Shown piece by piece: positions 1 through 64,000 of a stretch of DNA of 64,000 bases (positions are counted from its first letter, which is position 1; each line of letters opens with the position of its first letter). The notes beneath the pieces are model-generated. The model ran no database searches, was not told the origin of the DNA, and was given only the letters and a program-made list of their open reading frames with translations. The position numbers and the translations under genes were made by a program. The stretch comes from Alphaproteobacteria bacterium (lineage in GTDB: Bacteria; Pseudomonadota; Alphaproteobacteria; Thalassobaculales; Thalassobaculaceae): positions 62,001 through 126,000 of the forward strand of contig JANSYS010000010.1 of assembly GCA_024742275.1 (NCBI GenBank). Reading direction: 5' to 3'.

Positions 1-3000
1 AGCCCCGAGATGGCGAGCTTGGCGTCTCTCGATGTATCCGTCGCCCTTGTTCCGCTGCTTTCCGGCGAAATCCGCGTCACCTCGGTCACCCTGGTCGAAC
101 CGACGATCGTGCTTGAGAAACTGGCGGACGGCCGGGTCAATTGGGCGTTTGACGGCGGCGAGCCCGCAGCGGGCGGCGCGGCCGAGCCGGCGACCGCCGG
201 TGGCGGCGACGCCCCGGCCCTCGCCATCGACAACGCGGTGATCGAGAATGGCCGGCTGGTCTATCGGGACGCGACCACGGCCGCCGAACACACCCTGACC
301 GACATCAATCTCTCGATTTCCCTAGGGGGTCTTCAGGGTCCCTTCGAGATCGACGGCGCCGTCGTGTACCAAGGGGTGCCGCTTTCGCTCAAAGGCGCGG
401 TCGGCGCGCTCGATTCCGGGCGGGCAACGACGGTCCGGCTGACCGCGTCGGCGCAGGAGGGAGCCGTCGATCTCTCGGTGACCGGTTCCCTTGCCATGAA
501 CGCGGGGCCTGGTTTCAAGGGGCAGATCGAAGTCTCCGCGCCCGATCTCGCCAAGGCGGCCTCTCTGGCCGCAGCTTTCGGGGCCGATGCGCCCACGGCT
601 CTGCCGCAGAACGCCGTCTCATTGACCGCCGAACTCGATGCTTCGCCGACGGCGGCGACGGCTGATGCGATCGTCTTCACGCTCGGCGACTCCCGCTTCC
701 AGGGACGTGTTTCCGCCTCGCTCGATCCGAAGGCCGCCATCGACGTCACCCTGTCCGGCAACCGCCTCGACCTGGATGCCTTGCTTCCCAAGTCGCCGCA
801 AGCCGATGCGGGCGGAGCTGCGGGTGAGCCCTCCTCGGCCCCATCGGCAACACCTCCGGCAGGTGCGACGCAGGCAGCCGGCACCGGTCTGCCGAGCGAT
901 ATCGACATACAGGCCGATCTCCGCATCGACGCCGTGCAGTACAACGGTGCTGCCATCCGCAACGTCCAGGTCGCCGCATCGCTGCGCGACGGCGTTGGCG
1001 ACCTGCGGCTGGCGACGGCGCAGCTTCCGGGCGGGACCGACGTGACCGTCATCGGTGGCGTGGAAGCCGGTCCGACCTTCGTCGGCAGGCTCGAGAGCGC
1101 CTCCGACAACATTCGCGGCACCTTAGACTGGCTTGAAGTCGATCTGTCGGGAGTACCGGCGGACCGCCTGCGCAAGGCTGTAGTGAGCGCGGCGATCCGC
1201 GCTTCGGCCCAAGAGATCCAAGTCTCGGATTGGACGATGGAACTTGATGCGACCAAGGCACAGGGCGGTCTCACCCTCGCCTTGCGCGAGCGGCCGGCTT
1301 TCGGACTCAGTTTGGCGATCGACCGCGTAAACGTTGACGCATACATGGCATCGCAAGACCCGACATCCGATGCCGCGTCGGGATCGGCGGCCGGTACGGC
1401 GCCCGCGCCAGCATCGGGTACCGACAACGCGGAAGCGCTCGCCGTGCTCGACAGCTTCGACGCCAATATCGACCTGCGCCTGGGAGAAGCAACGGTCTCG
1501 GGGGTCACCATCGCCGACACCCGAATCGACGCCCTGCTGCAGGGCGGAACCCTGACCCTGCGCAATGCGACTGTCGGCGATATTGCAGGCGCGTCCGGAA
1601 CGATCTCCGGCGAGCTGCGAGACGCGGCGGCCCAGCCGTCGGTCGACCTGTCTTTCGACGTTTCCGTTAAGGACGCAGACCGGTTCTCCCGCCTCCTGTC
1701 CAGTGACAATGCCGTGCCGGCCAGCCAGCTCGGCACCGTCGCGCTGAAGGGGACGGCGTCCGGCAACATGAACGATGTCGCCCTCGATGTACGCCTGACC
1801 GTTGCCGGCGGCACTCTGGACCTCCAGGGAACGGCGCAACCGCTGACCGTGCCGCCGACCGTCAACGTAAGCTACAAGGTCCAGCATCCGGATACGAACC
1901 GGCTGATCGCCACCCTGGCGCCGGGCTCTTTGGACGGCTTCGGTGCGCTCGGCCCGCTGGATGTCGACGGCAGGCTCCGAACCCGCGACGACGGTCGCTA
2001 CGCCAACACGATCGCTGTGTTTACCGGCGGTGGACGGATCGAGTTGGTCGGCAACGTCGATCCCTTCGCCGCGGTCCCCGACGTCAACATGAAGATCGTC
2101 GCTTCCCATCCGAGCGCGACCGACGCGATCCGGCTCGCCTCGCCGACATATCGGGCACGGGGCGGCAACCTTGGTCCGTTCGAGGCATCCACCCTGTTCG
2201 CCGGTCCGGTCGATGGCTTGACGTTGAGCGAGACCTCCGTCGCCGCCGGTCCGATCAGGATCACCGGTGGCGGCTCCATCTCCGGCACCGGACCGCGCCC
2301 GAGGATCACCCTGGCGCTGAGTTCCAACCGGATCGACGTGGATCCGTGGCTGCCGCCCGAGACACCGACGCCGCGCGGCGCGGCGCCCGTCGCTCCAGCC
2401 TCCGGCTCCGGCGATGCAGGGGGTTGGTCGCGAGACCGGATCGACACCTCCGGTCTGTCCGCCATCGACGCCGACGTCACCGTCGGTATCGAGGCAATCA
2501 GCTATGGCAGCTACGTCGTCGACAACGCGCAGCTCGCCGCTGCCGTCAACGACGGTGTCCTCACCGTCTCCAAGCTCGCCGGCGGCATGTTCGGCGGCAC
2601 GTTCGACATGACGGCGATGCTGGCGGACCGGACGACGCCCGAGGCGGCGCTCACGGTCAAGGTGCGCGACGCCGATGTGCGCCAGGCCGCGCAAACCGCC
2701 GCTGATACCGACATGGTAAGCGGGATCCTGACCTACGATACCGATCTCAAGGCCCAGGGCGGCTCGGAGTACGAGTTGGTCTCCAACCTGAACGGCACCG
2801 GCTCTTTCCAGGTGCGGGACGGCACGGTCCAGGGCTTCGACCTGGCGGCCTTTTCGAGCCGGCTCAAGGAGCTGAACGGCGCCAGCGACTTCCTCGATCT
2901 CACTCAGAAGGCCCTATCCGGAGGGGAAACCGCCTTCCGCTCTCTATCCGGAACCTATCAGGTTCAGCAGGGCGTCCTGCGCTCCAACGACATCGCCCTG

Positions 3001-3411
3001 GACGCCGATGCCGCTCAGGGATCGGCAACCGCCGTGGTCGATCTGCCGCCCCGGCAGTTGGACGTGAACATGCAGGCTGGATTGACCGAGCACCCGAACG
3101 CACCGCCGGTCGGCATGCGACTGGTCGGGCCCTTCGACAACCCGCGCCGCATTCTCGCCATCGACGAGATGCAGCGCTTCATCGTCCGTCAGGTTGGCAC
3201 CCGAACGCTCAAGCAACTCGACAGGAGCGGCACAGTCGAGAAGCTGGATAATCTACTGAACAGCGGCGGCGGGCAGGCAGGAGGATCCGCAACCGGCGAT
3301 TCAGCGACCGGCGGAGCTCCCGACAGCGGAACCGGAACCCAGAAGCCGGATCCGCAACAGCAGCTCGAAGACGCCGCCAAGGGCCTCCTCAGAGGTATCC
3401 TGAAGAACTAG
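1..3411 (+). CDS. AsmA family envelope protein (5' partial)
   Basis: AsmA-superfamily proteins are anchored in the inner membrane by one N-terminal helix, extend into the periplasm and affect outer-membrane assembly or lipid transport. The frame is open to the left edge (the codons before the ATG at 10 are sense), so the anchor lies outside the window and about 1136 codons remain. The first visible part (VTLVEPTIVLEKLADGRVNWAF region, residues 27-48) has the same pattern as residues around 80-105 of the second AsmA protein at 49911-51782, so the two are paralogues. Low-complexity Ala/Gly/Pro linkers lie near residues 260-295, 460-480 and 785-805. The segment near 930 (LNGTGSFQVRDGTVQGFDL) resembles the conserved C-terminal AsmA domain, and the tail is rich in Gly, Ser and Thr. 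Family call is firm; the precise role is unknown. Confidence 0.88.
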   Translation, partial: SPEMASLASLDVSVALVPLLSGEIRVTSVTLVEPTIVLEKLADGRVNWAFDGGEPAAGGAAEPATAGGGDAPALAIDNAVIENGRLVYRDATTAAEHTLTDINLSISLGGLQGPFEIDGAVVYQGVPLSLKGAVGALDSGRATTVRLTASAQEGAVDLSVTGSLAMNAGPGFKGQIEVSAPDLAKAASLAAAFGADAPTALPQNAVSLTAELDASPTAATADAIVFTLGDSRFQGRVSASLDPKAAIDVTLSGNRLDLDALLPKSPQADAGGAAGEPSSAPSATPPAGATQAAGTGLPSDIDIQADLRIDAVQYNGAAIRNVQVAASLRDGVGDLRLATAQLPGGTDVTVIGGVEAGPTFVGRLESASDNIRGTLDWLEVDLSGVPADRLRKAVVSAAIRASAQEIQVSDWTMELDATKAQGGLTLALRERPAFGLSLAIDRVNVDAYMASQDPTSDAASGSAAGTAPAPASGTDNAEALAVLDSFDANIDLRLGEATVSGVTIADTRIDALLQGGTLTLRNATVGDIAGASGTISGELRDAAAQPSVDLSFDVSVKDADRFSRLLSSDNAVPASQLGTVALKGTASGNMNDVALDVRLTVAGGTLDLQGTAQPLTVPPTVNVSYKVQHPDTNRLIATLAPGSLDGFGALGPLDVDGRLRTRDDGRYANTIAVFTGGGRIELVGNVDPFAAVPDVNMKIVASHPSATDAIRLASPTYRARGGNLGPFEASTLFAGPVDGLTLSETSVAAGPIRITGGGSISGTGPRPRITLALSSNRIDVDPWLPPETPTPRGAAPVAPASGSGDAGGWSRDRIDTSGLSAIDADVTVGIEAISYGSYVVDNAQLAAAVNDGVLTVSKLAGGMFGGTFDMTAMLADRTTPEAALTVKVRDADVRQAAQTAADTDMVSGILTYDTDLKAQGGSEYELVSNLNGTGSFQVRDGTVQGFDLAAFSSRLKELNGASDFLDLTQKALSGGETAFRSLSGTYQVQQGVLRSNDIALDADAAQGSATAVVDLPPRQLDVNMQAGLTEHPNAPPVGMRLVGPFDNPRRILAIDEMQRFIVRQVGTRTLKQLDRSGTVEKLDNLLNSGGGQAGGSATGDSATGGAPDSGTGTQKPDPQQQLEDAAKGLLRGILKN

Positions 3412-3425
3412 CGGCGTTGGCCATC

Positions 3426-3450
3426 GACCCCGGCGTCCTGCGCCGGGGTC
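3426..3450. terminator. Bidirectional hairpin between convergent genes
   Basis: Perfect 10-bp inverted repeat: arms GACCCCGGCG (3426-3435) and CGCCGGGGTC (3441-3450) with loop TCCTG. It sits between the stops of the AsmA gene (3411) and the convergent aspartate dehydrogenase gene (3466), where a shared terminator is expected. There is no long T-tract on either side, so efficiency is uncertain. Confidence 0.6.
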
Positions 3451-3465
3451 TTCCGGGTGCTGTCG

Positions 3466-4296
3466 TCAGGTTCCCGCCGTCATTGGAGCGCCGAGGCGCC
3501 GCAGGGTGGCGATGATGCTGAGCGCGGTGATCTTGCCGGTCTTCGGGTTCTCTTCCGTCGGTACATTCTCGATGGTCATCGTAAACCGGGCGCTGTCCGC
3601 CTCGACGGTTATGGTGTGCGTGTTTCGGGTGACCTCCGGATCGGCCCAGATCTCCAAACGCGTCTCATCCGCTCCTATTCCGGCGAGCGAGAGTGCGGCG
3701 GCTACGTTCACATTGGCGGGAAAGCCGGCGGCGCCGTCGCGCGCCGAGCCGTCGAATACCTTCTTCGCCGTATTCAGCCCCTCGACCGAGATGTTGTTCT
3801 CCAACAGATAGGGGGCTCCGGCCAGGCCGCCCGGCGGCTTGCGAGTGACGAGCCGAACCTCCGAGATGTTGCCCTCGGCAGCCGCGCGAACGGCGTCGAG
3901 CCCGATCAGCGCGCCGGTCGGCACCACGATACGCGCACCGCTGAGCCGGGCTCGGTCGACCAGATGGTCATGGCGAAGCAGCGCACCGACGCTGATCGGC
4001 AGGAAGATCCGGCCGCGCTCGACAGCCGGCTCCGCCACGTCGGCGAAGACCGAAGCCGGCGCGCATTCGACGACGACATCGGCCAGATCGGCCAACTCGC
4101 CGAGCGGCACCACCGGCACCTCATTGCGGAAACCGGCCATGTTGGCGCGGGCCTTGTCGACGTCACGGGCGGAGACCGCCGCCAGCTTCAGCCCCTCTAT
4201 GCCGTCGCTGTCGAGCGCAGCGGCGACCTTCTGGCCGATTGCGCCGAATCCTCCGATACCGACCGTCAGCGGTCGCGATACGGGCGATGTTGACAC
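3466..4296 (-). CDS. Aspartate dehydrogenase (L-Asp/iminosuccinate, NAD(P))
   Basis: Predicted 276-residue cytosolic enzyme that oxidises L-aspartate to iminosuccinate/oxaloacetate plus ammonia, or runs in reverse. An N-terminal Rossmann motif (GGFGAIG, residues 15-21) and the AspDH-type segment GFPANVNVAAALSLAGIG near residue 200 support the call; length matches the usual ~267 residues. The frame stays open far upstream, but I chose the GTG at 4296 because GAGGA lies at proper spacing before it and the Rossmann fold starts right after. It is divergent from the TTT receptor gene at 4349 with only 52 bp between. No nadA/nadC neighbours are seen, so a catabolic role with the transporter genes is more likely than NAD synthesis. 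Confidence 0.82.
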   Translation of the reverse strand: MSTSPVSRPLTVGIGGFGAIGQKVAAALDSDGIEGLKLAAVSARDVDKARANMAGFRNEVPVVPLGELADLADVVVECAPASVFADVAEPAVERGRIFLPISVGALLRHDHLVDRARLSGARIVVPTGALIGLDAVRAAAEGNISEVRLVTRKPPGGLAGAPYLLENNISVEGLNTAKKVFDGSARDGAAGFPANVNVAAALSLAGIGADETRLEIWADPEVTRNTHTITVEADSARFTMTIENVPTEENPKTGKITALSIIATLRRLGAPMTAGT

Positions 4297-4348
4297 GCCG
4301 TCCTCCTCGTCCAAGGTTGGACGCTGTCGTAGCCCCGGTGTGTCGCCC

Positions 4349-5350
4349 ATGTCCAGCCGTCGATCTCTCCGCTTCCGCGTTGCGCGCGCATTGCCTTGCG
4401 CTCTGGCGCTCGCATTTGCCGTCGGCGGTCTCGTTCCGGGTGGCGCCTCGGCCCAGGACAGCGCGCCGCCATGCCGGACCGCGACCCTGGTCGTCGCGGG
4501 CGGAGCCGGCAGCGGCACGGATCTGATCGCCCGCGCCATCGCCGAAGCCGCCAACCGCGCCGACATCCAGCCGGCCCTGAGCGTGCGCAACATCGATGGC
4601 GACGACGGCGTCGACGGGGCCCGGGCGGTGTTGGAAGCGCCGGGTGACGGCTGCATGATGCTCGCCGCCCACCAGGGCCTGCTCGTCAATTTCCTGACCT
4701 GGAAGGCGCCTTTCGCGTGGCAGGATTTTCGCCATGTCGCGCTGCTGACCCGCACGCCCATGGTGCTGGCATCGCCCGTCGCAGCGCCTTTCGACGACGC
4801 ACGAACCCTGAGCGAGACCGCGCGCGACCGTTCGGTTTTGGCGTCGGTGGGTCCGGGGACGATCGCGGAGTTCTCGATGCGCGGCCTCGCAGAAGCGATG
4901 GGCGCGACCTTCGAGTACGACGTGATTTCCGGTGCCCGTGATCGGGTGATGGCCTTGCTGGCGGGCGAGGTCGAACTGATCTCCGTGCCCACGGCGCTCG
5001 CCAAGCGGCTGGTCGAAACCCAGTCGGTGCGAGCGATCGCGGTCACCGACCGGGATCCAAGCGCCCTGCTCCCCACCATCGATACCCTGCGCGACCAGGG
5101 CATCGACTACGACTATGCGATCGATCTGGGCATCCTCCTGCCACGGTCGGCATCGCCCGAACTGGCCGCCAGCTTGGCCGACGATCTCGAGCGTGTACTC
5201 GGCGACCGCCAACTCCGGGACACTCTGTCCGGCTTCGACGTCCGCATCGACTTCCGGCCTCTCACCCAGTACACGATCTATTGGGAAAACCTGATGGCTT
5301 CCTGGCGCGAGATCGCTGTCGAGGCTGGCTACGACCGCTCCAGCCGGTAG
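4349..5350 (+). CDS. TTT-family periplasmic solute receptor (TctC-like, first paralogue)
   Basis: Predicted 333-residue extracytoplasmic binding protein of a tripartite tricarboxylate transporter. Residues 1-35 form a signal peptide ending ASA. The mature part carries the family ligand loop in diverged form (AGGAGSGTDLIARA instead of the usual P-GG--D pattern), a Cys in CRTA and a second in DGC that are shared with the next receptor and may form a disulphide. The ATG at 4349 is the only sensible start, although the frame is open upstream. The downstream gene at 5531 encodes a clear paralogue, but that gene has its own promoter. Ligand unknown; carboxylates or dicarboxylic amino acids are typical for the family. 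Confidence 0.85.
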   Translation: MSSRRSLRFRVARALPCALALAFAVGGLVPGGASAQDSAPPCRTATLVVAGGAGSGTDLIARAIAEAANRADIQPALSVRNIDGDDGVDGARAVLEAPGDGCMMLAAHQGLLVNFLTWKAPFAWQDFRHVALLTRTPMVLASPVAAPFDDARTLSETARDRSVLASVGPGTIAEFSMRGLAEAMGATFEYDVISGARDRVMALLAGEVELISVPTALAKRLVETQSVRAIAVTDRDPSALLPTIDTLRDQGIDYDYAIDLGILLPRSASPELAASLADDLERVLGDRQLRDTLSGFDVRIDFRPLTQYTIYWENLMASWREIAVEAGYDRSSR

Positions 5351-5392
5351 AAGGCCGGCGTCTTTCGGCGGAAGCGCCGGACGGTGCGTCGA

Positions 5393-5420
5393 TTGACAGG
5401 ACGCGCCAGCCCGGTATTTA
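5393..5420 (+). promoter_or_regulatory. Sigma70-type promoter of the second TTT receptor gene
   Basis: TTGACA (5393-5398), a 16-nt spacer and TATTTA (5415-5420) form a near-consensus promoter about 110 bp upstream of the receptor start at 5531. It is unusually good for this high-GC genome. Confidence 0.6.
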
Positions 5421-5430
5421 GGAGCATGGT

Positions 5431-5445
5431 CGTACCATCGGTACG
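5431..5445. promoter_or_regulatory. Possible operator palindrome next to the promoter
   Basis: Inverted repeat CGTACC-ATC-GGTACG immediately downstream of the predicted -10 element, near the expected transcription start. The position suits a repressor site or a 5' mRNA hairpin. No regulator gene is nearby to pair with it. Confidence 0.35.
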
Positions 5446-5530
5446 CGTCTGCGCGCGGGCCCACCAGGAACGGCACAAGTTCCGGACACCCACCACGACC
5501 AATCAACAGGACGAACAGGGGAACCGACCT

Positions 5531-6511
5531 ATGAAGATCAAATCGACACTTCTCGCGGCTGCGGCCGCCGTCGTCGCCGCCGGAACGGCGTTCGGCGCCA
5601 GTCCGGCCGCCGCCGCCGATTTCGGCTGCCGGACCGCCAAGCTGATCGTGCCGTGGGGCGCCGGCGGCGGCACCGACGTCATCTTCCGCCAGTTCGTCGA
5701 GGCGGTGAACGAAGCCGGAGCGGAGCCAGAACTGCAGGTCGTGAACATCGGCGGTCAGGGCGGCAACAAGGGCGCGAAGGAAGCGGTCAAGGCGAAGCCC
5801 GACGGCTGCACCCTGTTCGCCATTCACCAGAGCGCGCTGACCAGCTACTTCACCGGCCGCGTCGACTTCACCTGGGACGCGTTCGAGCCGGTCGCCATGC
5901 TGACCCGGACACCGGCGATCTTCGGCGCCAACCCGGACGTTCCGTATAACAACGTCAAGGAGATGGTTGCCTACGCCAAGGAGAACCCCGGCAAGATCAA
6001 CGCCGGCGGCACCCTCGGCTCGACCAGCCACTTCGTCTATCTGCTTCTTGAAGACGCGGCGGGAATCAAGTTCAACCACGTTTCCTACGACGGGACGCGT
6101 GAGCGTATGACCGCCCTGCTCGCCAAGAACATCGATACCGGCGAGATCAACCTGGCGGCGGCGAAAAAGTACATCACCTCCAATGAGTTGAAGGCGCTCG
6201 GCATCACCACCGAGAAGCGCAACCCGGAGATCCCGGACGTCATGACGGTCAAGGAGCAGGGCTACGACATGATCTACGGCACGGATCGCGGCGTCATGCT
6301 GCCGAAGGGCGCGTCGAAGGAGATCGTCGGTCATTATGCCGCCCTGTTCGAGGCGGCGGCGAACAACCCGAAGGTCGTCGAGGCGATGGCCGCCAAGGGC
6401 ACGGACGTCAACTATCTCGGTCCGGACGCGTCGGCCCAGTACTGGACCGATACGTTCACCACCTGGTCCCGGATCGCCAAGGAAGTCGGCATCTACAAGG
6501 CCAAAAACTGA
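5531..6511 (+). CDS. TTT-family periplasmic solute receptor (TctC)
   Basis: Predicted 326-residue receptor delivering ligand to the TctBA membrane complex encoded just downstream. The signal peptide spans residues 1-29 (Ala-rich, ends PAAAA). The ligand-binding loop PWGAGGGTDVIFRQ after CRTAKLIV fits the TctC family, and CRTA plus DGC cysteines match the first receptor. The ATG at 5531 follows AGGGGA and begins a good signal peptide. Between this gene and tctB lies a strong hairpin with a T-tract, which fits receptor expression in excess over the membrane subunits. The ligand cannot be read from the sequence; the neighbouring DgcN and AspDH genes suggest an acidic amino acid or dicarboxylate. 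Confidence 0.9.
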   Translation: MKIKSTLLAAAAAVVAAGTAFGASPAAAADFGCRTAKLIVPWGAGGGTDVIFRQFVEAVNEAGAEPELQVVNIGGQGGNKGAKEAVKAKPDGCTLFAIHQSALTSYFTGRVDFTWDAFEPVAMLTRTPAIFGANPDVPYNNVKEMVAYAKENPGKINAGGTLGSTSHFVYLLLEDAAGIKFNHVSYDGTRERMTALLAKNIDTGEINLAAAKKYITSNELKALGITTEKRNPEIPDVMTVKEQGYDMIYGTDRGVMLPKGASKEIVGHYAALFEAAANNPKVVEAMAAKGTDVNYLGPDASAQYWTDTFTTWSRIAKEVGIYKAKN

Positions 6512-6524
6512 CCCAGATATCGGT

Positions 6525-6562
6525 CGGAGCGGGCGTCGGCAGCACTGTCGGCGCCCGTTCCG
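6525..6562 (+). terminator. Terminator/attenuator between TTT receptor and membrane genes
   Basis: Arms CGGAGCGGGCG (6525-6535) and CGCCCGTTCCG (6552-6562) pair over 11 bp with one G-U pair. The 16-nt loop can itself fold further. TTTTGATTTC follows, so this is a plausible intrinsic terminator allowing partial read-through into tctB. Confidence 0.65.
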
Positions 6563-6627
6563 TTTTGATTTCGCCGTTTTTGATACAGTCCACGATCCAC
6601 TGATTTGGAACTGACGGGGGACCGAAG

Positions 6628-7107
6628 ATGTCGGTGAGCCGCGATACGATCGTCGCCATTCTGCTGCTGGCGTTCTGCGGCGTGCTCTGGCACGCCTCCT
6701 ACGACATCGAAATCACCAGCTACGGCACGATGCCGAGCACGGTATGGCCGCGGATCGTCATCATCGCGATCGGGGTCTTCTCGGCGCTTCTTCTGCTGAG
6801 GTCCCTTCTGCTGCGAGAAGAAGAAACCACCGAGGCGGCGCCGAAACTCCCGTTCCTCAAGCGCTATCGCAACGCCGGCATCATCTACGCGTTGTTCCTG
6901 TTCTTCCTGCTGACCCTTCCGACGCTCGGCATGCATCTGGGCGGGGCCTTGTTCGTCTTCCTCGCGCTGACGGCACTCGGCCGTCCGTCGCCGAAACTGA
7001 TCGCCGTCCATGCCGCAATCGCCGTCGTTTCGATCGGCGCGATGTGGTCGATCTTCACCTTCGGCCTGCGGGTGATCCTGCCCCAGGGCGAAATTCTGCC
7101 GATCTGA
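6628..7107 (+). CDS. tctB: TTT small membrane subunit (TctB)
   Basis: Predicted 159-residue membrane protein, the small subunit of the tripartite tricarboxylate transporter. Hydrophobic segments lie near residues 7-22, 37-60, 83-100 and 118-150, giving about four membrane helices, and length matches the family (140-180). GGGGGA precedes the ATG at 6628. It lies between the receptor and tctA, the usual order. Sequence conservation is low in TctB, so the call rests on topology and position. Confidence 0.88.
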   Translation: MSVSRDTIVAILLLAFCGVLWHASYDIEITSYGTMPSTVWPRIVIIAIGVFSALLLLRSLLLREEETTEAAPKLPFLKRYRNAGIIYALFLFFLLTLPTLGMHLGGALFVFLALTALGRPSPKLIAVHAAIAVVSIGAMWSIFTFGLRVILPQGEILPI

Positions 7108-7125
7108 ACGGAGAGAGCCGGTCCC

Positions 7126-8805
7126 ATGATTATCGAGAACGTTCTCTTCGCCTTTCAGGAAGTCTTCCACTGGAAGAACCTCGGGCTGATGGTCCTCGGC
7201 ACCACGGCGGGCCTGATCGCCGGGTCGATTCCAGGATTCACCATCACCATGGCGGTGGTGCTGACTCTGCCCTTCACCTTCGGGCTGTCGCCGGTCGAGG
7301 GCCTGTCGACCATGATCGGCGTGTTCGTCGGCGGTCTTTCCGGAGGCCTGATGTCCGGCATGCTGACCGGCATTCCCGGCACGCCCTCCTCGATCGCGAC
7401 CACCTTCGACGGCTTCCCCATGGCGCGCAAGGGCAGGCCCGGCCTCGCGCTTGGCCTGGGAGTATGGTCCAGCTTCTTCGGCGGCATTTTCAGCGCCGTG
7501 CTGCTCGTCTCCCTAGCGCCGAGCCTGGCCAAGATCGGTCTCGAATTCGGCCCCTGGGACTACTTCGCATTGGTTCTTTTCGCGTTGACCATCACAGCCA
7601 GCCTGTCGGGCGAAACCCTCGTCAAAGGCATCATCGCCGGCTTGCTCGGGCTGTTCGTGGCGTCGGTCGGCGAGGACGAGATCAACGGCGTCGCGCGCTT
7701 CACCTTCGGCAGCGAGACACTGGAGAGCGGCTTCGACTTTCTGCCTGTCCTGATCGGTCTGTTCGCCTTCAGCCAACTCCTGTCGGACGTTCAGGACACC
7801 GAGAAAGCCCGGCAGCCGCTGATGACCGGAGTGGAGGCGAAGGGCGTACGGGTCGAGCACCTGGCGGCCATCCGCACGATCTTCTCGCGCTGGATCAATC
7901 TGGTGCGCTCGTCGCTCATCGGCGTCTTCACCGGCGTTCTGCCGGCAGCGGGCGGATCCATCTCGAACATTCTCGCCTACGATCAGGCGAAGAAGGCGTC
8001 GAAGAACCCCAGCGAGTTCGGCACCGGTGTCCCGGATGGCATTATCGCCCCGGAATCCTCCAACAACGCCACTGCCGGAGGCGCGCTCATCACCATGATG
8101 GCGCTCGGCATTCCGGGCGACGTGGTCACCGCCGTCATGCTCGGTGCCCTGCTGATCCACAACGTGCAGCCGAGCCCGAGTTTCATCACCGAGAACCCGG
8201 ATCTCGCCTACGCGATCTTCATCGCGTTCTTCCTGGCCCACTTCATCATGATCGCGATGCAGGCCTTCTGCCTTAAGGCCTTTCTCCTGGTCGTGCGCAT
8301 TCCCATGTACATGCTGGCAGCAGTGATTCTGTCCTACTGCGCGATCGGCGTCTTCGCCCTCAACAATATCCAGGACGACATCTGGACTCTGTTCGTGTTC
8401 GGCCTGATCGGCTACGCGATGAAGTTGCTCGGCTTCCCGCTGGCACCGATGATCCTGGGCGTCGTGCTCGGCCACGTCGCCGAGCTGAACCTGAGCCGGG
8501 CGATCTCGCTCTCGGGTACGGGCGAGCAGTTCTTGCTCGACATGGTAACCCGCCCCTGGGCCCTGTTCTTCCTGATCATCGCGGCGTTCTCGATCGTCTT
8601 CCCGTGGTACCAGAAGGCTCGCCAGACGGCGTCGTGGACACTTGGCTACCTACCGGCGCTGATGCTGTGTCTGGCCGTTCCGCTGGCGATGATGGACGGC
8701 TGGCCGCGGACGCTGATCGCGGTGGTATTGGCGCTGGGCGCGGTTTATCTTCTGGTTCAAAGCGCGCGTCGCGGATGGAGCGTTAGCACCAACGACGCCG
8801 CCTGA
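7126..8805 (+). CDS. tctA: TTT large membrane subunit (TctA)
   Basis: Predicted 559-residue inner-membrane permease, the transport subunit of the TTT system, driven by an ion gradient. Diagnostic TctA motifs are present: GLIAGSIPGFTITMAVVL (near residue 30), GIPGTPSSIATTFDGFPMA (near 82) and GVLPAAGGSISNILAYDQAK (near 268), followed by the conserved region GIIAPESSNNATAGGALI. About 10-12 hydrophobic segments are visible. Only 18 bp separate it from tctB, so the two are cotranscribed. Full length, no defects seen. Confidence 0.95.
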   Translation: MIIENVLFAFQEVFHWKNLGLMVLGTTAGLIAGSIPGFTITMAVVLTLPFTFGLSPVEGLSTMIGVFVGGLSGGLMSGMLTGIPGTPSSIATTFDGFPMARKGRPGLALGLGVWSSFFGGIFSAVLLVSLAPSLAKIGLEFGPWDYFALVLFALTITASLSGETLVKGIIAGLLGLFVASVGEDEINGVARFTFGSETLESGFDFLPVLIGLFAFSQLLSDVQDTEKARQPLMTGVEAKGVRVEHLAAIRTIFSRWINLVRSSLIGVFTGVLPAAGGSISNILAYDQAKKASKNPSEFGTGVPDGIIAPESSNNATAGGALITMMALGIPGDVVTAVMLGALLIHNVQPSPSFITENPDLAYAIFIAFFLAHFIMIAMQAFCLKAFLLVVRIPMYMLAAVILSYCAIGVFALNNIQDDIWTLFVFGLIGYAMKLLGFPLAPMILGVVLGHVAELNLSRAISLSGTGEQFLLDMVTRPWALFFLIIAAFSIVFPWYQKARQTASWTLGYLPALMLCLAVPLAMMDGWPRTLIAVVLALGAVYLLVQSARRGWSVSTNDAA

Positions 8806-8871
8806 TCCTGTTACCGGCCGTCCCGGCATCGACCCGGTCCGGCCCCCACCCGCACTTCCCTGGGGAGCGAC

Positions 8872-9888
8872 ATGTCGCGTTTCGAGATTCAGAACCCGTA
8901 TCTGCTGTTCCTGGGCGACGCGCCGGACCAGCTCGCCGCTAAGACCGCGAACGGCGTCAAGGTATGGCGCCCGGAGTGGTGCCTCGGCCAGTTCCGCTTT
9001 CCCGCCTGCAAGGCTGACCTCGGCCTGCCGGACATGACCATCGAGGAGGCCGCCGCCGCAGGTGTGAAGACCGTGATCCTCGGCGTCGCCAACCGCGGCG
9101 GGTTCATTCCGGAAGCCTGGATCGTCGAGTTGGTGAAGGCGCTGGATCTCGGCATGGACATCGCCTCGGGCCTGCACACCCGGATCACCACCATCCCGGC
9201 GCTGAAGGAAGCCGCGGAGAAGAACGGCCGGACGCTTTTCGACGTGCGCCATCCGACCCGCGACTATCCGGTCGCCAGCGGCGTTCCGCGTGCAGGTAAG
9301 CGCCTCCTGACCGTCGGCACCGACGTATCGGTCGGCAAGATGTTCACCACGCTCGCAATCGAGAAGGAGATGCGGGCGCGCGGGATGAACGCCGATTTCC
9401 GGGCCACCGGACAGACCGGCATCTTCATCGCCGGCTCCGGCCTGTCCGTCGACGCGGTCATCGCCGACTTCATCTCCGGCTCCATCGAGTGGCTGGCGCC
9501 GGACAACAGTGAGGATCACTGGGACCTGATCGAAGGTCAGGGTTCGCTGTACAACGTCTCCTATTCCGGCGTAACGCTCGGACTGATCCACGGCTCCCAG
9601 GCCGACGCGCTGGTCATGTGTCACGAGATCGGCCGCCCGCACATGCGGGGCCTGCCCGACTACGAGGTGCCGGCCATTCCGACCGCGATGGAGACCATCC
9701 TGCACATGGCGCGTATGGTGAACTCCGACGTCAAGTTCATGGGCGTCTCGCTCAACACCTCGAACGTCAGCGCCGACGAAGCCGAGGCCTTCAAGAAGAA
9801 GACCGCCGAGGAGACCGGCTTGCCGGTCGTCGATCCGCTGAAGGACGGCGTCGGTCCGATCGTCGACCGGATCGCCGCCACCTACTGA
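8872..9888 (+). CDS. dgcN: D-glutamate N-acetyltransferase DgcN (DUF1611 family)
   Basis: Predicted 338-residue cytosolic enzyme. DUF1611 proteins with this opening (PYLLFLGDAPDQLAAK at residues 9-24, then CKADLGLPD) are known as DgcN, which acetylates D-glutamate as the first step of a D-Glu catabolic route; the racemase DgcA then makes N-acetyl-L-Glu. A P-loop-like motif GTDVSVGKM (149-157) and RATGQTGIFIAGSG downstream are family hallmarks. GGGGAG precedes the ATG. It follows tctA by 66 bp and is followed by an unknown gene 4 bp later. No DgcA-like enolase-superfamily gene is in the window, so the pathway is completed elsewhere or the substrate differs. Confidence 0.8.
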   Translation: MSRFEIQNPYLLFLGDAPDQLAAKTANGVKVWRPEWCLGQFRFPACKADLGLPDMTIEEAAAAGVKTVILGVANRGGFIPEAWIVELVKALDLGMDIASGLHTRITTIPALKEAAEKNGRTLFDVRHPTRDYPVASGVPRAGKRLLTVGTDVSVGKMFTTLAIEKEMRARGMNADFRATGQTGIFIAGSGLSVDAVIADFISGSIEWLAPDNSEDHWDLIEGQGSLYNVSYSGVTLGLIHGSQADALVMCHEIGRPHMRGLPDYEVPAIPTAMETILHMARMVNSDVKFMGVSLNTSNVSADEAEAFKKKTAEETGLPVVDPLKDGVGPIVDRIAATY

Positions 9889-9892
9889 GCGG

Positions 9893-10237
9893 ATGACCGC
9901 TCTCGCCGACCTGCTGCGCCCGGTCCTGGAGGATCGGGCGCGCGCCGGCGCCACCATCATCTACGCCCATCTCGCTCAGGCCGCCGACGTGCCGCCGCCG
10001 CATACGGTGCACAAGACCGCCGAAGCGCTCGAGGCGCTGATGGAACAGGACGCCGAACACGGCCGCCCGCTGCTGGCGGCCGTCGCCATTTCCAAGGCCC
10101 GCGATGGTATCCCGGCGCCAGGGTTCTTCCAGAAGGCAACGGAACTGGGCCTGTATTTCGGCCCGGACCGCGGCCCTCAGGCGGCGACGTTCCACGCGCT
10201 CGAACTGAAGAAGGTCTGGGCGGCCTACGGAGCGTAG
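9893..10237 (+). CDS. Uncharacterised 114-residue protein coupled to dgcN
   Basis: Not recognised. The ATG is 4 bp after the dgcN stop, so it is almost certainly cotranscribed and possibly translationally coupled. The protein looks cytosolic, with no signal peptide or membrane segment. The N-terminal half is helical (LADLLRPVLEDRARAG) with an HTH-like flavour (IYAHLAQAADVPPPHTVHKT), the middle contains LLAAVAISKARDGIPAPGFF, and it ends LKKVWAAYGA. The middle and end read like a small domain that recognises a fixed partner rather than an enzyme; that is inference. It may assist or regulate DgcN. Confidence 0.75.
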   Translation: MTALADLLRPVLEDRARAGATIIYAHLAQAADVPPPHTVHKTAEALEALMEQDAEHGRPLLAAVAISKARDGIPAPGFFQKATELGLYFGPDRGPQAATFHALELKKVWAAYGA

Positions 10238-10256
10238 ACCCGGGCCGCCGTCCGGA

Positions 10257-11197
10257 TCACCCGATTCCGTCGGTCCCGGCGCCGCAGACGATGGTGCAGA
10301 CGGTCTCGCCCTTTTCGGCCCGAACCGCCCCGGCCTGCAGGGCCGCGAGGCCGGCGGCGCCCGCCAACTCGGCGCCGATGCCGCATTCCTCCCAGAGCCA
10401 GCGGGCGGCGGCGACCATGGCCGCGTCGTCGACCAGCACGATGTCGTCCACATGGGCGGTGATCAGGTCGTAGTTGATCTGCTCGCTGCGCCGCGGCGCC
10501 AGGGTGCCCGCCGCCGTCTCGATGGCGTCGAGGGTGACCAGGCCGCCGGCCTTCCGGCTCTCGTAGTGGGTCGGTGCGCCCACCGGCTCGACCCCGATCA
10601 CCCTGACGTCCGGCCTCACCCCCTTGATCGCCGTCGCCGTGCCGGCGATCAGGCCGCCACCGCCGATGGCGACGATCACCGTGTCCAGGTCGGGGATCTG
10701 GTCGAGGATTTCGAGGCCGACCGTGCCCTGGCCGGCGATCACCGTCTCCGGGGCGAAGGGATGAACGAAGGTCATGCCCTCGGCCTCCGCCCGCGCCTTC
10801 GCGGCCACCGCCGCCTCGTCGAAGACCGCGCCCTCGATCACCACCTCCGCGCCCCAGCGGCGCAGGTTCTCGGCCTTCGACGCCGGCGCCGAGGTCGGCA
10901 GATAGACCACCGCGCGCGTCCCGCCCATCCAGGCGGCATAGGCGACCGCCAGACCGTGATTGCCGCCCGACGCTGTGATCAGGCCGCGCGCCACCTCGCC
11001 GTCGCTCAGCGACTTAAGGGTGTTCACCGCGCCCCGCACCTTGAAGGAGCCGGTCGGCTGAAGGAAATCGAGCTTGAGGACAAGCCGGCCCTCGGTCACA
11101 GGATGCAGCGGCCCCACCGGCTCAAGGACGGGCGTCTGACGCACATGGCCGGCGATCCGATCCTGCGCGGCGCGGATCGTGTCAAGGTCGACCGCCA

Positions 11198-11198
<1 letters not shown>
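10257..11198 (-). CDS. PLP-dependent threonine/serine (or hydroxyaspartate) dehydratase
   Basis: Predicted 313-residue fold-type II PLP enzyme that eliminates water from a beta-hydroxy amino acid. The PLP lysine is K53 in GSFKVRGA; the phosphate-binding loop SGGNHG is at 77-82 and a second glycine loop GGGGLIAG near 177. No C-terminal ACT regulatory domain is present, so it is a short catabolic form similar in size to serine racemase or hydroxyaspartate dehydratase rather than biosynthetic IlvA. Its ATG shares one base with the stop of the SDR gene upstream (TGATG), indicating coupling. Near dgcN and an aspartate dehydrogenase, a hydroxyaspartate substrate is possible but unproven. Confidence 0.8.
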
Positions 11199-11977
<779 letters not shown>

Positions 11978-12000
11978 TTAGCCCGGCGGCGACTGGGAGG

Positions 12001-12022
12001 GCAAGGGGGCAAGGGGGCAAGG
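12001..12022. repeat. Tandem octamer repeat
   Basis: The unit GCAAGGGG occurs 2.75 times in a row (12001-12022). It may be a replication-slippage tract near the SDR promoter region. Confidence 0.7.
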
Positions 12023-12083
12023 ACAGACGGTACCAAGGCGGCTGGTGAGACGCGGTGGTGCCGACGGCTTGGTCGTGAAGCGC

Positions 12084-12128
12084 GTTCAGGACGACAAGAC
12101 AATTCCGTCGTTCTGACGTGCGTCAGGA
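12084..12128. repeat. Nested inverted repeats of the TCCTGACG family
   Basis: Arm TTCAGGACGAC (about 12085-12095) can pair with GTCGTTCTGA (12107-12116), and the latter overlaps an alternative pairing TTCTGACG-TG-CGTCAGGA (12111-12128). The arm sequence matches the palindromes downstream of the GIY-YIG gene, so both flanks carry the same element family. Confidence 0.65.
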
Positions 12129-12209
12129 CCAGGCCCCCGGGCCCAACCGGGCGCCGGGACAGGCCGCAGCGTTGCGGCGATCTCTTCCTGGGTCTCCCAT
12201 GACCGCGGT

Positions 12210-12512
12210 ATGCAGCCGACGGTGTACATCCTCACCAACATGAAGCGCGGCACGCTCTATATCGGCGTCAAGGCCGACCCTGCCTTGCGGATTCTCCAGC
12301 ACCATCGGGGCGAGGGTTCGGCGTTCGTTCGGCGCTACCAGCTGCATCGGCTCGTGCACACCGAATCCTACTACCGCATCGTCGAAGCCATTGGGCGGGA
12401 GAAGCAGCTCAAGGCTTGGCGGCGGGCATGGAAGATCGAGCTTATCGAGGCACACAATCCGGGTTGGACGGATCTTTGGCCCAAGGGATATCCCGATGGG
12501 CAGGGGGCTTGA
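12210..12512 (+). CDS. Small GIY-YIG nuclease
   Basis: Predicted 100-residue single-domain GIY-YIG protein of the small UPF0213/YhbQ-like type often misnamed excinuclease subunit C. The VYI (5-7) and YIG (17-19) triads, the basic segment R27-H31 and the downstream EKQLKAWRR helix (64-72, catalytic-Glu region) are all present. The end (DLWPKGYPDG) is a common tail in the alphaproteobacterial members. No strong Shine-Dalgarno precedes the ATG. Its stop codon overlaps the first base of a perfect palindrome, and related palindromes flank it on both sides, unlike any other gene here. It could be a repeat-associated or formerly mobile nuclease. Confidence 0.88.
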   Translation: MQPTVYILTNMKRGTLYIGVKADPALRILQHHRGEGSAFVRRYQLHRLVHTESYYRIVEAIGREKQLKAWRRAWKIELIEAHNPGWTDLWPKGYPDGQGA

Positions 12513-12544
12513 TCCTGACGTGCGTCAGGATGACGGAGAGAGAC
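12508..12544. repeat. Palindromic direct repeat, copy 1
   Basis: Contains the perfect palindrome ATCCTGACG-TG-CGTCAGGAT (12512-12531) and overlaps the GIY-YIG stop. The 37-bp unit recurs at 12653-12688 with two substitutions and one 1-bp indel. Confidence 0.8.
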
Positions 12545-12548
12545 CGTC

Positions 12549-12568
12549 GTCCTGATGCAAATCAGGAC
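12549..12568. repeat. Palindrome of the same family
   Basis: Perfect 8-bp arms GTCCTGAT and ATCAGGAC around GCAA. Lies between the two copies of the 37-bp unit, with spacing that suggests a structured array. Confidence 0.7.
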
Positions 12569-12652
12569 CAAGCCGCCCGCATCACCGCCGCACCCCATCC
12601 CAGCAGCCGGACTCACGTCACAACCGGTCGGAGCGCGGATGGCAAGCCACAG

Positions 12653-12688
12653 CTTGATCCTGACTTCCGTCAGGATGAGGAGAGAGAC
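12653..12688. repeat. Palindromic direct repeat, copy 2
   Basis: Contains ATCCTGAC-TTCC-GTCAGGAT (12657-12676). It nearly repeats the 12508-12544 unit and ends 8 bp before the stop of the molybdoenzyme gene, where it could also act as a transcript end. Confidence 0.8.
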
Positions 12689-12695
12689 GGCGCCC

Positions 12696-15008
12696 CTACC
12701 CCTCCACCACCGGCTTGCGCATCACCGTGACGTCCGGCACCACGCCGTCGACCTTGGCGATCTCCACAAGGGTCGAGTGCGCGGTCGGGCCCTGGCCGAG
12801 GCGGGAGGTGCCTCGGTCGCGGGTGAGGACATTCGGGTTGCCGTGGACCTCGAGCCCGCCCGGGGTCTGCGGATCGTACCAGGCGCCGGTCGAGAGCTGG
12901 ATCACGCCCGGCATCACCTGATCGGCGACGATCGCACCGGCCAGGCAGGCGCCGCGGTCGTTCCACACCCGCACCACGTCGCCGGAAGAGATTCCCCGCG
13001 CCGCCGCGTCGTCCGGGTGGATCGTCACCGGCTCGCGCCCAGCCACCTTGGAGCCCTGACTCACCTGACCGCAGTCCAACTGGCTGTGCAGGCGGGTGCG
13101 GGGTTGATTCGACATCAGGTGCAGCGGGAAATCCTTGGCTTTCTCTCCGCCCAACCACTCGTCCGGTTCGCGCCAGACCGGGTGACCCGGGCAGTCGTCG
13201 TAGCCGAAGCCTTCGATGGTTTCGGAGAAGATCTCGATCCGGCCCGAGGGTGTCTTCAGCGGGTTGGCGTCCGGATCGGCACGGAAGTCCTCCAGCATCA
13301 CCATCGGCTTTTCCGGTTCGGGAAGCTCTACATGCTCCTGCTCCCAGAAGGTCTCGAAGTCGGGTAGTTCGAAACCGGCCTCGGCGGCGCGCTGGCGCGA
13401 CTGCTCCCAGAGATGGCGGATCCAGTCCATCTCGTCCCGGCCCTCGGTATAGCGCTCCGCGAAGCCGAGCCGCTCGGCGAGACCGGTGAAGATCTCGTAG
13501 TCGGGCCGGCTCTCGCCGACCCGCGGGATGGCCTGCTTCATCGCGGAGGACAGCGGCTCCCACTTGGTGATGGACAGGTCGTTGCGCTCGAGTGCGGTGG
13601 TCGACGGGAAGACGATGTCGGCGTGGCGCGCCATCGAGGTCCAGAAGATCTCGTTGACGATGATCGTGTCCGGCTCGCGGAAGGCGCGGACGAGCTGGTT
13701 GATGTCCTGGTGATGGTGGAACGGGTTTCCGCCCGCCCAGTACACCAGCTTGATATCCGGGTAGGTTCGCCGCTCGCCGTTGAAATCGTACTCGGCACCC
13801 GGATTGAGCAGCATATCGGAGACGCGGGCCACCGGAATGAAGTCCCTTACGCCGTTGATGCCCTGGGGCACCGACGGCCAATGGAACTGCTTCACCGGGT
13901 TGCCGATACCGTTCTCCGAGCTGTAGCCGATGCCGAAACCGCCGCCCGGCAGGCCGATCTGCCCCAGCATCGCCGCCAGAACAACGGTCATCCAAATCGG
14001 TTGCTCGCCGTACTCGGAACGCTGCATCGACCAGGTGGCGTTGATCATCGTCCGCTTGGACGCCATGCGCCGGGCGAGATCGCGGATCGTATCGGCCTGG
14101 ACGCCACTGATCGCCGCCGCCCAGTCGGCGGTCTTCGGCTGGCCGTCCGTCTCGCCGCGCAGATAGGCCTCGAACGGAGCGAACCCGGTCGTGTAGCGCT
14201 CCAGGAACGCCTTGTCGTGCAGGCCTTCCGACAGCAGCGTATGGGCCAGCGCCAGCATGATCGACACGTCGGAGCCGGGGCGCGGCGCGATCCACTCGCC
14301 GCCCAGATCCGGCGGCAGGTCCGAGCGGATCGGGCTCAGATAGACCAACTCGCAGCCGGCATCGGCACAGTCGCGCAGCCCGTGGTAACAGGTGTGGCGG
14401 CCGACGCCGCCGGACGTCACCTGCGCGTTCTTCACCGGCATGCCGCCGAACATCACCAGCAATTCGCAATGCTCGGCCAGCACCGGCCAGGTGGTGTGCG
14501 TGTTCAGGACCTCGGCGAACGGGCCGACGATGTGCGGCACGATCGTCTCGGCCGCCGCGTAGGAGTAGGTACCCCGGTGGGCGACGTAGCCACCGAACTG
14601 ATTGAAGAACCGGTGGATATGGGAGTTGGCGTGGTGGAACCGTCCGGCGCTGGCCCAGCCGTAGGACCCGGCGTACATGGCGCCGTTGGCGTGCTCCTTC
14701 TTCACCCGGGCGAGCTCCTCGGACGCCATGTCCAGCGCCTCGTCCCAGGGAACGGCGACGAACGCCTCCGAGCCGCGGCCCGCCGGATCGCCGCGGTGGC
14801 GGTTCTCGAGCCAGCCTTTGCGGATATGCGGGCGGCCGACCCGGGTCTCGTGGGTGACGGCATCGACGATGCCCGGTCCGATGATCGCCGGAGCCGGATC
14901 CTTGTCGTAGTCGTGAACGGCGATCAGCCGGTCGCCCTCGACCTCGGCGAAGTAGGTCCCCCAATGGGTCGCGGTCGGAATCAGGGTACGCTTGATCGCT
15001 GTGCTCAT
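12696..15008 (-). CDS. Molybdopterin S-/N-oxide reductase (BisC/DMSO reductase type)
   Basis: Predicted 770-residue Mo-bis-MGD enzyme of the DMSO/TMAO/biotin-sulfoxide reductase family. The N-terminus has TATHWG instead of a Cys-rich Fe-S motif, and the likely Mo ligand is S115 in GSYGW (residues 114-118), typical of the serine-ligated S/N-oxide group. There is no twin-arginine signal, so it is predicted cytoplasmic like BisC, which repairs biotin sulfoxide or free methionine sulfoxide. The C-terminal cofactor-binding domain is seen around 640-760 (MSNQPRTRLHSQ, GNPNVLTRD). Only 60 bp separate it from the upstream E1-like gene, suggesting one transcript. No dedicated chaperone or cytochrome partner is adjacent. 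Confidence 0.87.
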   Translation of the reverse strand: MSTAIKRTLIPTATHWGTYFAEVEGDRLIAVHDYDKDPAPAIIGPGIVDAVTHETRVGRPHIRKGWLENRHRGDPAGRGSEAFVAVPWDEALDMASEELARVKKEHANGAMYAGSYGWASAGRFHHANSHIHRFFNQFGGYVAHRGTYSYAAAETIVPHIVGPFAEVLNTHTTWPVLAEHCELLVMFGGMPVKNAQVTSGGVGRHTCYHGLRDCADAGCELVYLSPIRSDLPPDLGGEWIAPRPGSDVSIMLALAHTLLSEGLHDKAFLERYTTGFAPFEAYLRGETDGQPKTADWAAAISGVQADTIRDLARRMASKRTMINATWSMQRSEYGEQPIWMTVVLAAMLGQIGLPGGGFGIGYSSENGIGNPVKQFHWPSVPQGINGVRDFIPVARVSDMLLNPGAEYDFNGERRTYPDIKLVYWAGGNPFHHHQDINQLVRAFREPDTIIVNEIFWTSMARHADIVFPSTTALERNDLSITKWEPLSSAMKQAIPRVGESRPDYEIFTGLAERLGFAERYTEGRDEMDWIRHLWEQSRQRAAEAGFELPDFETFWEQEHVELPEPEKPMVMLEDFRADPDANPLKTPSGRIEIFSETIEGFGYDDCPGHPVWREPDEWLGGEKAKDFPLHLMSNQPRTRLHSQLDCGQVSQGSKVAGREPVTIHPDDAAARGISSGDVVRVWNDRGACLAGAIVADQVMPGVIQLSTGAWYDPQTPGGLEVHGNPNVLTRDRGTSRLGQGPTAHSTLVEIAKVDGVVPDVTVMRKPVVEG

Positions 15009-15068
15009 TTCGTCCGTCCTTTCACGGCGGCACCGCCGGAGGCTTCGGCTGAACCTCCGTCGGAAGCC

Positions 15069-17783
15069 TCAGGCCAGCGCGGTATCGATCACCGCCGCCT
15101 GCTCGGCCCTGTGCCACACGCCCCAGCCGACGGCGGGAGACGGTGCGGCGTCTCGTCCGACATAGGTGGCACGAGCCCCCGACGCGCGCAAGCCGTCGAG
15201 AATGCGCGCCAGGTGCGGGGCGAGGTGGCGCCACGCGCCCATGTTCTCGGGCTCCTCCTGAGCCCACACCACATCGGCACCGGGATGGCGTTCGAGGATG
15301 GCGGCGATCTCGGTTTCCGGAACCGGATAGAGTTCCTCGACGCGGATCAGGGCGATGTCGCCGATTCCACGCTCCCGGCGGGCGGCGGCGAGGTCGAAGG
15401 ACAGCTTGCCGGCAGTCAGGACGACCTTCCGCGCGCCCGCCGGAACCTCGCCATCGTCGATCACCGGGCGGAAGCGGGTGTCTGAGCCCATCTCCGCGAG
15501 CTTGGAAACCGCCTCGCCGTGGCGCAGCCCGGACTTGGCGGTCAGCATCACCAACGGCCGGCGCCAGGGGGCGAGGATCTGGCGGCGCAACGCGTGGAAC
15601 AGGTTGGCCGGCGACCCACAGGCCAAGACCGAGAAGTTGTTCCGCGCCGCCATCTGAAGAAACCGCTCGGGCCGGGCCGAGGAATGCTCGGGCCCGCCGC
15701 CCTCCAGGCCGTGCGGCAGCATCAGAACCAGGCCGGACTGGCGCAGCCATTTGTCGTCGCCGGCGACCAGAAACTGGTCGATCACCGCCTGAGCGCCGTT
15801 GGCGAAGTCGCCGAATTGCGCCTCCCAACACACCAGAGCATCCGGATCGGTGATCGAGATTCCGTACTCGAAGGCCATACAGGCCTCCTCGGTCAGCGGG
15901 CTGTCGGCGAAGGTCGCCAGATGCGGTGTCGAAGCAACAGCCGCCAAAGGCGTGTGCTCCCGCCCGGTTTTCTGATCGAAGACCACCGCATGACGCTGGG
16001 AGAAGGTCCCGCGCCGACTGTCCTGTCCGGTGAGGCGTACCGCCTTGCCCTCCTCAAGCAGGGAGGCGAAGGCCAACGCCTCGGCGGTCGCAAAGTTGAC
16101 CCCGTCGTCCAGACTGTCCAGGCGGTCGCGCCACTGGCGAGCGATCTTCGGATTCAGCGCGAAGCCCTCGGGCACCGCCACGCTCGCCTCGGCAAGGCGA
16201 CGCAGGCGGGCGGCGTCGAGGCCAGTCACCGGCGCCTCTCCCTCGCCGCGCACCGACAGGGACGACCACCGCCCCTGCAGCCGATCCGCCGCATTCGGCT
16301 TGTAGGTCTTCGCCGCGTCGAACGCCCTGTCCAGCACCGACCAGTGCCGCTCCACCAGGGCGGACGTTTCCATCTCCGAGATCACGCCGTCGGCGACGCA
16401 GGCGGCGGCGTAGCGGCCGGGCGTCGCGTCGGTCTCGGCGATCCGCGTATAGCGGACCGGCTCGGTGAACATCGGTTCTTCCAGCTCGTTGTGGCCGCGG
16501 CGGCGGAAGCCGACGATATCGACCAGGATGTCCCGCCCGAACCGCTGGCGATAGGCGAGCGCGATCCGGCCGGCACGGGCGCAGGCGTCGACATCTTCCG
16601 CAGAGACATGGATCACCGGTGCGCCGATCGCCTTGGCGACATCGCTCGGGTGGCGTGAGGAGCGGCCGTGCTCGGGCTTCACCGTGAAGGCGAGCTGGTT
16701 GTTCACCAGCACATGCACCGACCCGCCGACCCCGTAGGCCGGCAGAGCGGCGAGCTGCAGCATCTCGGCGATCACGCCCTGCCCCGCGAACGCGCCGTCG
16801 GTGTGGATCAGTAGCGGCAGGACCTTCCCCTCCGGCGCGGCCTCCCCGTCGCGGCGGCGCAGGTCCAGTGTCGCCCGGGTCTTGCCCAGCGTGACCGCCG
16901 AGACGATCTCCACATGGCTCGGGTTCGACGGCATGGTCAGCCGGATGCGGTGCTCCATGCCGTCGGCGTCGGCAAATGCGCGTTCGCCGGTGAAGCCGAG
17001 ATGGTACGGGACATCGGACGAAGCTTCCGTTCCTTCTGGCACCTGCGGTGTACCCAGCAGTTCGGAGAAGGCGGCGGTCAGCGGCTTGCCGACCAGACGC
17101 GTGATCAGAGTCAGGCGGCCGCGATGCATCGGCGCAATCAACGCTTTGTCCATGCCCGAGCGGGCGGCGTCGCCGACGATCGCCTCCAGCAGGACGATCA
17201 GCGACTCCAATCCTTCGATCCCGAAGCGCTTGTTGGTCGGCAGGCGCTTGTTCATGAAGGTTTCCATGGCGTCCGCCGCCAACAGCGCGTCGAGCCGGTC
17301 GCGCCGCTCTTCGATCGTGGGATCCGCGTACACCCCTCCTTCAACAGCGTCGATCAGCCAGTCGCGCGCCGCAGGGTCATCCAAATGCATGACCTCGGCA
17401 GTGAACCGCCCGCCCCAGGCTCGTTTCAGCCGGTCTTGGAGCGCTCTGGGCGTCGTGCCGCCGACCGGACTGTCCAGATCGGCCTCGGTCACCCCATGAG
17501 CGGCGGGCGACAGCTCGGGATGGCCGGGCGGCAGGCGCAGGTCGAGCGGGTCCAGGGCGGCGGCGAGGTGGCCATGGGTGCGCCACGCCGCCGTCAGCCG
17601 CTCGCAGGCCACCGCCAACCGGCCATCGCCCCCGATCGACGTCGACAACCCACCCGTTGAGGCCTTTTCGGCATATGGCGCGAACAGCGTCCACAGGGAT
17701 GGATCCACTGAGAGCGGGTCCTTCAGGAAGCGGGCATAGAGGTCGTCCAGGTAACCTGCGCCTGCGGAGGGAAGCGGATGCAT
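15069..17783 (-). CDS. Divergent 2-oxoglutarate dehydrogenase E1-like protein
   Basis: Predicted 904-residue ThDP enzyme of the SucA/DHTKD1 family (oxidative decarboxylation of a 2-oxo acid). The opening YLDDLYARFLKDPLSVD matches the E1 N-terminus; HRGR is at 220-223, the E1 signature at RFGIEG (187-192) and the ThDP motif from D329 to NN361-362. Several core motifs are altered: HTDGAFAGQG (327-336) instead of the usual H-GDAAFAGQG, MHRGRLTLI and SHVEIVSAV. No sucB or lpd lies beside it, unlike the housekeeping operon. It is therefore probably a second copy with a special substrate or without an E2 partner. The ATG at 17783 precedes the conserved start. Confidence 0.82.
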   Translation of the reverse strand: MHPLPSAGAGYLDDLYARFLKDPLSVDPSLWTLFAPYAEKASTGGLSTSIGGDGRLAVACERLTAAWRTHGHLAAALDPLDLRLPPGHPELSPAAHGVTEADLDSPVGGTTPRALQDRLKRAWGGRFTAEVMHLDDPAARDWLIDAVEGGVYADPTIEERRDRLDALLAADAMETFMNKRLPTNKRFGIEGLESLIVLLEAIVGDAARSGMDKALIAPMHRGRLTLITRLVGKPLTAAFSELLGTPQVPEGTEASSDVPYHLGFTGERAFADADGMEHRIRLTMPSNPSHVEIVSAVTLGKTRATLDLRRRDGEAAPEGKVLPLLIHTDGAFAGQGVIAEMLQLAALPAYGVGGSVHVLVNNQLAFTVKPEHGRSSRHPSDVAKAIGAPVIHVSAEDVDACARAGRIALAYRQRFGRDILVDIVGFRRRGHNELEEPMFTEPVRYTRIAETDATPGRYAAACVADGVISEMETSALVERHWSVLDRAFDAAKTYKPNAADRLQGRWSSLSVRGEGEAPVTGLDAARLRRLAEASVAVPEGFALNPKIARQWRDRLDSLDDGVNFATAEALAFASLLEEGKAVRLTGQDSRRGTFSQRHAVVFDQKTGREHTPLAAVASTPHLATFADSPLTEEACMAFEYGISITDPDALVCWEAQFGDFANGAQAVIDQFLVAGDDKWLRQSGLVLMLPHGLEGGGPEHSSARPERFLQMAARNNFSVLACGSPANLFHALRRQILAPWRRPLVMLTAKSGLRHGEAVSKLAEMGSDTRFRPVIDDGEVPAGARKVVLTAGKLSFDLAAARRERGIGDIALIRVEELYPVPETEIAAILERHPGADVVWAQEEPENMGAWRHLAPHLARILDGLRASGARATYVGRDAAPSPAVGWGVWHRAEQAAVIDTALA

Positions 17784-17909
17784 GTCGGTGGGATGGGCTC
17801 GCTTGGAGGGAACGATTGGATTGTATGCAGGCGTATACCGCCATCTTTACAGACCCGAGTCGAGACGCCTAGCCTTCGGAATCCTTTGATAAAATGGATT
17901 TGACACCCC

Positions 17910-18446
17910 ATGGATGAACACTGGAGCGCAGCGGCCCACCATCACTTGAAAGCCGCCGGCGTGAAACAGATCGGCTACGTGCCCGACGGCGGTCTGCGGC
18001 TGCTGATCGAACGTTGTCTGGGCGACAACGAGATCGAGACCGTGATGTGCGCGACCGAGGAAGAAGCGGTCGGCCTCGCCGCGGGCGCCTGGCTCGGTGG
18101 ACAGAAATCCGCGGTACTCATGCAGTCCAGCGGCGTGGGCAATACCATCAACGCCATCGCCTCGCTGATCTCCTCGGCCAACTTTCCGTTCTTCGCGATC
18201 GTCACGATGCGCGGGCAGTGGGGCGAGGGGAATCCCTGGCAGGTGCCGATGGGTCAGGCCGTGGTACCGACTCTGGAAGCGGTCGGCGTGAAGACCTTCC
18301 TCGCGGAAAGCCCCGACGCGGTGGAAATGATGATCGAGTCCGGTTTGCGCATGGCCTACTCGACCGATACCCCGGTAGCCGTCCTGGTCGGACAGAAGGT
18401 CATCGGCTCCAAGGTCTGGACAGCCGGAAAGGCGGTGAACCAATGA
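17910..18446 (+). CDS. ThDP-dependent decarboxylase alpha subunit (ComD-like)
   Basis: Predicted 178-residue pyrimidine-binding half of a split ThDP decarboxylase, similar in layout to sulfopyruvate decarboxylase alpha or the N-terminal half of phosphonopyruvate decarboxylase. The cofactor-activating glutamate lies in CATEEEAVGLAAGAW (48-62). The motif GVGNTINAIASL near 75-86 and MRGQWGEGNPWQ near 98-109 are family features. Its TGA overlaps the ATG of the next gene by the ATGA arrangement, so the two subunits are made together. It is divergent from the E1-like gene with a 126-bp shared upstream region. Confidence 0.82.
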   Translation: MDEHWSAAAHHHLKAAGVKQIGYVPDGGLRLLIERCLGDNEIETVMCATEEEAVGLAAGAWLGGQKSAVLMQSSGVGNTINAIASLISSANFPFFAIVTMRGQWGEGNPWQVPMGQAVVPTLEAVGVKTFLAESPDAVEMMIESGLRMAYSTDTPVAVLVGQKVIGSKVWTAGKAVNQ

Positions 18447-19039
18447 GCACCATCACCCTGCACCGCCGCGAGGTTCTCGGCTCCGTGATGGCGGAGCGCG
18501 GCGATACGCTCTTCGTTTCCGGTCTCGGATCGACCACTTGGGACCTCGCCTCCTTCGGCGACCGGCCGGAGAACTTCTATCTGTGGGGCGCCATGGGCAA
18601 CGCCGCGATGATCGGTCTCGGGATCGCCCTCGCCCGACCCGACCGCCGCGTCGTTGTCATCACCGGCGACGGCGAGATGCTCATGGGCATGACCAGTTTC
18701 TCGACGATCGGTGCCAAGCACCCCTCGAACCTGGCGATCTGCGTCATCGACAACGAGACCTACACCGAAACCGGCCGCCAGCCGACCGCGACCGGCCGCG
18801 GCACCGACCTTGCGGCCGTCGCCTCGGCCTGCGGCTTCGCCAAAACGGCGATGATCCGCACCGAGATCGAGGCCAAGAACCTCAGCCGCCTGCTGTTCCG
18901 CGAGCCGGGACCGGTTTGCGCCGTGGTCAAGGTCGTCGACGAGGATTTGCCCATGTCCGTACCGCCGCGCGACGGCGGCTACCTGAAGACCCGGTTCCGC
19001 ATCGGTCTCCTCGGCGAACAGACGGCGGTTCAGCCGTAG
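18443..19039 (+). CDS. ThDP-dependent decarboxylase beta subunit (ComE-like)
   Basis: Predicted 198-residue diphosphate-binding half of the same enzyme. The ThDP/Mg motif runs from GDGEML (75-80) to DN (103-104), and the loop DNETYTETGRQPTAT matches sulfopyruvate/phosphonopyruvate decarboxylases. The ATG at 18443 overlaps the alpha stop by 4 nt. Reaction is decarboxylation of a 3-substituted pyruvate to an aldehyde. No coenzyme-M genes (ComA-C) or phosphonate genes are nearby, so the natural substrate is open. Confidence 0.85.
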   Translation: MSTITLHRREVLGSVMAERGDTLFVSGLGSTTWDLASFGDRPENFYLWGAMGNAAMIGLGIALARPDRRVVVITGDGEMLMGMTSFSTIGAKHPSNLAICVIDNETYTETGRQPTATGRGTDLAAVASACGFAKTAMIRTEIEAKNLSRLLFREPGPVCAVVKVVDEDLPMSVPPRDGGYLKTRFRIGLLGEQTAVQP

Positions 19040-19068
19040 AACAACGCAGCCCTAGAGGAAAGACGGCC

Positions 19069-19530
19069 ATGACCTTGACCTGGAACACGCCGGAAGAGGA
19101 TCGGGCGGAGATCGAGCGCTGGTTCGGCGGCTGGAGCGAGCACGTCGCCGCCGTCGATTTCGCCCCGGCGCTGGAGCTGTTCGAGGGCAACATCGCCAGT
19201 TTCGGCACCCATATGGACGTCGTCGAGGGGCTGGACCGCCTCGCCGAAAATCAGTGGCGGAACGTGTGGCCGACCATCGAAGACTTCCGCTGGAACCTGG
19301 AGACTCTGAAGGTGGGGGTGTCGCCGGACCGGCTGTTCGCCATCGGCGTCATCACCTTCTCCTCCACCGGTATCGCCGAGGACGGCGGCCGCTTCGACCG
19401 GCCCGGTCGCGGAACCGTGGCCTTCGCGAGGGCCGCCGTGGACGCACCATGGAAAGGCGTCCACACCCATGTCTCCCTCAACCCCGGCACTCCGCAGAAG
19501 AGTAACGGGGAGCGCCCGGCGAAAAGCTGA
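19069..19530 (+). CDS. NTF2-like (SnoaL/DUF4440-type) protein
   Basis: Predicted 153-residue cytosolic protein with the NTF2-like cone fold: an N-terminal helix (EEDRAEIERWFGGWSEHVAAVD), the pattern ALELFEGNIASFGTHMDVVEG, and beta strands ending WKGVHTHVSLNPG. AGAGGA stands before the ATG at 19069. It follows the beta subunit by 29 bp, so it is the third gene of the operon and may handle the unstable decarboxylation product or a related acid. Such folds host many isomerase or dehydratase activities; the exact one cannot be given. Confidence 0.8.
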   Translation: MTLTWNTPEEDRAEIERWFGGWSEHVAAVDFAPALELFEGNIASFGTHMDVVEGLDRLAENQWRNVWPTIEDFRWNLETLKVGVSPDRLFAIGVITFSSTGIAEDGGRFDRPGRGTVAFARAAVDAPWKGVHTHVSLNPGTPQKSNGERPAKS

Positions 19531-19593
19531 CCGGGCCGCGCAAGACCAATCGATCAACGCGACCGATACGCGGCGGTTCCGTGGCGGTCCCGC

Positions 19594-20532
19594 TCAACCG
19601 TTCCAGGGCAGCGCCGCCTCCCGCTCGGCGATCAACCATGCCCCACCCAGAACGCCGGACAACGCCAGCGAACTGACACCCGGCCACTGGGTATCCTTCG
19701 GCGCGAACCCGCGCCCCTCCAGGAACTGCCTCGTGGCGGCCAGGTCGTCGCATAACAGCGCGTATCCGGCGACACCGGGCGCGGGCGGCACGACCGCTCC
19801 CGGAAGCAGCGCCGCCGCCCGCTCCGGCGTCGCGAGCAGGATACCGCCCCGGGCCAGCCGGAATCGGATCAGGTCGTCGTCGAGCCGTACGGGCGGGACT
19901 TCGGTGAAACGGGCGTAGCGGTCCTCGGCCTCGCCCAGGTCCTCCGGCACGATGATCACGTCCCGCAGCGCCTGAATCCCGTTCTCGTGACGCATCCAGG
20001 CTTCCTGCCACACCAGATCCTCGGTGTGGTGGGTCAGTGCCTGGACTCGCCCCTCCGGCATGTCGGTCGCCGGGTTCTTGATCACTGTGAACGCGGCCTC
20101 GGCCGAGCCCGTCTCCGTCCCGTCCTCGGTCAGCAACGGCACCGGGCGTTTGAGCGGCGTCGGCTCCTGCGGGTGGAAACCCGCGGCCATCTGGCGCTCG
20201 CGCCGGGCGATGGCGTCGGGGTCGGCCATGGCTACGATATGGACGCCGTTGTAGCGGTCGAGCTGACCCTGAGTCCGTTCCCCGGTCGGCGTCGACACGT
20301 CGGTGACGGTCAGGACCTCGAGATACCCCTCGCGGAGCATGACGCACCGGTTAGCCGTGCCCATCGGATGGCGCTGGCCCGCCTCGTCGGTGAACGCGTG
20401 CAGCACATAGGGAGTCTGCACGAAGCCGAGCCTGGTCAGCTCGATATGCGCCACCTCCATATCCGGCACGAAATGCCCGAGGTGATCGAGAAACGTCTCA
20501 CCCGCCGCAGGGAGTTGTCGCCATTGCGCCAT
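19594..20532 (-). CDS. VOC/glyoxalase-like domain protein
   Basis: Predicted 312-residue protein with glyoxalase-like (PF13468-type) features: the start LDHLGHFVPDMEVA (residues 16-29) carries the usual metal-ligand His, CVMLREGYLEVLTV follows, and a second repeat begins near LTHHTEDLVW. VOC-fold proteins act on diverse metal-dependent reactions, so the substrate is unknown. It is convergent with the ThDP operon; the stops are 63 bp apart. No signal peptide is visible. Confidence 0.78.
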   Translation of the reverse strand: MAQWRQLPAAGETFLDHLGHFVPDMEVAHIELTRLGFVQTPYVLHAFTDEAGQRHPMGTANRCVMLREGYLEVLTVTDVSTPTGERTQGQLDRYNGVHIVAMADPDAIARRERQMAAGFHPQEPTPLKRPVPLLTEDGTETGSAEAAFTVIKNPATDMPEGRVQALTHHTEDLVWQEAWMRHENGIQALRDVIIVPEDLGEAEDRYARFTEVPPVRLDDDLIRFRLARGGILLATPERAAALLPGAVVPPAPGVAGYALLCDDLAATRQFLEGRGFAPKDTQWPGVSSLALSGVLGGAWLIAEREAALPWNG

Positions 20533-20652
20533 GTTTCCGCCTCTTTTGGGGAGTGGGCTTCCGGTATCGATTAGAGTCCGACATGATAGACAAGATGGTC
20601 GGGGTTACCAGACGGCTGATGCGCCCCGCCCGCCGACCGAGAGGAGGATGCC

Positions 20653-20802
20653 ATGAACGATCGTATCCGCCGTTGCCAATGCCGCGCCGCTCTGACGGCC
20701 CGTGCCGCCCACGCCCAGTTTTGCGACACGCTCGTCGTCGGAACGATGATGGCGGCCGCCATCGCCGGTATCGCCTGGCTTATGACCAGACTCGCCGTCT
20801 GA
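20653..20802 (+). CDS. Small predicted membrane protein (49 residues)
   Basis: Short unannotated-type gene. GAGGAGG stands 6-8 nt before the ATG, the best Shine-Dalgarno in the neighbourhood. The protein starts with a basic, Cys-containing head (MNDRIRRCQCRAALTARAA), has a third Cys at 24, then a single hydrophobic helix from about residue 28 to 44 and a short tail MTRLAV. It would be a one-helix inner-membrane protein with the basic N-terminus inside. It precedes the MFS gene by 171 bp with a hairpin between. No function recognised. Confidence 0.5.
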   Translation: MNDRIRRCQCRAALTARAAHAQFCDTLVVGTMMAAAIAGIAWLMTRLAV

Positions 20803-20815
20803 ACCGCCCCTGCCC

Positions 20816-20841
20816 GATCGACCCGGTTTTCCGGGCCGATC
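20816..20841. terminator. Hairpin after the small ORF
   Basis: GATCGACCCGG (20816-20826) pairs with CCGGGCCGATC (20831-20841) except one A-C mismatch, loop TTTT. No T-tract follows, so it may be a weak terminator or an mRNA-stabilising hairpin. Confidence 0.4.
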
Positions 20842-20973
20842 CAGGCCGCGCAGCGGTTTCTTTGCGCCCGCGTTGGTCGCCGCAGCCTCCTAAGAGGAAT
20901 CACCCGCAACCCGCGGATAGCTGCGGACAGAACCGGACCCTACTGATCGCCGAAACCATTCGGAGATCAGTCC

Positions 20974-22185
20974 ATGTCGACCGTCACACGCCTGCAGATT
21001 GCCGGAAGCGGCCTCCATCTGGCCGACCAGATCGCCCTCGTCGGCGTCCCACTCGCCGCCGCCCTGGTCTTCGACGCTTCGGCCCAGGTCATCGGCGTTC
21101 TCGTCGCCTGCCAGTCGATGGCCCACCTGCTCGGCTCGCTTCCCGCCGGACTCATCGTCGACCGCGGCGCGCCCCGGCGCGTGACGTTGGCAGCCGTCAT
21201 GGTCTCGCTGCTCGGTGTCGCGGGAGCGGCAGCGAGCGTCTTTGGCCAGAGCCTCGTCGGGTTCGGCGTCGGCGTGACGGTCGCCGGCTTCGGCATCGTC
21301 CTCTTCACTCTCACCGCACTCTCGCTTCTCCCCCGCGCCGTCCCGGCGGCGACCCTCGCCCAGGCCAATGCCCGCATTGAGATCCCGCGCGCGGCGGCCT
21401 CCTTCGCGGTTCCGTTGGTTCTCGGCGCGGTCGTATCGGCAGATACCGTCGCCTGGATCTTCCCGGCAGCGCTGGGCGGCGGAGTTCTTGCCCTGACGGC
21501 GGCCGCAGGACTTCCCCGTTTCGACCCGGGACAGCCAGGCTCCCAAAGCCCGCTGCGCCGGATCGCGGAGGGCGGCAGCTTCGTTCTGGGCAACGAGTTC
21601 CTGCTTGCAATCGGCGCCTGCGCCCTGTTCTGGAACTTCGCGTTCTCGGCTCTTTTAGTGACCATGGTGCCGCTGATCACGGACGGACTGCGCATGGAGC
21701 CCGGCGTGTTCGGGATCGCGATGGCCTGCTTCGGTCTGGCCGCCTTCGCCGGCTCCAGTATCGCCGCCCGCTATGCCGGACGCATGCGCCCGAACCTGCT
21801 CCTGCTGTTCGGCCCAGGCAGCTCGGTGCCGGCAGCACTGCTGCTGATGGCCGTCGAGCCCGGCGGATCACCGGCCATAATCTATGCGGCCTTCTTCGGC
21901 CTCGGCTTCGGGCCGTCCATGTGGTTGATCGCACAGAACTCGGTGCGCCAGATCGTCAGCCCGCGCGATATGCTCGGTCGGGTAAACGCTGTCATCCAGA
22001 CCTCGATCTACGGCGCTCGGCCCGCCGGCGCCCTGTGCGGCGGGCTGCTCGTCGGGGCGACCTCGCCGCAAACCGCCCTCGCCTTCGCCGCCACCGGCTT
22101 CATGGTGTCCTTCGCGGTGTCGGCGGTCAGCCGGTTGCGGTCGATCCGCAGCTATGGCGATCTCGCCGACGCTGGGACCGGGTGA
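20974..22185 (+). CDS. MFS transporter (DHA3/EntS-like)
   Basis: Predicted 403-residue inner-membrane permease with about 12 helices and the loop 2-3 motif LIVDRGAPRR. The pattern resembles exporters of the EntS/MefA (DHA3) group, proton-driven efflux of small molecules. GGAG is placed 8 nt before the ATG. Its TGA is immediately followed by the complementary stop of the oxidoreductase gene (TGATCA), so the two genes abut with no spacer. Substrate unknown. Confidence 0.85.
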   Translation: MSTVTRLQIAGSGLHLADQIALVGVPLAAALVFDASAQVIGVLVACQSMAHLLGSLPAGLIVDRGAPRRVTLAAVMVSLLGVAGAAASVFGQSLVGFGVGVTVAGFGIVLFTLTALSLLPRAVPAATLAQANARIEIPRAAASFAVPLVLGAVVSADTVAWIFPAALGGGVLALTAAAGLPRFDPGQPGSQSPLRRIAEGGSFVLGNEFLLAIGACALFWNFAFSALLVTMVPLITDGLRMEPGVFGIAMACFGLAAFAGSSIAARYAGRMRPNLLLLFGPGSSVPAALLLMAVEPGGSPAIIYAAFFGLGFGPSMWLIAQNSVRQIVSPRDMLGRVNAVIQTSIYGARPAGALCGGLLVGATSPQTALAFAATGFMVSFAVSAVSRLRSIRSYGDLADAGTG

Positions 22186-23562
22186 TCACTTCGCCCGCTT
22201 GAGTTCGGCCCGGTCGATCCGCCGGTTCCAGGGCAGCCAGACCGAAAACGCCACGGAGGCCAGGGACGGAACGGCGACCGGGTCGGGATCGGTGACCGGG
22301 ACCGGTAGCTTCTCGTTCGAGCCGCCGGAGAGCCAGAGTGCGAGCCGACGCCCAAGGGCGGTGGTCATCGCCATGCCGCGTCCGTTGCAGGCGATGGCCG
22401 ACCAACCCTGGTCGCTCCCGCGCTCGCCGAGCCTCATCAGGCGCGGCATGAAGTCCCGCGCCGCCGCCAGCCTCCCCTGCCAGGCATATGCGGGCTCCAG
22501 CGGCGGAAGCTGGGGAAGCATCTCCTGCAGGCGATCGAGATGATAGGTCTTCGCCCGCTCGGCGGATCCGAAGGGCGAGGCCAGCAGGCCGCCGGTTACG
22601 ATGCGGTTGTCCCAGGTCCAGCGATAAGCGACCAGTTCCTTTCGGGTATCGGCCGCGGACCGGTCCCTGGGCAGCACGCTCTCGCGCAGGGCCGGGTCGA
22701 GCGGTTGGCTGGCGACCTGGAACAGGGTGATCGGAAATTGGGTTCCCTCGGCCTTGGGCGCCAGACCGCCGCCGGTCGAGTTGGTGGTGAGCAGCAGCCG
22801 CTTGGCGACCAGTGTTCCCCGATCGGTTGTCAGCCGCCACCGATCGCCTTGGCGCTGCACCTCCCGGACGCGGGAATTGGTGTGCAGCCTTGCCCCCGCT
22901 TGGACCGCCGCCGCGGCCAGGCCCCGACAGTAGGCGAGCGGGTTCAGGTGGCCGCCGGTCGGGTCGAGAAAGGCACCGTGATAGACTTCGGATCCGGTTT
23001 CATAGACGGCCTCGTCGCGGGACAACGCCTGTACGGGCCGACCCAGGGAACGCCACTGGGCCACACGATCCTCCAGCCAAGCCAGCTTCTCCGGCGTGTG
23101 AACCGGCTGTATCCAACCACTTTGCCGGGCTTCGCACGCGATGCCGTGCCGGCGAATCAAATCGAAAACCAGCTCTGCGCTCTGTCCGACCATGTCGCAG
23201 ATCAGGCGGCCGTGCTCGTCGCCCATCTCTCTGCGCATGACCGTCGGATCGAGCCCGGTGAGCAGATTCGGGACTACGAAGCCGGTATTTCGGCCAGAAG
23301 CGCCGAAGCCCGGCTCGTCCGCCTCCAACACCGTCGCCTCGACGCCGGCCTCCGCCAGGTGCAGAGCGGTCGAGAAGCCGAGATAGCCCCCGCCGACGAT
23401 CGCGACATCGGTCTCCGCCTCGCCTTCAAGCGGTATGGTCCGGGGACCGGCGGGGGCGGTCGCATGCCAGAAGGACTCTTGGAAGGTCAGGGACGGATGC
23501 GGGGCCGCCGCCAAACGCTCGAAAAGGGTCGGGCTGTAGCCCTCATGTGCGATCTTCGTCAT
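22186..23562 (-). CDS. FAD-dependent oxidoreductase (DAO family, PuuB-like)
   Basis: Predicted 458-residue flavoprotein of the D-amino-acid oxidase/glycine oxidase superfamily, close in pattern to gamma-glutamylputrescine oxidases. The FAD motif GGGYLG is at 57-62 within DVAIVGGGYLGFSTALHLAE, and the C-terminus carries the second FAD region (ACNGRGMAMTTALGRRLA). A short N-terminal extension before the FAD fold (FHATAP-type) is normal for this group. The likely reaction is oxidation of a secondary or primary amine to an imine with H2O2 release. Divergent from the MFS gene at 23688; no glutamine-synthetase-like PuuA gene is near. Confidence 0.87.
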   Translation of the reverse strand: MTKIAHEGYSPTLFERLAAAPHPSLTFQESFWHATAPAGPRTIPLEGEAETDVAIVGGGYLGFSTALHLAEAGVEATVLEADEPGFGASGRNTGFVVPNLLTGLDPTVMRREMGDEHGRLICDMVGQSAELVFDLIRRHGIACEARQSGWIQPVHTPEKLAWLEDRVAQWRSLGRPVQALSRDEAVYETGSEVYHGAFLDPTGGHLNPLAYCRGLAAAAVQAGARLHTNSRVREVQRQGDRWRLTTDRGTLVAKRLLLTTNSTGGGLAPKAEGTQFPITLFQVASQPLDPALRESVLPRDRSAADTRKELVAYRWTWDNRIVTGGLLASPFGSAERAKTYHLDRLQEMLPQLPPLEPAYAWQGRLAAARDFMPRLMRLGERGSDQGWSAIACNGRGMAMTTALGRRLALWLSGGSNEKLPVPVTDPDPVAVPSLASVAFSVWLPWNRRIDRAELKRAK

Positions 23563-23687
23563 GCAAGGATGCTAGATCGGGAACGCGTGCCACGGAATGC
23601 CCCCCGTGTAACACTTTCCGTTCGAGATAGTCGGCTTTGCAGGAATCGCACTATCCGGCGAGCTTCCCGGCCTGTTTAGTGCGTCCC

Positions 23688-24956
23688 ATGGCAAAGCCCA
23701 GCAAGACCGACGGCGCCTCCGCCCCGCAGACCGAGCCGAACTCTGACGCCCAGCCCGGTCTCGGAGACCTGCTGGTCGTGGTGTTCTTCACCACCATGGT
23801 GATGACCCTGGCCAGCATGTCGGTCCTGTGGATTCCGGCGATCGCGCCGGCGGTGGCGGCGGATCTCGGCATCTCCCCTGCGCTGGTCGGCTATCAGTTC
23901 ACGCTGGCCTATATCGGGGCGATGGCCTCGAGCCTCCTGGTCGGCGGTTTCGTGCAGCGCTTCGGTGCTTGGCGCACCAGCCAGAGCAGCCTCGGAATGC
24001 TCGCGATCGGCCACCTGATCCTGATGTCGGGCCATATCGAACTGATGGTACTCGGCTCCGTCGCCACAGGCTTCGGGTACGGCATGATGAACCCGCCGGC
24101 AATGGACCTGCTCAATCGCGTGGTGACGCCGTCGAACCGCAACCTCGTCTTTTCCGTTCGCTTTACCGGCGTTCCCCTCGGCGGCGTGCTGGCGAGTCTG
24201 GTGGCGCCATCGATGGCGCTGGCCTTCGGCTGGCAGGCGACGATGCTGGTGGTGGGCGCGCTCGGCCTTGTTCTGTTCGCAGCGATGCAGCCGCTGCGCG
24301 CCCGTTTCGATGGAAACCGGCAGCCGAACGCGACGGTGATCCGGGACCCGTTCTCCGGTCTGCGTCTCGTCCTGCGGTCTCGGGCGCTCAGGTTCTTCGC
24401 CCTCACCGGCCTGTGTTTCGCGGCGGTCCAACTGTCGCTGATGTCGTTCACCGTGACCATGCTGGTGGACGAAGTTGGCTGGACGTTGGTGACGGCGGGG
24501 GTGGCGCTTTCCTGCGTACAGGTCGCGGGCGTGATCGGTCGCGTCAGCTGGGGCGTGGTCGCCGATCGGCTGCGATCGAGCACAGCCGTGCTGATCATCA
24601 TCGGCAGTGCCATGACCCTGGCCAGCCTTTCCGCCTCGCAGATCGGGGCGGGTTGGCCGGAGATCGGCGTTTTCGTCTTCTTCTTCGCTTTCGGCCTGGC
24701 CGCAGTCGGATGGAACGGCGTTTTCGCCAGCGAAGCGGCGCGGATCAGCCCCTCCGGCGCGATCGGGCATGCCACCGGCGGAGTCCTGTTCATCACCTTT
24801 TCCGGTGTGCTTTTCGGGCCGGTCGTATTCTCGATGCTGTACGAGGTGACGGGGAGCTATTCGGCAACCTTCTTCGCATCGGCCAGTCTCGCAGCGTTGG
24901 GGGTCGTCTTCCTCGGCATCTCCCGCCGGGCCGCGCGGACGGAAACCGCTCAGTAG
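23688..24956 (+). CDS. MFS transporter (CynX/NarK-like)
   Basis: Predicted 422-residue permease with about 12 membrane helices beginning at VVVFFTTMVMTLASMSVLW after a hydrophilic tail of about 30 residues. Motif GFVQRFGAWRTSQ occurs between helices 2 and 3. A TTG at 23637 would give 17 more residues, but they are not needed and the ATG at 23688 is preferred, although its Shine-Dalgarno is poor. The last 7 bp overlap the end of the convergent DUF3179 gene. Possibly moves the substrate or product of the divergent amine oxidase; inference from position only. Confidence 0.82.
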   Translation: MAKPSKTDGASAPQTEPNSDAQPGLGDLLVVVFFTTMVMTLASMSVLWIPAIAPAVAADLGISPALVGYQFTLAYIGAMASSLLVGGFVQRFGAWRTSQSSLGMLAIGHLILMSGHIELMVLGSVATGFGYGMMNPPAMDLLNRVVTPSNRNLVFSVRFTGVPLGGVLASLVAPSMALAFGWQATMLVVGALGLVLFAAMQPLRARFDGNRQPNATVIRDPFSGLRLVLRSRALRFFALTGLCFAAVQLSLMSFTVTMLVDEVGWTLVTAGVALSCVQVAGVIGRVSWGVVADRLRSSTAVLIIIGSAMTLASLSASQIGAGWPEIGVFVFFFAFGLAAVGWNGVFASEAARISPSGAIGHATGGVLFITFSGVLFGPVVFSMLYEVTGSYSATFFASASLAALGVVFLGISRRAARTETAQ

Positions 24957-25930
24957 ACGATTTTCCCGTCCGGCCGGAAGGCATGAAAGACGAAGGCGAA
25001 AGTGACCTCGTGGGCGACGTCCGCCCCGTCCCGGGTGACAACGACGTTGCCGACATCCCGGCCCTCGGAGATCCTGCGGGTATCGAGGGCCGAGTTCTGC
25101 CCCGGCTCCCACACGATCTCCAGGTCGCCGTCGCTCCACTCCCCCTTTTCGCGGAGCATCGGCAGGCTCCACGCCATGTCGCCCACAACGACCACCCGGG
25201 TCATGGCGGGCAACCCCTCGGGCATCGATCCGTCATAGAGGAACGGCACCGGCATCGTGTCGTAACCCTTGTAGGGATTTATGCCGTAAGGACGGGCTGT
25301 CGGATCGTTGGGCACGAGAACCTTGCCCGCGGGAAAGCGCTCGGCGAAGCGCTCCGCGCTTTCGAGACGGGCCGGCACCGAGGGGAGCCGCGCACCCGTC
25401 ATCGCGCCGACGATCGCTTCGCCGGTGTATTGCTGCCACCAGCTCTCGGTCTTGCGGTCGTACATGATCAAGCCGGAATTGCGCAGTTTCCCGGTCGTCC
25501 CGAAAGCCAACGGCTCACCCTCGACCCGGCGGTCGAAGACGATGGCAGTGTTGCAGAGAGGGCAGTAGGTGACCGCAAGAGGGATGCCGCCCACCGTGTC
25601 GTTGACGATCTCGTGCCACATGAGAATTCGCAATGGATAGGCCCGGGCATCGTCGCCGACGGTCAGCGAAATCACCGGTTCGGTCGGGGCGACATCGGCG
25701 AAACCTTTCGAGACCGAGGCGAAGCTTGGCGCATCGATCGACGGAATACCGTCCTTCTCCGGGCCGCCGGAACTAATCTCGTCCAGAGCGACGGCGTGCC
25801 GGGAGAAATCGGTCTGCGGCCACGCCTTGCTCCAATCCTCTGCCGCTGACGCCTCCGGCGGTGCGAGTATGACTCCCATCAGGAACAGAAACAGGATCGC
25901 GACGGAGACTGAAGGACGAGGGTCTGGCAT
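24950..25930 (-). CDS. DUF3179 domain protein, exported
   Basis: Predicted 326-residue secreted protein with an N-terminal signal peptide (hydrophobic core AILFLFLMGVILA, processing near EASA). The DUF3179 signature is complete: RAYPLRILMWHEIVND followed by the CPLC motif (Cys123 and Cys126) and FGTTGKLRNSGLIMYDR. DUF3179 proteins are periplasmic, of unknown activity; the CPLC pair may be a redox or metal site. A TTG 18 nt upstream is open too, but the ATG gives a better signal peptide. 3' end overlaps the MFS gene by 7 bp. Confidence 0.87.
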   Translation of the reverse strand: MPDPRPSVSVAILFLFLMGVILAPPEASAAEDWSKAWPQTDFSRHAVALDEISSGGPEKDGIPSIDAPSFASVSKGFADVAPTEPVISLTVGDDARAYPLRILMWHEIVNDTVGGIPLAVTYCPLCNTAIVFDRRVEGEPLAFGTTGKLRNSGLIMYDRKTESWWQQYTGEAIVGAMTGARLPSVPARLESAERFAERFPAGKVLVPNDPTARPYGINPYKGYDTMPVPFLYDGSMPEGLPAMTRVVVVGDMAWSLPMLREKGEWSDGDLEIVWEPGQNSALDTRRISEGRDVGNVVVTRDGADVAHEVTFAFVFHAFRPDGKIVY

Positions 25931-26035
25931 ATCCGCACAATGCGGCAATGCGGGTGTTCAACGGAAATCACGAAAGGGAGACCGGAGCGCGTCCGGTCGG
26001 TGCGGATCACACCGGGGGCCGTGTCCCGGCGGGGA

Positions 26036-26350
26036 TCAGCCGGTACCGAGCTTTGCGGAACGCGACCGGATCTGGGAAAGCCGCGGATCCGGAGCGAAAT
26101 CCTCGATCGGATCGTCGATATCGCCGAACTGCCGGAACAGCTCCGCCGACTCGATGGCAGTGGAGCGAACCTTGCGGCTTTCCCGGGAGTTCAACATATC
26201 GAAAGCCTTCCCGGCCTGACGGCGATCGTTCTCGGCGAGGGTGTTCGCCGCTTTGACAACGGCCGCGTGCACGAATCCCGTACCCACGGTACGGTCGAGC
26301 GCATCCGCGAGGATTTCCAAGGCTTTTCGATCAGCTTCGGCTTTTGCCAT
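26036..26350 (-). CDS. Hypothetical 104-residue protein
   Basis: Not recognised. A charged, mainly helical cytosolic protein without signal peptide: MAKAEADRKALEILADALD, VGTGFVHAAVVKAAN, and the tail DDPIEDFAPDPRLSQIRS. No clear Shine-Dalgarno, but the frame has typical high-GC third-position use and a sensible start. It shares an AT-rich 256-bp upstream region with the divergent gene at 26607. Confidence 0.55.
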   Translation of the reverse strand: MAKAEADRKALEILADALDRTVGTGFVHAAVVKAANTLAENDRRQAGKAFDMLNSRESRKVRSTAIESAELFRQFGDIDDPIEDFAPDPRLSQIRSRSAKLGTG

Positions 26351-26606
26351 CGGTCACCCAGACGCTCGGACGAGCGAGCTACCATTAAGCAAGCATAAAC
26401 CAGAATCCGTGATTCGCCCGAGTCGCGCAAGCGAAATTGGTTTTGCGGATTCCCTAGTTTTTGCTGAATCGTCAAAAACGATTCCAGATGAAATGTATGA
26501 CCTGTGCCTCCTCGGCCGCCCGACAATCGACCGTTCCGCGTCACACGATTGATGCCGACAGCGGCCTCGGGTAGCGTCATGCACCGGCAGCTCCAGGAGG
26601 CCGACA
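26351..26606. promoter_or_regulatory. AT-richer divergent promoter region
   Basis: This gap, notably less GC-rich than its surroundings from about 26390 to 26500, lies between two divergent hypothetical genes. It contains a perfect 7-bp hairpin GAATCGT-CAAAA-ACGATTC (26466-26484). It probably holds both promoters, but no convincing -35/-10 pair is certain. Confidence 0.4.
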
Positions 26607-27038
26607 GTGAAAATATTGATTCCCCTGATATTTTTTGCCGTTTTGATCGCCATCGCCGTTCGCATGACGCGGCGTCAGTTCCGCCTGGACCAGTTTGCTG
26701 CGCATCCGTCGCTGCCGACGGGCGGGGAAGACGCGCTTGTCGCCGCCGCCGATGCCGACGGCAAGTTTCATCGGGTCCACGATGGGCTCGAAGAGATGCG
26801 CCGGACGTGGCATCCGGTGCGTTTCCCTTCCGGGTGGGAGTCGCGGACGGGAGGCTTTCCCGAGGAACGGGTCTACGCCGATACCACGATGATCCAGCGC
26901 CGGAACTGGTGCGTCGAGCACTGTAAGGAGCCTTGGCGCGTCGAGGTCGCGCGCGGCAACGCCCCCGTCTTCTGGTTCAGATCGCACCGGGACGCACGAG
27001 ACTTCACGGAAGCCTGGTTCCCCTTCAAGTGCGCCTGA
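26607..27038 (+). CDS. Hypothetical membrane-anchored protein (143 residues)
   Basis: Not recognised. A GTG start with CAGGAGG upstream at good spacing. Residues 1-18 form a hydrophobic anchor (MKILIPLIFFAVLIAIAV) followed by a basic stretch MTRRQFR, so the body may face the cytoplasm. The rest is Trp/Arg/His-rich, with Cys in WCVEHCKEPW and a final FKCA. No catalytic motif is seen. Confidence 0.65.
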   Translation: MKILIPLIFFAVLIAIAVRMTRRQFRLDQFAAHPSLPTGGEDALVAAADADGKFHRVHDGLEEMRRTWHPVRFPSGWESRTGGFPEERVYADTTMIQRRNWCVEHCKEPWRVEVARGNAPVFWFRSHRDARDFTEAWFPFKCA

Positions 27039-27102
27039 CCGAGCGGTCGGTCCCCGGTCGGGCTTGACCCCGTGACGGTGGAGCCGAGCGGATAGTGCCG
27101 GT

Positions 27103-27591
27103 CTACTGGTTCTGCTGGCGCCATAAGGAGGGATGCTCGAACTTCAGGCCCCAAATTCCGGCCTTCTCCCGCTTCGCCATCTGCTCCAGTGGTGCATAGT
27201 CCGGTCGCTCGTCGGGCAGAGCCAAGGCCCACCCCGTGCGGACCATACGGGTGTTGAGGTTCACGTCGCCAGCATAGCAGGTGCCGATCAACCGGCCGCT
27301 GTCCTCGGTGCCTTCCGCGACGCAGATGACGCTGATCCGTCCGACCATTTCGCGCAAGGCATCCATCGCCTGAATGCCGCACTGAAACGGTCGTCCGAAT
27401 TCGTTTTCGCAGTATTGGTCTGTTTCCGGTGCGTCGATCCCCGACAGCCGCACTTCCTGCCGCCCGATGAACAGCGTATCGCCGGATGTAATCTGGGGAC
27501 GCCCCTTCAGTTGCTGCGCTTGGACGACATCCGCGCTCCCGAGGATCCCGACAGCCAGGATCAGCCCCATCGCCGCCACGGTTGTCCTCAT
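27103..27591 (-). CDS. Secreted staphylococcal-nuclease-like protein
   Basis: Predicted 162-residue thermonuclease-family (SNase-like) protein with a signal peptide ending QAQ near residue 26. The conserved set is intact: D38 (SGDTL), R48, D53 and E56 in VRLSGIDAPETDQ, and R100 in SGRLIGTCYAG, equivalent to the Ca2+ ligands and catalytic Arg/Glu of SNase. Cysteines at 61, 71, 90 and 105 could form disulphides, fitting a periplasmic or secreted nuclease. The ATG at 27591 is chosen over an upstream start because it begins the signal peptide directly. Confidence 0.87.
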   Translation of the reverse strand: MRTTVAAMGLILAVGILGSADVVQAQQLKGRPQITSGDTLFIGRQEVRLSGIDAPETDQYCENEFGRPFQCGIQAMDALREMVGRISVICVAEGTEDSGRLIGTCYAGDVNLNTRMVRTGWALALPDERPDYAPLEQMAKREKAGIWGLKFEHPSLWRQQNQ

Positions 27592-27686
27592 GTAATCACC
27601 TACGATGTTTCCAGACGGGCTCGCCAAGCCGACCGCAGTCTATATGAGAACCTCCCCGGTGCCGATACCCGGTCTAATCGTCTCGG

Positions 27687-28517
27687 CTAGAGGATTTCGA
27701 GCGGTTGCTTTGCGGTGGGCGGCGGGAAAGCGGAGTCCAGCGCGGCCATGTCGGCGCCGTCCAGACCGACCTCGAGAGCGGCGGCGTTCTCGCGGACATG
27801 GTCGGCGCGTGCGGCCTTGGGGATGGCGATCACGCCGTCCCGTCGCAGAACCCAGGCGAGAGCCACAGCAAGATCCGACACCCCGTGCTTTTCGGCGATC
27901 GGTTTCAGGGCGGCATGGCGGGCCAGGCGACCCTGCTCCAGCGGAGAGTAGGCCATGACCGGCATGCCCCGGCTCTCGCACCACGGAAGCAGGTCGTACT
28001 CCGGTCCCCGACGGTCAAGGTTGTAGAGGATCTGGTTGGTCGCGCAGGCCCCGCCGCCGACATCGTCGACCTCCTGCATCTCGTCCGCGTCGAAATTGCT
28101 GACGCCCCAATAGCGGATCTTGCCGTCCTGGCGAAGCTGGTCGAACGCGGCGATCGTCTCCGCCAGCGGGTGGGATCCCGGCCAGTGCAGCAGATACAGG
28201 TCGATGGTCTCGACGCCCATGCGCCGCAGACTCTTCTCGCAGGCTTCGACCGTACCGGCGCGGTCGGCGTTGAACGGCAGAACCTTGGAAACGATGAAGA
28301 GGCCGTCGCGGCGACCGGCAATGGCCTCGCCGACCACTTCTTCCGAGCCGCCCGACGCATACATCTCGGCTGTATCGATCAGGGTCATGCCAAGATCGAT
28401 ACCGAGCCGCAGAGCGTCGGCCTCCACCGCCCGATCCGATCCCCGTTCGCCCATATGCCAGGTTCCAAGTCCGAGCGCCGGAACTGCCTCTCCGCCCGGC
28501 AGGGTCACCGTCTTCAT
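27687..28517 (-). CDS. Aldo/keto reductase
   Basis: Predicted 276-residue NADPH-dependent aldo/keto reductase. The AKR tetrad is D48, Y53, K78 and H111 within LIDTAEMYASGG, IVSKVLPFN and LLHWPGSHP. GVSNF and the C-terminal IPKAARADHVREN cofactor segment are present. GGGGGAG precedes the ATG at 28517, which overlaps the crotonase-like stop (ATGA). Third gene of a coupled operon with genes at 28514 and 29281; it may reduce an aldehyde or ketone produced there. Confidence 0.9.
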   Translation of the reverse strand: MKTVTLPGGEAVPALGLGTWHMGERGSDRAVEADALRLGIDLGMTLIDTAEMYASGGSEEVVGEAIAGRRDGLFIVSKVLPFNADRAGTVEACEKSLRRMGVETIDLYLLHWPGSHPLAETIAAFDQLRQDGKIRYWGVSNFDADEMQEVDDVGGGACATNQILYNLDRRGPEYDLLPWCESRGMPVMAYSPLEQGRLARHAALKPIAEKHGVSDLAVALAWVLRRDGVIAIPKAARADHVRENAAALEVGLDGADMAALDSAFPPPTAKQPLEIL

Positions 28518-29284
28518 CTGCGTCTCCCCCGTTGCTCGCGCGCGCTGCGCACATTCTCCTGATAGCGGACAACCCGGTCCTTGAGACCCGGCCGCGATGC
28601 GGAGGCGACAAGCGCCGCCATGTCCCGCGCACCCAAATCCTCCGACCGGCCGTCGTCGAGGGTCAGGCTTCCCACCGTCGCAAGCGTTCCCGGTTCGAGC
28701 CGAGCGGCCATTGCGGCATAGCGGCCGATTTCGTCGTCGACGGCGTCCTCGGCGATCACCGCATCGATCAGGCCGACCGCCACAGCCTCGTCCTGATCGA
28801 GAAGCCCGCCGCCGGCAATTATCTCCATCGCCCGGTCCGATCCCACCCGTCCCGCCAGCCGCCGGGTACCGAGGGCGATTCCGAAACCGGCACCGGGAAA
28901 CGCGAACCGCCCAGTCCCGACGACCAACCGCCGCCGACACGCCGCAACCAGATCCGCACCCGCGCCCATAGCCGCACCCCGTACCAGCGCCATGGTCGGC
29001 ATCGGCGCGCGATACACCGCCTGCAACAGCGTCTCGATCCGCACCAACCGTAGCAGCAGGTCGCCGTCGCTCAGGCTATCGAGGTCACTCAGGTTGAAAC
29101 CCGCGCAGAAATGCTTGCCCATTCCTTCAAAAACGATCAGCCGCACCCCGTCTTCTGCCGCCGCATCGATCGCCGACAGCAGTGCCTCGACGATTTCAGG
29201 ACTAAGTGCGTTGCTGCTCTCCGGGCGATTCAGCGCGAGATGCAGAACCGCTCCGTCGCGGCGCGCGGCGACGGGATCGCTCAC
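28514..29284 (-). CDS. Crotonase-superfamily protein lacking both catalytic glutamates
   Basis: Predicted 256-residue enoyl-CoA hydratase/isomerase family member; these bind acyl-CoA thioesters. The oxyanion-hole segments are visible (GKHFCAGFNLSDLDSL and RGAAMGAGADLVAACRR). The two hydratase glutamates are replaced: the CEL position is ADL and the PE position is PG (FAFPGAGFGIALG). It is therefore unlikely to be a hydratase; another crotonase activity (isomerase, thioesterase, decarboxylase) is possible. The GTG at 29284 overlaps the stop of the upstream gene (GTGA), so it is translated by coupling; the longer open frame upstream is an antisense shadow. Confidence 0.83.
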   Translation of the reverse strand: MSDPVAARRDGAVLHLALNRPESSNALSPEIVEALLSAIDAAAEDGVRLIVFEGMGKHFCAGFNLSDLDSLSDGDLLLRLVRIETLLQAVYRAPMPTMALVRGAAMGAGADLVAACRRRLVVGTGRFAFPGAGFGIALGTRRLAGRVGSDRAMEIIAGGGLLDQDEAVAVGLIDAVIAEDAVDDEIGRYAAMAARLEPGTLATVGSLTLDDGRSEDLGARDMAALVASASRPGLKDRVVRYQENVRSAREQRGRRR

Positions 29285-30348
29285 CCCGCCGCTCCAAGGG
29301 CATCGGCGATCGCCTTGCCAGCGTCGGACGTGGACGCGGTTCCGCCGAGATCGACGGTACGGCCCGACTGGCTGGCCAGGGCCGTATCGACAGCATCCTC
29401 CAACGCCACGGCGGCCCGCAACGCTGTATCGTCGCCATTGTGTCGCGCGATCCAACCAATCAGCATGGCGGTGGACAACACCAGCGACGTGGGGTTTGCG
29501 ATGCCGCGTCCCGCGATGTCGGGTGCCGTCCCGTGAGCCGCCTGCGCGATGGCATACCGGTCGCCGGCGTTCAGGGACCCGGCAACACCCAACCCACCGG
29601 CCAGCTCCGCCGCCTGGTTCGACAGGATGTCGCCGAACATGTTCGTGGTGCAGATGACGTCGAACCGTTCCGGCTCGCGCACCAGCAGCGAGGCCATGGC
29701 GTCGACCAGGACCTCTTCTACCTCGACGCCACTCTCTTCCCGCGCCGCCGCCTGCACGGCATTGCGGAACAGACCGTCGGACAGTTTCAGCACGTTCGAC
29801 TTGGTGACGATCGTAAGCTTCTTGCGTCGTCCTGCGGCCAGCGCCGCCGCCGCGCGGCCGATCCGCTCGGAGCCCTGCCGCGTGATCTTGCGCACCGCCA
29901 GGGCGAGGTCCGGGGTCGGCATGAACTCGCCGGAACCGATGTGCATCGTGCGGTCGGCATAGAAGCCTTCGGTATTCTCCCGGGCGATCACCAGATCCAT
30001 CGACTTGGCCAGAGATGGCACGCCGGCACGCGTGCGCGACGGTCGGATGTTGGCGTAGAGATCGAGCCGTTTGCGGAACTCTGCAGAGGGGTTGAGGCCG
30101 CCCTCCGCCGGGGGCGGGTAGGAGGCCGTGTCCACCGGGCCGAGAATAACGCCGTCCACCGCTGTCGACCGCCCGAAGGTGTGATCGCTGACGGTAACGC
30201 TGTCCCGCTTCAGGCCCTCAAGTCCGACCCGACCGGTCTCGATTTCCAGCCCGAACCGATAGACCGTCTCCAGCCGCTCCAGCACCGACACGACGACATC
30301 CGATATCTCCGGACCGATCCCGTCTCCGGGCAAGAGCAACAGTCTCAT
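29281..30348 (-). CDS. Isocitrate/isopropylmalate dehydrogenase-family oxidative decarboxylase
   Basis: Predicted 355-residue beta-decarboxylating dehydrogenase acting on a (2R)-2-hydroxyacid with a beta-carboxylate. It starts LLLLPGDGIGPEI and has ENTEGFYADR, TKSNVLKLSD (catalytic Lys region), ICTTNMFGDILSNQAAELAGGLG (metal-binding Asp) and HGTAPDIAGRGIANPTS. ENTEGFYADR resembles homoisocitrate/tartrate-type members rather than LeuB. First gene of a three-gene coupled unit; no leu genes are near, so leucine synthesis is unlikely. Substrate unassigned. Confidence 0.85.
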   Translation of the reverse strand: MRLLLLPGDGIGPEISDVVVSVLERLETVYRFGLEIETGRVGLEGLKRDSVTVSDHTFGRSTAVDGVILGPVDTASYPPPAEGGLNPSAEFRKRLDLYANIRPSRTRAGVPSLAKSMDLVIARENTEGFYADRTMHIGSGEFMPTPDLALAVRKITRQGSERIGRAAAALAAGRRKKLTIVTKSNVLKLSDGLFRNAVQAAAREESGVEVEEVLVDAMASLLVREPERFDVICTTNMFGDILSNQAAELAGGLGVAGSLNAGDRYAIAQAAHGTAPDIAGRGIANPTSLVLSTAMLIGWIARHNGDDTALRAAVALEDAVDTALASQSGRTVDLGGTASTSDAGKAIADALGAAG

Positions 30349-30560
30349 CGTGCCTCCCTGGCCGCCGTTTGCCTGCCCCCGCCGGGCGGCCGGCCGATTT
30401 CGTTCTTTTGTAGGACGTCCGCAACGAAAGCGTCACGTACCGCCTGTATCCAGGTGCCAGGAAAGCGCGCGACCAGACGCGCCCCGCTTCGATGGCCGGA
30501 CGCTCAACGCACGGCGTTAAGACCCGGCCCGCCACCTTTGACGTCTAGGGAGACATACCC

Positions 30561-32471
30561 ATGGATCGCTTGCAAGACATCGAAATGCGAATCGCGGACC
30601 ACGGCCTGTCCTTCGACGAGTGGGACGAGCTGCAGTCGCCGCGCACGGCCGAGACCGACTTCGACCGTGTCGTGGATCGGGCCATGTCCCGGCGCGGTTT
30701 CCTTGGCGGGCTCGCCGTCTTCGGCGGCGCCGCCGCGCTGCTTGGCACCTCGGCCCTGACCCCGGCGCGCGCCGCGTCACGCCTCGGATTCGACGCCGTC
30801 TCCGCCAACACCCTCGACACGATCACCGTCCCGGACGGCTACCGCTGGCATGCCGTCGCCACCTGGGGCGAACCCCTCTGGTCCGACGCGCCGGCGTTCG
30901 ATCAGGCGACCCGCGGCACCGGCGCCAGCCAGGAACGGGCTTTCGGCGACAACAACGACGGCATGGCCCTGTTCTCCGACGGCACCCGCACGGTGCTCGC
31001 CGTGAACAACGAATACACCAACCGGTCGATCATCTACGGCGCACGCGCGACCGGTCTGCCCGAAAACGCGGACGACGTGCGCAAGGGCAAGGCGGCCCAC
31101 GGCATCTCGGTCATGGAGATCGCGGAAACCGACGGCACCTGGGGCATCGTCAAGGACAGCACTTACAACCGGCGCATCACCGCGGACACGCCGATCGAAA
31201 TCACCGGACCGGCGCGCGGCCACGATCTCCTCAAAACGGAGGCGGATCCGAGCGGCACGACCGCGCTCGGCACCTGGAACAACTGCGGCAACGGCCGCAC
31301 CCCATGGGGCACCTATCTGGCCTGCGAGGAGAACTTCAACGGCTACTTCTCCTCCTCCGATGCCTCCTACACGCCAAGCGCCGAGCTCTCCCGCTACGGC
31401 GTGAAGACCGAGGACTGGGGCTACGCCTGGGCCACGGCAGACGAGCGCTTCGACATCTCGAAGCATCCCAACGAGCCGAACCGCGCCGGCTACGTGGTCG
31501 AGATCGATCCTCTCGACCCGACATCGACCCCGAAGAAGCGCACGGCCCTCGGGCGCTTCAAGCACGAGAACGCCGAACTGGTGGTCGACAATTCCGGACA
31601 CGTGGTCGTCTACATGGGCGACGATGAGCGCGGCGAGTTCCTCTACAAGTTCGTCTCCGAGGGCGCCTACAGCATCGGCGGCGACAACGCAGACCTGCTG
31701 GATTCCGGGACCCTGTACGTCGCCCGCTTCCACGACGACGGCACCGGCGACTGGCTGGCCCTGACGCCGGAGACCACCGGCATGGCCTCCCAGGCGGAAA
31801 TCTCGGTGCATACCCGCCAGGCCGCCTCGGCGGTCGGCGCGACCACGATGGATCGCCCGGAATGGGTCGCGGCCAACCCGAAGAAGGCGGAGATCTACTG
31901 CTGCCTGACCAACAACAAGAACCGGGGCGTCAAGCCGAACGCCGGCGGCGACGACACCTCGGTCAACGGCCCGAACCCGCGCGAGAAGAACAACTACGGT
32001 CAGATCGTGCGCTGGATGCCGGAGAACGGCGACCACACGGCGACCGGCTTCGCCTGGGATCTGTTCGTCCTGGCCGGCAACCCGACGGTCCATTCCGACG
32101 CCTATGCCGGATCCGAGAACGTGACCGCCGACAACATGTTCAACTCGCCCGACGGGCTCGCCTTCGACAGCACGGGTCTGATGTGGATCCAGACCGACGG
32201 CAACTACAGCAACGAGGGCGACTTCGCCGGGATGGGCAACAACCAGATGCTGATCGGCGACCCGGAGACCGGCGAGATCAAACGCTTCCTGGTCGGCCCG
32301 AACGAGTGCGAAGTCACCGGCATCACCTGGAGCCCGGACCGCCGGACGGTCTTCGTCGGCATCCAGCATCCGGGCGAAAAGGGCAACAGCCACTTCCCCG
32401 GCGGCGGCGCCTCGGTCCCGCGCTCCTGCGTCATCGCCATCCGGCGCGAGGACGGCGGCCTGATCGGTTGA
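30561..32471 (+). CDS. PhoX-like phosphatase (DUF839), Tat-exported
   Basis: Predicted 636-residue periplasmic phosphatase of the PhoX/DUF839 family, which uses Fe and Ca cofactors to release phosphate from organic esters. A twin-arginine motif SRRGFL (43-48) and hydrophobic stretch lead to a cleavage near PARAAS, so it is exported folded. Family motifs include NNEYTNRS, GTWNNCGNGRTPWGTYLACEENFNGYF, YVVEIDP, VYMGDDERGEFLYKFVS and SPDGLAFDSTGLMWIQTDG. The N-terminal 40 residues before the Tat motif are longer than average for a signal but common in PhoX. No Pho box is obvious upstream. Followed by a strong hairpin. Confidence 0.92.
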   Translation: MDRLQDIEMRIADHGLSFDEWDELQSPRTAETDFDRVVDRAMSRRGFLGGLAVFGGAAALLGTSALTPARAASRLGFDAVSANTLDTITVPDGYRWHAVATWGEPLWSDAPAFDQATRGTGASQERAFGDNNDGMALFSDGTRTVLAVNNEYTNRSIIYGARATGLPENADDVRKGKAAHGISVMEIAETDGTWGIVKDSTYNRRITADTPIEITGPARGHDLLKTEADPSGTTALGTWNNCGNGRTPWGTYLACEENFNGYFSSSDASYTPSAELSRYGVKTEDWGYAWATADERFDISKHPNEPNRAGYVVEIDPLDPTSTPKKRTALGRFKHENAELVVDNSGHVVVYMGDDERGEFLYKFVSEGAYSIGGDNADLLDSGTLYVARFHDDGTGDWLALTPETTGMASQAEISVHTRQAASAVGATTMDRPEWVAANPKKAEIYCCLTNNKNRGVKPNAGGDDTSVNGPNPREKNNYGQIVRWMPENGDHTATGFAWDLFVLAGNPTVHSDAYAGSENVTADNMFNSPDGLAFDSTGLMWIQTDGNYSNEGDFAGMGNNQMLIGDPETGEIKRFLVGPNECEVTGITWSPDRRTVFVGIQHPGEKGNSHFPGGGASVPRSCVIAIRREDGGLIG

Positions 32472-32498
32472 TCGATCGTCAGGACTTGTGAACACTGC

Positions 32499-32522
32499 GA
32501 GGGCGGCTGACGAGCCGCCCTC
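32499..32522 (+). terminator. Terminator after the PhoX-like gene
   Basis: Perfect 10-bp stem GAGGGCGGCT (32499-32508) and AGCCGCCCTC (32513-32522) with loop GACG. Only a weak T-run follows. Placed 28 bp after the stop, before the next gene's ribosome site. Confidence 0.65.
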
Positions 32523-32541
32523 ATCTCTTGGAGCCTACACG

Positions 32542-33018
32542 ATGACCAAAACGGCCGTTGGAGCGCCACCCGCGAGCGGCTGGAACCGGATGGCGCCGGA
32601 ACTCATCGTCAGCGACCTGGAGACCAGCCTAGACTATTGGTGCGACGTGCTCGGATTCGACGTCGCGTACCGCCGGCCGTCAGAGCGCTTCGCTTTCCTC
32701 GATCTGGCCGGCGCCCAGATCATGCTGCGCGAGCGCGACGGCAAGTGGCAGACCGGCCCGTTGGAACCGCCGCTTGGCCGAGGTGTAATGTTCCAGATCC
32801 TGACTGACGATCTACCGGCCCTGGAACGCCGTCTGAAAGACCGGCGTTTGCCCGTATACGCGGGTCCGCGCGAAGTCTGGCGGCAAACAGGCGACCGCGA
32901 ATGTGGCCAGCGGGAAGTCTTCGTACAGGACCCGGACGGCTATCTGATCATGATGAACGCCGATCTCGGAGAACGCCCGCTCAGCCTCGGGACAGGAGAT
33001 CCAGGGCCGTCGCGTTGA
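32542..33018 (+). CDS. VOC family (bleomycin-resistance/glyoxalase-like) protein
   Basis: Predicted 158-residue single-domain-pair VOC protein. The pattern APELIVSDLETSLDYWCDVLGFDVAYRRP near residues 15-45 and the tail VFVQDPDGYLIMMNAD fit bleomycin-resistance/dioxygenase-like members. GGAG precedes the ATG at 32542. The open frame starts earlier (GTG at 32488), but that extension crosses the terminator hairpin and is not favoured. Its 3' end overlaps the convergent alpha/beta hydrolase by 38 bp. Confidence 0.83.
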   Translation: MTKTAVGAPPASGWNRMAPELIVSDLETSLDYWCDVLGFDVAYRRPSERFAFLDLAGAQIMLRERDGKWQTGPLEPPLGRGVMFQILTDDLPALERRLKDRRLPVYAGPREVWRQTGDRECGQREVFVQDPDGYLIMMNADLGERPLSLGTGDPGPSR

Positions 33019-33853
33019 ACCAGTCCGCGTCCTCGTACTGCACCCAGTGTCCGATACCGGCGCGCATGGCGATACCGGCCTCGGGCTGGATCTCCCTCAG
33101 CGCCGCGTGGCGGGCCTCGAAATAGCCGACCGCCGTCACGTCCTCGCCGCCCCAGATCAGGTTGATCCGGCCCTTGATGAGCGGGAAGGTCCGCGAGAGC
33201 CGGTCGCTGAGCGAGATCGGGCGCGAGCGGATGCGGTTGCGCGCCATGTTGATCTCCTGGATGTGGTCGGCCAGGGGATCGATGTTGGCCTTGTTGGCGA
33301 ACATCAGGATACCGAGATTGTGTCGGCGCAGGCGGGCCTGCTCCTCTGCCGGCAAGTCCGGGGTGATGCGGATCATCTGCTGGGTGACCGGGCTGCGCGC
33401 CCCCATACCCGCCGCTCCGACCCCCGTATAACTGACCACCCGCTCGCCCAACGACGCCGCCGTAAGCCCGCCGATGATCGATCCGAAGGAGAAGCACATC
33501 AGCCGGATCGGCTCGCTTTCCCCCGTCACCCGCCGCACGCCGTCGGTGACGATAGCGGCCAGGCTGTCGGCGTCGTAAGGCTGATCCGGGTCGTCGCTGT
33601 CGCCTTGCCCCGGCATGTCGGCGGAGATCACCCGGTAGTGTCCGGCGAGAACCTCGACATTCCGCACCCAGTGGTTCCACGATCCGAAGCCGCCATGAAG
33701 CAGGATCAGCGGTTCCGCGCGGGTCGAGCCCCACTGCCGCCAGACCATGGTCCCGTTCCCGCAAGGAGTGCGGATCTCCGTGGCCAAGGCATCGAGACGG
33801 GCGAGTTCGGCGGCAGGGGAAGCGCCGGCCGACGGCGCGGGAGAGGTCGACAT
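32981..33853 (-). CDS. Alpha/beta hydrolase with an FSFGS nucleophile elbow
   Basis: Predicted 290-residue cytosolic hydrolase. The oxyanion motif HGGFGSWNHW is at 53-62, the nucleophile S122 sits in CFSFGS (the first Gly of the common GxSxG is Phe), an acidic residue follows near D235-239 (WGGEDVT), and the catalytic His is in GIGHWVQ near 268-270. HGGFGS and DMPGQGDSD are typical of ester or C-C hydrolases. Substrate unknown. It converges with the VOC gene with 38 bp of overlapping coding sequence. Confidence 0.83.
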   Translation of the reverse strand: MSTSPAPSAGASPAAELARLDALATEIRTPCGNGTMVWRQWGSTRAEPLILLHGGFGSWNHWVRNVEVLAGHYRVISADMPGQGDSDDPDQPYDADSLAAIVTDGVRRVTGESEPIRLMCFSFGSIIGGLTAASLGERVVSYTGVGAAGMGARSPVTQQMIRITPDLPAEEQARLRRHNLGILMFANKANIDPLADHIQEINMARNRIRSRPISLSDRLSRTFPLIKGRINLIWGGEDVTAVGYFEARHAALREIQPEAGIAMRAGIGHWVQYEDADWFNATALDLLSRG

Positions 33854-33942
33854 GGACGGATCGAAGCGGGGCGGCGGGCGGAAGTCAACGCCTCAACTGG
33901 CGCGGCGCCCAGCGCACGACCGGATCGGAACGCTGATTCAGT

Positions 33943-35181
33943 CTAGCGGCGCAACTCCGGCACGACGATCACCAGCAGCAGCATCGCCACCAGCCCCTCG
34001 AGCGAGATCACCGTCAGCGCCATGGATCCGCCGAGCCAGTCGGCCAGCCAGCCGACATGCAGCACCCCGATCGGCCCGGCGCCGATACAGACCGACAGAA
34101 TACCCATCAGGCGGGACCGGATCTCCGGCGGCGCTTCCGCGAACATGATGGCGCTCTGCATGGACGCGAACCCGGATATCCCAAGCCCGGCCACGACCAG
34201 AACCATCAGCGCCCCGGAGTAGGTGGTCTGGAGAGAGAACACGAAGATGCAGACCACGAACAGGGCGGATCCGAAAAGGTAGATCCGGCGGTACCGTTCA
34301 GGCGCCGCCAGGAAGGCGGCGGCCATCGCGCCGGCGAACGCGCCCGCTCCCTCCACCGACAGCAGCAGGCCGATCCATACCGCATCGACGCCGAAGGTCT
34401 CCTTGCCGACCACGGGAATCATGGCGGCGTAGGGAAAGGCGAACAGGTTGACGATCACGGTGACGCCGAGATGGCCGACCAACGCCCGCGAGCGGCGCAG
34501 ATACGCGAAACCGTCTCGGATCTCGGCAAAAAGAGCGAAGGGTCGCGGCTCCCGCGCGGCCGGTCGATAGACCACCAGCACGGCCAGCAGCACGGAAACG
34601 GCGAAGATCGTGGCGGAAACCGTGTAGATCCCGTGCATGCCGATGGTCGCGTAGAGGCCGCCGCCGGCGATCGGCCCGACCATGCGAGTCGCGTTGTTGG
34701 AGGCGCTGTCCATGGACATCGCCGCGCCGAGGCGGGCGCTTCCGACCATCTCGCCAAGGATCGTTCGGCGCACCGGAAAATCGGTTGACCAGCCCAGTCC
34801 GGACAGAAAGGCGCCGAGGCCGACCTGCCAAAGCGTCAGGGTGCCGGCCCAGGCGGATACGGCCAAGGCGCCCGCCGTCAACGCCATCAGAGCCAGTGAG
34901 CCGACAAGCAGGAGCTTTCGGTCGAGCCGGTCGGCGATAACCCCGGTGACCGACCCGAACAGCGCCATCGGCGCCATCCGCAGCATGGTCATCAGGCCGG
35001 TGAGCGTGGCCGAGCCGGTTTCGGCGAAGACCCAAACGCCCACGGCCAGCATCTCCAACCAGCGCATCGCGCCCATCAGGACGCCGATGGTCCAGAGCTT
35101 TCGGAAGGTGGGATCGGCGACGAGGGAAAGCGGACCGGCAGTCCGGCTTCGCGTGTCGTCGGCCCCGGTTGGCGATGCCAT
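33943..35181 (-). CDS. MFS transporter (EntS/DHA3-like)
   Basis: Predicted 412-residue inner-membrane permease with about 12 helices and GVIADRLDRKLLLVG (motif A) between helices 2 and 3. It lies 11 bp after the aminotransferase stop in the same orientation, so it belongs to the LLM-aminotransferase-MFS unit and may export or import the molecule processed there. C-terminus is short (LLVIVVPELRR). Substrate unknown. Confidence 0.85.
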   Translation of the reverse strand: MASPTGADDTRSRTAGPLSLVADPTFRKLWTIGVLMGAMRWLEMLAVGVWVFAETGSATLTGLMTMLRMAPMALFGSVTGVIADRLDRKLLLVGSLALMALTAGALAVSAWAGTLTLWQVGLGAFLSGLGWSTDFPVRRTILGEMVGSARLGAAMSMDSASNNATRMVGPIAGGGLYATIGMHGIYTVSATIFAVSVLLAVLVVYRPAAREPRPFALFAEIRDGFAYLRRSRALVGHLGVTVIVNLFAFPYAAMIPVVGKETFGVDAVWIGLLLSVEGAGAFAGAMAAAFLAAPERYRRIYLFGSALFVVCIFVFSLQTTYSGALMVLVVAGLGISGFASMQSAIMFAEAPPEIRSRLMGILSVCIGAGPIGVLHVGWLADWLGGSMALTVISLEGLVAMLLLVIVVPELRR

Positions 35182-35192
35182 GGGGGCGCCCG

Positions 35193-36581
35193 TCAGATCT
35201 CGCCGGCGCGGCGCAGCATGTCGATGGAGGCGGCGAACGCGTCAGCGGTCCGTGCCACCTCCTCCGCCCCGTGGGTCGCGGAGACCAGACCGCCGCACAT
35301 AGGATTGGTATCGACGCCGTTGATCAGCATGGCGAGCCGCAGCAGACGGATCAGCTCCTTGGGCCGGTCCTTCATCGCCACCGACGGCAGCGACAGCGGA
35401 TCGAAGGTCGTCGGATCCACCGGCAGATCTGGTCGCACGAACAGATGGAAGGTGGAGAAGCCGCCGTAGACTGCCCAGGGCAGCCCCTTGTCGACCAGAA
35501 CCCCCGTCAGCACCTCGCGGAGCGCCGCAGCGGTGTCGTTCGCGCGGGCGCAGGCATCACTCTCGGCGATGATCGTCAGCGCCTCCGCCCCGGCGGCCGC
35601 CGAAACCGGGTTCGCGTTGAAGGTTCCCGGATGGGCGATCTTCTCCCGCCCGCGCGCGGCGGCGGCTTCGAAATCGAGCCCGTCCAGGATATCGCGCCGA
35701 CCGCCAACCGCGCCGCCCGGCAGACCACCGGCCAGAATCTTGGCCCAGGAGGTGAGGTCCGGCTCGATTCCGAACACCTCGGCCGCTCCGCCGGGTGCCA
35801 CCCGGAAGCCGGTCACGACCTCGTCCAGGATCAGCAGGACGCCGTGCTTGAGGGTTTCTGCCCGCAGCAAGTGCAGAAAGCTCGGATTCAGCGGGGTGAA
35901 GCCGGTCCCCCCGCCCGTCGGCTCGACGATCGCCGCGGCGATATCGCGGTCGGCCGACAGCAGACTCCGCAGGCCGTCGGCGTCGTTCGGGTCGAGCAGC
36001 ACGACACCGGCGTCGATCCCCTCCAGAACGCCCGGCGAGGATGAGCCGTCGAAATGGTTGGCGACGCCGCTGGCCATGTGATCGTGCCAGCCGTGAAAAT
36101 GGGTACGGAAGCGGATCACCTTGCGCTTGCCGGTGAAATCCCGGGCAAGGCGGAGCGCCATAAGGGTCGCCTCCGTGCCCGAGGACGTGAAGCGGATCCG
36201 CTCTGTCCGGGGACAGAGGCGGCGGACCGCATTCGCCCACGCTATCTCGCCCCGTTGGCCGGCGCCGAACTGCGTCCCCTGCGCCATGGCCGCTTGCGCC
36301 GCCGCCGTCACCCGGGGCTCCGCATGACCGAGCAGCAGGGCGCCGTGTCCGCCGTAGAAGTCGACATAGTCGTTTCCGTCCACGTCCCATTTGATCGGTC
36401 CGACCGCTCTGTCGACGTAGAGGCCGTAGGGCTTGAGGTGCCGGGCGTCGTGGGTCACGCCGCTCGGAAACAGCTCCCGGGCCTCCCACGCCAGTGCGGC
36501 CGAGCCGGGCGTCTTTTCCCGGAAGGCCGCCTCGATCGGCGAATTGCTGAGACGGTCGTCGGCTGTCCGGCTGTCCGGCAT
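35193..36581 (-). CDS. Class-III aminotransferase (glutamate-1-semialdehyde aminomutase-like)
   Basis: Predicted 462-residue PLP enzyme of fold type I. The PLP lysine is K281 in SWAKILAGG, the Asp-Glu pair D253-E254 lies in ILDEVVTGFR and SSGTEATLMALRLARD holds the phosphate loop. It resembles HemL-like members, but being grouped with an LLM oxidoreductase and an exporter it is more likely a specialised aminomutase or omega-amino acid transaminase than tetrapyrrole HemL. Upstream LLM gene is 21 bp away. Confidence 0.85.
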   Translation of the reverse strand: MPDSRTADDRLSNSPIEAAFREKTPGSAALAWEARELFPSGVTHDARHLKPYGLYVDRAVGPIKWDVDGNDYVDFYGGHGALLLGHAEPRVTAAAQAAMAQGTQFGAGQRGEIAWANAVRRLCPRTERIRFTSSGTEATLMALRLARDFTGKRKVIRFRTHFHGWHDHMASGVANHFDGSSSPGVLEGIDAGVVLLDPNDADGLRSLLSADRDIAAAIVEPTGGGTGFTPLNPSFLHLLRAETLKHGVLLILDEVVTGFRVAPGGAAEVFGIEPDLTSWAKILAGGLPGGAVGGRRDILDGLDFEAAAARGREKIAHPGTFNANPVSAAAGAEALTIIAESDACARANDTAAALREVLTGVLVDKGLPWAVYGGFSTFHLFVRPDLPVDPTTFDPLSLPSVAMKDRPKELIRLLRLAMLINGVDTNPMCGGLVSATHGAEEVARTADAFAASIDMLRRAGEI

Positions 36582-36602
36582 GTCGGTTGTCTCCGGGAGA
36601 TC

Positions 36603-37718
36603 CTAGTCGGCGGCTTCGGCGACCCGCTTGTCGGCCATGTAGGCGGACAGCTTCGGCCAGACGGTTTCGGCGAGAGTGGTGAAGGACCGCCGCCACATCG
36701 GCAGCGCGCCCTCCATGTCGTGGCCGGTGATCATGAGCGTGCCGAAATCGCCGACCTCGTCGCGGAAGGCGATCAGCCGGTCGAGCACGGTCTTGGCCGA
36801 GCCGGCGATGACAAGATCCTTGGCGACCTTCATCGCCTCGGCCTTGCGGGCGTCCCAGTCGATATCCGTCGAGAAATCGCCGCCCGCCAGTTTCCCCTGG
36901 GAGTTCAGGTAGGTGTAGTACCAGCTGAAGGTGCCCTCGGGATCGTCGAGAATCGCCTCCGCCTCGGCGTCGGTCTCGGTGATCAGCACGCTGCGGCCGA
37001 CCCGCCAGAGCGAGGGGTCGGGCCGGCGCCCCGCCGCTATCGCCCCGGCGGCATAGGACGGCCAATGGGTGGCGATGTCGGCGGCCGGCACGAAATTGCC
37101 GGAAAGCATGCACCATCCGCGCTGGCCGGCGAAGTTCGCAGTCATCGAGTTCGCGCCGCGCACCGAAACGGCGATCGGCGGATGCGGCTTCTGGTACGGT
37201 CGGATCATCCGGCCGATGCCCATCTCCGGGAGCACGCGGTCGGTCAAGGAAACGCTGACGTGGTCGCCCTCATGGGTAAAGGGCGGATCCTCCGTCCACA
37301 TCTTCAAGATCAGGTCGATGGATTCGATCATCGCCATCGCCCGTTTGCGTCCATCGAGATTGCCGAACATCTCCCAATCGCTCGACAGCCCGCCGGAACC
37401 GACGCCGAACAGGAACCGGCCCCGGGCGAGGTGATCGAAGACGGCCGCGTGACCGGCGACCACCGCCGGGTGCTGCTGGGGCAGGGAGATGACCCCGGTG
37501 CCGAACTTGATCCTCTGCGTCTCCGAGATCAGCGAGGCATTGAAGATCAACGGCGAGGGGATCGGCTCGGCGGTCGAGGTGTAGTGCTCGCCCATCCACG
37601 CCTCGGAGAAGCCGAGCCGATCAGCCAGGATCACCAACTCTCGGTTCTCCTCGAGGACCGTCGTCAGATCGCGACCCGGCGGATGCAGCGGCATCATGAA
37701 CAGACCGAGATCGACCAT
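36603..37718 (-). CDS. LLM-class flavin-dependent oxidoreductase
   Basis: Predicted 371-residue luciferase-like FMN/F420-type monooxygenase or oxidoreductase. Features: MVDLGLFMMPLHPPGRDLTTV start, SEAWMGEHYTST, GTGVISLPQQHPAVVAGHAAVFDHLARGR and FLFGVGSGGLSSDWEMFG. I start it at the ATG at 37718 because GGGAGG is at ideal distance; an in-frame upstream start adds 14 residues of no family character. First gene of the LLM-aminotransferase-MFS unit. Such enzymes often degrade or modify small organics including alkanesulfonates; the substrate is unknown here. Confidence 0.87.
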   Translation of the reverse strand: MVDLGLFMMPLHPPGRDLTTVLEENRELVILADRLGFSEAWMGEHYTSTAEPIPSPLIFNASLISETQRIKFGTGVISLPQQHPAVVAGHAAVFDHLARGRFLFGVGSGGLSSDWEMFGNLDGRKRAMAMIESIDLILKMWTEDPPFTHEGDHVSVSLTDRVLPEMGIGRMIRPYQKPHPPIAVSVRGANSMTANFAGQRGWCMLSGNFVPAADIATHWPSYAAGAIAAGRRPDPSLWRVGRSVLITETDAEAEAILDDPEGTFSWYYTYLNSQGKLAGGDFSTDIDWDARKAEAMKVAKDLVIAGSAKTVLDRLIAFRDEVGDFGTLMITGHDMEGALPMWRRSFTTLAETVWPKLSAYMADKRVAEAAD

Positions 37719-37922
37719 CGGCTTTCCCTCCCGTTTTTCTTGATCGCCCAACGGTACCACCCTGCCCGACCGGCTTGGAAGTTGGGGAATCAGCAGCGAA
37801 CCCGGCCGCCATTGCCCGCTCCACCCCCTATCGCTCCCGACCTTGTGTCGGTGTCCGCGCCGGCGCCCCTGCGAGCCGTTGACCCCCTGAGGGTTCGATC
37901 GGTGGAGCCGGGAGAAGCGGCG

Positions 37923-38678
37923 TTACGCCTTGTGCCTGTCGAAGGTCGGGCTCATCAGGATTTCGTTCAGGCACGCGCCCGGGCTCAGCGCCGCCAGGAA
38001 GGCGACCACATCGGCCACATCCTCGGGCTGGATGACCTGCTTGAGCTCCTGCTCGGTCAGCTTCTTCGGGCGCCGGTCGAGGATCGGGGTCCGCACCTCG
38101 CCCGGACAGATCGCCGTCGCCCGGATACCGTCGTTGCCGTGCTCGCGCTGGATCAGGAAGCTGAGCGACATCACCGCGTGCTTGGACGCCCCGTAGGCCA
38201 CGCCCGCCACCTCCGAATAGAATCGCCCGGCCCAGGACGACGTCGTCGCGATCACCCCGTCCTTCTGGCGCAGCATGATCGGCAGGGCGGCGGCGACGCC
38301 GTTGTAGACTCCCTTGATGTTGGCATCGATCACCGTGTCCCAACCGTCGAGCAGGGACGGGTCGGCCGCCGCTTCGCGCCAGGTCCGCTGGGTGACGTTG
38401 GTGCCCGCGTTGTTGAACTGGACGTCGAGCCGCCCGTACTCGGCGTCGATCCGCTTGCCCGCTTCGAGCACCGTCGCCCGATCCGTGATGTCCAAGGCGA
38501 TCACCGCCGCCTTGCCGCCGGCCGACTTGATTTCTTCGGCGACCTCCTGCAGCGGCGCCTCCCGACGGCCGCTCAGAATCACGGCCATGCCGTCCGCCGC
38601 CAGCCGCCGAGCCGTCGCCTCGCCGATCCCTGTTCCCGCACCGGTGATCCACGCCACCCGTCCATCAACACTGCGCAT
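37923..38678 (-). CDS. SDR family oxidoreductase
   Basis: Predicted 251-residue classical SDR. NAD(P) motif TGAGTGIG (12-19), NNAG (89-92), and catalytic S147/S148, Y162 and K166 (YGASK) are present; R38-R39 after the second strand suggests NADP. GGGAGG precedes the ATG at 38678; upstream frame is an antisense shadow of the EamA gene. The C-terminal LSPGACLNEILMSPT fits the BphB-like cis-diol dehydrogenase group loosely. Divergent from the EamA transporter gene with 57 bp between. Confidence 0.86.
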   Translation of the reverse strand: MRSVDGRVAWITGAGTGIGEATARRLAADGMAVILSGRREAPLQEVAEEIKSAGGKAAVIALDITDRATVLEAGKRIDAEYGRLDVQFNNAGTNVTQRTWREAAADPSLLDGWDTVIDANIKGVYNGVAAALPIMLRQKDGVIATTSSWAGRFYSEVAGVAYGASKHAVMSLSFLIQREHGNDGIRATAICPGEVRTPILDRRPKKLTEQELKQVIQPEDVADVVAFLAALSPGACLNEILMSPTFDRHKA

Positions 38679-38735
38679 TGGCTGCCCCTCCCTTTTGATC
38701 GATACTGGTTCTTCCGCCTTCCAAAGCTTAGCGAT

Positions 38736-39719
38736 ATGCAGCCTCCCACCGACAGCCCTCAAAGTAACGCCGGTGGCGCCCCCCCGGCGGAAACCGCTCC
38801 GCTCGTCCGATTTCGGACGTGGTGGAACGGGTTGTCGGGAAACGTGCGGGGATCCATCTGGCTGTTCGCCGCAAGCCTGGTCTTCGCCGTCATGGGGGCG
38901 CTGATCAAGTTCGTGGGCCAACGCCTGCCCGTGGTCGAGATCCTGTTCCTGAGGCAAGCCTTCGTGATCGTGGTGATGTTGCCCGCGATCGTGAAAGGGT
39001 TCCCGGCGGTGTTCCGCACCGACAGGCTCGGCCTGCACCTGCTGCGCGTCGGTCTCTCCGCGGTGGCCATGACCACGGGTTTCACTGCCCTGGTCCATCT
39101 GCCGCTCGCCGAGGCGACGGCCATCAGCTTTTCCAGGACCCTGTTCACGACGATGCTGGCCGTGATGGTTCTGCACGAGATCGTCGGCTGGCGACGTTGG
39201 AGCGCGACCGCCATCGGCTTTCTCGGTGTGGTGATCGTCGCCCATCCGTCCCCTGACGGTCTCAACGAGTACGCGCTGCTCGCGCTGCTCTCGGCCTTCT
39301 TCGTGGCGATGATCATGATCTGCCTGCGGATGCTGGCGCGCACGGAGAAGCCGTCGACCATCATCGCCTACCAGTCGGTCTGCCTGACGGTGATCCTGGC
39401 CGGCCCCGCCTGGTATTTCTGGGTCTGGCCAAGCTGGGAAGATCTGGCGCTGACCGCAGTGATCGGCGGCGTCATGTCGCTGGCGCAGTTCGTCAACATC
39501 AAGGCCTACGCCAACGGCGAGGCGGCCGCCATTGCCCCGGTGGAGTATGTGCGGCTGCTGGCCTCCGCCGGGCTCGGCTTCATGATCTTCAGCGAGGTGC
39601 CGACGGTCTACACGGTGATCGGCGCCGTCTTCATCATCGGCTCGACCCTCTACACCGTGCGGCGCAACGCGATGAAGAACACGCCGACCCCGCCTCGGCC
39701 GCCCGAAGCGGCTCCTTGA
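38736..39719 (+). CDS. EamA/DMT-family transporter
   Basis: Predicted 327-residue drug/metabolite transporter with about 10 helices in two EamA repeats: the first from SIWLFAASLVFAVMGALIKF, the second from YALLALLSAFFVAMIMICL. ATG at 38736 follows a Pro/Ala-rich cytosolic tail of about 35 residues. Likely exports a small polar metabolite. The frame is open far upstream through antisense sequence, which is not part of the gene. Stops 6 bp before the end of the convergent ligase gene. Confidence 0.85.
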   Translation: MQPPTDSPQSNAGGAPPAETAPLVRFRTWWNGLSGNVRGSIWLFAASLVFAVMGALIKFVGQRLPVVEILFLRQAFVIVVMLPAIVKGFPAVFRTDRLGLHLLRVGLSAVAMTTGFTALVHLPLAEATAISFSRTLFTTMLAVMVLHEIVGWRRWSATAIGFLGVVIVAHPSPDGLNEYALLALLSAFFVAMIMICLRMLARTEKPSTIIAYQSVCLTVILAGPAWYFWVWPSWEDLALTAVIGGVMSLAQFVNIKAYANGEAAAIAPVEYVRLLASAGLGFMIFSEVPTVYTVIGAVFIIGSTLYTVRRNAMKNTPTPPRPPEAAP

Positions 39720-39725
39720 CGGATC

Positions 39726-41060
39726 TCAGACCGTCCCGATGAACAGGCGGCCGACGGCGCTGCGGTCGCCCTTGCCGGTGGCGCCGGTCGGCAGGCTGTC
39801 GACGACCTTGAGGCGGACCGGCAGCTTGTAGCGCTCCAGCCGCTCCGCCGCCCAGGCAAGGACCTGCTCCGGCTCGGGCGCGCGGCCGGGGGCGGCAGTG
39901 ATCACGGCGATCACCGCCTCGCCGGTCTCGGGATCGGGAACGCCGGACACCAGGGCGCCCGCCACGTCCGGATGGGCGGCCAGCACCGCCTCGACCTCAA
40001 GCGGCGCCACCTTCATGCCACCGCGGTTGATCAGGTCCTTCGCCCGTCCGACCAGTCCGACCCGGCCGTCCGCACGAATCTCGGCCAGATCGCCGGTTCG
40101 AAAGTAGCCGTCGCCGTCGAACGCCTCGGCCGTACGTTCCGGATCGCGCAGATAGCCGAGCATGGCGTAAGGCGAGCGAATGCGCAGTTCACCGTCCTCG
40201 GCGATCCGGGTCTCGATGTCCCGGCCCGGTCGGCCGAGCGATCCCGAAGCGGCATCGTAGTCCGGCGGATCGACGAAGAAATCGCAGGTGCCGGTCTCGG
40301 TCAGGCCGTAGATGTCGCCTATCCCCGCCTGCGGCCACGCAGCGCGGATTTTCGCCCCGAGTCCCGCCGGTAGCACCTCCCCGCCGGCCATCACCGTTCC
40401 GTTCCAAGCGGGCAGCGACGCGGTCGCCTCGCGCTCCAGCAGGCCGCGCAGCAGGGTCGGCACCGCCGGCAGCCGGTCGATCCCGCCACCGGCCAGGGTC
40501 GCGGCGACGGCATCCACCGACAGCCGCTCTGGAAAGACCAGCGTGCCGCCCGACAGAAGCGTGAGCCAGGTCACCCACTGCCCAAAGCTGAAGGTGAGTT
40601 GCAACGCCAGCAGAGTGCGGCGCCCGTCCAGCCACCCGGTCTCCCGCCGGATCATCTCCAGCTTCGCCGCCTGCCGGCGGGCCGACAAAACGGCGGCCTT
40701 CGGCGCCCCCGTGGTCCCTGAGGTGAACACGATGGTCGACGCACCGTCCAGCAACGGATCGGGCCGCAACCGCGCGACCAGCTCCTCGACCCGCGCCTTG
40801 GGCATCGCCCGGTGGATCGGCACGGCGACGCCGCCGGCCAGGTAGGTGCCGAGAAGCTCGATCAGGTCGCCGGGCGAGTTGTCGACCAGGATCGGATAGG
40901 GGCGGAAACCGCCGACGCCCCGTTCCAGCAGTTCGTCGGCGCGCATCTCGGCGCGGCGGGCCAGCTCGGCATGGGACATCGTCGCCGTGCCGAGCTCGAT
41001 CGCCGGCGCATCGCCATGGGCGGTCATGGCGGCGAACAGGGTATCGGCGAAGAGCGTCAT
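39726..41060 (-). CDS. Compact AMP-dependent acyl-CoA synthetase-like ligase
   Basis: Predicted 444-residue ANL-superfamily adenylating enzyme. The P-loop TSGTTGAPK is at 113-121, the A5/A7 motifs appear as DIYGLTETGTCDFF and YFRTGDLAEIRADGRVGLVGRAKDLI, and the A10 lysine is K430 in TGATGKGDR. At 444 residues it is shorter than the usual 500-560, mainly in the N-terminal domain. It makes acyl-AMP then acyl-CoA of an unknown acid. It is divergent from an enoyl-CoA hydratase, consistent with a carboxylic-acid degradation unit. Confidence 0.85.
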   Translation of the reverse strand: MTLFADTLFAAMTAHGDAPAIELGTATMSHAELARRAEMRADELLERGVGGFRPYPILVDNSPGDLIELLGTYLAGGVAVPIHRAMPKARVEELVARLRPDPLLDGASTIVFTSGTTGAPKAAVLSARRQAAKLEMIRRETGWLDGRRTLLALQLTFSFGQWVTWLTLLSGGTLVFPERLSVDAVAATLAGGGIDRLPAVPTLLRGLLEREATASLPAWNGTVMAGGEVLPAGLGAKIRAAWPQAGIGDIYGLTETGTCDFFVDPPDYDAASGSLGRPGRDIETRIAEDGELRIRSPYAMLGYLRDPERTAEAFDGDGYFRTGDLAEIRADGRVGLVGRAKDLINRGGMKVAPLEVEAVLAAHPDVAGALVSGVPDPETGEAVIAVITAAPGRAPEPEQVLAWAAERLERYKLPVRLKVVDSLPTGATGKGDRSAVGRLFIGTV

Positions 41061-41136
41061 CGCCGGGGCAGACAGGATGCGGTCTGGGTCATACCCTCAT
41101 CCTCACCCGCCCAAGCAGAACGGACAAGCCGCCGCC

Positions 41137-41958
41137 ATGACCGACACCGTGCTCTACGAACGCCGGGGCAAGGTTGCCCTGATCACCCTGAACCGCCCCG
41201 ATCGCCTCAACGCTATGGACCAGCCGATGCTCCGCGCACTGGAGGCCGCCTGCGACCGGGCGGAAGCGGACGACGCCGTCGGCGCGGTTGTCGTCACCGG
41301 TGCCGGCAAGGCTTTCTCGTCCGGTTTCGATCTGCAGGCTCAGGCGAAGAACACGCCGCGGGGTGTCGCGGAGTGGCGGCCGGTCCTGCGCCGGGACTTC
41401 GACTGCACCATGCGGTTCTGGCACATGAGCAAGCCGACCGTCGCCGCCGTCCACGGACCGGCACTGGCCGGCGCCTGCGAACTGACCATGGCCTGCGACA
41501 TCACCGTAGCCGCCGAGGACGCGATCTTCGGCGAGCCGGAGGTCAAGTTCGGCGCCGGCATCGTGACCATGATCCTGCCCTGGGTCGTCGGCCCGAAGCG
41601 GGCGAAGGAAATCATCCTTCTCGGCATCGACGACATTTCCGCCGCCGAGGCCAAGGAGATGGGCCTGATAAACCGGATCGTACCGGTCGGTCAGGACGTC
41701 GAGACCGCCCTTACCCTCGCGCGGCGCATGGCGGCGATGGACCGGACGCTGATCCGCGAGACCAAACGGGCGGTCAACCGGACCTACGAGATCATGGGCA
41801 TGGGCACGGCGCTGGAATCCGCCCTGGAAGTCGACATGCTGATCGAGGGCGAGGGGATGGCCACGAAGCATCACTTTCTGGAGATCGCCCGCAACGACGG
41901 ACTGCGCGCCGCATTGAAATGGCGCGAGGATCGGGCCGCCGAGGCCGAGAGGGAGTAG
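41137..41958 (+). CDS. Enoyl-CoA hydratase/isomerase
   Basis: Predicted 273-residue crotonase. Both catalytic glutamates are retained: one in LAGACELTMACD and one in FGEPEVKFGAGI; the oxyanion segment is GKAFSSGFDLQAQ. It hydrates a trans-2-enoyl-CoA or catalyses a related step. ATG at 41137 begins the conserved start (VLYERRGKVALITLNRPDRLNAM). Paired head-to-head with the acyl-CoA ligase; no dehydrogenase or thiolase adjoins. Confidence 0.88.
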   Translation: MTDTVLYERRGKVALITLNRPDRLNAMDQPMLRALEAACDRAEADDAVGAVVVTGAGKAFSSGFDLQAQAKNTPRGVAEWRPVLRRDFDCTMRFWHMSKPTVAAVHGPALAGACELTMACDITVAAEDAIFGEPEVKFGAGIVTMILPWVVGPKRAKEIILLGIDDISAAEAKEMGLINRIVPVGQDVETALTLARRMAAMDRTLIRETKRAVNRTYEIMGMGTALESALEVDMLIEGEGMATKHHFLEIARNDGLRAALKWREDRAAEAERE

Positions 41959-42061
41959 GCGGCGCGAGCGGCCGGGCCCGGAGTAGGGGCTGGACGGCGG
42001 GCGGCGCGACACACATCTTTGAGGGGCGCGGGTCCACTCCGCGTCCAATGGAGGAAAGCGA

Positions 42062-42532
42062 ATGGCGAAGGCGATGTTCGGGGCCGGCTGCTTCTGGAGC
42101 CCCGAAGAACACTTCCGGAAAGTGCCCGGCGTGACCGACGTGGCCGTCGGCTATGCCGGCGGGACCAAGGAGAACCCGACCTACGAAGAGGTCTGCACTG
42201 GCAATACGGGGCATGCCGAGGTCGTCGAGGTGGAGTACGACCCGGCTCAGGTCGCCTTCGACGATCTGTTGGAGGTCTTCTTCGATATCCACGACCCGAC
42301 CCAGGTGAACCGCCAGGGCCCGGATGTGGGCACCCAGTACCGTTCGGCCGTGTTCTTCCATGACGCCGAGCAGGAGGCTGCCGCCCGCGCGGCCAAGGAA
42401 AAGCTCGCCGCCCGGGGCGTGCCGGTCGCGACCGAGATCGCCCAGGCCGACACGTTCTGGCGCGCCGAGGACTACCATCAGCAATTCCTGGCCAAGCGCC
42501 GCAAAGGCGTATTCGGGAACCTGTTCCGATGA
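42062..42532 (+). CDS. msrA: Peptide methionine-(S)-S-oxide reductase
   Basis: Predicted 156-residue MsrA that repairs oxidised methionine. The catalytic Cys10 lies in FGAGCFW at the N-terminus; the next residues are SPEEHF rather than the common GVE, with the conserved acidic residue kept. GYAGG and [15 protein letters not shown] are hallmarks. No second recycling Cys near the C-terminus is seen, so thioredoxin recycling may differ. GAGGAAA before the ATG; the stop overlaps the cupin ATG (ATGA). Confidence 0.93.
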
Positions 42533-43203
42533 GCGGCGACGCGGCGGGTCTGAACGAGGACCTCACGCAGTTCGCGCGGATCGACACCAACGCTGTCGAT
42601 TGGCAGCCAAGCCCGAGTCCCAGCGTCTTCCGCAAGCGCCTGGACCTCGCCGGCGACAAGGAGGCGAGCCGGGTGACGTCGGTCGTGCGCTACGAACCCG
42701 ACAGCGTCTTCCACAGTCACCCGCACCCGGACGGCGAGGAGATCCTCGTCCTCGACGGCGTGTTCTCGGACGAGCACGGAGACTATCCTGCCGGCACTTT
42801 CCTGCTGAATCCGGAGGGCTTCGACCATGCGCCGCGCTCGAAGGAAGGCTGCATCCTGTTCGTGAAACTGCGCCAGTATCCGGGTGAGCGCCGCCAACTC
42901 ACCGTCGATACAAGCAAAGGGTCCTGGCGACAGGGACTGGTCGAAGGCATCGACGTGCAGGACCTTTACCGGGAGGATGGCCACCCGGAGCACATCCGTC
43001 TCGCCCGCTTCGCGCCGGGTGCAGCCACGCCGGAACACCTTCATGCCGGCGGCGAGGAGATCTACGTGATCGAAGGCTCGGTGGAGGATGAGTTCGGTGT
43101 CCACCCCGCCGGCACCTGGGTCCGCTATCCGGACGGGTCCCGCCACACCGCATCGTCGCCGCAGGGAGCCCTGCTCTACGTGAAGAGCGGCCACCTGCCC
43201 TAA
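42529..43203 (+). CDS. Double cupin protein (ChrR cupin-like)
   Basis: Predicted 224-residue protein with two tandem cupin folds similar to the metal-binding cupin of the anti-sigma factor ChrR. First: [21 protein letters not shown] with a metal-type His set near residue 63-69; second: [21 protein letters not shown] near 165-185. No zinc-binding anti-sigma N-domain is present, so it is not a full ChrR. Coupled to msrA by 4-nt overlap, consistent with oxidative-stress defence. Confidence 0.86.
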
Positions 43204-43254
43204 ACCAACGCGCCGCGCTATCCTCCTCGCCTGCACTCAGGAGGAGGATATGCC

Positions 43255-43992
43255 ATGGCCAAGATCGCCCTCGTCACCGGCGGCTCGCGCGGGATCGGCG
43301 CGGCCACATGCAGACTGCTCGCCCGGGACGGCTGGGACGTCGCCGTGAACTACACCCGCGACGGCGCCGCCGCCGACTCGGTCGCAAATGCCGTGCGCGC
43401 CGCCGGGCGCCGAGCGATGACCGTGCAGGCCGATGTCGGCGACGAAACCCGGGTGGTCGCCATGTTCGAGGCGGTCGAGCGGGAGCTTGGTCCGCTCGAC
43501 GGTCTGGTGAACTCCGCCGGTATCGTCGGCCCGGTCGGCCGGGTCGATGCGCTGACGCCCGAGGATATCGACCGGGTCCTGAAAACCAACGTGGTCGGCT
43601 GCATCCTCACCTGTCGCGAGGCGGTGAAGCGAATGTCGACGAAGTACGGCGGCAAGGGCGGCGCCATCGTGAACGTCTCTTCCGGCTCGGCCTATATCGG
43701 CAATCCGGGCGCCCAGGTGCTGTACGCGATCTCCAAGGGGGCCGTGAACTCGCTTCATATCGGCCTGAGCCAGGAGGTCGCCGGCGAGGGCATCCGGGTG
43801 AACGCCGTCTCCCCCGGTATGACCGCCACCGACATGGTGACCGAGAAGGCCGCGGCGGCCAATGTCGGGCGCATTCCGATGGGGCGTCTCGGCACGCCGG
43901 AAGAAATCGCCGAAGCGATCGTCTGGCTGATGAGCGACAAGGCCGCCTATACCGCGGGCGCCAATATCCGAGTGGCGGGAGGTCGCCCCTGA
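43255..43992 (+). CDS. SDR family oxidoreductase
   Basis: Predicted 245-residue classical SDR. TGGSRGIG is at 8-15, NSAG at 86-89, catalytic S142/S143, Y157 and K161 (YAISK). AGGAGGAGG stands before the ATG at 43255. The segment NYTRDGAAAD suggests NADP preference. Ends IRVAGGRP, typical for glucose-1-dehydrogenase/FabG-like members. Substrate not assignable. Confidence 0.87.
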   Translation: MAKIALVTGGSRGIGAATCRLLARDGWDVAVNYTRDGAAADSVANAVRAAGRRAMTVQADVGDETRVVAMFEAVERELGPLDGLVNSAGIVGPVGRVDALTPEDIDRVLKTNVVGCILTCREAVKRMSTKYGGKGGAIVNVSSGSAYIGNPGAQVLYAISKGAVNSLHIGLSQEVAGEGIRVNAVSPGMTATDMVTEKAAAANVGRIPMGRLGTPEEIAEAIVWLMSDKAAYTAGANIRVAGGRP

Positions 43993-44102
43993 TCGACCCA
44001 GGGCCCGGATGAGCTGCCGCGCGACACGAGAACAAAAAAAGAACTTTTCAGTCGGGGACCAGACTGGCAATGTGCCTCGCCAGGAGATCGGGGGGACACG
44101 CG

Positions 44103-44534
44103 ATGACTGAACATCCCATTCGGACCGGTGGCTGCATCTGCGGCGGCGTGCGCTACCGGATCACAGGCCCGATCAAGCAGATCGTCGTCTGCCATTGCCG
44201 GGAGTGCCGACGCCAGACCGGGCATATCATGGCGTCGTCCGATGTGTGGAACCACCATTTCGAGCTGACCGAAGCCCGCGATCTCGGCTGGTACCGCTCT
44301 GGGCCGAAGAGCCGGCGCGGCTTCTGCAAGACCTGCGGTTGCTCGATGTTCTACAAGGTGGATGGCGGCGAGAAGACTTCCTTCGCGGTCGGGACGCTGG
44401 ATGACGGCTGCGACGGCGGCATCCGCATCGCCGCCCATATCTTCACCGCCGAGAAGGGTGCCTACTACGATTTGGACGGCGCGCCGGCCTATCCGGACGG
44501 CAGCGACAGCGTGCCAATGCCGCCGCGGGGTTGA
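44103..44534 (+). CDS. GFA family (glutathione-dependent formaldehyde-activating-like) protein
   Basis: Predicted 143-residue zinc protein of the GFA/CENP-V fold. Zinc ligands are visible as CICGG (residues 10-14), CHCREC and CKTCGC. Some members use glutathione adducts, others have no proven activity, so no reaction is claimed. ATG at 44103 with a GGGGGG stretch upstream; an in-frame ATG at 44070 is also possible. Confidence 0.85.
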   Translation: MTEHPIRTGGCICGGVRYRITGPIKQIVVCHCRECRRQTGHIMASSDVWNHHFELTEARDLGWYRSGPKSRRGFCKTCGCSMFYKVDGGEKTSFAVGTLDDGCDGGIRIAAHIFTAEKGAYYDLDGAPAYPDGSDSVPMPPRG

Positions 44535-44541
44535 GGGCGAT

Positions 44542-45045
44542 CTAAGCCGCGCCCGCCAGCGCGTCCGCCATGAGATCCACCGCCTTGCGGGCCTCGTGTT
44601 CGAGGCGGGCGGCGTCGAACGACAGGTCGCGGGTGGTGATCGCCGGCAGGTGATCGTCGTTGTGGACGTAGCTGTTGCGCTTGTCGCGTAGCCAGACATA
44701 GTCGCGTCCGAAACGAACGGTGTTGAGGTGAAGTCCGCCCCCGGCCATCCCGCCGGCGATGCCTCCCGATCCGCCTCCGATGCCGACCGCCATATCCACA
44801 TGCTCTTCGTCCCACCGGTCGGCCCCCATCTGATCCGCCACATCGCTGTCGATGGCGGTCTGGGCGAGGATCAGAGCGGCGACCCAGGCGCCCGCTGCGA
44901 AGACCCGGCGCAATTCGGTCAGGATCGCTTCGGTCTGGGCGTCGACCTGGAGCGGCCGATCGCCGCCGGCACGTCTAAGACGGTCGTCGAACCAACGGAG
45001 ACGCTCGTTCCACTGGCGCAGGGACGGGGGATCGATCGGCGTCAC
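44542..45045 (-). CDS. HEPN-like uncharacterised protein
   Basis: Predicted 167-residue cytosolic protein. The motif RNSYVH at 123-128 in LRDKRNSYVHNDD is the Rx4H signature of HEPN domains, which occur in RNases, toxins and DUF4145-like proteins; helices before it (AGAWVAALILAQTAIDSDVAD) fit the HEPN core. An unusual glycine-rich insert lies at about 88-104. GAGGAGGCAGCC precedes the GTG at 45045, which I prefer over the ATG at 45093. No antitoxin or nucleotidyltransferase partner is adjacent. Identification is from motif only. Confidence 0.7.
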   Translation of the reverse strand: MTPIDPPSLRQWNERLRWFDDRLRRAGGDRPLQVDAQTEAILTELRRVFAAGAWVAALILAQTAIDSDVADQMGADRWDEEHVDMAVGIGGGSGGIAGGMAGGGLHLNTVRFGRDYVWLRDKRNSYVHNDDHLPAITTRDLSFDAARLEHEARKAVDLMADALAGAA

Positions 45046-45188
45046 GGCTGCCTCCTCGCATCGTCTCTGCGGGAAGGCTACGCGGTTATGCAAAGAGCGT
45101 CAGCCCGACCGTGCCCGCCTCCGGTTTACCAGGGTCGGCCGCGTGCCGCACGGCCCCCGCACATCGCCGAATCGTCAACGGGAAATTC

Positions 45189-45473
45189 CTATTCGGTGGC
45201 CGCCTTGGCGAACGTCGATCCGAGAGAGGGGTCGTCCTCGAGCTGGGCGACCGTCACATCGTCCACCCGCGAAAGAGGCGGTCCTCGGCGGCAGCGCTCG
45301 GCCAGGGCGTCCAGCGACGCCGGATCACCGCGCGCGGCAATCTCGACCGAGCCGTCCCGGCGGTTGCGGACCCAGCCTGCGAGCCCCAGATCCGTCGCCG
45401 TGCGGATCGTCCACGCGCGATAGGCCACGCCCTGCACCCGGCCGGTGACGGACAGGCGTCGGGTGTCGGCCAT
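45189..45473 (-). CDS. acyP: Acylphosphatase
   Basis: Predicted 94-residue small enzyme hydrolysing carboxyl-phosphate bonds. Catalytic Arg19 lies in GRVQGVAYRAW and Asn37 in GWVRNRRDGSVE, both intact. It starts 11 bp after the PccA stop with an AGGA in between, so it is cotranscribed with the carboxylase. A functional link, for example removal of acyl-phosphate by-products such as carboxyphosphate, is suggestive but unproven. The TTG 6 nt upstream is not needed. Confidence 0.92.
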   Translation of the reverse strand: MADTRRLSVTGRVQGVAYRAWTIRTATDLGLAGWVRNRRDGSVEIAARGDPASLDALAERCRRGPPLSRVDDVTVAQLEDDPSLGSTFAKAATE

Positions 45474-45484
45474 CGCCAACTATC

Positions 45485-47473
45485 CTATTCGAACTCGATG
45501 ATGGTCTGGTCGACCGCGAGGCTGGCGCCGGCGCTGGCGTGGATCTTGGCCACCGTGCCGTCCTTCTCGGCGCGCAGCACGTTCTCCATCTTCATGGCCT
45601 CGACCACGCAGACCTCCTGACCGGCCTTCACCGGATCGCCCTCGGCGACGGCGATGGACACCAGCAATCCGGGCATCGGCGAGACCAGCAGCTTGGAGGT
45701 GTCGGCCGCCTCCTTGGCCGGCATCTTGTCCAGCGCGTCGGCGACCCGCGGCGGCACCACCAGCACCCGCATGGACGCGCCGCCGAAGGACAGCTCGCGG
45801 TAGATGCCGTCGCGGTCGATCTGCACCGGGAACGGTTCGCCGTTCACATTGCCGTCGAACACCGCGATGGTCGCATCCAGCGCCCCCCGAACGGCGTACC
45901 GTTGGCCTTTCACCACCACGTCGTATCCGTCCTCGACCGGGCGGATCTCGACCCGGGTACTCTCGGCTCCTTCGCGAACGGTCCACAGGGTGGCGATGTC
46001 CGACTTGCCGCGATTGGCGATCTGGCCGCTGATCCGGAGCCCGCGCTCGGCGTCGTCGCGGGCGGAGGCGACGGCCAGCGCCTGCATCGCGCCCCGCTCG
46101 TAGTCGCCGATCGACGCCCCCTCGAACCCGTCAGGAAACTCCTCGGCGATGAAGTTGGTGGTCAGATCGCCCTTGCGGAACCGCTCCATGGCGATGGTGG
46201 CGGACAGGAATGGGATGTTGTGGCCCACGCCCCGGATCCGATACCGGTTCAGCGCCTCTTCCATGCGATCGGCCGCCGCCTCGCGCGTGTCCCCGTAGGC
46301 GACAAGCTTGGCGATCATCGGGTCGTAGAACATGGAGATCTCGGACCCCTCCTCAACGCCGTCGTCGACGCGGATACCCTCGACGTCCAGCGGCGGTTCG
46401 TAGCGGGTCAGACGTCCGATCGACGGCAGGAAGCCGCGGAACGGATCCTCGGCGTAGATCCGCGCCTCGATCGCCCAGCCCTCCATCTTCATCTCGTCCT
46501 GGGTCAGCGGCAGTTTCTCGCCGTAGGCCACCCGGATCATCTGCTCCACCAGATCCAGGCCGGTAACCATCTCGGTGACCGGGTGCTCGACCTGAAGGCG
46601 GGTGTTCATTTCCAGGAAGTAGAAATTCTTATCCGCGTCGGCGATGAACTCGACCGTGCCGGCGGAGACGTAGCCCACCTGTCGGGCGAGCGCGCAGGCC
46701 TGGGCGCCCATCTCGGCCCGGGTCGCGGCGTCGATGAACGGGCTCGGCGCCTCTTCTATGACCTTCTGGTGGCGGCGCTGGATCGAGCACTCGCGCTCGC
46801 CCAGATGGATGACGTTGCCGTGCTTGTCGGCCAGCACCTGGATCTCGATATGGCGCGGCTCGGTGACGAACTTCTCGATGAAGACGCGGTCGTCGCCGAA
46901 GGAGGAGCGCGCCTCGTTCATCGCCGAACGCACGCCGTCCTTGAGCTCGTCCTTGGAGTTGGCGATGCGCATGCCCTTGCCGCCACCGCCGGCGGTGGCC
47001 TTGATCATCACCGGATAGCCGATCTCCTCGGCGATCTCGGCGGCATGGTCCGGCCCCTCGATCAGCCCGACGAAGCCGGGCACCGTGCTGACGCCCGCCT
47101 CCTTGGCGATCTTCTTGGAGGTGATCTTGTCGCCCATCGCCTCGATCGCCTTGACGCCGGGACCGATGAAGGTGATGCCGGCCTTCTCCAGCGCCTCGCA
47201 GAAGGCGGCGCGCTCGGACAGGAAGCCGAAGCCCGGATGCACCGCCTCGGCGCCGGTCTGCTTGCAGGCCTCGACGATCCTGTCGATCAGCAGGTAGCTC
47301 TCGGCCGAGGGCGGCGGACCGAGCCGCACCGCTTCGTCGGCCATGCGCACATGCTTGCCGTCCGCGTCGGCATCGGAATAGACGGCGACCGTCTTGATGC
47401 CCATCCGCTTGGCGGTGCGGATGATCCGGCACGCGATCTCGCCGCGGTTGGCGATGAGGATCTTATTGAACAT
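45485..47473 (-). CDS. pccA: Acetyl/propionyl-CoA carboxylase biotin-carrier (alpha) subunit
   Basis: Predicted 662-residue biotin-dependent carboxylase subunit that carboxylates biotin with ATP and bicarbonate. Order: biotin carboxylase (FNKILIANRGEIACR, ATP-grasp KATAGGGGKGMRI near 160, EMNTRLQVEHPVTE near 290), BT-like middle, BCCP at the C-terminus with biotin lysine K628 in EAMKMEN. Typical length for PccA. Together with the beta subunit at 47604 it converts propionyl-CoA to methylmalonyl-CoA, the start of the methylmalonyl pathway. The mutase is not in the window. Confidence 0.92.
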   Translation of the reverse strand: MFNKILIANRGEIACRIIRTAKRMGIKTVAVYSDADADGKHVRMADEAVRLGPPPSAESYLLIDRIVEACKQTGAEAVHPGFGFLSERAAFCEALEKAGITFIGPGVKAIEAMGDKITSKKIAKEAGVSTVPGFVGLIEGPDHAAEIAEEIGYPVMIKATAGGGGKGMRIANSKDELKDGVRSAMNEARSSFGDDRVFIEKFVTEPRHIEIQVLADKHGNVIHLGERECSIQRRHQKVIEEAPSPFIDAATRAEMGAQACALARQVGYVSAGTVEFIADADKNFYFLEMNTRLQVEHPVTEMVTGLDLVEQMIRVAYGEKLPLTQDEMKMEGWAIEARIYAEDPFRGFLPSIGRLTRYEPPLDVEGIRVDDGVEEGSEISMFYDPMIAKLVAYGDTREAAADRMEEALNRYRIRGVGHNIPFLSATIAMERFRKGDLTTNFIAEEFPDGFEGASIGDYERGAMQALAVASARDDAERGLRISGQIANRGKSDIATLWTVREGAESTRVEIRPVEDGYDVVVKGQRYAVRGALDATIAVFDGNVNGEPFPVQIDRDGIYRELSFGGASMRVLVVPPRVADALDKMPAKEAADTSKLLVSPMPGLLVSIAVAEGDPVKAGQEVCVVEAMKMENVLRAEKDGTVAKIHASAGASLAVDQTIIEFE

Positions 47474-47503
47474 CGGACCAAGTTCCCTGTTCTTTTTCTC
47501 GTC

Positions 47504-47524
47504 GCCCTGAACTCGATTCAGGGC
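47504..47524. repeat. Intergenic palindrome
   Basis: Perfect 8-bp arms GCCCTGAA and TTCAGGGC around CTCGA, between the pccB and pccA genes. It belongs to a class of short palindromes commonly scattered in alphaproteobacterial gaps. Confidence 0.6.
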
Positions 47525-47559
47525 CAGTTCACCAAGCTGGCGGCCATCCCGACCCTGGA

Positions 47560-47578
47560 TCCCGGATCAAGTCCGGGA
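47560..47578. repeat. Dispersed REP-like palindrome
   Basis: TCCCGGA-TCAAG-TCCGGGA within the context CTGGATCCCGG, a sequence I recognise as a frequent dispersed palindrome of alphaproteobacteria. The pccB-pccA gap holds this and the palindrome at 47504, so mRNA processing or stability may be affected. Confidence 0.65.
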
Positions 47579-47603
47579 AGACGTCGGGGGAGCACGAAAG
47601 CCC

Positions 47604-49136
<1,533 letters not shown>

Positions 49137-49182
49137 CGTCGATGCCCCTTACGCGTTTCCCTTGGTCGCTTGGTCGGCGATC

Positions 49183-49890
49183 CTAGCAGACTTCGCCGGA
49201 GATCAACCCCTTGAACCGTTCGGCCGCCTTCATCTCGGCGCGCAAACCGGCCCGCCGCAGTTCCGCCTCGCGATCCTGCCCCCATTTCTCAACCTGATAG
49301 GCTTCGTCCACCTGGGACAGGTCGAACGCCCCGATGGCATCAAGCTCGCCCTCCATAAAGGCGAGGCCCAGAATCAGCGAGCCGGTGATCGACGTGGCGG
49401 TGTGCAGCGGCGCCAGATACCAGTCGCCGACCCCATCCACGGCGGCCCGAAATGCCGCCAGCGTCTCCTCCGGCTGCCGCACCGGCATGACGCCGCTGGC
49501 GACGGTGAGACCGACCGACAGCTTCTTCTCCGCCCGCTCGCGCCACGGCGTCCACTGGGACACCTGGCGGGCGACCAGATCCTCCGGTCCGTCGGCAAGA
49601 AAACAGATCAGATCGGATCCCCCGAAGCCGGCGATCTCGCCGACGACGTGGTCACGCTGCGGCGTGACAACATCGGTGACCGTGGCGGCGAACCCCATCA
49701 TCGCCATGCTGTACGGGTCGATCTCCTCGCCCTGGGCATCCCACTCGGCGGCCACGGCCTCGGCCAGTTGCCAGGTCGGCAGCGCGAGCGGGCGTTTGCC
49801 CGGCGACCTCAACGGCCGGCCGTCCAGCGTCACGCAGAAGGAGCCACCTTGCTGTTCGTCGACCGCTACGGTCTTGTAGACGCGTTTCAT
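49183..49890 (-). CDS. ATP12 family F1-ATPase assembly chaperone
   Basis: Predicted 235-residue chaperone that helps fold/assemble the F1 alpha subunit. The motifs PLALPTWQLAEAVAAEWDAQGEEIDPYSMAMMGFAATVTD and DLICFLADGPEDLVARQ are diagnostic; the family in bacteria is essentially alphaproteobacterial, matching mitochondrial ATP12. The mature part (KRVYKTVAV start) has no export signal. Lies between AsmA (20 bp) and pccB (46 bp). Confidence 0.92.
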   Translation of the reverse strand: MKRVYKTVAVDEQQGGSFCVTLDGRPLRSPGKRPLALPTWQLAEAVAAEWDAQGEEIDPYSMAMMGFAATVTDVVTPQRDHVVGEIAGFGGSDLICFLADGPEDLVARQVSQWTPWRERAEKKLSVGLTVASGVMPVRQPEETLAAFRAAVDGVGDWYLAPLHTATSITGSLILGLAFMEGELDAIGAFDLSQVDEAYQVEKWGQDREAELRRAGLRAEMKAAERFKGLISGEVC

Positions 49891-49910
49891 CGATCCTCGT
49901 TCCGTCTGCC

Positions 49911-51782
49911 CTACTCAACCGCCTTGCGCAGGCTGTCGAACAGTCCCCGAATGCCGCCGGGCTTCTCCTGCTGCTCGCCCGACGCCGGATTGACCGATCC
50001 GCTTGCTTTCGGCATTGCCTTTCGACCTTCGGCGATCGCCACCGCCTCGGGGCAGGCCGGCTCGTCGGATCCGTCGGACATGAACGGCAGAAGCGCCGCG
50101 AACGGCCCGGCCAGCGCCACCCCGCCGACCAGCGACCCGACCCCCTTCGCGACCGCCAGCGGATCCGGCGCGATCCCCGGGTCACGGAGCGAGCCCGTCA
50201 ACAGGATCGGGGTCGACAAGCTGATCAGGCTCGCGTCCTTCGGCTTCGGCACCAGCCGCATATCCAGGCGCTCGCGGGCGAGATCGACCGTTCCCTCTCC
50301 GGCAATGGTCACCCGATCGCTATCGATCATCAGGATCTGCGTATCCGCGACGCCACGCTTCAGTGCCCACCGTCCGACGGCACAGTTCAGCACGCCGCGA
50401 TCGGTGTTCTCGACGAACGGCAGAAACGTGGTCGTGAGATCCTCGGCGATCAGTTCCCAGCCCTGGTTCGATATTCGCCCCTGCTGGGTAACGATCCAGG
50501 CGGTCCCGCCGAGCGCCGCCAGCATGTCCCGCACGCTCCCGCCGGAAGCGGTCAGGTCCAGCGCCGCATCGCCGCGCGCCTCGAGCGCCGACGACCCCTG
50601 CAGAGTTTCGATGAGCTTCCCGAAATCGGCGCCTCGCCAGGTCGCAGTCAGCGACTGGCGCGCGGTCGCTTCGGCGGCGTTCACGACCGCCACCGCCTCG
50701 ATCCGTCCGTCCGACAGCAGGGCCGCAGCCCGATCGACGGTCAGGACGCCGTCCTTGAGCACAGCTTTCACGTCGATATCGCTGAGCGTCAGGTCGCCGC
50801 TCGTGAGCCGTCCCAGCACGATACCGAAATCGCCGTCGATCGCCGTGAGCAGGTCGAAGGGCAGCGGCGCCTCCAAGGGGTCGCCGTCGCCCGCGTCGCC
50901 CGTCTCGGGCACGTCGATGGCATCCGCCTTGAGGGCCACTTTGACGGCAGGGCGCGGACCGCCCAAGACAGCCGATGCCGACCCGTCCATCGCAAGGCCG
51001 TCAAGGCCGAAAGACAAGCGGTCCGCTTCGACGGAGGCCAAGGCGCCGTCCTTCGACAGGGCGTAGCGCAGGTTGGCGGCAAGCGCGATCTCCTGATCCC
51101 CGATCCGCCCGGCCAAATCCACCGGCAGGGTCGCCCCCTCGCGGAACGCCTCCGACACCGACGGCAGCGTTCCACTCAAGGTCACCAGTGCGCCGTCCAC
51201 ATCGGCTTCGAGCGTCACGTCCAGCGGATCGGCCAGGCCCTCCGCCGCCATCTCCAATGTGGCGATCCGAAGCGTCTGTCCTTCGGCACCGGGCGCCGGG
51301 CGCCAGGTCACGGTGACGTCGCTTAACGAAACCTCGCGCAACAGCGGCATCGCGGTCGGGCCGCTCGCGGCGGCCGCTCCCTCGCCATCGCCGGCGAACG
51401 CCCAGTTTCCGGCCCCGTCGGCATTGCGCTCGAGCAAGACGTCGACATCCGCCAGCGTGACGCGCTGGACGTCGAGGGTACCGGAGATCAGCGGCAGGAC
51501 CTCCACCGCCACCTCCAACCGGCCGACCGTCGCCATGTCCGGGCGGCTTCCCCATGACGCGTTTGCAAAATGAACGGTGGATGTCGTCAGGGTCGGCCGG
51601 GGCGTCCAGGTCAAGCCGATCTCGCCGTCGATTGAGAGCCTGCGTCCCGTCGCCTCCTCGACCGCCGCCTCGATCTCCGGCTTGTAGGCATTCAGATCGA
51701 GGGTCGCGACGAAGACGACGACGCCGATCGCCGCGACGGCGAAGACCCCAAGGACACCGGCCGAAACTCTCATCCAGCGCAT
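49911..51782 (-). CDS. AsmA family protein
   Basis: Predicted 623-residue protein with a single N-terminal membrane anchor (residues about 8-31) and a long periplasmic part. It carries the AsmA pattern VEVLPLISGTLDVQRVTLADVDVLLERN near residue 90-115, GRRLSIDGEIGLTW near 45-60, and a conserved C-terminal region ending in a Gly/Ser-rich tail. It is a shorter paralogue of the left-edge gene. The HAD gene stop is only 3 bp from its start, so it is cotranscribed inside a housekeeping run. Confidence 0.87.
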   Translation of the reverse strand: MRWMRVSAGVLGVFAVAAIGVVVFVATLDLNAYKPEIEAAVEEATGRRLSIDGEIGLTWTPRPTLTTSTVHFANASWGSRPDMATVGRLEVAVEVLPLISGTLDVQRVTLADVDVLLERNADGAGNWAFAGDGEGAAAASGPTAMPLLREVSLSDVTVTWRPAPGAEGQTLRIATLEMAAEGLADPLDVTLEADVDGALVTLSGTLPSVSEAFREGATLPVDLAGRIGDQEIALAANLRYALSKDGALASVEADRLSFGLDGLAMDGSASAVLGGPRPAVKVALKADAIDVPETGDAGDGDPLEAPLPFDLLTAIDGDFGIVLGRLTSGDLTLSDIDVKAVLKDGVLTVDRAAALLSDGRIEAVAVVNAAEATARQSLTATWRGADFGKLIETLQGSSALEARGDAALDLTASGGSVRDMLAALGGTAWIVTQQGRISNQGWELIAEDLTTTFLPFVENTDRGVLNCAVGRWALKRGVADTQILMIDSDRVTIAGEGTVDLARERLDMRLVPKPKDASLISLSTPILLTGSLRDPGIAPDPLAVAKGVGSLVGGVALAGPFAALLPFMSDGSDEPACPEAVAIAEGRKAMPKASGSVNPASGEQQEKPGGIRGLFDSLRKAVE

Positions 51783-51785
51783 GGC

Positions 51786-52472
51786 TCAGACCTCCCGATG
51801 CGGATCGACCAGACGATCCGCCACCGGGGCAAGCTGGTCGAAACGGTCCAGGATGATAACCGATCCGGCGGCTTGGAGCCGAGCCGCATCGTGATAGCCC
51901 CAGGACACGCCGATACCGGCGGCGATCCTGGCATTCACCGCCGTCTGCATGTCGAAGGTCGTATCGCCGACCATCACCGTTCTGCCGGGCTCGCTTCCCG
52001 CTTCGGCCATCGCGTCCCGAAGGGATGTCGGATCCGGCTTGCCGGGACCGTCATCGGCCGATTTGAGCGCGACGAAGCGATTGCGGATGCCGTGCGCGTC
52101 CAGCACCGACAGCAGGCCCCGTCGCCCCTTGCCGGTCACGACCGCCAGCAACCAGCCGCCCGCTTCAAGAGCGTCCAAGGCCTCGAGCGTCCCCGGAAAG
52201 AGCGGTTCCGGCTGCCGATCCCCGGCCCGGGCATCGAAATAGGCGTCCCTGTAGGCCTGTCCCAGACGCTCGACCTGGAGCCCCCCGATCCCGGGCGCCA
52301 GGCGGCGCAGCGCCACGTCGAGCGGCAGCCCAACGATCTGCCGCACCGCATCCGGCGTCGGCGGGTTCTCGCCTTCGGACGTGAACGCCTCGGTCATGGC
52401 GGCGACGATATGGTGCTGGCTGTCCACCAGTGTACCGTCGAGGTCCAGGGCGCAAAGCTTCGGCTCCGCCAT
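51786..52472 (-). CDS. HAD phosphatase (phosphoglycolate phosphatase-like)
   Basis: Predicted 228-residue haloacid-dehalogenase-type hydrolase. Motif I is D10-L-D12 in DLDGTLVDS, motif II VVTGKGRRG, motif III K-P-D-PTSL and motif IV VMVGDTTFDMQTA. A Gph/PGP-like cap is expected. The ATG at 52472 follows GAGGAG; an upstream GTG overlaps the RluC stop. Typical neighbour of RluC and ATP12 in alphaproteobacteria. Confidence 0.87.
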   Translation of the reverse strand: MAEPKLCALDLDGTLVDSQHHIVAAMTEAFTSEGENPPTPDAVRQIVGLPLDVALRRLAPGIGGLQVERLGQAYRDAYFDARAGDRQPEPLFPGTLEALDALEAGGWLLAVVTGKGRRGLLSVLDAHGIRNRFVALKSADDGPGKPDPTSLRDAMAEAGSEPGRTVMVGDTTFDMQTAVNARIAAGIGVSWGYHDAARLQAAGSVIILDRFDQLAPVADRLVDPHREV

Positions 52473-52474
52473 GG

Positions 52475-53464
52475 TCACTCCTCGAACGGCTCGAACGGCG
52501 AGCCATCGAGCTCCAGCGACAGGCCGAAGAACTCGAAGGACCGGATCATGTGGTCCTGCAGCGGCGCGATGACCTCGACCGGCACGCCGTCCTCATCGGG
52601 GATACGAATGGCGCGGGCGTGCAAGTGCAGCTTGCGGCTCACTCCCTCGCCCTGCAGGAATGCCTCCGCACCGCCATACTTCCCGTCGCCGAGGATCGGA
52701 GTCCCGATCGCCTCCATATGGACCCGGAGCTGATGGGTTCGGCCGGTGACCGGATAGAGTGCCACCAGCGCCGCCCGCCGACCGAGCTTCTCCAGCGTCA
52801 CGTAGCGGGTGATCGCCGACTGCCCATTCTCGCGGTCGACGACCATCTTCTCCCCGGCCTTGCCCGGTAGCTTGGCGATCGGCAGCTCAATCTGGCCAGA
52901 TGCCGGCTTTGGCTCACCGACGACCAGGGCCCAGTAAACCTTCAGCGCCGACTTCGCCCGAAAGGCGTGGGTGAGGCGCCGGGCCGCGCGCTGGGAGCGG
53001 GCGAGGACCAGGACGCCCGAGGTATCCTTGTCCAACCGGTGGACCAGCCGCGGGCGTTCCGACGCCCCGAAGCGCAGGCTGTCGAGCGCGCCGTCGATAT
53101 GTTTCGTGGTTCCGGAACCGCCCTGTACGGCGAGGCCGGCGGGCTTGTTGATCGCGATCATCTCGTCGTCGCGGTACAGCACGGCCTCGATCAGTTCGGC
53201 GCCGGTCTCCGTGTCCCGGCGAACCGGCTTGGCGAACTGCAGATGCGGCTGCACATCGCCGAGCGGCGGAATACGAACGGCCTGCCCGGCCTCCAGACGC
53301 TGGTTCGCCTTGGCCCGCTTGCCGTCGACCCGGATTTGACCGGTCCGCAGCAGCTTGGACAACTGGCCATGGGCAATGGCGGGGAAGTGGCGCTTGAACC
53401 ATCGGTCCAGCCGCTGCTCCGCCTCGTCGGGGTCGACGATCCGGGTTTCCACATAGGCACTCAT
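52475..53464 (-). CDS. RluA-family pseudouridine synthase (RluC/RluD-like)
   Basis: Predicted 329-residue RNA-modifying enzyme converting uridine to pseudouridine in rRNA. An N-terminal S4 RNA-binding domain (LDRWFKRHFPAIAHGQLSKLLRTGQIRVDGKR pattern) precedes the catalytic core with RLVHRLDKDTSGVL (catalytic Asp in HRLDKDTSG) and GRTHQLRVHMEAIG. The 4-nt overlaps with crcB (ATGA) and near-overlap with the HAD gene mark one operon. Exact target position cannot be told. Confidence 0.92.
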   Translation of the reverse strand: MSAYVETRIVDPDEAEQRLDRWFKRHFPAIAHGQLSKLLRTGQIRVDGKRAKANQRLEAGQAVRIPPLGDVQPHLQFAKPVRRDTETGAELIEAVLYRDDEMIAINKPAGLAVQGGSGTTKHIDGALDSLRFGASERPRLVHRLDKDTSGVLVLARSQRAARRLTHAFRAKSALKVYWALVVGEPKPASGQIELPIAKLPGKAGEKMVVDRENGQSAITRYVTLEKLGRRAALVALYPVTGRTHQLRVHMEAIGTPILGDGKYGGAEAFLQGEGVSRKLHLHARAIRIPDEDGVPVEVIAPLQDHMIRSFEFFGLSLELDGSPFEPFEE

Positions 53465-53841
53465 GCCAGCACGCTCCGCATCAGGGCCAGACCGGCGAAC
53501 AGCGCCAGGATGGACAGCGCCGCCGACGCCGCCACATAAGCGCCGGTCATCATTACCTCACCCCGCTCCCAAAGCGTGGCCACGTCCAGCGAAAAGGTGG
53601 AGAACGTGGTGAAGGCGCCGAGGACACCGACCGCCAGGAAAGCCCGCATCTCGGCGGAAAGGTTCACCTTGAGAGCGCCCGCCTCGACCAGCACCCCCAT
53701 CGCGAAGGAGCCGATCACGTTGACCGCCAGCGTGCCCCACGGGAAGCCGTGCCCCACAAGATGCGCGATCCAACCGACCGTCATGTAGCGGGCGACCGCG
53801 CCGAGCGCGCCGCCGAGGGCCACCGCAATAAGCATTTTCAT
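53461..53841 (-). CDS. crcB: Fluoride exporter CrcB/Fluc
   Basis: Predicted 126-residue four-helix membrane protein forming the dual-topology fluoride channel. Motifs GGALGAVARYMTVGW, NVIGSFAMGVLVE and GVLGAFTTFSTFSLDV (the central Phe/Thr pore region) are all conserved. Normal length. No fluoride riboswitch was recognised upstream; the gene is 14 bp after the DUF429 stop in a run of overlapping genes. Confidence 0.94.
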   Translation of the reverse strand: MKMLIAVALGGALGAVARYMTVGWIAHLVGHGFPWGTLAVNVIGSFAMGVLVEAGALKVNLSAEMRAFLAVGVLGAFTTFSTFSLDVATLWERGEVMMTGAYVAASAALSILALFAGLALMRSVLA

Positions 53842-53855
53842 GCGCGGGGCTTATC

Positions 53856-54719
53856 TCAGGTGACGCCGAATATCCAGCCCTCGTGCCCGGCGGCCGGCTC
53901 GCGGGCCGGGGCCGCCCACACCGCCGGGTCGTCCGAAAGCGCCCGCAGCGCCGCCGCCGAGACCACCGCGTCGACCTTGTCCTCCGTGTCGAGCGGCGGG
54001 CCGACATACGGTGCGCTGCCATAGGCCGCGAGGGTGGCGTCGACGCGATCGCGGTCCTCGACAAGTTTCTCCGCCCTGACCCGCGCCTTACGCACGTAGA
54101 GCTTGGGATAGATCTCGACCACCGTGACGTCGCCGGGCCGGGCGAACGGCCAGACCGAAACAGCCGGGTGAAGGCGATGGAGCAGGCGCATGCCGGCGAG
54201 CGAGCCGGTGCCGACATTAGCGGCGGAGAATACCTTGAAGACCGGATGCGGCGCGGCGTTGGCGTCCGCGGAGGCGCGCTCCGCCACCCGCCGCCGCTCG
54301 ACGAAATGCGCGGGCCGCTTTCCGCCCGTCCAGTAGTGCCCGCGCACCGGCGACGCGGGATCGGCATAGGCGGCCGCCCCGTACAGGTCCGGATGATCCG
54401 CGTTGAGCGCCTCCACGAAGGCCCACAGGGCCGGCGCGTCGCGGGGGCCGTCGGCGAGGCCGGGGAAGTAGGACTGGTGGTCGTGGAAAGCGTAGGCGAA
54501 GGCGAAATCCATCCCGACCAATGTCCGTCCCGTGCCCGGCGCGGCGACGAGAGCGCACACCTCGTCGCGGCTCCAGAAGGCGGCGGACGGCGGGGTCATC
54601 AGGACGGGGGCCGCCGAACCGGCCTCGCAGACGGCGACCTGGATGCCCTTGGGGCGCTTCTGCTTCGCCCCCGACCAGTCGATGCCGAGGAACCGCAGAA
54701 AGCGCGGCACGTCGGTCAT
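53856..54719 (-). CDS. DUF429 domain protein
   Basis: Predicted 287-residue cytosolic protein of unknown function. It starts with an RNase-H-like strand pattern (FLRFLGIDWSGAKQKRPKGIQVAV) and has MDFAFAYAFHDHQSYF and VVEIYPKLYVRKAR, typical of DUF429, a predicted RNase-H-fold group. Acidic residues in GIDWSG and MDFAF could be metal ligands. The ATG overlaps the rarA stop by ATGA, so it is made with RarA; a nucleic-acid role would fit but is inferred. Confidence 0.82.
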   Translation of the reverse strand: MTDVPRFLRFLGIDWSGAKQKRPKGIQVAVCEAGSAAPVLMTPPSAAFWSRDEVCALVAAPGTGRTLVGMDFAFAYAFHDHQSYFPGLADGPRDAPALWAFVEALNADHPDLYGAAAYADPASPVRGHYWTGGKRPAHFVERRRVAERASADANAAPHPVFKVFSAANVGTGSLAGMRLLHRLHPAVSVWPFARPGDVTVVEIYPKLYVRKARVRAEKLVEDRDRVDATLAAYGSAPYVGPPLDTEDKVDAVVSAAALRALSDDPAVWAAPAREPAAGHEGWIFGVT

Positions 54720-56044
54720 TCCTCGTCGCCGGCTTCCGGCCCGGCTTCCGCGTCCCGGTCCTGGCGGCGCTTGCCCCGGAGCCTGTCGAAATAGTCCACG
54801 CGCTTGCGGATCTCGCGCTCGAACCCGCGTTCCACGGGATTGTAGAACCGCTGCCGTGCCATGCCGTCTGGAAAGTAGTCCTGCCCGGAGAATCCCTCTT
54901 CGGCGTCGTGGTCGTAGGCGTAGCCCGCACCGTAGCCGAGTTCCTTCATCAGCTTGGTCGGCGCGTTCAGGATATGCGCCGGCGGCATCAGCGAACCGGT
55001 CTCCTTCGCCGCACGCTTCGCCGCGCCGTGCGCCTTATAGCCGGCATTGGATTTGGGAGCGGTGGCGAGATGGATGACGAGCTGACTGATCGCCAAGTCG
55101 CCTTCGGGCGAGCCGAGCCGGTCGTAGGTCTCCCAACAGGCTATGGCGGTGGTGACGGCGGTCGGATCGGCCATACCCACATCCTCGACCGCGAAGCGGG
55201 TCAGCCGTCGCAGGATATAGGCCGGATCCTCGCCGCCCGCGAGCATTCGGGCCAGCCAGTAGAGCGCGGCGTCCGGGTCCGATCCGCGCATCGACTTATG
55301 CAGCGCGCTGATCAGGTTGTAATGCTCTTCCCGGTTCTTGTCGTAGACCGGCGCCCGTCGGTTCACCGCGGCCGCTATGCCGGCCGAGTCGAGCGGTTCG
55401 TGCGGCGACAGCTCGAAGACCTCCTCGGCCATATTCAACAGGAACCGGCCATCCCCGTCCGCCATCGCCAGCAGAGTGGCCCGGCCGTCTTCGGTGACCG
55501 GCAACGGCCGCCCCTCCTCTTCCGATGCCCGGTCGAGCAGACGGTCGAGCGCCGCATCGTCCAGCCGGCGCAGAACGAAGACCTGCGCGCGGGAGAGCAA
55601 GGCGGCGTTGAGTTCGAAACTCGGGTTTTCGGTCGTGGCGCCGACAAGGGTCACGGTACCGTCCTCGACGACAGGCAGGAATCCATCCTGTTGGGCCCGG
55701 TTGAACCGGTGGATCTCGTCGACGAACAGCAGCGTTCCCCTCCCCGATGCCCGGAGCCCGCGCGCCTGCTCGAACGCCTTCTTGAGGTCCGCGACTCCGG
55801 AGAACACCGCCGAGAGCGGCATGAACTCGAGCTCCGCCTTCACCGAGAGCAGGCGGGCGATCGTGGTCTTTCCGCAACCGGGCGGCCCCCAGAGGATCAT
55901 GGAGGCGAGACGTCCCTTGGCCAACATCCGGCCGATCGGACCCTCGGGCCCGAGCAGGTGCTCCTGGCCCACGACATCCTCAAGCCGTTCAGGTCTGAGG
56001 CGGTCGGCGAGCGGGCGCGGAGCTTGCGAGTCGAACAGACTCAT
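54716..56044 (-). CDS. rarA: Replication-associated recombination protein RarA (MgsA)
   Basis: Predicted 442-residue AAA+ ATPase that acts at stalled replication forks. Walker A GPPGCGKT is at 53-60 and Walker B LLFVDEIHRF near 107-116; the sensor region TTENPSFELNAALLSRAQVFVLR and the C-terminal tetramerisation part (RRLTRFAVEDVGMADP, HLATAPKSNAGYKA) match. The ATG at 56044 begins the conserved SLFDS. HtrA gene ends 8 bp upstream. Confidence 0.95.
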   Translation of the reverse strand: MSLFDSQAPRPLADRLRPERLEDVVGQEHLLGPEGPIGRMLAKGRLASMILWGPPGCGKTTIARLLSVKAELEFMPLSAVFSGVADLKKAFEQARGLRASGRGTLLFVDEIHRFNRAQQDGFLPVVEDGTVTLVGATTENPSFELNAALLSRAQVFVLRRLDDAALDRLLDRASEEEGRPLPVTEDGRATLLAMADGDGRFLLNMAEEVFELSPHEPLDSAGIAAAVNRRAPVYDKNREEHYNLISALHKSMRGSDPDAALYWLARMLAGGEDPAYILRRLTRFAVEDVGMADPTAVTTAIACWETYDRLGSPEGDLAISQLVIHLATAPKSNAGYKAHGAAKRAAKETGSLMPPAHILNAPTKLMKELGYGAGYAYDHDAEEGFSGQDYFPDGMARQRFYNPVERGFEREIRKRVDYFDRLRGKRRQDRDAEAGPEAGDEE

Positions 56045-56052
56045 CGGCCGTC

Positions 56053-57534
56053 CTAGCCCTGAACCCGGGTGGTCAGAACCTTGCCGTCGCGCCTGATCGA
56101 CAGTTCCCATCCGCCACGACCGCCCTCCAGGGCGTCGCGCAGGACTTCAACGCTCCCGATATCGCGGCCGTTGATCCGCACGATCACATCTCCTCGGCGC
56201 AGGCCGATCTGATCGGCCGCCGACCCACGCCGCAGGCCCAGCACGACGACCCCCTGCATCATCTCGTCCAGCCCCTCCTCGATCGCCAGGGCCGGAGACA
56301 GATTGGCGACGCGGCTTCCGGCGAAGGGATTACGCCCGCTCAGATCGGTCACATCGGCCGGTGGATCCTCGGCCGGCGGCTCCATGATGAGCGACAGGTC
56401 GCGCTCCCGGCCGCCGCGGATCACCCGGATCGTTACGTTCTCCCCCGGTGCCCGCGTCGCAACCCGGTAGCGCAGCGCGCCGCTGTCGATCACTTCGCGA
56501 CCGTCGATGGCGACGATCACGTCGCCGGCCTCGACCCCCGACCGTTCCGCTGGGCCGTCGGGATAGAGGGTGTTGACCAGGGCGCCGACCGGACGCTTCA
56601 TGCCCAGGCTATCGGCCAGATCGGCGGTGACAGTCTGGGTCCGGGCACCGAGCCACGGCCGCACCACGCCGCCGTCCCGGGCCGCCCGCAGCACCGTCGC
56701 GACCATGTTCGACGGTACCGCGAAGCCGATCCCGACCGAACCGCCGCCACCGGCGCCACGCTGGTTCGAGTAGATCGCCGTGTTGATTCCGACCAGCCGC
56801 CCGTCCGTGCCGATCAGGGCGCCACCCGAGTTGCCGGGATTGATCGACGCATCCGTCTGGATGAAGAAACTGTAGTCGGTGATGCCGACATTGGTTCGGG
56901 CCAGCGCCGAGACGATACCCATCGTGACGGTCTGCCCGACGCCGAACGGGTTGCCGATGGCCAGGACCAGATCGCCGACCGACAGATCGTCGCTGTCCTG
57001 GATCTCGACAAAGGGCAGCGACTCCTCCAGACCGTCGATCGCCAGGACGGCCAGATCCGTATCAGGATCGGCGAGGATCAGCCGAGCCTTGTATTCCCGA
57101 CGGTCGTTCAGGACGACGGTGATCTCGTCGGCACCCTGAATGACGTGGTTGTTGGTGACAACGGTACCCGCGGCATCGACGATCACCCCCGAACCGAGCG
57201 AACTCGCCTCGCGGCGACGCTGCGGCAGGGAGGGCACCAAGTCGCCGAAAAACCGCTTGAAGAAAGGATCGTCGAACAGCGGCGACACGCCCCGGCGCTC
57301 CGACACCACGGTTCGCGTGTAGACGTTCACCACGGCCGGACCCACCTGCCGCACCAGGGGAGCGAAGGTCAGGCCGATCTGCTCTCGGCTCTGCGGCACG
57401 GCCGAGACCGGATCGGCGGTGCCCTGAAGCACGGTGCTCTGGGCCTCGACCGGTGCTGGCACCAGGATCACCTGGAGCAGGAAAACCACCGAAATCAGCC
57501 GAATCACGATCCATACGGCGGTGAGAAGCTTCAT
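56053..57534 (-). CDS. HtrA/DegP-type periplasmic serine protease
   Basis: Predicted 493-residue protease-chaperone for misfolded envelope proteins. N-terminal hydrophobic signal (residues about 4-31) leads into the trypsin-like domain with catalytic H130 (TNNHVI), D160 (DTDLAVLAI) and S236 (GNSGGAL). Two PDZ domains follow at the C-terminus (GAERSGVEAGDVIVAIDG-type and GSAADQIGLRRGDVIVRING). GGAGGT precedes the ATG at 57534; upstream in-frame codons are not needed. First gene of the long minus-strand run. Confidence 0.93.
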   Translation of the reverse strand: MKLLTAVWIVIRLISVVFLLQVILVPAPVEAQSTVLQGTADPVSAVPQSREQIGLTFAPLVRQVGPAVVNVYTRTVVSERRGVSPLFDDPFFKRFFGDLVPSLPQRRREASSLGSGVIVDAAGTVVTNNHVIQGADEITVVLNDRREYKARLILADPDTDLAVLAIDGLEESLPFVEIQDSDDLSVGDLVLAIGNPFGVGQTVTMGIVSALARTNVGITDYSFFIQTDASINPGNSGGALIGTDGRLVGINTAIYSNQRGAGGGGSVGIGFAVPSNMVATVLRAARDGGVVRPWLGARTQTVTADLADSLGMKRPVGALVNTLYPDGPAERSGVEAGDVIVAIDGREVIDSGALRYRVATRAPGENVTIRVIRGGRERDLSLIMEPPAEDPPADVTDLSGRNPFAGSRVANLSPALAIEEGLDEMMQGVVVLGLRRGSAADQIGLRRGDVIVRINGRDIGSVEVLRDALEGGRGGWELSIRRDGKVLTTRVQG

Positions 57535-57718
57535 AACCGGACCTCCGGCCCGTGCAGTTCGGTTGTGGCAACAGGAAGCTGTGTTAGGCTTCCCTATCTG
57601 GGGAGTCCAGCCGACCGTGCCAGAGGACATATCGTCAAAGGCGCCATATCCGAAAAAGCGCCTCGGACATTCAGGCGACCAAGGCCGCTCTACGATCACG
57701 AGAACAAGGAGGCGCGGC

Positions 57719-58864
57719 ATGACCGACGCGCCGAGACCCCAAGACCGGCCCCTGGACGCCGCCCGCGGCGCGGCGCAGGAACTTGCGGATCAGGTTCTCG
57801 ACACCGTCGACCTCGTCGCTGTGAACACGGCCTTCCGAACCCTCACCGACATCGCCGAGAACCACCCATCGATGGAAGGCCTCATGCGGATCGCCGTGAG
57901 CGGCGCAACGCGGTACATGGCAATCGGTCGGCGGATCGGCAACATCGGCGTGGTTCGCGACGCCCATCTGTTTCTCGCCACACTATCGCTGCGCGATGAG
58001 GATGACCCCCTCCCTCACAGAGCGCTGGCCGAGGCTTCCGTCGATCTCATGCTGGCCGAGGCGCAGCAGACCGGTTTCCCGCGAGCGCTCGAGACCTATC
58101 GGACCGTTGTGGCGATCAGCCACGCCCGAGGCAACGACCCGAACGTCGCGAGCGCGCACGCCAAGGGCGCGGCCAACCTGGTCGCCCTGGCCCTGGAGGC
58201 GAATGCGCCGCTGGAGGCCGACAAGGCATTGGAGGACCTGGCTCGGTTGGAGGCCGCGCAGCCGGGGATACTGCTCGTGCGTCAGCAGCGATGCCGCGGT
58301 CTGTTCAACCGGGTGGCCCACGCCGCCCGGCGCACTGAAGTCGAAGACCACCCCATGGACGTGACCGGGATGTCGGACCTCGCCACCCTAATCGATGTGG
58401 CCCGCCGCCTGCCCGTCGACCCGAACCTGGTGGACCTCGCAGCAGAAGGGATTTTTGCCTTCGTCACCGGGCTCGGCACCCGAGGTGAGGTGGCCTTGGC
58501 GCGCCGTCACTACGACGATCTGGCGGCTTTGGCGCAGCTTGCGGAAGCAGGTATCCTCGTTCAGCGTCGGCTGGCCGACGCCGCCTTCAACCTCATCACC
58601 GATCTCTGCGAGTTGGGAGAGCCCGAGGTAGCGACCCTGCTGTACGGCGACCTGTCGGGCCTGTCCGTCGCCCATGACGACGACCGATCGATATGTTTGT
58701 CCCACGCCAAGGCGGCGGCCAACCTGGTCCTGACCCACCGCGACCGCGGCGACCACGCGGCGGCGGATGTGATCGCCGACGACCTGCGCGGCCTGATCCT
58801 CGCCCACCCGGAAGATATGGACTTGATGGAGGTGGCGACGTTCCTCGATCTGGCGGACGTTTGA
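57719..58864 (+). CDS. Uncharacterised helical-repeat protein (381 residues)
   Basis: Not recognised. AAGGAGG stands before the ATG. An all-helical, soluble protein with repeated segments: SAHAKGAANLVALAL near 140-155 and LSHAKAAANLVLTH near 328-341, plus other paired helices such as ALETYRTVVAISHARGN and ARRHYDDLAALAQLAE, which look like TPR/SEL1-type repeats. No signal peptide. Divergent from the HtrA gene (184-bp gap). Function may be protein binding; this is inference. Confidence 0.72.
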   Translation: MTDAPRPQDRPLDAARGAAQELADQVLDTVDLVAVNTAFRTLTDIAENHPSMEGLMRIAVSGATRYMAIGRRIGNIGVVRDAHLFLATLSLRDEDDPLPHRALAEASVDLMLAEAQQTGFPRALETYRTVVAISHARGNDPNVASAHAKGAANLVALALEANAPLEADKALEDLARLEAAQPGILLVRQQRCRGLFNRVAHAARRTEVEDHPMDVTGMSDLATLIDVARRLPVDPNLVDLAAEGIFAFVTGLGTRGEVALARRHYDDLAALAQLAEAGILVQRRLADAAFNLITDLCELGEPEVATLLYGDLSGLSVAHDDDRSICLSHAKAAANLVLTHRDRGDHAAADVIADDLRGLILAHPEDMDLMEVATFLDLADV

Positions 58865-58896
58865 AAAGCGCCGGACGACGCGATGGTCGGGATGGC

Positions 58897-58924
58897 TTGT
58901 CGGACTGAATTGTTATGTTATAAC
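58897..58924 (+). promoter_or_regulatory. Predicted promoter of the COG0523 GTPase operon
   Basis: TTGTCG (58897-58902), 16-nt spacer, TATAAC (58919-58924). The -10 element lies inside the Zur box, so a bound repressor would block RNA polymerase. Transcription should start near 58931, leaving about 79 nt of leader. Confidence 0.55.
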
Positions 58925-58929
58925 ATTGC
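58912..58929. promoter_or_regulatory. Zur (zinc uptake regulator) operator
   Basis: GTTATGTTATAACATTGC contains the perfect 12-bp palindrome ATGTTATAACAT (58915-58926). It matches 15 of 18 positions of the Zur consensus I recall for some alphaproteobacteria (GATATGTTATAACATATC). It lies 80 bp before a COG0523 GTPase gene, a known Zur target. Confidence 0.8.
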
Positions 58930-59009
58930 ATTCAAACTCTAACCTGAAGACACATGCGGATGCGACGACCTGACGGTTTTTCCTGTCCCATCACGACGCG
59001 AAGGAAGTC

Positions 59010-60236
59010 ATGAAAGCGAAGAACCCAACGAAACTGCCCGTCACGGTGTTGTCGGGCTTTCTTGGCGCGGGCAAGACGACGCTCCTGAACCACGTTTTAA
59101 ACAACCGAGACGGCAGGCGGGTCGCCGTTATCGTCAACGACATGAGCGAAGTGAACATCGACGCCGATCTGGTCCGCGCCGGCGGCGCGGATCTCAGCCG
59201 GACAGAAGACACCCTCGTCGAGATGTCCAACGGATGCATCTGCTGCACCCTTCGTGAAGACCTGCTCAAGGAGGTCCGCCGTCTTGCAGAGGAAGGCCGG
59301 TTCGATTGTCTTCTGATCGAGTCGACCGGGATCTCCGAACCGCTGCCCATCGCCACCACCTTCGACTTTCGCGACGAACACGGCCAATGCCTTTCCGACG
59401 TCGCCAAGTTGGACACGATGATCACGGTAGTAGACGCCGCGAATCTCCTTAAAGACTATACATCGACGGATTTTCTCCGCGATCGGGGAGAGACTGCGGG
59501 CGCTCTTGATGACCGAAGCCTCGTAGACCTTATCGTCGAACAGATCGAATTCGCCGATGTCGTCGTGCTCAACAAGATCGATGCGGCGTCGCCGGAGCAG
59601 CACGCAGCCGCCCTTGCGATCGTCCGCGCATTGAACCCCGATGCCGATCTTATCGAGACCATTGAGAGCCGCGTACCGCTCGACCGCGTGCTTGAGACAG
59701 GTCTGTTCGACCTCGAGCAAGCCAGGAGCCACCCGCTTTGGTATAAGGAACTCTACGGGTTCGACGAGCATGTACCCGAGACCGATGAGTACGGAGTCAC
59801 GAGCTTCGTGTTCCGTGCGCGTCGGCCGTTCGACCCAATGGCGTTTGCCGCTTTCATCGAAAAGACTTGGCCCGGTGTGATTCGAGCGAAAGGGCACTTC
59901 TGGCTCGCCACCCGGCCAGACTGGGTAGGCGAAATCAGCCAAGCTGGCGCCCTCGTCCGCACGGAACGGCTCGGCCATTGGTGGAGCAGCGTCCCAAAGG
60001 AGCGCTGGCCCGACGATCCCGCATGGATCGACCATGTCGAGCGGCTTTGGCACCCGGTCCACGCCGATCGCAGACAGGAAATCGTATTCATCGGCCAGGG
60101 CATGGATGAAGCGGCGATTCGATCCGACCTAGAAGCCTGTCTTGTCGGTGGATCGGACGAGGCGGTATTCGACCCCGAGACCTGGCGCTCTCGTCCCGAC
60201 CCGTTTCCTGTGTGGGACCGGGAGCGAGCGGCGTGA
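59010..60236 (+). CDS. COG0523/CobW-like metallochaperone GTPase (zinc-responsive)
   Basis: Predicted 408-residue G3E GTPase. Walker A is GFLGAGKT (16-23), the metal-binding CxCC is C76-I-C78-C79 ([13 protein letters not shown]), and the GTP-specificity motif NKID is in VVLNKIDA. A CobW C-terminal domain begins after about residue 250 ([18 protein letters not shown]). Zur-controlled members are thought to deliver zinc to client proteins under starvation. The GTG of the next gene overlaps this stop (GTGA). Confidence 0.92.
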
Positions 60237-60919
60237 GCGCCCGCGCCGCGTCTAACCGGATCGACGACCGCTCGATCCACAGGGAGACCTCCGTTGTCAC
60301 GGTCGACGCGCCCAATGACCTCGCGCTTATTCACGATCCCGGAGTAGCGCTAGTCCATTGGCAGAGAGCGATGCCCGCGGCTCTGCGAGAGGGGCTCGAA
60401 AGCACCGCGGACGGCACGCTGCCGCATGTCAGGTTCAGCGCGCCCCTACGGGCGGTCGAACAGGCCACCGTCGCCGCCTTCGAAGCGGCCGGGATCGGCT
60501 CCTCAGTCGCGCGGCACCTGTTGATCGGCGACATCGTTCTACTGGCGATCCTCTACAGCCATGTGGAACAGGCTGAATGGCTCTCGGTTCGACTGGAACG
60601 AATAGATCACGACGCCTGTCGCAAACCGCATGTCGATCGCGTCACGACCCGCCTACTCTGCACCTACCGCGGTGCCGGAACGGAATTTGGCCAAACCGGC
60701 GTCGAAAACGAGGACTGGCGATGCGACCTCTCCCTGAGACGGTTCGACGTAGGTCTCGTGAAAGGCCTCCTACATCCGAGCGCGCGATCATCCGACACGT
60801 CGAAACTCCTGCACCGGTCGCCCCGCTTCACGGCCGACAGTCAGGAGCGCTTCCTACTGTGCATCGGAAGCGCCGAACCCCCGAGGCCTCGGGCGCGCGA
60901 CGCCGGGCTGCTGCACTGA
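60233..60919 (+). CDS. DUF1826 protein, operon partner of the GTPase
   Basis: Predicted 228-residue protein. The segment [21 protein letters not shown] and the end [21 protein letters not shown] match DUF1826, which is recurrently linked to COG0523 GTPases in zinc-starvation operons. His, Cys and Asp residues in CRKPHVDRV and LLCTYRG could bind metal, but no activity is known. The GTG start at 60233 is fixed by the 4-nt overlap. Confidence 0.75.
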
Positions 60920-60957
60920 GGCAGTCCGAACCGCAGTCTGTCGAGGCTCAACGGAAA

Positions 60958-60979
60958 AGGGCGGCCCGAAGGCCGCCCT
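60958..60979 (-). terminator. Terminator of the ribosomal alpha operon
   Basis: On the minus strand: 9-bp stem AGGGCGGCC and GGCCGCCCT with a UUCG loop, followed by TTTCC. Located 29 bp after the rplQ stop. It also lies 39 bp past the DUF1826 stop on the other strand. Confidence 0.85.
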
Positions 60980-61007
60980 CACTCGTATCCGGGTCTAGGC
61001 GGAGCGG

Positions 61008-61448
61008 TCAGATCGCCGCCGGCATCGCCGCGCCGTACTCGTTCTCTTCAGCCGTCTGGACCGGCCCAGAATCCTGGCCGCGGGCATCCTCGTCGCGGTC
61101 CACCAGCTCGATCACCGCCATCGGCGCGGCGTCACCGTAGCGGAAGCCCGCCTTCAGCACGCGGGTGTATCCGCCCTTGCGCTCCTTGTAGCGATCCGCC
61201 AGCACGTCGATCAGCTTGCGGGTCATCGAATCGTCGTTCAGACGGCTCATGATCAGCCGACGGGCGTGCAGGTCGCCACGCTTGGCGAGCGTGATCATCT
61301 TCTCCACGACCGGGCGCAGTTCCTTCGCCTTCGGCAGCGTGGTGACAATCTGCTCATGCTTGATCAGCGCCGCCGCCATGTTCTTGAACATGGCCTTGCG
61401 GTGGGACGCCGTGCGGTGAAGCTTCCGGCCGCTGTTACCGTGACGCAT
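61008..61448 (-). CDS. rplQ: 50S ribosomal protein L17
   Basis: Predicted 146-residue ribosomal protein. It begins [20 protein letters not shown] and carries [37 protein letters not shown], the universal L17 pattern. The C-terminal acidic extension ([23 protein letters not shown]) makes it longer than E. coli L17 (127 residues), as in other alphaproteobacteria. Last gene of the alpha operon. Confidence 0.98.
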
Positions 61449-61490
61449 CTCTCGATCTCCTCGTTCTCGCCTGGTCTCTAAGGTCTCGCC

Positions 61491-62507
61491 TTAGAACGGC
61501 TCTTCCAGACGCTTGGCCAGTTCCTCGATGTTTTCCGGCGGCCAATTGGTGATTTCCATACCGAGCGACAGCCCCATGGAGGCCAGCACTTCCTTGATCT
61601 CGTTCAGCGACTTGCGGCCGAAGTTCGGGGTCCGGAGCATTTCCGGCTCGGTCTTCTGCACCAGATCGCCGATATAGACGATGTTGTCGTTCTTCAGGCA
61701 GTTCGCCGAGCGGACCGACAGCTCAAGCTCGTCGACCTTGCGCAGCAGGTTCTTGTTGAACGGAAGATCGTGGGTCTCTTCCGCCTCGCCGCGATGGGTC
61801 GGCTCCTCAAAGTTGATGAAGAGCTGCAGCTGGTCCTGAAGGATCCGGGCGGCATAGGCGACGGAATCGTCCGGCGTCAGCGACCCGTCGGTCTCGACGG
61901 TAATCGACAGCTTGTCGTAGTCGGTGACCTGGCCGACGCGAGTATTCTCGACCTTGTAGGCGACCTGACGGACCGGGCTGAAGATCGCATCGACCGGGAT
62001 CAGGCCGATCGGCGCATCTTCCGGACGGTTCGCCGAAGCCGGCACGTAGCCCTTGCCGGTCTCGACGGTCAGCTCCATCGACAGGGTCGCGTCGCGATCC
62101 AGCGTGCAGATGACATGGTCCGGGTTCATGATCTCGATGTCGGAGACGGTCTCGATCTGACCGGCCGTCACCTCGCCCGGGCCCTCGGCCTTGAGGCGCA
62201 TCTTCTTCGGGCCCTCGCCATGCATACGAATGGCGACCGCCTTGATGTTCAGGACGATGTCGGTCACGTCCTCGCGCACGCCGGGCACGCTAGAGAACTC
62301 GTGCAGCACGCCGTCGATCTGGATCGCGGTCACCGCCGCGCCCTGGAGGGACGACAGCAGGACGCGGCGCAGCGCGTTGCCGAGAGTCAGGCCGAAGCCC
62401 CGCTCCAGCGGCTCGGCGACGATGGTCGCCTTCCGCTTGGGGTCGTAACCCGCCTGGACATCGAGCTTGTTCGGCTTAATCAACGTCTGCCAGTTCTTTT
62501 GGATCAC
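61491..62507 (-). CDS. rpoA: RNA polymerase alpha subunit
   Basis: Predicted 338-residue alpha subunit. N-terminal dimerisation domain contains [28 protein letters not shown]; the C-terminal domain for UP-element and activator contacts contains [48 protein letters not shown]. Normal length and position between rpsK and rplQ; rpsD is not in this cluster, as is usual for the class. Confidence 0.99.
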
Positions 62508-62625
62508 GGCTCAACCCTTCTTCTAGAACGGCGATCCCGCCGGGCGACCGGACCAGTGTCCGGCTGCGGCCGACGGGGCTCGAATTTATAAGGGGCTCCG
62601 GAAATCCGAACCCCCGGCGCCCGGA

Positions 62626-63021
62626 TCAGACCCGACGGCGCTTGCGCGGACGGCACCCGTTATGCGGGATCGGCGTCACATCGCGGATCGACATGACCTG
62701 GAAGCCCACGGACTGCAGGGCACGCAGGGCCGACTCACGTCCGGAACCCGGACCGCAGACCTCCACGTCCAGGGTCTTCATACCGTGTTCGGCCGCCTTG
62801 CGACCCGCATCCTCGGCCGCGACCTGAGCGGCGTAAGGAGTCGACTTCCGCGAGCCCTTGAACCCCATGTGACCGGCCGACGACCAGGAAATGGCATTGC
62901 CCTGGGCATCGGTAATGGTGATCATGGTGTTGTTGAACGACGCGTTCACATGCGCGACGCCCGAGGTGATGTTCTTCTTTTCGCGGCGGCGAACGCGCGT
63001 CTGCGTCGGTTGCTTTGCCAT
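62626..63021 (-). CDS. rpsK: 30S ribosomal protein S11
   Basis: Predicted 131-residue ribosomal protein. Diagnostic: [44 protein letters not shown] and the end [14 protein letters not shown]. Starts 73 bp after rpsM and 118 bp before rpoA. Confidence 0.99.
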
Positions 63022-63094
63022 CGTCTTCCGTCTCCTGGTCCGACCCGGCGGCGGCCACCGTTAAACGGCGGCCTGCGGGCGTCGCTGTGGGTCG

Positions 63095-63463
63095 TTACTT
63101 CTTCTTGCCGGCGATCGGCTTCGCCGGGCCCTTACGGGTCCGCGCGTTCGTGTGGGTACGCTGGCCGCGGACCGGAAGGCCCTTGCGGTGGCGCAGCCCG
63201 CGGTAGCAGCCGAGATCCATCAGCCGCTTGATGCTCATCGAGGTCTGGCGGCGCAGGTCGCCCTCGACCACCAGGTCGGTATCGATGGCCTCGCGAAGCC
63301 GGCCGAGCTCGTCCTCGGTCAGTTCGTGGACCCGCCGTTCCTCGGGAATGCCGACCTTTGCACACACCTTATCGGCGGTGGTCCGCCCGATACCGTGAAT
63401 GTAGGTCAACGCGACAACGACGCGTTTCTGCGTCGGAATGTTCACACCAGCGATGCGCGCCAC
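63095..63463 (-). CDS. rpsM: 30S ribosomal protein S13
   Basis: Predicted 122-residue ribosomal protein: [25 protein letters not shown] at the start, [28 protein letters not shown], and KKK end. I place the start at the GTG at 63463, not the upstream GTG at 63478, because AGGAG is then 7 nt before it and [10 protein letters not shown] is the universal N-terminus. Confidence 0.97.
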
Positions 63464-63575
63464 GCCTATTCTCCTCACTCAAGTTCGGGGCGTTCAAAAC
63501 ACCAAACGCGCCCGCACAAGAAGCCCTCGGCTCCTCGTCGGCCCGCGCAAAACAATCCGCTAATCAGGGGCGCGG

Positions 63576-63603
63576 ATTATATGCACGGGCACGCACAAGT
63601 CAA
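63576..63603 (-). promoter_or_regulatory. Promoter of the rpsM-rpsK-rpoA-rplQ operon
   Basis: On the minus strand: TTGACT (63603-63598), 16-nt spacer, TATAAT (63581-63576). A near-perfect sigma70 promoter between adk and rpsM with about 106 nt of leader before the S13 start. Suits the strong ribosomal operon and separates it from adk control. Confidence 0.75.
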
Positions 63604-63657
63604 TCTCCCAAACCCGACCCGCCACCCCCATGGCATCGGCCGAATTCACTTCCCTTC

Positions 63658-63673
63658 GGCCGCACCGGCGGCC
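63658..63673 (-). terminator. Hairpin between adk and the rpsM promoter
   Basis: Perfect 6-bp stem GGCCGC-CGGT-GCGGCC on the minus strand, 15-30 bp after the adk stop. No T-tract, so possibly only a weak or factor-dependent end. Confidence 0.35.
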
Positions 63674-63687
63674 GCCACAAAGCTGCC

Positions 63688-64000
63688 TCAGGCGGCCAGC
63701 ACCTTCTCCAGATCGGCCGTGACCTCATCCATCGACTGCATTCCGTCGACCGTCTTCAGCGCGCCCTTCCCCTGATAATGAGGAATGATCGGCGCGGTTT
63801 GGGCGCGATAGACGTCCATGCGCTTGCGCAAGGTGTCCTCGTTGTCGTCGCTCCGGCCTTCCTCGGCGGCACGCTTGAGAATCCGGTCGATCATCCGATC
63901 CTCGTCGACCCGGAACTCGATGACGTGGTCGATCTGAAGCCCCTTGCGCGACAGCATCGCGTCCAAGGCTTCCGCCTGAGCCACATTCCTTGGGAAACCG
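63688..64000 (-). CDS. adk: Adenylate kinase (C-terminal part, runs off the window)
   Basis: The frame is open to the right edge; the visible 104 codons are the C-terminal half. GFPRN with the following AQAEALDAML is the AMP-binding segment and lid-adjacent hinge of Adk; FRVDEDRMIDRILKRAAEEGRSDDNEDTLRKRMDVYRAQTAPI completes the LID and core, and DGMQSMDEVTADLEKVL ends it. The LID is the short, metal-free form usual in alphaproteobacteria. Conserved position upstream of rpsM. Confidence 0.96.
   Translation of the reverse strand, partial: GFPRNVAQAEALDAMLSRKGLQIDHVIEFRVDEDRMIDRILKRAAEEGRSDDNEDTLRKRMDVYRAQTAPIIPHYQGKGALKTVDGMQSMDEVTADLEKVLAA

Follow-up and report, generated by a model that had tools for sequence, protein, structure and literature searches.

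A small GIY-YIG nuclease gene in the genome of an alphaproteobacterium of the family Thalassobaculaceae is nested in an inverted pair of REP elements, and genes of its kind are flanked by matching repeats far more often than control genes, both in relatives and in a second sample of named genomes. On balance, we favour the reading that the gene encodes an Ssn-type GIY-YIG nuclease with its own CGTC REP hairpins as substrate, that the gene together with its outward-tagged REP pair makes up a once-mobile unit, and that gene-less REP pairs are non-autonomous relatives of this unit. The window, that is, the whole stretch of DNA that was analysed, comprises 64,000 nucleotides (positions 62,001 to 126,000 of contig JANSYS010000010.1, assembly GCA_024742275.1), and its coordinates are counted from its first nucleotide.

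The nuclease gene and its predicted product

The Ssn-like nuclease gene (12210..12512, plus strand) encodes a predicted protein of 100 aa, in which the GIY-YIG domain PF01541 (37.4 bits, E 3e-9) was the sole domain found, with no HUH/Y1 tyrosine transposase; no match to the protein was found in NCBIfam. The catalytic residues Y6, Y17, R27, H31, E64, K68 and N83 are all present, and these positions, together with G19, which the protein also has, show conservation of 98% or more across 128 homologs. As a single-domain GIY-YIG protein with the catalytic Tyr/Tyr/Arg/Glu/Asn set, the product agrees in this respect with an Ssn-type nuclease, and the gene is best filed under the Ssn kind. The AlphaFold2 model of the protein is confident (pLDDT 87.5). 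A Foldseek search with this model gave weak E-values, the closest solved folds being those of UPF0213 and SLX1 GIY-YIG proteins (1zg2, 1ywl, 6seh), and UPF0213 is also nearest by sequence. The gene is under purifying selection, with dN/dS of ~0.25 against its counterpart in the congener G004 and ~0.31 against that in G002. No homologs of the nuclease were found in the phages searched. A GIY-YIG homing endonuclease was considered and rejected, because the gene stands free between two complete neighbours and is not embedded in a host gene's intron or intein.

REP elements surrounding the gene

The whole unit, consisting of a REP, the nuclease gene and an inverted REP, occupies 12104..12536 (plus strand), with tags pointing outward (CGTC...GACG). 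Its left REP (12104..12131, plus strand) has a CCGTC tag, an 8-bp stem, a 4-nt loop and a CCA tail, and reads CCGTCG-TTCTGACGTGCGTCAGGA-CCA from position 12105. Its right REP (12507..12536, minus strand), with the GACGG tag outward, reads GCTTGA-TCCTGACGTGCGTCAGGA-TGACGG from position 12507, and its tail holds the stop codon of the gene: the TGA at 12510-12512 lies within the TTGA tail and abuts the stem directly; the sequence-only reading had placed the stop codon on the palindrome. To the left of the unit is a degenerate REP, TTGGTCGTGAAGCGCGTTCAGGACGACA, read from the sequence (12070..12098, minus strand, tag pointing right), which forms a weak hairpin of -4.6 kcal/mol and has as its counterpart in G002 an intact REP at 46047. 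On the 3' side of the gene-bearing unit is a gene-less inverted REP pair (12543-12681), of which the left REP (12543..12570, plus strand; fold z -4.3) reads CCGTCG-TCCTGATGCAAATCAGGA-CCA from position 12544 and is followed by a spacer of 81 bp, and the right REP (12652..12681, minus strand; fold z -4.6) reads GCTTGA-TCCTGACTTCCGTCAGGA-TGAGGA from position 12652, its tag being degenerate (GAGGA).

The sequence-only reading had counted at least four palindromes of one family around the gene, and these were recovered at 12111 (with one mismatch), 12513, 12550 (the A/T variant TCCTGAT..ATCAGGA) and 12658, with the degenerate REP at about 12070-12098 as a fifth; the reading missed the nesting of the gene inside an inverted pair. 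A 37-bp repeat that it had placed downstream was recovered as GCTTGATCCTGAC..GTCAGGATGA at 12507 and 12652, with 27 nt aligned at 93% identity; if a one-base shift is allowed, the match extends by eye to ~37 bp. When folded as single-stranded DNA, each REP monomer gives an 8-bp stem and a 4-nt loop, and a whole gene-less REP pair taken from elsewhere in the genome has a fold z of -10. Palindrome matches with up to 3 mismatches number 8 in the window, against 2.85 expected.

Dispersal of the palindrome and its place among CGTC REPs

The palindrome is dispersed throughout the genome (4.69 Mb), in which the exact pattern TCCTGA-N6-TCAGGA was counted at 34 sites and the reversed control pattern at 0. 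The majority of genomic copies come as inverted doublets with a spacing of 47-54 bp and CGTC on each outer side. The consensus, CCGTC(A/G)TCCTGAC..GTCAGGA(T/C)CA with a stem of 8 and a loop of 4, agrees with the definition of the CGTC REP superfamily, which comprises a CGTC tag, a stem of 8-9 bp, a loop of 4-5 nt, a CCA-like tail and head-to-head dimers (Di Nocera 2013, PMC3733652). The REPs of that survey share with those of the window the CGTC tag, 8-bp stem, 4-nt loop, CCA-type tail and mostly head-to-head dimers; they are concentrated in alphaproteobacteria, and dRS3 is counted among them as CGTC-1 (PMC3733652). The survey found no associated transposase, states at its close that no dedicated transposase exists for CGTC REPs, and makes no mention of GIY-YIG (PMC3733652), whereas the repeats studied here have a GIY-YIG gene as their regular partner. 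In the literature collection that was searched, nothing linked GIY-YIG enzymes with REP, REPIN, RAYT, dRS3 or Ssn.

Association of Ssn-like genes with matching repeats

Among 61 genomes, the pattern CGTCATCCTGA-N6-TCAGGA occurs in only 5, and in 4 of these (this genome, G002, G004 and G047) a GIY-YIG gene is found at the palindrome. The genome G047, which belongs to another family, has just two copies of the palindrome, both beside a GIY-YIG gene. In the flank test on relatives, for which a repeat was counted when present on both sides within 350 bp of the gene, matching repeats were found at 45 of 51 Ssn-like genes, as against 2 of the 16 remaining small GIY-YIG genes and none of the 19 uvrC genes, and the arrangement was inverted in 40 of the 45 flanked Ssn-like genes. 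A second sample consisted of 80 named GTDB loci with 78 testable genes, and 629 neighbouring genes from the same loci served as controls; flanks were present in 56/78 versus 19/629 (Fisher p ~4e-48), and the inverted arrangement in 50/78 versus 5/629 (2e-50). Genes without matched flanks numbered 6/51 in the relatives and 22/78 in the named genomes. A structural search detected CGTC-type hairpins on both sides of 65 of 129 genes, versus 0-2 in shuffles. Where flanks are matched, their tags point outward and they lie near the start and stop codons. Chance matching of palindromes to the gene was rejected, in view of the 45/51 and 56/78 flanked genes versus far fewer controls.

The proposal that this is a REP-associated nuclease, RAYT-like in arrangement but with a GIY-YIG enzyme, is supported: both checks that it suggested were made, and flanking of paralogous and homologous genes is far in excess of that of uvrC, other GIY-YIG and neighbouring genes. 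Of its suggestion of a repeat-associated or domesticated nuclease, the first part agrees with the flank tests; the second does not hold for the copy in the window, and fits a repeat-free clade of Sphingomonas described below. Palindromes unlinked to the gene, with the gene retained at this locus free of repeats, were not the pattern seen in the comparisons run.

Paralogs within one genome mostly have different palindromes. The second GIY-YIG gene of this genome (C7:111221; L019 2035-2622) has long copies of another palindrome, CCCCGGCACAAGGCCGGGG, on both sides; this palindrome carries no CGTC tag and is also dispersed, with 11 exact matches in this genome and 173 in G004. Across 96 flanked genes, similarity of proteins and similarity of repeats are weakly correlated (Mantel rho 0.23, higher than in any of 500 permutations), the value being uncorrected for species relatedness. 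At least 10 generic CGTC REPs were found in 10 of 23 genomes with an Ssn-like gene and in 1 of 38 genomes without one (p 1e-4), by a generic CGTC pattern that serves for co-occurrence but is blind to this genome's own REP variant. Gene and REPs do not always occur together: in G030, 62 generic REPs are found without an Ssn-like gene, and the 65 copies of the second palindrome in G002 include none that flanks any of the three genes there.

History of the locus in congeners

The left neighbour of the REP cluster, a short-chain dehydrogenase gene (11198..11938, minus strand), and the right neighbour, a molybdopterin S/N-oxide reductase gene of the bisC family (12696..15008, minus strand), are both conserved in the congeners G002, G003 and G004. 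Both G002 and G004 retain the orthologous gene and REPs in the same gap between dehydrogenase and reductase, with the unit in the opposite orientation; the unit is common to three congeners and therefore old at this locus. In G003, the dehydrogenase and reductase genes are no longer adjacent, the nuclease gene is absent from the genome, and the exact palindrome is down to 3 copies; the break in synteny (C75; L129 1405-1433) falls exactly at the REP cluster, and one degenerate REP is left beside the dehydrogenase gene. Recombination or loss could produce both the flipped orientation and the empty sites.

Inspection by eye of the same REP cluster in G004 (C1:5264469-5265370; L124 1-900) revealed an apparent IS110-type transposase. 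Two further genomes labelled as the same genus, G001 and G005, are one-contig genomes of 1.5 Mb, compared with 4.7-5.6 Mb for the congeners, and have no DNA similarity to the locus and no REPs.

Units and pairs at changed sites

Units of this kind have relocated in relatives. Six loci of Caulobacterales share a unit of ~505-590 bp in which the gene lies between inverted CCGCTCATCCTCGCGGAAGCGAGGACCCAGG repeats, and the Caulobacter unit (~510 bp) is found at unrelated sites, with two copies in one MAG (L205, L208). In most pairs of these units, homology stops at the REP tags or within ~10 bp of them; the exceptions are L213 and L221, which are syntenic, and L204 and L214, in which homology is 57 bp longer. 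At the L208 site, just 3' of a helicase-like gene, the unit is absent in four relatives (G061, G063, G064 and G067), in three of which it is present elsewhere in the genome. On plasmid AZO_p3 of Azospirillum lipoferum (L226 1372-1881), a REP-nuclease-REP unit lies between sufB and sufC. On pSymB of Sinorhizobium meliloti (L224 1165-1328), a REP pair surrounds no more than the final 81 bp of the gene, with 94% identity to the adjoining full copy; this short copy is an internal-deletion derivative.

Empty sites were sought in the congeners for six of this genome's gene-less REP pairs; one case was clear (L024), and the rest were confounded by divergence. The clear case (L024 941-1117, G000:C27:194640-194816) comprises a REP pair plus two more 50-bp tandem units in this genome, and the orthologous site has a single pair in G004, a remnant in G002 and nothing in G003. 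Ten species of a Sphingomonas clade have the gene at one conserved locus with no flanking repeats (L158, L160, L174, L176, L181-L184, L188, L194), which looks like domestication.

Comparison with known systems

A homolog in Neisseria gonorrhoeae, 50% identical to the window protein over 90 residues, is encoded by a gene surrounded by dRS3-type CGTCATTCCCGCGCAGGCGGGAATC repeats and probably corresponds to the Neisseria Ssn nuclease. The record that contains it (NZ_CP119140.1, L223; 2.17 Mb) is filed as a plasmid in PLSDB and is evidently a chromosome. The Ssn family of site-specific single-stranded nucleases, the subject of a 2025 report in Nature Communications, is reported to cut single-stranded DNA at its repeat in Neisseria and reportedly modulates natural transformation there through NTS repeats. 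Like the window protein, Ssn is a small single-domain GIY-YIG protein, with a palindromic repeat around its gene and dispersed in the genome; the palindrome differs in sequence (here TCCTGAC..GTCAGGA), and Ssn-like cleavage is a prediction for the present system. The window gene is nested in an inverted REP pair and shows signs of a mobile unit, which is not known to have been claimed for Ssn. GIY-YIG genes outside the Ssn-like group differ from it in their scarcity of matched flanks.

The RAYT/REPIN system also has a single-copy enzyme gene within inverted REPs, dispersed gene-less pairs and a private repeat for each enzyme, but its enzyme is of the HUH/Y1 type and its tag is GTAG, whereas here the enzyme is GIY-YIG and the tag is CGTC. 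Identity with RAYT/REP was accordingly rejected: the arrangement is alike, but there is neither an HUH transposase nor a GTAG tag.

Possible mechanism and alternative explanations

Our inference is that each REP hairpin is cut by its own nuclease and that the unit spreads as a result. The REP would be extruded as a hairpin when the strand is single, as in replication, uptake or repair; the nuclease would cut at or near the REP tag; and when a cut or displaced strand is repaired or joined again, the unit would sometimes end up copied, flipped or lost. The scattered gene-less REP pairs would then relate to the unit as MITEs do to transposons and REPINs to RAYTs. A wider and more tentative proposal, quite possible but held with less assurance than the reading for this gene, is that Ssn-like nucleases are the missing mobilisers of CGTC REPs, with autonomous REP-gene-REP units moved by cutting at their own hairpin ends and alphaproteobacterial REP pairs as their deletion derivatives. 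To our knowledge, a transposase-like role for the GIY-YIG fold on its own is not known in bacteria.

The main rival explanation, which we consider rather unlikely, is that the nuclease recognises the palindromes and does not mobilise them, the benefit being cellular (gating of DNA uptake, or clearing of hairpins and cruciforms at forks) and the palindromes spreading by other means. It accords with the reported role of Neisseria Ssn in transformation, with the gonococcal homolog amid its dRS3-type repeats, with purifying selection on the window gene, and with the repeat-free Sphingomonas clade, whose retention of the gene at one fixed place implies that it has a role other than mobility. A cellular role alone would leave unexplained the position of the gene inside a repeat pair, the REP-gene-REP units at different sites and the internally deleted copies.

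Some insertion sequences sit in REPs, and the apparent IS110-type transposase seen by eye in the G004 cluster would agree with REP clusters being mere landing spots for the nuclease gene as well, with no tie of enzyme to substrate; this is improbable, given that most paralogs in a genome have their own distinct palindrome, that the tags of matched flanks point outward and the flanks lie near start and stop codons, and that other GIY-YIG genes and neighbouring genes mostly lack them (2/16 and 19/629 flanked). Still more remote is the view of the palindromes as ordinary transcription or mRNA-stability signals in an intergenic gap, in the company of the gene by chance. REPs are frequently found downstream of genes (PMC3733652), but a scan of the palindromes for terminator-like or promoter sites found none, no Rfam family matched them, and the flank statistics exclude chance.

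Significance

Pairs of such an enzyme with a private palindrome are found in many bacteria, often as a unit at a changed site, which makes the Ssn-like GIY-YIG family a strong candidate to be the partner that CGTC REPs have lacked. These REPs are a large class of bacterial repeats and among the commonest short repeats in alphaproteobacteria. A regular, palindrome-specific GIY-YIG partner makes the question of a transposase for CGTC REPs directly testable, and the pairs of nuclease and palindrome form a catalogue for single-stranded DNA tools. Such a partner would amount to a second type of REP system with an unrelated enzyme fold at its core, and it connects the dRS3 repeats of Neisseria and their nuclease with a far broader range of elements.
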